From: Syntrophomonadaceae bacterium | GTDB taxonomy: Bacteria > Bacillota > Dethiobacteria > DTU022 | Reading direction: 5' to 3' | DNA length: 10,988 nucleotides | Assembly (NCBI GenBank): GCA_003564055.1 | Contig: PWSG01000027.1 | Location: forward strand, 1 to 10,988 | Part shown: in pieces, positions 1 through 10,988 of the stretch | How the letters are laid out: each line of letters begins with the position of its first letter | How positions within the stretch are numbered: position 1 is the stretch's first letter | Notes under the pieces: model-generated | The model's input: only the letters and a program-made list of their open reading frames with translations | Database searches by the model: none | What the model was told of the DNA's origin: nothing | Program-made: the position numbers and the translations under genes

Positions 1-1
1 T

Positions 2-1771
2 CTCGATCAATTTGGAGAGCGTAACTACCCGGCTACTCAACAGCTGGGTTGGAGCGACCTGCAGGAAAACGAAGGCACAATTAAAAATGTGCGTCTCTGG
101 GATTACCGGCCTCTATTGACTACTTTTAACGAGCTTCAGGCTATCCGTCCATATTACCGTTTTGTAGACGTCGATATCGATCGGTACATGATTAATGACG
201 AATACCGCCAGGTTATGCTGTCTGCCCGGGAAATGGACAAAAGCCGCCTGGCCGATCAGGCTCAGACCTGGGTAAACCTTCATTTGCATTTCACTCATGG
301 TTACGGGGTTGCGATGACCCCTGTTAATGAGGTAACAGCAGAAGGAATGCCGCGTTACTTCCTGGGAGATATCCCGCCGGCGGGAGACCTTGAGCTTGAA
401 AACCCATCAATTTATTTTGGTGAGTTAACCAACGATTACGTTATTATTAATACCGACACACCCGAATTTCATTATGCTACTGCCGGTGATGAAAACGAGT
501 ATATCTTTTACGACGGCGATGCGGGAATTCGCCTGCAGTCTGTTTTCCGCAGAGCCATGCTGGCCCTGAGGTTTGCAGAATACAGGATTCTCATTTCCAA
601 CGAGTTGAGCAGTGACAGCAGAATAATCTTCGAGCGCAATATTCACGAAAGGGTAAGGAAAATTGCTCCTTTCCTTCGTTACGATAGAGATCCCTATATT
701 GTTATCAGTGATGACCGGCTGTTCTGGATCCAGGATGCTTATACCGTCACTGACCGCTATCCATATTCAGCGCCGTACGACAATATAAACTACATTCGCA
801 ACTCGGTTAAAGTTGTCATTGACGCCTACAACGGGGATGCCACATATTACATAACCGACCCGGATGATCCGCTGGTTCAGACTTACAAAAAAATATTCCC
901 TGATCTATTTAGGCCGGTTGAAGAAATGCCTGAAGACTTGATGGCTAACATACGCTATCCTTTAGACCTCTTTGACGTGCAGTCCCGGTTACTTCAGCTT
1001 TACCATATAACCGATGCAACCAGGTTTTACAGCAGGGAGGATCTCTGGGCTATTCCCTTTGAGCAGTCTTTCGGCCAGGAGCAGCTAATGGAACCTTACT
1101 ATACAATCCTGCTGCTGCCCGGTTATGATCAGCCGGAATATGTTTTAATCCTTCCCTTTACACCTGCGGCAAGAAATAACATGATTGCCTGGATGGTGGC
1201 CCGCTGTGACCAGCCCAACTACGGTGATGTTGAAATTTTCAACTTCCCCAGGGAAAGGGTCATCCTCGGGCCAAAGCAGATAGAGAACAGGATAGATCAG
1301 AGCACTGAAATATCAGAACAGTTTACTCTCTGGGGGCAGGTCGGTTCGCGGGTAATCCGTGGCAACCTGCTGGTTTTGCCTATTAACGATGCATTGCTAT
1401 ATGTAGAACCTATCTTCCTGGAAGCGGAAACAGGTGGTCTGCCAGAACTGGCCAGGGTTATAGTTGCTTTCGATGAAACTGTTGTTATGGGAGAAACCCT
1501 CGAAGAGGCCCTGATCAGGGTCTTCGGCGAAATTGATGAACTGCCGCCTGATATTCCGGTTGAAGATATTCCTGATGATTTTGAACTTGATGATCCAATG
1601 CCGGACGTGGAAATTGAACTTGAAGCCGAACTTATCGATTTAATTGTCCAGGCCCGGGTAGCTTACGAAGAAGCCCTGCAGTATCAGCAGGAAGGCGACT
1701 GGGCCGGTTACGGCGAAAAAATCAGGGAGCTCGAACAGATCCTGAACGATATGGATCGCTTTATACCTTAA
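2..1771 (+). CDS. UPF0182 family membrane protein, C-terminal part (5' truncated by window)
   Basis: This is the C-terminal 589 residues of a UPF0182 (COG1615) protein. The family has roughly 900 residues, with several N-terminal membrane helices followed by a large extracytoplasmic domain; its function is unknown. The frame is open to the left edge, so the GTG at 89 is an internal valine and not the start: the family motif (N)VRLWDYRPLL crosses it. Other family landmarks, in order, are IRPYYRFVDVDIDRY, QVMLSARE, THGYGVAMTPVNEVT, PSIYFGE, SRIIFERNIHERV, KIAPFLRYDRDPY, NYIRNSVKVVIDAY, IRYPLDLF, NMIAWMVARCD, LWGQVGSRVIRGNLLV and LLYVEPIFLEA. After the core comes a strongly acidic stretch (about 1545-1630), then a helical tail (about 1630-1765) with the heptad-like, GDWAGYG-containing ending typical of Firmicutes members. 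All predicted membrane helices lie outside the window. The family assignment is very secure; the biochemical role is unknown. Confidence 0.95.
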   Translation, partial: LDQFGERNYPATQQLGWSDLQENEGTIKNVRLWDYRPLLTTFNELQAIRPYYRFVDVDIDRYMINDEYRQVMLSAREMDKSRLADQAQTWVNLHLHFTHGYGVAMTPVNEVTAEGMPRYFLGDIPPAGDLELENPSIYFGELTNDYVIINTDTPEFHYATAGDENEYIFYDGDAGIRLQSVFRRAMLALRFAEYRILISNELSSDSRIIFERNIHERVRKIAPFLRYDRDPYIVISDDRLFWIQDAYTVTDRYPYSAPYDNINYIRNSVKVVIDAYNGDATYYITDPDDPLVQTYKKIFPDLFRPVEEMPEDLMANIRYPLDLFDVQSRLLQLYHITDATRFYSREDLWAIPFEQSFGQEQLMEPYYTILLLPGYDQPEYVLILPFTPAARNNMIAWMVARCDQPNYGDVEIFNFPRERVILGPKQIENRIDQSTEISEQFTLWGQVGSRVIRGNLLVLPINDALLYVEPIFLEAETGGLPELARVIVAFDETVVMGETLEEALIRVFGEIDELPPDIPVEDIPDDFELDDPMPDVEIELEAELIDLIVQARVAYEEALQYQQEGDWAGYGEKIRELEQILNDMDRFIP

Positions 1772-1786
1772 ACTTAGATGCACATG

Positions 1787-1805
1787 AAAGCATTCTTTAT
1801 GCTTT
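1787..1805. repeat. 7-bp perfect hairpin after UPF0182 stop
   Basis: The arms AAAGCAT (1787-1793) and ATGCTTT (1799-1805) are exact reverse complements around a 5-nt loop. The hairpin starts 15 nt after the UPF0182 stop codon. The stem is AT-rich and the next bases (AAGGATATG) are not a T-run, so it may act as an mRNA 3'-end stabiliser or be a decayed terminator. Its role is inferred only from position. Confidence 0.4.
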
Positions 1806-1845
1806 AAGGATATGTATATTAAATGTAATGTAAAAAATCCCATGA

Positions 1846-1928
1846 GGGAGATAATGAACTCACAGTGAGTGTGCATAAAAACCAAACAGGAGAGCTGCAG
1901 GCCTGCTTAGCGGTTCATTATAACTCCC
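1846..1928. repeat. 83-nt interrupted inverted repeat (structured RNA or MITE-like)
   Basis: The left arm GGGAG-ATAATGAAC (1846-1859) pairs fully with the right arm GTTCATTAT-aa-CTCCC (1913-1928), apart from a 2-nt bulge (1922-1923). Two smaller dyads are nested inside: ACTCAC-A-GTGAGT (1858-1870) and the 10-bp palindrome GCAGGCCTGC (1897-1906). Fourteen matching bases in opposed arms about 53 nt apart are unlikely by chance. The element could be a folded leader or small RNA, or a small non-autonomous element with 14-bp ends. I see no target-site duplication next to it. Function is not established. Confidence 0.45.
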
Positions 1929-1951
1929 TCTCTTTGTTAAAAGCGGAGGGA
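1925..1951. repeat. 10-bp hairpin overlapping the right arm of the 83-nt dyad
   Basis: TCCCTC (1925-1930) pairs with GAGGGA (1946-1951), and CTTT (1932-1935) pairs with AAAG (1940-1943) around a GTTA loop, with a small internal loop between the two helices. Bases 1925-1928 are also needed by the right arm of the 83-nt dyad, so the two folds exclude each other in part. The following GGGTGAGGG-type sequence resembles dispersed palindromic elements seen in many genomes; that comparison is from memory and unverified. No T-run follows, so it is not a terminator. Confidence 0.4.
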
Positions 1952-2016
1952 TTGGGTGAGGGTTTACTGCTATCTGGACACGATGTCACTAACCTTTCTT
2001 TAAGGAGAATAACTCT

Positions 2017-3615
2017 GTGTCAGCCGAAGAATATATAATCTACACTGATGGAGCCTGCTCAGGCAACCCCGGTCCCGGCGGCTGGGGTGCGGTAATCCTT
2101 GATGGGGACTCTGTACAGGAAATTAGCGGAAGCGCTGACGAAACAACCAACCAGCGCATGGAACTGCAGGCCGCGGTAGAAGCCCTGCGCCATGTCCCGC
2201 CCGGCAGCAAAGTTAAACTGTATAGTGACAGCGCTTACCTGGTCAACTGTTTTAATGAGGGTTGGATGAAACGCTGGCTGAGCAATGGCTGGCAGAGCAG
2301 CAAGGGTAAAAAAGTAGAGAACCAGGATCTGTGGGAACTGCTTTTTGAACTAGCAGAGATAAACAGGGTCGAGTGGATCAAGGTCAAGGGCCATGCTGAT
2401 GATCGGTATAACCAGTGCTGCGACAAACTGGCACGCGGAGCTATTAATAAAAGTCAGAATAAGGGCGCTGGAGATGAAAATTTATCTGCAGAAGCAGAAG
2501 ATACAGGCAAATTTAAGACTAAAGGCGGTCGGAAATTGCGGCGCATTGGCTTGCTCACCGGTGGCGGCGACTGTCCAGGCTTAAACGCGGTTATCCGCGC
2601 GGTTGTTAAAGGAGCAGGCTATAATTATGATATCGAATCAATAGGCTTTAATAATGGTTTCAAAGGCCTGGTGGAAAATGATGCGGTAGTGCTCGATGAC
2701 TATGCGGTATCGGGAATTCTTACCCGTGGGGGAACCATACTCGGTACTTCTAATCGTGATAATCCTTTCGACTTCAGACCCGGAGGTTCCGATTACCAGG
2801 AAACCGGTGTAGATCGCTCTTCTGATGCTGTTGAAAATTTGGCAAAGAGAAATATTGAAGCGCTTGTTGTGATCGGTGGTGATGGCAGTTTGCTTCTGGC
2901 CCACCGTTTTAGCAAACTGGGCGTTCCGGTAATCGGCATCCCCAAAACAATTGACAACGATCTGCCTGCTACTGATATTACCTTTGGTTTTGATTCGGCG
3001 GTTACTACTGCTACTGAAGCGATCGATAAGATTCATACCACCGCCGAATCACATCACCGCGTTATGGTTGTAGAAGTAATGGGCCGTCATGCAGGATGGA
3101 TTGCCCTGCAGGCCGGCATGGCCGGTGGCGGCGACATTATACTTATTCCAGAACTGCCCTTCAAATATTCTTATGTTGCCGAAAAAATTACGGAGCGCCG
3201 CCGGAGAGGTAAAAAATTCAGTATCGTTGTTGTCGCTGAAGGGGCATATCCTGCCGGTGAAGAGCCCATCTATCAGCAAAAAGGTGATGTAAAAAGACTT
3301 GGTGGAATTGGGACCGTGGTATCGCGTGAAATTGAAAAACTTACCGGCATGGAAAGCAGGGCTACGGTTTTAGGACACCTGCAGCGCGGTGGCAGCCCCA
3401 CCTCTTACGATCGGGTTCTGGCTACTCGTTTTGGAGTTAAAGCAGTTGAACTCTTTCAAAAGGGGCATTTCAATGAAATGGTTTGCCTTAAGGGAAACCA
3501 GGTTAAGTCGGTTGATCTTGAAGAAGCAGTTCAAGGAACCAAACGGGTTGATCCGGACAGCGAACTGGTGCGCACAGCTCTTGCCGTAGGAACTTCATTC
3601 GGCCATCTCCTTTAA
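2017..3615 (+). CDS. RNase HI / 6-phosphofructokinase fusion protein
   Basis: One uninterrupted 532-residue ORF joins two cytoplasmic enzymes. Residues 5-143 are a type I ribonuclease H, which cleaves the RNA of RNA-DNA hybrids. Its catalytic carboxylates D11 (TDGACSGNPG), E49 (RMELQ), D71 (YSDS) and D136 and the loop histidine H126 (KGHAD) are all present, as is the W/K-rich basic handle (about 83-103). Residues 144-173 are a polar, charged linker. Residues 174-532 are a full-length PfkA-type phosphofructokinase (fructose-6-phosphate to fructose-1,6-bisphosphate), with GGGDCPGLN (182-190), GGDGS (287-291), PKTIDND (309-315, catalytic base D313) and MGRHAG (355-360). The Gly at 290 (E. coli 104) is the ATP-type residue; the Lys at 310 (E. 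coli 124) is typical of PPi-type and mixed group III enzymes, so ATP use is predicted but not certain. The GTG start has AAGGAG at 2002-2007. The stop overlaps the ecfT stop by 4 nt. An internal TTG (2536) could also yield PFK alone. Confidence 0.93.
   Translation: MSAEEYIIYTDGACSGNPGPGGWGAVILDGDSVQEISGSADETTNQRMELQAAVEALRHVPPGSKVKLYSDSAYLVNCFNEGWMKRWLSNGWQSSKGKKVENQDLWELLFELAEINRVEWIKVKGHADDRYNQCCDKLARGAINKSQNKGAGDENLSAEAEDTGKFKTKGGRKLRRIGLLTGGGDCPGLNAVIRAVVKGAGYNYDIESIGFNNGFKGLVENDAVVLDDYAVSGILTRGGTILGTSNRDNPFDFRPGGSDYQETGVDRSSDAVENLAKRNIEALVVIGGDGSLLLAHRFSKLGVPVIGIPKTIDNDLPATDITFGFDSAVTTATEAIDKIHTTAESHHRVMVVEVMGRHAGWIALQAGMAGGGDIILIPELPFKYSYVAEKITERRRRGKKFSIVVVAEGAYPAGEEPIYQQKGDVKRLGGIGTVVSREIEKLTGMESRATVLGHLQRGGSPTSYDRVLATRFGVKAVELFQKGHFNEMVCLKGNQVKSVDLEEAVQGTKRVDPDSELVRTALAVGTSFGHLL
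2521..2538 (+). promoter_or_regulatory. Possible internal ribosome site and TTG start for stand-alone PFK
   Basis: AAAGGCGGT (2521-2529) differs from the ideal AAAGGAGGT at one base. It is followed after 6 nt by an in-frame TTG (2536-2538, codon 174). Initiation there would give a protein beginning M-R-R-I-G-L-L-T-G-G-G, which is how separate phosphofructokinases start, with a normal family length of 359 residues. The position at the domain boundary suggests the remains of, or a working, separate pfkA start. That it is used is inference; the bases encode K-G-G-R-K in the linker in any case. Confidence 0.4.
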
Positions 3616-4439
3616 ATCTGAGGAGCTGCGGAAATAATTATATAGATCATCAGGATAGTAAATAACAGCATAATCAAGCCGGCACCGAGATCAACCCTGC
3701 CCATGTGCAGGGTTTTCATTTTTGTCCTTCCCTTACCACCGCTATAGCTGCGGGCTTCCATGGCCACGATTAACTCTTCTGCCCGCTTGAATGCATTAAT
3801 AAACAGGGGCAGGAAAACAGGAAATAGCTTCCTGGTTTTTTGAATAAAACTGCCCCGATCGAAAGCTACTCCCCTGGCCATTTGTGCCTTGATTATTTTA
3901 TCCAGCTCTTCAGCTAAAATTAAAACAAAACGCAGGGCAATAATCATGGTCATTACCAGTTCCTGGGACGGAAGGCCAATTTTTCTAAGCGGTTTTAGTA
4001 AGCTTTCCAACCCGTCTGTAAGGTTGACAATAGAAGTAGTGAGGGTCAGAATTGTAGTTACCGTAAAGAGGAAAAGAACACGAAGGGTAATTATATTGCC
4101 CATGTGCAACCCCGCATCGGTTGCTGTGAAAATCCACCATGAAAATAAAATATTCGCATCGGGAGTGGAATATAAAAAGAATTGAAAAATCCACATTAGG
4201 AGCAGCACGGGCAGCATAGGTTTTAGGCCGCAGAGTGCATAACTTAAAGGAATGCCGGCAAAAACTATTATCCCGGCGGTAAATATTAGAAAAAACCCAT
4301 AAGCCTCGTAAGATTTTATAAAAAGCAGCAGGGTAATGAGCATGGTGGCGGCAATTATTTTTGTTCTTGGGTCCAGGCGGTGGATAGCTGTTTCCCCCGG
4401 CAGGTATACCCCCAGAGTTATATTCCTGGTTAGTTCCAA
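3612..4439 (-). CDS. ecfT: ECF transporter transmembrane component EcfT
   Basis: EcfT is the integral-membrane scaffold of an energy-coupling factor transporter: it links the two ATPases to the substrate-binding S component. The 275-residue protein starts with the family's GVYLPGETAIHRLDPRTKI segment. It then has hydrophobic helices at about 27-42, 46-62, 74-92, 114-136, 160-178 and 250-271. Both cytoplasmic coupling motifs, which dock into the ATPase grooves, are present: AQMARG (185-190) and AMEARSY (226-232, with ARS in place of the commoner ARG). The length is normal. The start is TTG (4437-4439), overlapping the end of ecfA2 by 10 nt, with AGGTG 8 nt upstream; this implies translational coupling. 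It is the last gene of the operon, and its stop codon overlaps that of the convergent RNase HI-PFK gene. A plus-strand terminator is embedded near its 3' end. Confidence 0.93.
   Translation of the reverse strand: MELTRNITLGVYLPGETAIHRLDPRTKIIAATMLITLLLFIKSYEAYGFFLIFTAGIIVFAGIPLSYALCGLKPMLPVLLLMWIFQFFLYSTPDANILFSWWIFTATDAGLHMGNIITLRVLFLFTVTTILTLTTSIVNLTDGLESLLKPLRKIGLPSQELVMTMIIALRFVLILAEELDKIIKAQMARGVAFDRGSFIQKTRKLFPVFLPLFINAFKRAEELIVAMEARSYSGGKGRTKMKTLHMGRVDLGAGLIMLLFTILMIYIIISAAPQI
3693..3724 (+). terminator. Plus-strand intrinsic terminator inside ecfT
   Basis: AACCCTGC (3693-3700), loop CCATGT (3701-3706) and GCAGGGTT (3707-3714) form a perfect 8-bp stem, followed on the plus strand by TTCATTTTTG. 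This is a good rho-independent terminator 78 nt beyond the RNase HI-PFK stop, and the only one visible for that gene. It lies within the opposite-strand ecfT coding sequence, over codons for about residues 239-249, the cytoplasmic stretch before the last membrane helix. In the ecfT direction no T-run follows the stem, so only plus-strand transcripts should stop here. Confidence 0.72.
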
Positions 4440-5305
4440 TGCTTTTTCACCTGCCCTTCCTGCAGGTTTTCAGCAATTTTTTGCAGAGCTTCTTCCAGGT
4501 TTAATACAGCGTCGGGCATGTTGTATCCACAGGAGCTTAACCGCTCAGCAATTATCATTATTTCGGGCATTTCCAGTCCGATTGCTTTTAGATCAGCAGT
4601 TTTTCTAAAAACCTGCCTGGTATTATCATCTTTGACAATTCTGCCCCGATCAACAACAATAATCCGCTCAGCAAGTTCAGCTACCTCATCCATACTGTTA
4701 GATATGAAGATAATTGTAATCTTTTCTTCGCTGTGCAGTTTTCTGATCACTTTAAGTATTTCTTCACGACCACGTGGATCAAGCCCTGCAGTGATATCAT
4801 CTAAAACCAGGATTTTTGGCCTGCAGGCTAAAACCCCAGCGATTGCAACCCTTCTTTTTTGTCCTCCGCTTAAGGCAAAAATGTCGCGGTCGTTAAAACT
4901 TGTGTAATCAAGGCCAACCTGGGACATTGCCCTGGATACTCTTTTTATTATTTCCGGAGATTTAAGCCCCTGGTTTTTTGGCCCAAAAGCAATATCTTCA
5001 CCAACTGTAGCGGCGAAAAGCTGGTAGTCTGGATTTTGAAAAACATAACCAACATCGTGCCGTAAGCGGATTAAGTCCGCGTTTTTATCAGCAGTATCGC
5101 AATTGTTTACAATTACCCTGCCCTGCTGGGGTATAAAAAGAGCATTAAAGTGTTGAGCCAGCGTGGTTTTCCCTGCCTGCGTCGGGCCTATAAGGCCAAC
5201 AAATTCACCATCTTCAATATGCAGGGTTACTCCCTGCAGAACCTCTTTTTCAAAAGGTGTGCCCTTTTTATAGCTAAAGCAGAGATCGGTTACTTCAATT
5301 GGCAT
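4430..5305 (-). CDS. ecfA2: ECF transporter ATPase EcfA2 (degenerate catalytic residues)
   Basis: This is the second ABC ATPase of the ECF module, 291 residues and cytoplasmic; it is expected to pair with EcfA1 under EcfT. Visible motifs are Walker A GPTQAGKTT (40-48), Q-loop Q90 in VFQNPDYQLF, a fully canonical signature ALSGGQKRRVAIAG (144-157), Walker B ILVLDDITAGLDP (165-177) and the switch region IFISNSMDEV (199-208). Three positions depart from the usual form: Q43 replaces a Walker A glycine, D170 replaces the catalytic glutamate (LDD-I for LDE-P), and N203 replaces the switch histidine. The K46, D169 and signature residues remain, so nucleotide binding is likely but hydrolysis at its own site may be weak. 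The ATG start lies inside the 3' end of ecfA1 (16-nt overlap); the nearest GAGGAG is 14 nt upstream, rather far. The C-terminal tail (about 235-291) is of the usual ECF ATPase type. Confidence 0.94.
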   Translation of the reverse strand: MPIEVTDLCFSYKKGTPFEKEVLQGVTLHIEDGEFVGLIGPTQAGKTTLAQHFNALFIPQQGRVIVNNCDTADKNADLIRLRHDVGYVFQNPDYQLFAATVGEDIAFGPKNQGLKSPEIIKRVSRAMSQVGLDYTSFNDRDIFALSGGQKRRVAIAGVLACRPKILVLDDITAGLDPRGREEILKVIRKLHSEEKITIIFISNSMDEVAELAERIIVVDRGRIVKDDNTRQVFRKTADLKAIGLEMPEIMIIAERLSSCGYNMPDAVLNLEEALQKIAENLQEGQVKKHWN

Positions 5306-6129
5306 AGAAAGTTAATAATCTCCTCGGAGCGAATAATGTTATCCGGCAAATTTATTCCTCTTAAACGCAGCCCCTGCGCCAGCTGAGTAGCAACAGGGTA
5401 ATCAAGGCCGAGGCTAATAATCTTATCTCCCCGGCCAAACACTTCACAGGGTGTGCCTTCCATCTCAATGATTCCCTGGTCCATAACAATCATTCTGTCA
5501 CAGTGGATTGCTTCATTCATGTAATGGGTAAGTAAAATAGTGGTGATTTTTTCATCCCGATTCAAGCGCAGGATGCTTTCCAAAACTTCACGTCTGCCGC
5601 GCGGATCTAAATGTGCTGTAGGTTCGTCGAGAACAATACAGCCTGGCTTCATCGCTAACACACCGGCAATGGCAACGAGCTGTTTCTGACCTTCTGAAAG
5701 CAGGTTGGGAGATTCATAACGCAAGTCCTGCAGGTTCAGAGTATCCAGAGCCTGGTTAACCCGTTCCCTGATCAGAGCGGGAGGGAGACCCAGGTTTTCA
5801 GGTCCGAAAGCAATATCTTCTTCAACAATGCTGCTTATTAACTGATTATCGGGATTTTGAAAAACCATGCCAACCAGCTTGCGGATGGTCGAAACATTAT
5901 TTTTGTCAGCAACCGAAAGGCCATTAACTAATACTTTGCCTCCAGTGGGAGTTAATAAGCCGTTAAAGTGACGGGCAAGGGTTGATTTTCCAGAGCCGTT
6001 TTGACCGGTAATGGCCAGCATTTCGCCACGTTTAACCTGCAGGTTGATACCGTTTAAAGCTTTAATTTCTTTACCGCTTCCTGCACGGTAAGTATAAGAC
6101 AGATCAATTGCTTCAATTAGAGGATTCAA
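5290..6129 (-). CDS. ecfA1: ECF transporter ATPase EcfA1 (LSEGQ signature variant)
   Basis: This is the first ABC ATPase of the ECF module: 279 residues, cytoplasmic, hydrolysing ATP to drive micronutrient uptake. Walker A GQNGSGKST (42-50), Q-loop Q91 in VFQNPDNQL, Walker B CIVLDEPTAHLDP (164-176, catalytic E169) and switch histidine H202 (LLTHYM) are all canonical. The signature motif is not: it reads LSEGQ (144-148), with Glu in place of the first signature glycine. In a dimer that signature faces the Walker motifs of EcfA2, which are themselves degenerate. The start is TTG (6127-6129) with AAGGGGC about 9 nt upstream. No other normal start codon lies between it and the in-frame upstream stop, which is the ecfS stop. 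It follows ecfS after 48 nt and overlaps ecfA2 by 16 nt. The TTG start is probable, not proven. Confidence 0.95.
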   Translation of the reverse strand: MNPLIEAIDLSYTYRAGSGKEIKALNGINLQVKRGEMLAITGQNGSGKSTLARHFNGLLTPTGGKVLVNGLSVADKNNVSTIRKLVGMVFQNPDNQLISSIVEEDIAFGPENLGLPPALIRERVNQALDTLNLQDLRYESPNLLSEGQKQLVAIAGVLAMKPGCIVLDEPTAHLDPRGRREVLESILRLNRDEKITTILLTHYMNEAIHCDRMIVMDQGIIEMEGTPCEVFGRGDKIISLGLDYPVATQLAQGLRLRGINLPDNIIRSEEIINFLCQLK

Positions 6130-6177
6130 AGTATTAAAGCCCCTTACGTGTAATATAATAACAAGACAATAACATAC

Positions 6178-6717
6178 TTAACTGACAGGGGGCCTGTCTT
6201 CCGATGTTCTGATCCTCTGAATACCTTTAACAAGAATTACTGTTAATATTGCAGCAACTATTAATTCTGGCACACCGTGCAGGATACCTATCGATAAAGA
6301 TACTTCAAAAGGAAGGTACCCTCTTAAGGTTACCATACCCAAAACCAGTGCTGTGTTAGTGGCAGAGCCGAAAGCGCCGGCCAATACTAAGGCTAAAATG
6401 TTATTTATATTTTTCGTGGAAACATAAATTAAGTAAGCAACAATACCGATGAAAAGGCGGGGCAGAACTGATACCAGGGGATCGGCAAAAAAAGGAGCTC
6501 CCGGCTGAAGAAAACTGAACAAGCCGAAAATAGCGCCAGTTATTAAACCTACTACCGGTCCTTCCAAGACTCCTCCCAGAATAACCGGTATATGCATAAT
6601 CGTTGCATGCCCGGCCGGTGTGGGCACAGGTATAAAGCCCAGGCGGGTAACACCGAGCAAAATAGATATAGCTCCAAGAATACCTGAGATGACAATTTTA
6701 CGGACAGATAAGCTCAA
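6178..6717 (-). CDS. ECF transporter substrate-binding S component, substrate unknown
   Basis: This small membrane protein is the substrate-capturing subunit that would join the EcfA1/A2/T module encoded just downstream. About 179 residues hold some five to six hydrophobic helices, starting with SVRKIVISGILGAISILLG. Loop residues such as RLGFIPVPTPAGHATIMHIP and the run of small residues GGVLEGPVVGLITGAIFGL match the general PF12822-type ECF S family. I cannot assign the substrate by eye; gene order marks it as a dedicated (group I type) system. The frame could begin at TTG 6750 or ATG 6735, but neither has a ribosome site. TTG 6717 has AGGGGG (6727-6732) 9 nt upstream and gives the usual short N-terminus M-S-L-S-V-R-K, so I chose it. 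The C-terminus is basic then polar and lies in the cytoplasm. Confidence 0.88.
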   Translation of the reverse strand: MSLSVRKIVISGILGAISILLGVTRLGFIPVPTPAGHATIMHIPVILGGVLEGPVVGLITGAIFGLFSFLQPGAPFFADPLVSVLPRLFIGIVAYLIYVSTKNINNILALVLAGAFGSATNTALVLGMVTLRGYLPFEVSLSIGILHGVPELIVAAILTVILVKGIQRIRTSEDRPPVS

Positions 6718-6726
6718 CTTGAAATT

Positions 6727-6732
6727 CCCCCT
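6727..6732 (-). promoter_or_regulatory. Ribosome binding site deciding the ecfS start
   Basis: Read on the minus strand this is AGGGGG, 9 nt before TTG 6715-6717. It overlaps the codons just after the ATG at 6735, which has no site of its own. It therefore favours TTG 6717 over the two longer starts. Confidence 0.55.
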
Positions 6733-6800
6733 CATGATGTATTTGACCAAAATTAGGTTCTACACGAGTATTTACGAATCCTTTAAAAAATTATGTTTTT

Positions 6801-6830
6801 TTGGTATCTTAAAGTATACACCAATATTAT
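6801..6830 (+). promoter_or_regulatory. Candidate sigma-A promoter for the lipoprotein gene
   Basis: TTGGTA (6801-6806), an 18-nt spacer and TATTAT (6825-6830) match the -35/-10 consensus at 4 and 5 of 6 positions. It would start RNA about 130 nt before the lipoprotein ATG. The -35 and spacer also form an imperfect dyad, TTGGTAT (6801-6807) against ATA-c-ACCAA (6816-6824), a possible operator. This is a motif match only. Confidence 0.3.
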
Positions 6831-6854
6831 ATTAGATGCAGAAGGAATATAACA
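6826..6854 (-). promoter_or_regulatory. Weak candidate promoter for the ecf operon
   Basis: On the minus strand a perfect TATAAT (6831 to 6826) lies about 110 nt before the chosen ecfS start. The best -35, CTGTTA at 18-nt spacing, matches only 3 of 6 positions. The element overlaps the -10 of the candidate plus-strand promoter, so the two could compete. Low confidence because of the -35. Confidence 0.22.
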
Positions 6855-6872
6855 GCGGATTGAAGAATTTAT

Positions 6873-6904
6873 AAAAAAAACAAAAGCTTCAACAAAACTG
6901 AAGC
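6873..6904 (-). terminator. Minus-strand intrinsic terminator in the divergent intergenic region
   Basis: On the minus strand GCTTCA, a 7-nt loop and TGAAGC form a perfect 6-bp stem (6904 to 6886), followed directly by TTTTGTTTTTTTT (6885 to 6873). No minus-strand gene lies just upstream, since the lipoprotein and later genes are on the plus strand. It therefore either stops antisense transcription before the ecf operon or is an attenuator in a longer ecfS leader starting further right. Confidence 0.55.
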
Positions 6905-6966
6905 AAAGAAAAGCCTGTTAAACTTAAAAAGCTTTCGGAGACGCACTTCGATAAAGGGGTAAAAAA

Positions 6967-7389
6967 ATGAATAGAAGATTTACTTTATACATGGTAGTTA
7001 TTATCATAATTATCATAATTATTACTTCATGTGGAAATGAAGTGCAAACCCGGCCCCCGGGAAGCACTTCTGTCGGTGGTGCTGTTATTAAAACAACTCT
7101 TGAATTGAAAGATGAGTTTGAATCAATTGAGCTTCAAACCAACTTTGATCCCAACCAGGAATTTTACTTCTATTTTCACAATAACCTGCCTTTTGGGTCC
7201 GAACAGATTACCGTACAGCTTATTAGTAACAGCGATGACAGAATCTTGGCCGAAACTAACTACGATGTAAATCCCGAGGAGATTGAGTGGTATGATAAAG
7301 TATGGTTTGGCAGTCGGGGTATGTATACTATTGCGGTAAAAATTGACTCAGAGGTCAGGGCTACGCGAGAGGTAGTAATAGAGCAATAA
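6967..7389 (+). CDS. Small lipoprotein of unknown function
   Basis: The 140-residue product starts with a lipoprotein signal: basic MNRR, a hydrophobic stretch including eight consecutive isoleucines (12-19) and the lipobox I-T-S-C with Cys22. After processing it should be anchored on the outer face of the membrane. The mature part has a polar, Pro/Gly/Ser-rich linker to about residue 40. About 100 residues with alternating hydrophobic and polar positions follow (for example EFYFYFHN, ITVQLI, YTIAVKI, TREVVIEQ), suggesting a single beta-sandwich or Ig-like domain. I recognise no family. The ATG has a strong site, AAAGGGGT (6953-6960), 6 nt upstream. The gene appears monocistronic, with its own terminator at 7449-7479. 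Confidence 0.85.
   Translation: MNRRFTLYMVVIIIIIIIITSCGNEVQTRPPGSTSVGGAVIKTTLELKDEFESIELQTNFDPNQEFYFYFHNNLPFGSEQITVQLISNSDDRILAETNYDVNPEEIEWYDKVWFGSRGMYTIAVKIDSEVRATREVVIEQ
7000..7017 (+). repeat. 9-bp tandem repeat in the signal-peptide coding region
   Basis: ATTATCATA occurs twice in tandem (7000-7008, 7009-7017), followed by a partial third copy. It encodes most of the poly-isoleucine run of the lipoprotein signal peptide. Nine bases is three codons, so gain or loss of a unit would change the hydrophobic length by three residues without a frameshift. Confidence 0.6.
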
Positions 7390-7448
7390 GTTTTAATTGC
7401 GCGTCACACTGATAATGCGCAGTAATTTTAACTTTTATTTTCAGGCAG

Positions 7449-7479
7449 GGACATGTTAAGGCATGTTCTTGTTTTTTTT
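7449..7479 (+). terminator. Intrinsic terminator of the lipoprotein gene
   Basis: GGACATG (7449-7455), loop TTAAGG and CATGTTC (7462-7468) form a 7-bp stem with one G-T pair, followed by TTGTTTTTTTT (7469-7479). It lies 60 nt after the lipoprotein stop and separates that gene from the DUF3311-symporter operon. Confidence 0.7.
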
Positions 7480-7581
7480 GGAGGAAAGCTTTAAGCCAGG
7501 CAGGAATAATAACAGCCTCGTCGAATAAGCATGGAGATGTTTTAGCCGTTTTTAAAAGGCAATTTGTATTGGAGGTAAAAT

Positions 7582-7839
7582 ATGAAATTTAAGGTGCGCT
7601 TAGCTCTTGTAGCCGTTATTGTGCTGGTTATGTTTATCTTACATAACAGTTTCTGGCTTTGGGGTCTGGATGATCGGGTTCCCTTGCTCTTTGGATTCAT
7701 GCCCTTTGCTTTTTCTTTTTATGCGGGCTATACTATTTTAGCCGTAATCGCCATGAGGGCGATTATAACCCTGGCCTGGCCTGAACCGCCTGCAGATTTG
7801 CTGCAGCCGGCAGGTAGTGAGGAGTCTGCTGAAAAATGA
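7582..7839 (+). CDS. DUF3311-like small membrane protein, symporter partner
   Basis: This 85-residue protein has two predicted membrane helices (about 5-24 and 44-65), with the segment DRVPLLFGFMPFAFSFYAGY between them and a short acidic, Pro-rich cytoplasmic tail. The layout and the D-R-V-P-x-L-F-G-x-P-F core resemble DUF3311/YhdT-type proteins, which are commonly encoded just before sodium:solute symporters and thought to be accessory subunits. The ATG has a strong site, GGAGGT, at 7571-7576. Its stop codon overlaps the symporter start in an ATGA (7836-7839), a classic sign of translational coupling and balanced production. I found no convincing promoter in 7480-7570. Family assignment is by pattern only. 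Confidence 0.85.
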   Translation: MKFKVRLALVAVIVLVMFILHNSFWLWGLDDRVPLLFGFMPFAFSFYAGYTILAVIAMRAIITLAWPEPPADLLQPAGSEESAEK

Positions 7840-9359
7840 TCAACATATTAGGAATAACGGTTATTATTGTCTATTTTTCCGTGCTGATTGGAATCGGTAT
7901 ATACGGTGCCAGAGTTAGCCTGAAAACGAGAGAAGATTATTTCCTTGCCGGGCGCGGTCTTGGAAGTATTGCCGTATTTATGGCCCTTTTTGCCAGTAAT
8001 ATTACTGCGTTTACAATCATCGGGCATGCCGGTTTTGCATATGAAGTAGGTTATGGAGCTTACGGTTATGTTATCGGCTGGAGCATTTTTATAACCCCTT
8101 TCACTTTTTACCTGGTCGGTTACCGTTCATGGCTGCTTGGCAGGCGTTATGGATATGCCACACAGCCCCAGGTTTTTGGCGGCATCTTTAACAGCAAGCT
8201 CGTAGCCCTGCTTTTCCTGGTTCTTTTGCTCTACTATACCTTGCCTTACCTTGTTGTCAGTATTATCGGGGGCAGTCTTGCTTTTACAACTATTTCAGAC
8301 GGTGTTGTTCCTTACTGGCTTTCATCATTTATTATTATTGGCATATCCCTAATCTATACCATCCCTGCAGGTTTGAGAGGCACGGTTTGGACCGACATTT
8401 TCCAGGGCACTCTATTTTTGGTCGTAGCAGTGCTTTTGCTGGCTGCTGTTGCCCGGGCCCTGGGTGGGTTTACAGAAATCACAGAAAGGATTATAGAAAC
8501 TAATCCGGCTATGCTGCAAAGAGAGCTTTCAGAAAAGATTGCCCCTATAAACTGGTTCAGTTTCTCATTTATAAATTCAATTGCGGTGATTGTTTTTCCC
8601 CAGATGTTTACGAGGATCCTGGCTGCCCGCCAGAGCAGTAATTTGAAACGTGTCAGCCTTTATTATCCCCTTGCTATGGCCGGGATCTTTGCGGTTTCTA
8701 CCCTGCTTGGGGTGTGGGGTTCTATTGCAGTTCCCGGTCTGACAGGTAAAGATGCCGATAACATCGTGCCTTTATTAATCCATCAGTTTCTTTCACCGGC
8801 CTGGATGATCTTAGGCCTGGTTGTTATCCTGGCTGTTGTCAAGTCTTCAATTGACTCACAGCTTCTTTCTTTTGCACATCTGGTTACCGATGATTTACTG
8901 CCCCGTCTGAAGCGGGTTTCTTCAGGCCAGGCCGTTTTCTTTGGCCGGATTTTACTTGTAGTCTTTGCTGCTGCTGCTTATTATATTGCCCTGGTTCGCC
9001 CCGCAGCTATTCTGAGTATTGCCGCTTTTGCTTTTTCCGGTTTTTCTGTGATGCTGCCGGTTATGATCGGAGCACTTTATTGGCCGCGGGCGAATAAACA
9101 CGGTGCCTGCGCTGCCCTGATATTACCGGCGATTATGCTTCATTTATGGTACCTGGGGGTCTTACCGGAATGGACAACTTTTGGTTTTATGCCAGTATTC
9201 CCGGCATTTATCCTGGCTATTCTAACCCTGGTTATTGTTTCTTATTTAACTGCGCCTCCGCCGGCTGAACAACGGGAAAAAACTTTCGGTATTTTTGATA
9301 AGGTATTTAAGTATGAGGAAAAATCAGCAGAAGAAAGGATTCAACCTAAAAGCAGTTAA
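7836..9359 (+). CDS. Sodium:solute symporter (SSF family), substrate unknown
   Basis: This 507-residue polytopic membrane protein probably drives solute uptake with the sodium gradient. It looks full length, with about 13 hydrophobic helices. SSF landmarks are REDYFLAGRGLG (32-43) after helix 1, AGLRGTVWTDIFQG (178-191), PQMFTRILAA (255-264), KSSIDSQLLSF (336-346, where the adjacent serines correspond to the Na2 sodium-site serines of helix 8 in characterised members) and GALYWPRANKHGA (412-424). The C-terminus from about 470 is hydrophilic and charged, without a kinase or PAS domain, so it is a plain transporter rather than a sensor. The upstream DUF3311-type gene suggests the PanF-like branch, whose known members carry pantothenate or other organic anions, but the substrate cannot be read from sequence here. 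The ATG overlaps the upstream stop by 4 nt. No clear terminator follows. Confidence 0.93.
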   Translation: MINILGITVIIVYFSVLIGIGIYGARVSLKTREDYFLAGRGLGSIAVFMALFASNITAFTIIGHAGFAYEVGYGAYGYVIGWSIFITPFTFYLVGYRSWLLGRRYGYATQPQVFGGIFNSKLVALLFLVLLLYYTLPYLVVSIIGGSLAFTTISDGVVPYWLSSFIIIGISLIYTIPAGLRGTVWTDIFQGTLFLVVAVLLLAAVARALGGFTEITERIIETNPAMLQRELSEKIAPINWFSFSFINSIAVIVFPQMFTRILAARQSSNLKRVSLYYPLAMAGIFAVSTLLGVWGSIAVPGLTGKDADNIVPLLIHQFLSPAWMILGLVVILAVVKSSIDSQLLSFAHLVTDDLLPRLKRVSSGQAVFFGRILLVVFAAAAYYIALVRPAAILSIAAFAFSGFSVMLPVMIGALYWPRANKHGACAALILPAIMLHLWYLGVLPEWTTFGFMPVFPAFILAILTLVIVSYLTAPPPAEQREKTFGIFDKVFKYEEKSAEERIQPKSS

Positions 9360-9450
9360 ACTGTTATTGATAAAATAGTTACTGAAAGCAATTTTTTGCT
9401 AAAGAATATTATTATTAGAAAGAAGTCGGCAGTAAAATAAATACTAAAAA

Positions 9451-10988
9451 ATGGAATCAAACAACGCAATAAAACATCAAAGCAATTCAATAATTTATGA
9501 ACTGTCAAACCGGTTTCTTGCGACAATTACCCTGAGTTATATGGCCGGGATTGTAATTGGACGGTTCTGGTCAATGCAGTCCGTTGCAGCCTATTGGACT
9601 GCAGTTTTTCTGCTGGCCTTAATAGCTTTATTTGCCTGCTTCAAAATAATTGGTTTATACAGGGCAACTCTTATCCTGCTCGTCGCAGCAGCAGGAGGGG
9701 CTGTTTTTTACTTTGCAGTGCAGCAGCCCGCTTACGGCATTGCTCAATATGCAGGGTCACCTGTTTATATTGAAGGAACCATAGTTGAAGAACCTCTTTT
9801 CTATGATGATCATGACTCTTACCGCCTTAGTGTCGAAGTATTGGAAACGCGGGAAAAACGTTTACCTGTAAGCGGCACCCTGCTGGTTAAAATATATGGT
9901 GATAGAAAGGCAAGTTACTGGTTTGGAGAACGCCTGCGCTTGTTTGGAACAGTCGTTGAACCGCGCGGGCAGCGTAATCCGGGTGGCTTTGACTATCGTT
10001 TTTACCTGCTTAGCCAGGGAATTGAAGCATTAATATATCCAAACCCGAAAAGTGTAATCTCGCTTGGCCAGGGCGAAACAGGCAGCCTGGCCGAATCGGC
10101 TTTTAAACTGCGCATTTCTATGGCCCAAAATATCAGCAGCGCTCTTCCTTCTCCTGCTGCCGAACTTTTGACCGCCATTCTCTTTGGGCAAAGGCATCGT
10201 CTGCCTGAAGAGATAGAAAACAACTTTCGTCGTGCCGGAACAGGGCACCTGATGGCTGTATCAGGACTGCACGTCGGTCTTGTTGCCGGTTTAATCTTAG
10301 GTTTTTGGAACCGCTTGAACCTTCGTGGACGACTGCCTCTTGTTTTAGCAATTGTTCTTGTTTTTACTTATGCTTACCTGACCGGTATGCGCCCCTCTGC
10401 CTTAAGGGCAGCCATAATGGCTTCAATGGCCCTGGGCGCCATTTTGCTGAACCGAGAAAATGACCTTCCCACGGCTTTAGCTTTTGCAGCCCTGGCTACA
10501 CTATTTATTAATCCCCTGCTGCTTTTTACTGTCGGTTTTCAGCTTTCTTATGCGGCAACCCTTTTCATTATCTATACTTACCGACCCCTGGAAAGATTTT
10601 TAACATATATTCGCTGTCCCCTGCTTTTAAGGGCGCCCCTGGCTGTTACTATAGCAGCGCAGGCCGGTGTCCTGCCGCTCTGTATTTATTATTTTCATTA
10701 TCTGCCTGCTGCTGCCCTTTTGTTTAACCTGCTTCTGCTCCCCTTGCTTGCTTTCGTAGTTGGTTTGGGACTGGCAGGTGCTCTCACAGGCCTGCTTTTT
10801 CCTGCAGCGGGAGAAATACTGCTGTGGGCTTCCCGTCCCCTGCTGGAATTAATGCTCTACATTACTGCATTAAGCGGCGCTGATGGGTTTTATATTGCTT
10901 TAAATCCGCCGGGAACAGCTTTTCTGTTTGCTTATTACGGGCTGATCTTTTTCCTGCTTGTCATGTACTATAAATGGACTAAGGTGAA
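9451..10988 (+). CDS. comEC: ComEC/Rec2 family DNA-uptake channel, N-terminal 512 codons (3' truncated by window)
   Basis: ComEC is the inner-membrane channel that carries single-stranded DNA into the cytoplasm during natural transformation. The frame is open from ATG 9451 to the right edge. Residues 21-90 hold the first helices. Residues 100-210 are the extracytoplasmic DUF4131/OB-like domain, ending in the family motif NPGGFDYRFYLLSQGI (176-191). From about 235 the Competence domain begins, with LFGQRHRLPEEI, HLMAVSGLHVGL (266-277), TGMRPSALRAAIMA (311-324) and NP-x3-LF-x2-GFQLSY (354-367), followed by more helices. The C-terminal metallo-beta-lactamase-like nuclease domain, present in many Firmicutes members, would lie beyond the window. 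An in-frame TAA at 9445 excludes a longer start; no clear Shine-Dalgarno precedes the ATG, so a later start such as ATG 9541 is possible. Neighbouring com genes are not seen. Confidence 0.93.
   Translation, partial: MESNNAIKHQSNSIIYELSNRFLATITLSYMAGIVIGRFWSMQSVAAYWTAVFLLALIALFACFKIIGLYRATLILLVAAAGGAVFYFAVQQPAYGIAQYAGSPVYIEGTIVEEPLFYDDHDSYRLSVEVLETREKRLPVSGTLLVKIYGDRKASYWFGERLRLFGTVVEPRGQRNPGGFDYRFYLLSQGIEALIYPNPKSVISLGQGETGSLAESAFKLRISMAQNISSALPSPAAELLTAILFGQRHRLPEEIENNFRRAGTGHLMAVSGLHVGLVAGLILGFWNRLNLRGRLPLVLAIVLVFTYAYLTGMRPSALRAAIMASMALGAILLNRENDLPTALAFAALATLFINPLLLFTVGFQLSYAATLFIIYTYRPLERFLTYIRCPLLLRAPLAVTIAAQAGVLPLCIYYFHYLPAAALLFNLLLLPLLAFVVGLGLAGALTGLLFPAAGEILLWASRPLLELMLYITALSGADGFYIALNPPGTAFLFAYYGLIFFLLVMYYKWTKV

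Follow-up and report, generated by a model that had tools for sequence, protein, structure and literature searches.

A recurrent in-frame fusion of RNase HI and 6-phosphofructokinase in a bacterial family, probably derived from neighbouring genes

The window analysed here, i.e. the whole 10,988-nucleotide stretch of contig PWSG01000027.1 from a Syntrophomonadaceae bacterium, carries at positions 2017–3615 of the plus strand a single open frame that starts with GTG, contains no internal stops and encodes a protein of 532 amino acids (computed mass 57.5 kDa), in which an RNase HI is joined to a 6-phosphofructokinase (PFK). The same architecture recurs in related genomes. As judged from sequence, we consider it fairly likely that the product is a bifunctional RNase HI–PFK enzyme that originated by operon fusion and whose halves act largely independently.

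In Pfam, RNase_H matches residues 4–142 of the fusion with 136 bits (cut-off 25.8) and PFK matches residues 176–479 with 364 bits, and the cut-offs of the NCBIfam families ribonuclease HI (NF001236; 166.1 vs. 160) and PFK_mixed (TIGR02483; 449 bits vs. 430.55) are both passed. Among solved chains, the C-terminal part is best matched by ATP-dependent PFKs and the N-terminal part by an RNase H (3h08). The RNase HI domain (residues 1–145; 2017–2451, plus strand) begins at the GTG codon, which is preceded by a Shine-Dalgarno-like AAGGAG at 2002–2007 (plus strand) with a duplex energy of −8.2; the median Shine-Dalgarno energy at the RNase H starts of 26 fused genes is −10.3, a figure biased to strong values as the best of several candidates was taken. 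It is followed by a polar linker (residues 146–173; 2452–2535, plus strand) that varies in length and sequence among relatives (28 aa in the window protein, 13–58 aa across 71 fused clusters), and by the PFK domain, of the PFK_mixed type (residues 174–532 and the stop codon; 2536–3615, plus strand). The passed cut-offs thus uphold the first-pass annotation, which had proposed a complete RNase HI and a complete PFK in one ORF connected by a polar linker. An Rfam scan of the window gave nothing at the gathering score.

An artefact that joined two genes might be suspected in a draft genome of 337 contigs and 74% completeness, yet we give this explanation practically no probability because the fusion is found in 71 protein clusters and in 26 distinct, stop-free fused DNA sequences from different genomes. 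These rule out a sequencing or assembly error, and the 26 sequences also settle the earlier concern that a stop codon or a frameshift had been missed at the junction.

All four catalytic carboxylates of RNase HI are present, as the earlier reading of the DNA had stated. Among the 71 fused clusters, counting those that reach each position, D11 is found in 67 of 67, E49 and D71 each in 70 of 70 and D136 in 71 of 71, and each of the four occurs in 26 of 26 distinct fused DNA sequences; H126 is invariant where present in both sets. We take these residues to be the catalytic D-E-D-D motif and the flexible-loop histidine, respectively. In the PFK half, the catalytic and fructose 6-phosphate-binding positions, which we assigned on the assumption that those of E. 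coli and Bacillus PFK apply, are D313, R348, R357, E408, R448, H454 and R457, all invariant in an alignment of 54 chosen proteins, and R237, which is nearly so and is found in 70 of the 71 fused clusters. Furthermore, G290 of the GGDGS motif (residues 287–291) and K310 of the PKTIDND motif (residues 309–315) are both kept in 71 of 71 fused clusters. The C-terminal half is probably an ATP-dependent 6-phosphofructokinase; the rule that we assume for the phosphate donor is that the glycine in GGDGS indicates dependence on ATP as opposed to PPi and the lysine of PKTIDND the mixed type, a rule on which the searched literature held nothing. A separate alignment to Bacillus PFK, compared by eye, covers positions that we take to be allosteric effector-site residues: R21, R211 and K213 are kept, while R25 is replaced by K, R154 by H, E187 by D and H215 by F. 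The effector site of Bacillus PFK thus appears to be retained only partly in the fused PFK.

The search for further RNase_H–PFK architectures that had been suggested for this gene was productive: both domains occur together in 71 of the best 120 listed protein clusters; one of these is the window's own, and the remaining 70 are 68–82% identical to the window protein. With the RNase H part as query, the best 120 of 1649 matches contained no such architecture beyond the same 71 clusters (P0001–P0071). Among the matches listed, database names of the fusions cite one half only (‘ribonuclease HI’, ‘6-phosphofructokinase 1’ and similar). One fused protein (P0062) is filed under Candidatus Limnocylindrales, presumably another phylum than that of the fusion family, and may reflect a mis-binned contig or a transfer. 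Two other proteins (P0165, P0172; ~450 aa) contain an RNase HI, 60–65% identical to that of the window, with a YVTN-type beta-propeller domain as another unusual partner.

At the level of genomes, the fusion lies in one frame in 26 of the 43 genomes of the family, and in 9 of its 18 genus groups. In 24 further fused genomes the match to the window protein is full-length with 72–83% identity, and in G009 it comes as two pieces in one frame; two more genomes (G007, G011) are cut at contig ends in a manner fitting the fusion. The remaining genomes show rnhA and pfk as adjacent but separate genes (G021, G022, G024), both genes on different contigs (G019, G020, G023, G025), rnhA without a near pfk (G013, G018, G027), or neither rnhA nor a near pfk (G016, G017, G026, G030); G003 matches neither the fusion protein nor PF00075. 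Outside the family, a full-length match at an E value of 1e-120 was found in none of 54 other genomes of the class, 14 of which matched the PFK part alone. The genomes of the 18 nearest loci (L003–L020) are labelled Syntrophomonadaceae bacterium in 15 cases and Bacillota bacterium in 3, and many of them are presumably soda-lake sediment genomes.

Searching with the PF00075 profile, we found the fusion to be the only match in 24 of the 26 fused genomes; in the other two (G032, G033) a second PF00075 fragment lies at the end of a contig. One or more PFK matches besides the fusion occur in 21 of the 26. Hence, many of these genomes have other PFKs in addition to the fused one but a single RNase HI. 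Regarding the other copies about which the first-pass annotation had asked, family searches of the window genome (74% complete) show one RNase HI and one PFK, both in the fusion, and one RNase HII. With the same profile, RNase HI was not found in some near relatives, e.g. G017, which is 93% complete, and the family may therefore be able to do without it.

Phylogenies of both halves fit, as far as sequences can tell, a single origin of the fusion. In a PFK tree of 80 rows the 26 fused PFKs fall into a 100/100 clade, of which P0075, a standalone row, and one contig-split row are also members, and in an RNase H tree of 57 rows all 26 fused sequences form a single clade (100/97). A quick PFK tree of the 71 fused clusters and 46 standalone PFKs again requires two state changes rather than one, with P0075 nearest to the fused rows. 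The partial sequence P0074 was dropped from both PFK trees and the partial L132 from the first; the RNase H tree omits L021, L022, L026, L032, L034 and L039, whose genomes are already represented by kept rows, as well as L048–L082 and the contig-end fragment L131. P0075 itself, a PFK without RNase H on a long, weakly placed branch inside the fused clade, begins right at the PFK domain and is possibly a secondary split of the fusion.

The unfused relatives display what the arrangement before fusion may have been. In G021, rnhA and pfk are in different frames; in G022, 90 bases separate the TGA that ends rnhA from the in-frame ATG of pfk; and in G024 both genes share one frame with one TGA between them. 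The RNase HI of G024 (L114, 5663–6320) furthermore carries a linker-like tail of ~46 residues. With this tail, and with a single stop ahead of a PFK gene in the same frame, the locus resembles a state close to fusion. In the PFK tree, none of the three (G021, G022, G024) falls within the fused clade or on its stem; they sit on other branches and therefore illustrate the arrangement and not the actual ancestor. Altogether, we infer that the fusion most likely arose once, from operon neighbours, and was then kept.

Its genomic surroundings are largely conserved in a set of 19 loci (the window and L003–L020, of which L018 ends within RNase H). The gene for a UPF0182 membrane protein, which in the window spans 2–1771 (plus strand) and runs off the contig, lies upstream in 18 of the 19, the remaining locus having 33 bases upstream. 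A gene for a pyrimidine-nucleoside phosphorylase (pdp) is visible in 12 of the 19, and deoC in 11 of those 12. Downstream, a convergent gene for a CbiQ-type ECF transporter protein (window 3612–4439, minus strand) is found in all 17 loci with more than 1 kb of sequence, in L008 only after ~2.9 kb. This gene belongs in the window to an ECF transporter set (3612–6750, minus strand) of a weakly folate-like S component, two ATPases and a T component, which converges with the fusion gene such that the ends overlap by 4 bases. Beyond it, two plus-strand frames without a Pfam or NCBIfam match encode a likely lipoprotein of 140 aa with a hydrophobic start followed by a cysteine (6967–7389) and a membrane-like product of 85 aa (7582–7839), the latter overlapping the start of a sodium:solute symporter gene by 4 bases.

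In unfused relatives, the rnhA–pfk block contains a nucleoside phosphorylase, deoC and mostly also a second PFK and an aldolase. In G018, G021 and G022, for example, a PFK of the diphosphate-dependent subfamily (assigned by NF010675 for the G022 copy and by similarity to that copy for the others) and a class II aldolase come after rnhA or pfk. Three of the unfused loci (L114, 5663–8856; L115, 4675–7864; L116, 5803–8957) have rnhA, a PFK_mixed gene and a diphosphate-type PFK gene in tandem, so that two unlike PFKs adjoin each other after rnhA. The first-pass annotation had seen no metabolic logic between the two activities; this is too strong, given that unfused rnhA adjoins pfk among genes for pyrimidine-nucleoside phosphorylase, DeoC, a second PFK and class II aldolase, and that the cited part of PMC8152036 describes B. 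subtilis PfkA as a component of an RNA-degradation network.

The dN/dS values (NG86) indicate that both domains are under purifying selection. Medians over usable pairs are 0.116 for RNase H, 0.058 for PFK and 1.23 for the linker (130, 111 and 144 of 325 pairs, respectively, after excluding infinite dS or dS ≥2.5), and within the window's genus 0.104, 0.042 and 0.77 (16, 15 and 11 of 21 pairs, with infinite dS alone excluded); all of these are rough, and the linker values are inflated, because dS approaches saturation in most pairs and the linker is difficult to align. In the close pair L014–L016, with few changes, the values are ~0.28 for RNase H, ~0.23 for the linker and ~0.12 for PFK, and the linker contrast is absent.

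The reading we favour, two largely independent enzymes on one chain, would run as follows. Operon neighbours rnhA and pfk became fused in a single event, and both active sites would work. The RNase HI half would be the cell's type I RNase H, acting on the RNA of RNA/DNA hybrids, and the PFK half would make fructose 1,6-bisphosphate and assemble into the usual PFK oligomer, so that each oligomer would carry several tethered RNase H domains. The linker would be flexible and leave the halves to act mostly independently, while the fusion would fix joint expression at a set ratio and a shared location; drift, or a slight advantage of expressing both together, may account for its retention. We prefer independence by analogy with the actinobacterial RNase HI–CobC proteins, yet it is not assured, because the cited part of PMC7466739 reports that CobC influences the RNase activity of Rv2228c in vitro.

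Whether one chain is made at all bears on this interpretation, as the gene might also, or even mainly, be read as separate proteins, either from an internal start at the old pfk position or by cleavage of the linker. In the window, a TTG (2536–2538, plus strand) occupies the old pfk start position behind an SD-like sequence with an energy of −7.9. This value surpasses in strength the 10th percentile (−6.2) calculated for 421 ATG, GTG or TTG codons in internal positions, and it falls among those of the probable starts of 7 unfused pfk genes (−5.0 to −11.5). Leaky initiation inside the gene is thus possible at this codon, and a polar linker could be cut. However, only 12 of the 26 fused genes, and 3 of the 7 from the window's genus, have an ATG, GTG or TTG where pfk used to begin, and 6 of the 26 (L004, L089, L009, L092, L015, L107) have none of these codons in the linker up to the equivalent of G178, so that these six could yield PFK solely within the fusion, provided that translation does not begin at another codon or further downstream. 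We therefore regard two products as improbable. Functional coupling, i.e. a PFK oligomer that presents several RNase H domains for avidity towards hybrids and/or relays the sugar-phosphate and nucleotide state to them, thereby tying R-loop or primer removal to glycolysis, is unlikely in our view, though several observations point towards it. The fusion forms one group on both trees and has been retained over 9 genus groups, as would also be expected from a functional link, and the tied PFK is often an extra copy, whereas the RNase HI is single. An N-terminal passenger would be compatible with the PFK fold because some solved PFKs have long N-terminal parts: the match to 3opy_A starts only at its residue 203 and that to 2hig_A at residue 99. 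In B. subtilis, a link between glycolysis and DNA replication has been reported (cited parts of PMC1866360 and PMC9009071), PfkA has been connected with RNA decay (PMC8152036, same part), and the in vitro effect of CobC on Rv2228c mentioned above sets a precedent. Yet a linker so variable in length and so little conserved speaks against a tuned interface, pfkA, phosphofructokinase and RNase H go unmentioned in the main text of PMC1866360, and, according to the cited part of PMC8152036, SPR failed to confirm proposed contacts of PfkA with RNase Y or PnpA. The B. subtilis links hence make coupling worth a test, but not more. The first-pass suggestions that a PFK tetramer could present four RNase H domains, or that RNase H could follow the glycolytic state, are neither supported nor contradicted by these sequence data. 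Quite unlikely, too, is the more specific proposal that the PFK oligomer serves as a metabolite-sensing platform whose tethered RNase H domains act jointly on R-loops or primers, their activity or place following the glycolytic state; if true, this would be a hard-wired form of the metabolism–replication link known genetically in Bacillus subtilis.

The conserved surroundings suggest yet another role, namely a salvage module in which RNase HI helps to degrade hybrids and the sugar moieties enter glycolysis by way of PFK together with the neighbouring pdp, deoC and aldolase. In favour of it are the UPF0182 gene upstream, the frequent pdp and deoC and, in unfused relatives, the presence of a diphosphate-type PFK and fba as well. 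However, RNase HI yields oligonucleotides rather than nucleosides, gene neighbourhood is weak evidence for a pathway, and fba was not found beside the fusion itself in the 19 loci. Moreover, 28 of the 43 genomes, the window genome included, contain a transaldolase-family match, and PFK thus need not replace transaldolase there. We accordingly assign little probability to the salvage module, and do not favour a PFK that substitutes for transaldolase, an idea taken from the cited parts of PMC7029132 and PMC12203962.

Irrespective of coupling, the family clearly exemplifies how operon neighbours turn into one protein, its genomes showing the two genes apart, adjacent or fused, and the only RNase HI found in most of the fused genomes sits on a glycolytic enzyme. 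If the halves were coupled, the fusion would make the link reported between glycolysis and genome maintenance accessible in a single protein; if uncoupled, it would be a second independent case, after RNase HI–CobC, of an RNase HI retained on a metabolic enzyme with cross-talk not being required.

In the searched open-access literature we found no description of an RNase H–phosphofructokinase fusion, which agrees with the first-pass remark that no characterised protein of this design was known to its author; in the consulted part of a 2025 review of the PFK superfamily (PMC12203962), the words RNase, ribonuclease and fused are absent, and ‘fusion’ occurs 3 times. Compared with standalone enzymes, the fusion shares the whole domain, the passed cut-off and the catalytic residues with RNase HI (NF001236), to which it adds a C-terminal PFK, and likewise with PFK_mixed (TIGR02483), to which it adds an N-terminal RNase HI. 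The chains 3opy_A and 2hig_A resemble it in that extra residues precede the PFK fold, but their best-aligned stretch corresponds to the PFK part of the query and no RNase H part is reported in them. Known partners of RNase HI, in the cited part of PMC1950709, include the dsRHbd domain and, in the bifunctional SCO2299, an acid phosphatase. The closest likeness is to the RNase HI–CobC proteins (MSMEG_4305, Rv2228c, SCO2299), which also combine an N-terminal RNase HI, a variable linker and a C-terminal enzyme for small-molecule phosphates. According to the cited part of PMC7466739, both of their domains are under purifying selection, the linker is highly variable and the fusion is confined to one branch, all as seen here, and removal of CobC barely affects RNase H function in vivo; the authors favour drift. 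The partner in our case is, however, a PFK and thus of another family, and lineage and origin differ as well; NF005567, the family of bifunctional RNase HI/acid phosphatases, matches the window protein weakly (24.1 vs. 326) and nowhere beyond its RNase H part, which places it outside the CobC fusions. Finally, the RNase H half is more variable than its partner in the PFK fusion, whereas it is the less variable half in RNase HI–CobC.
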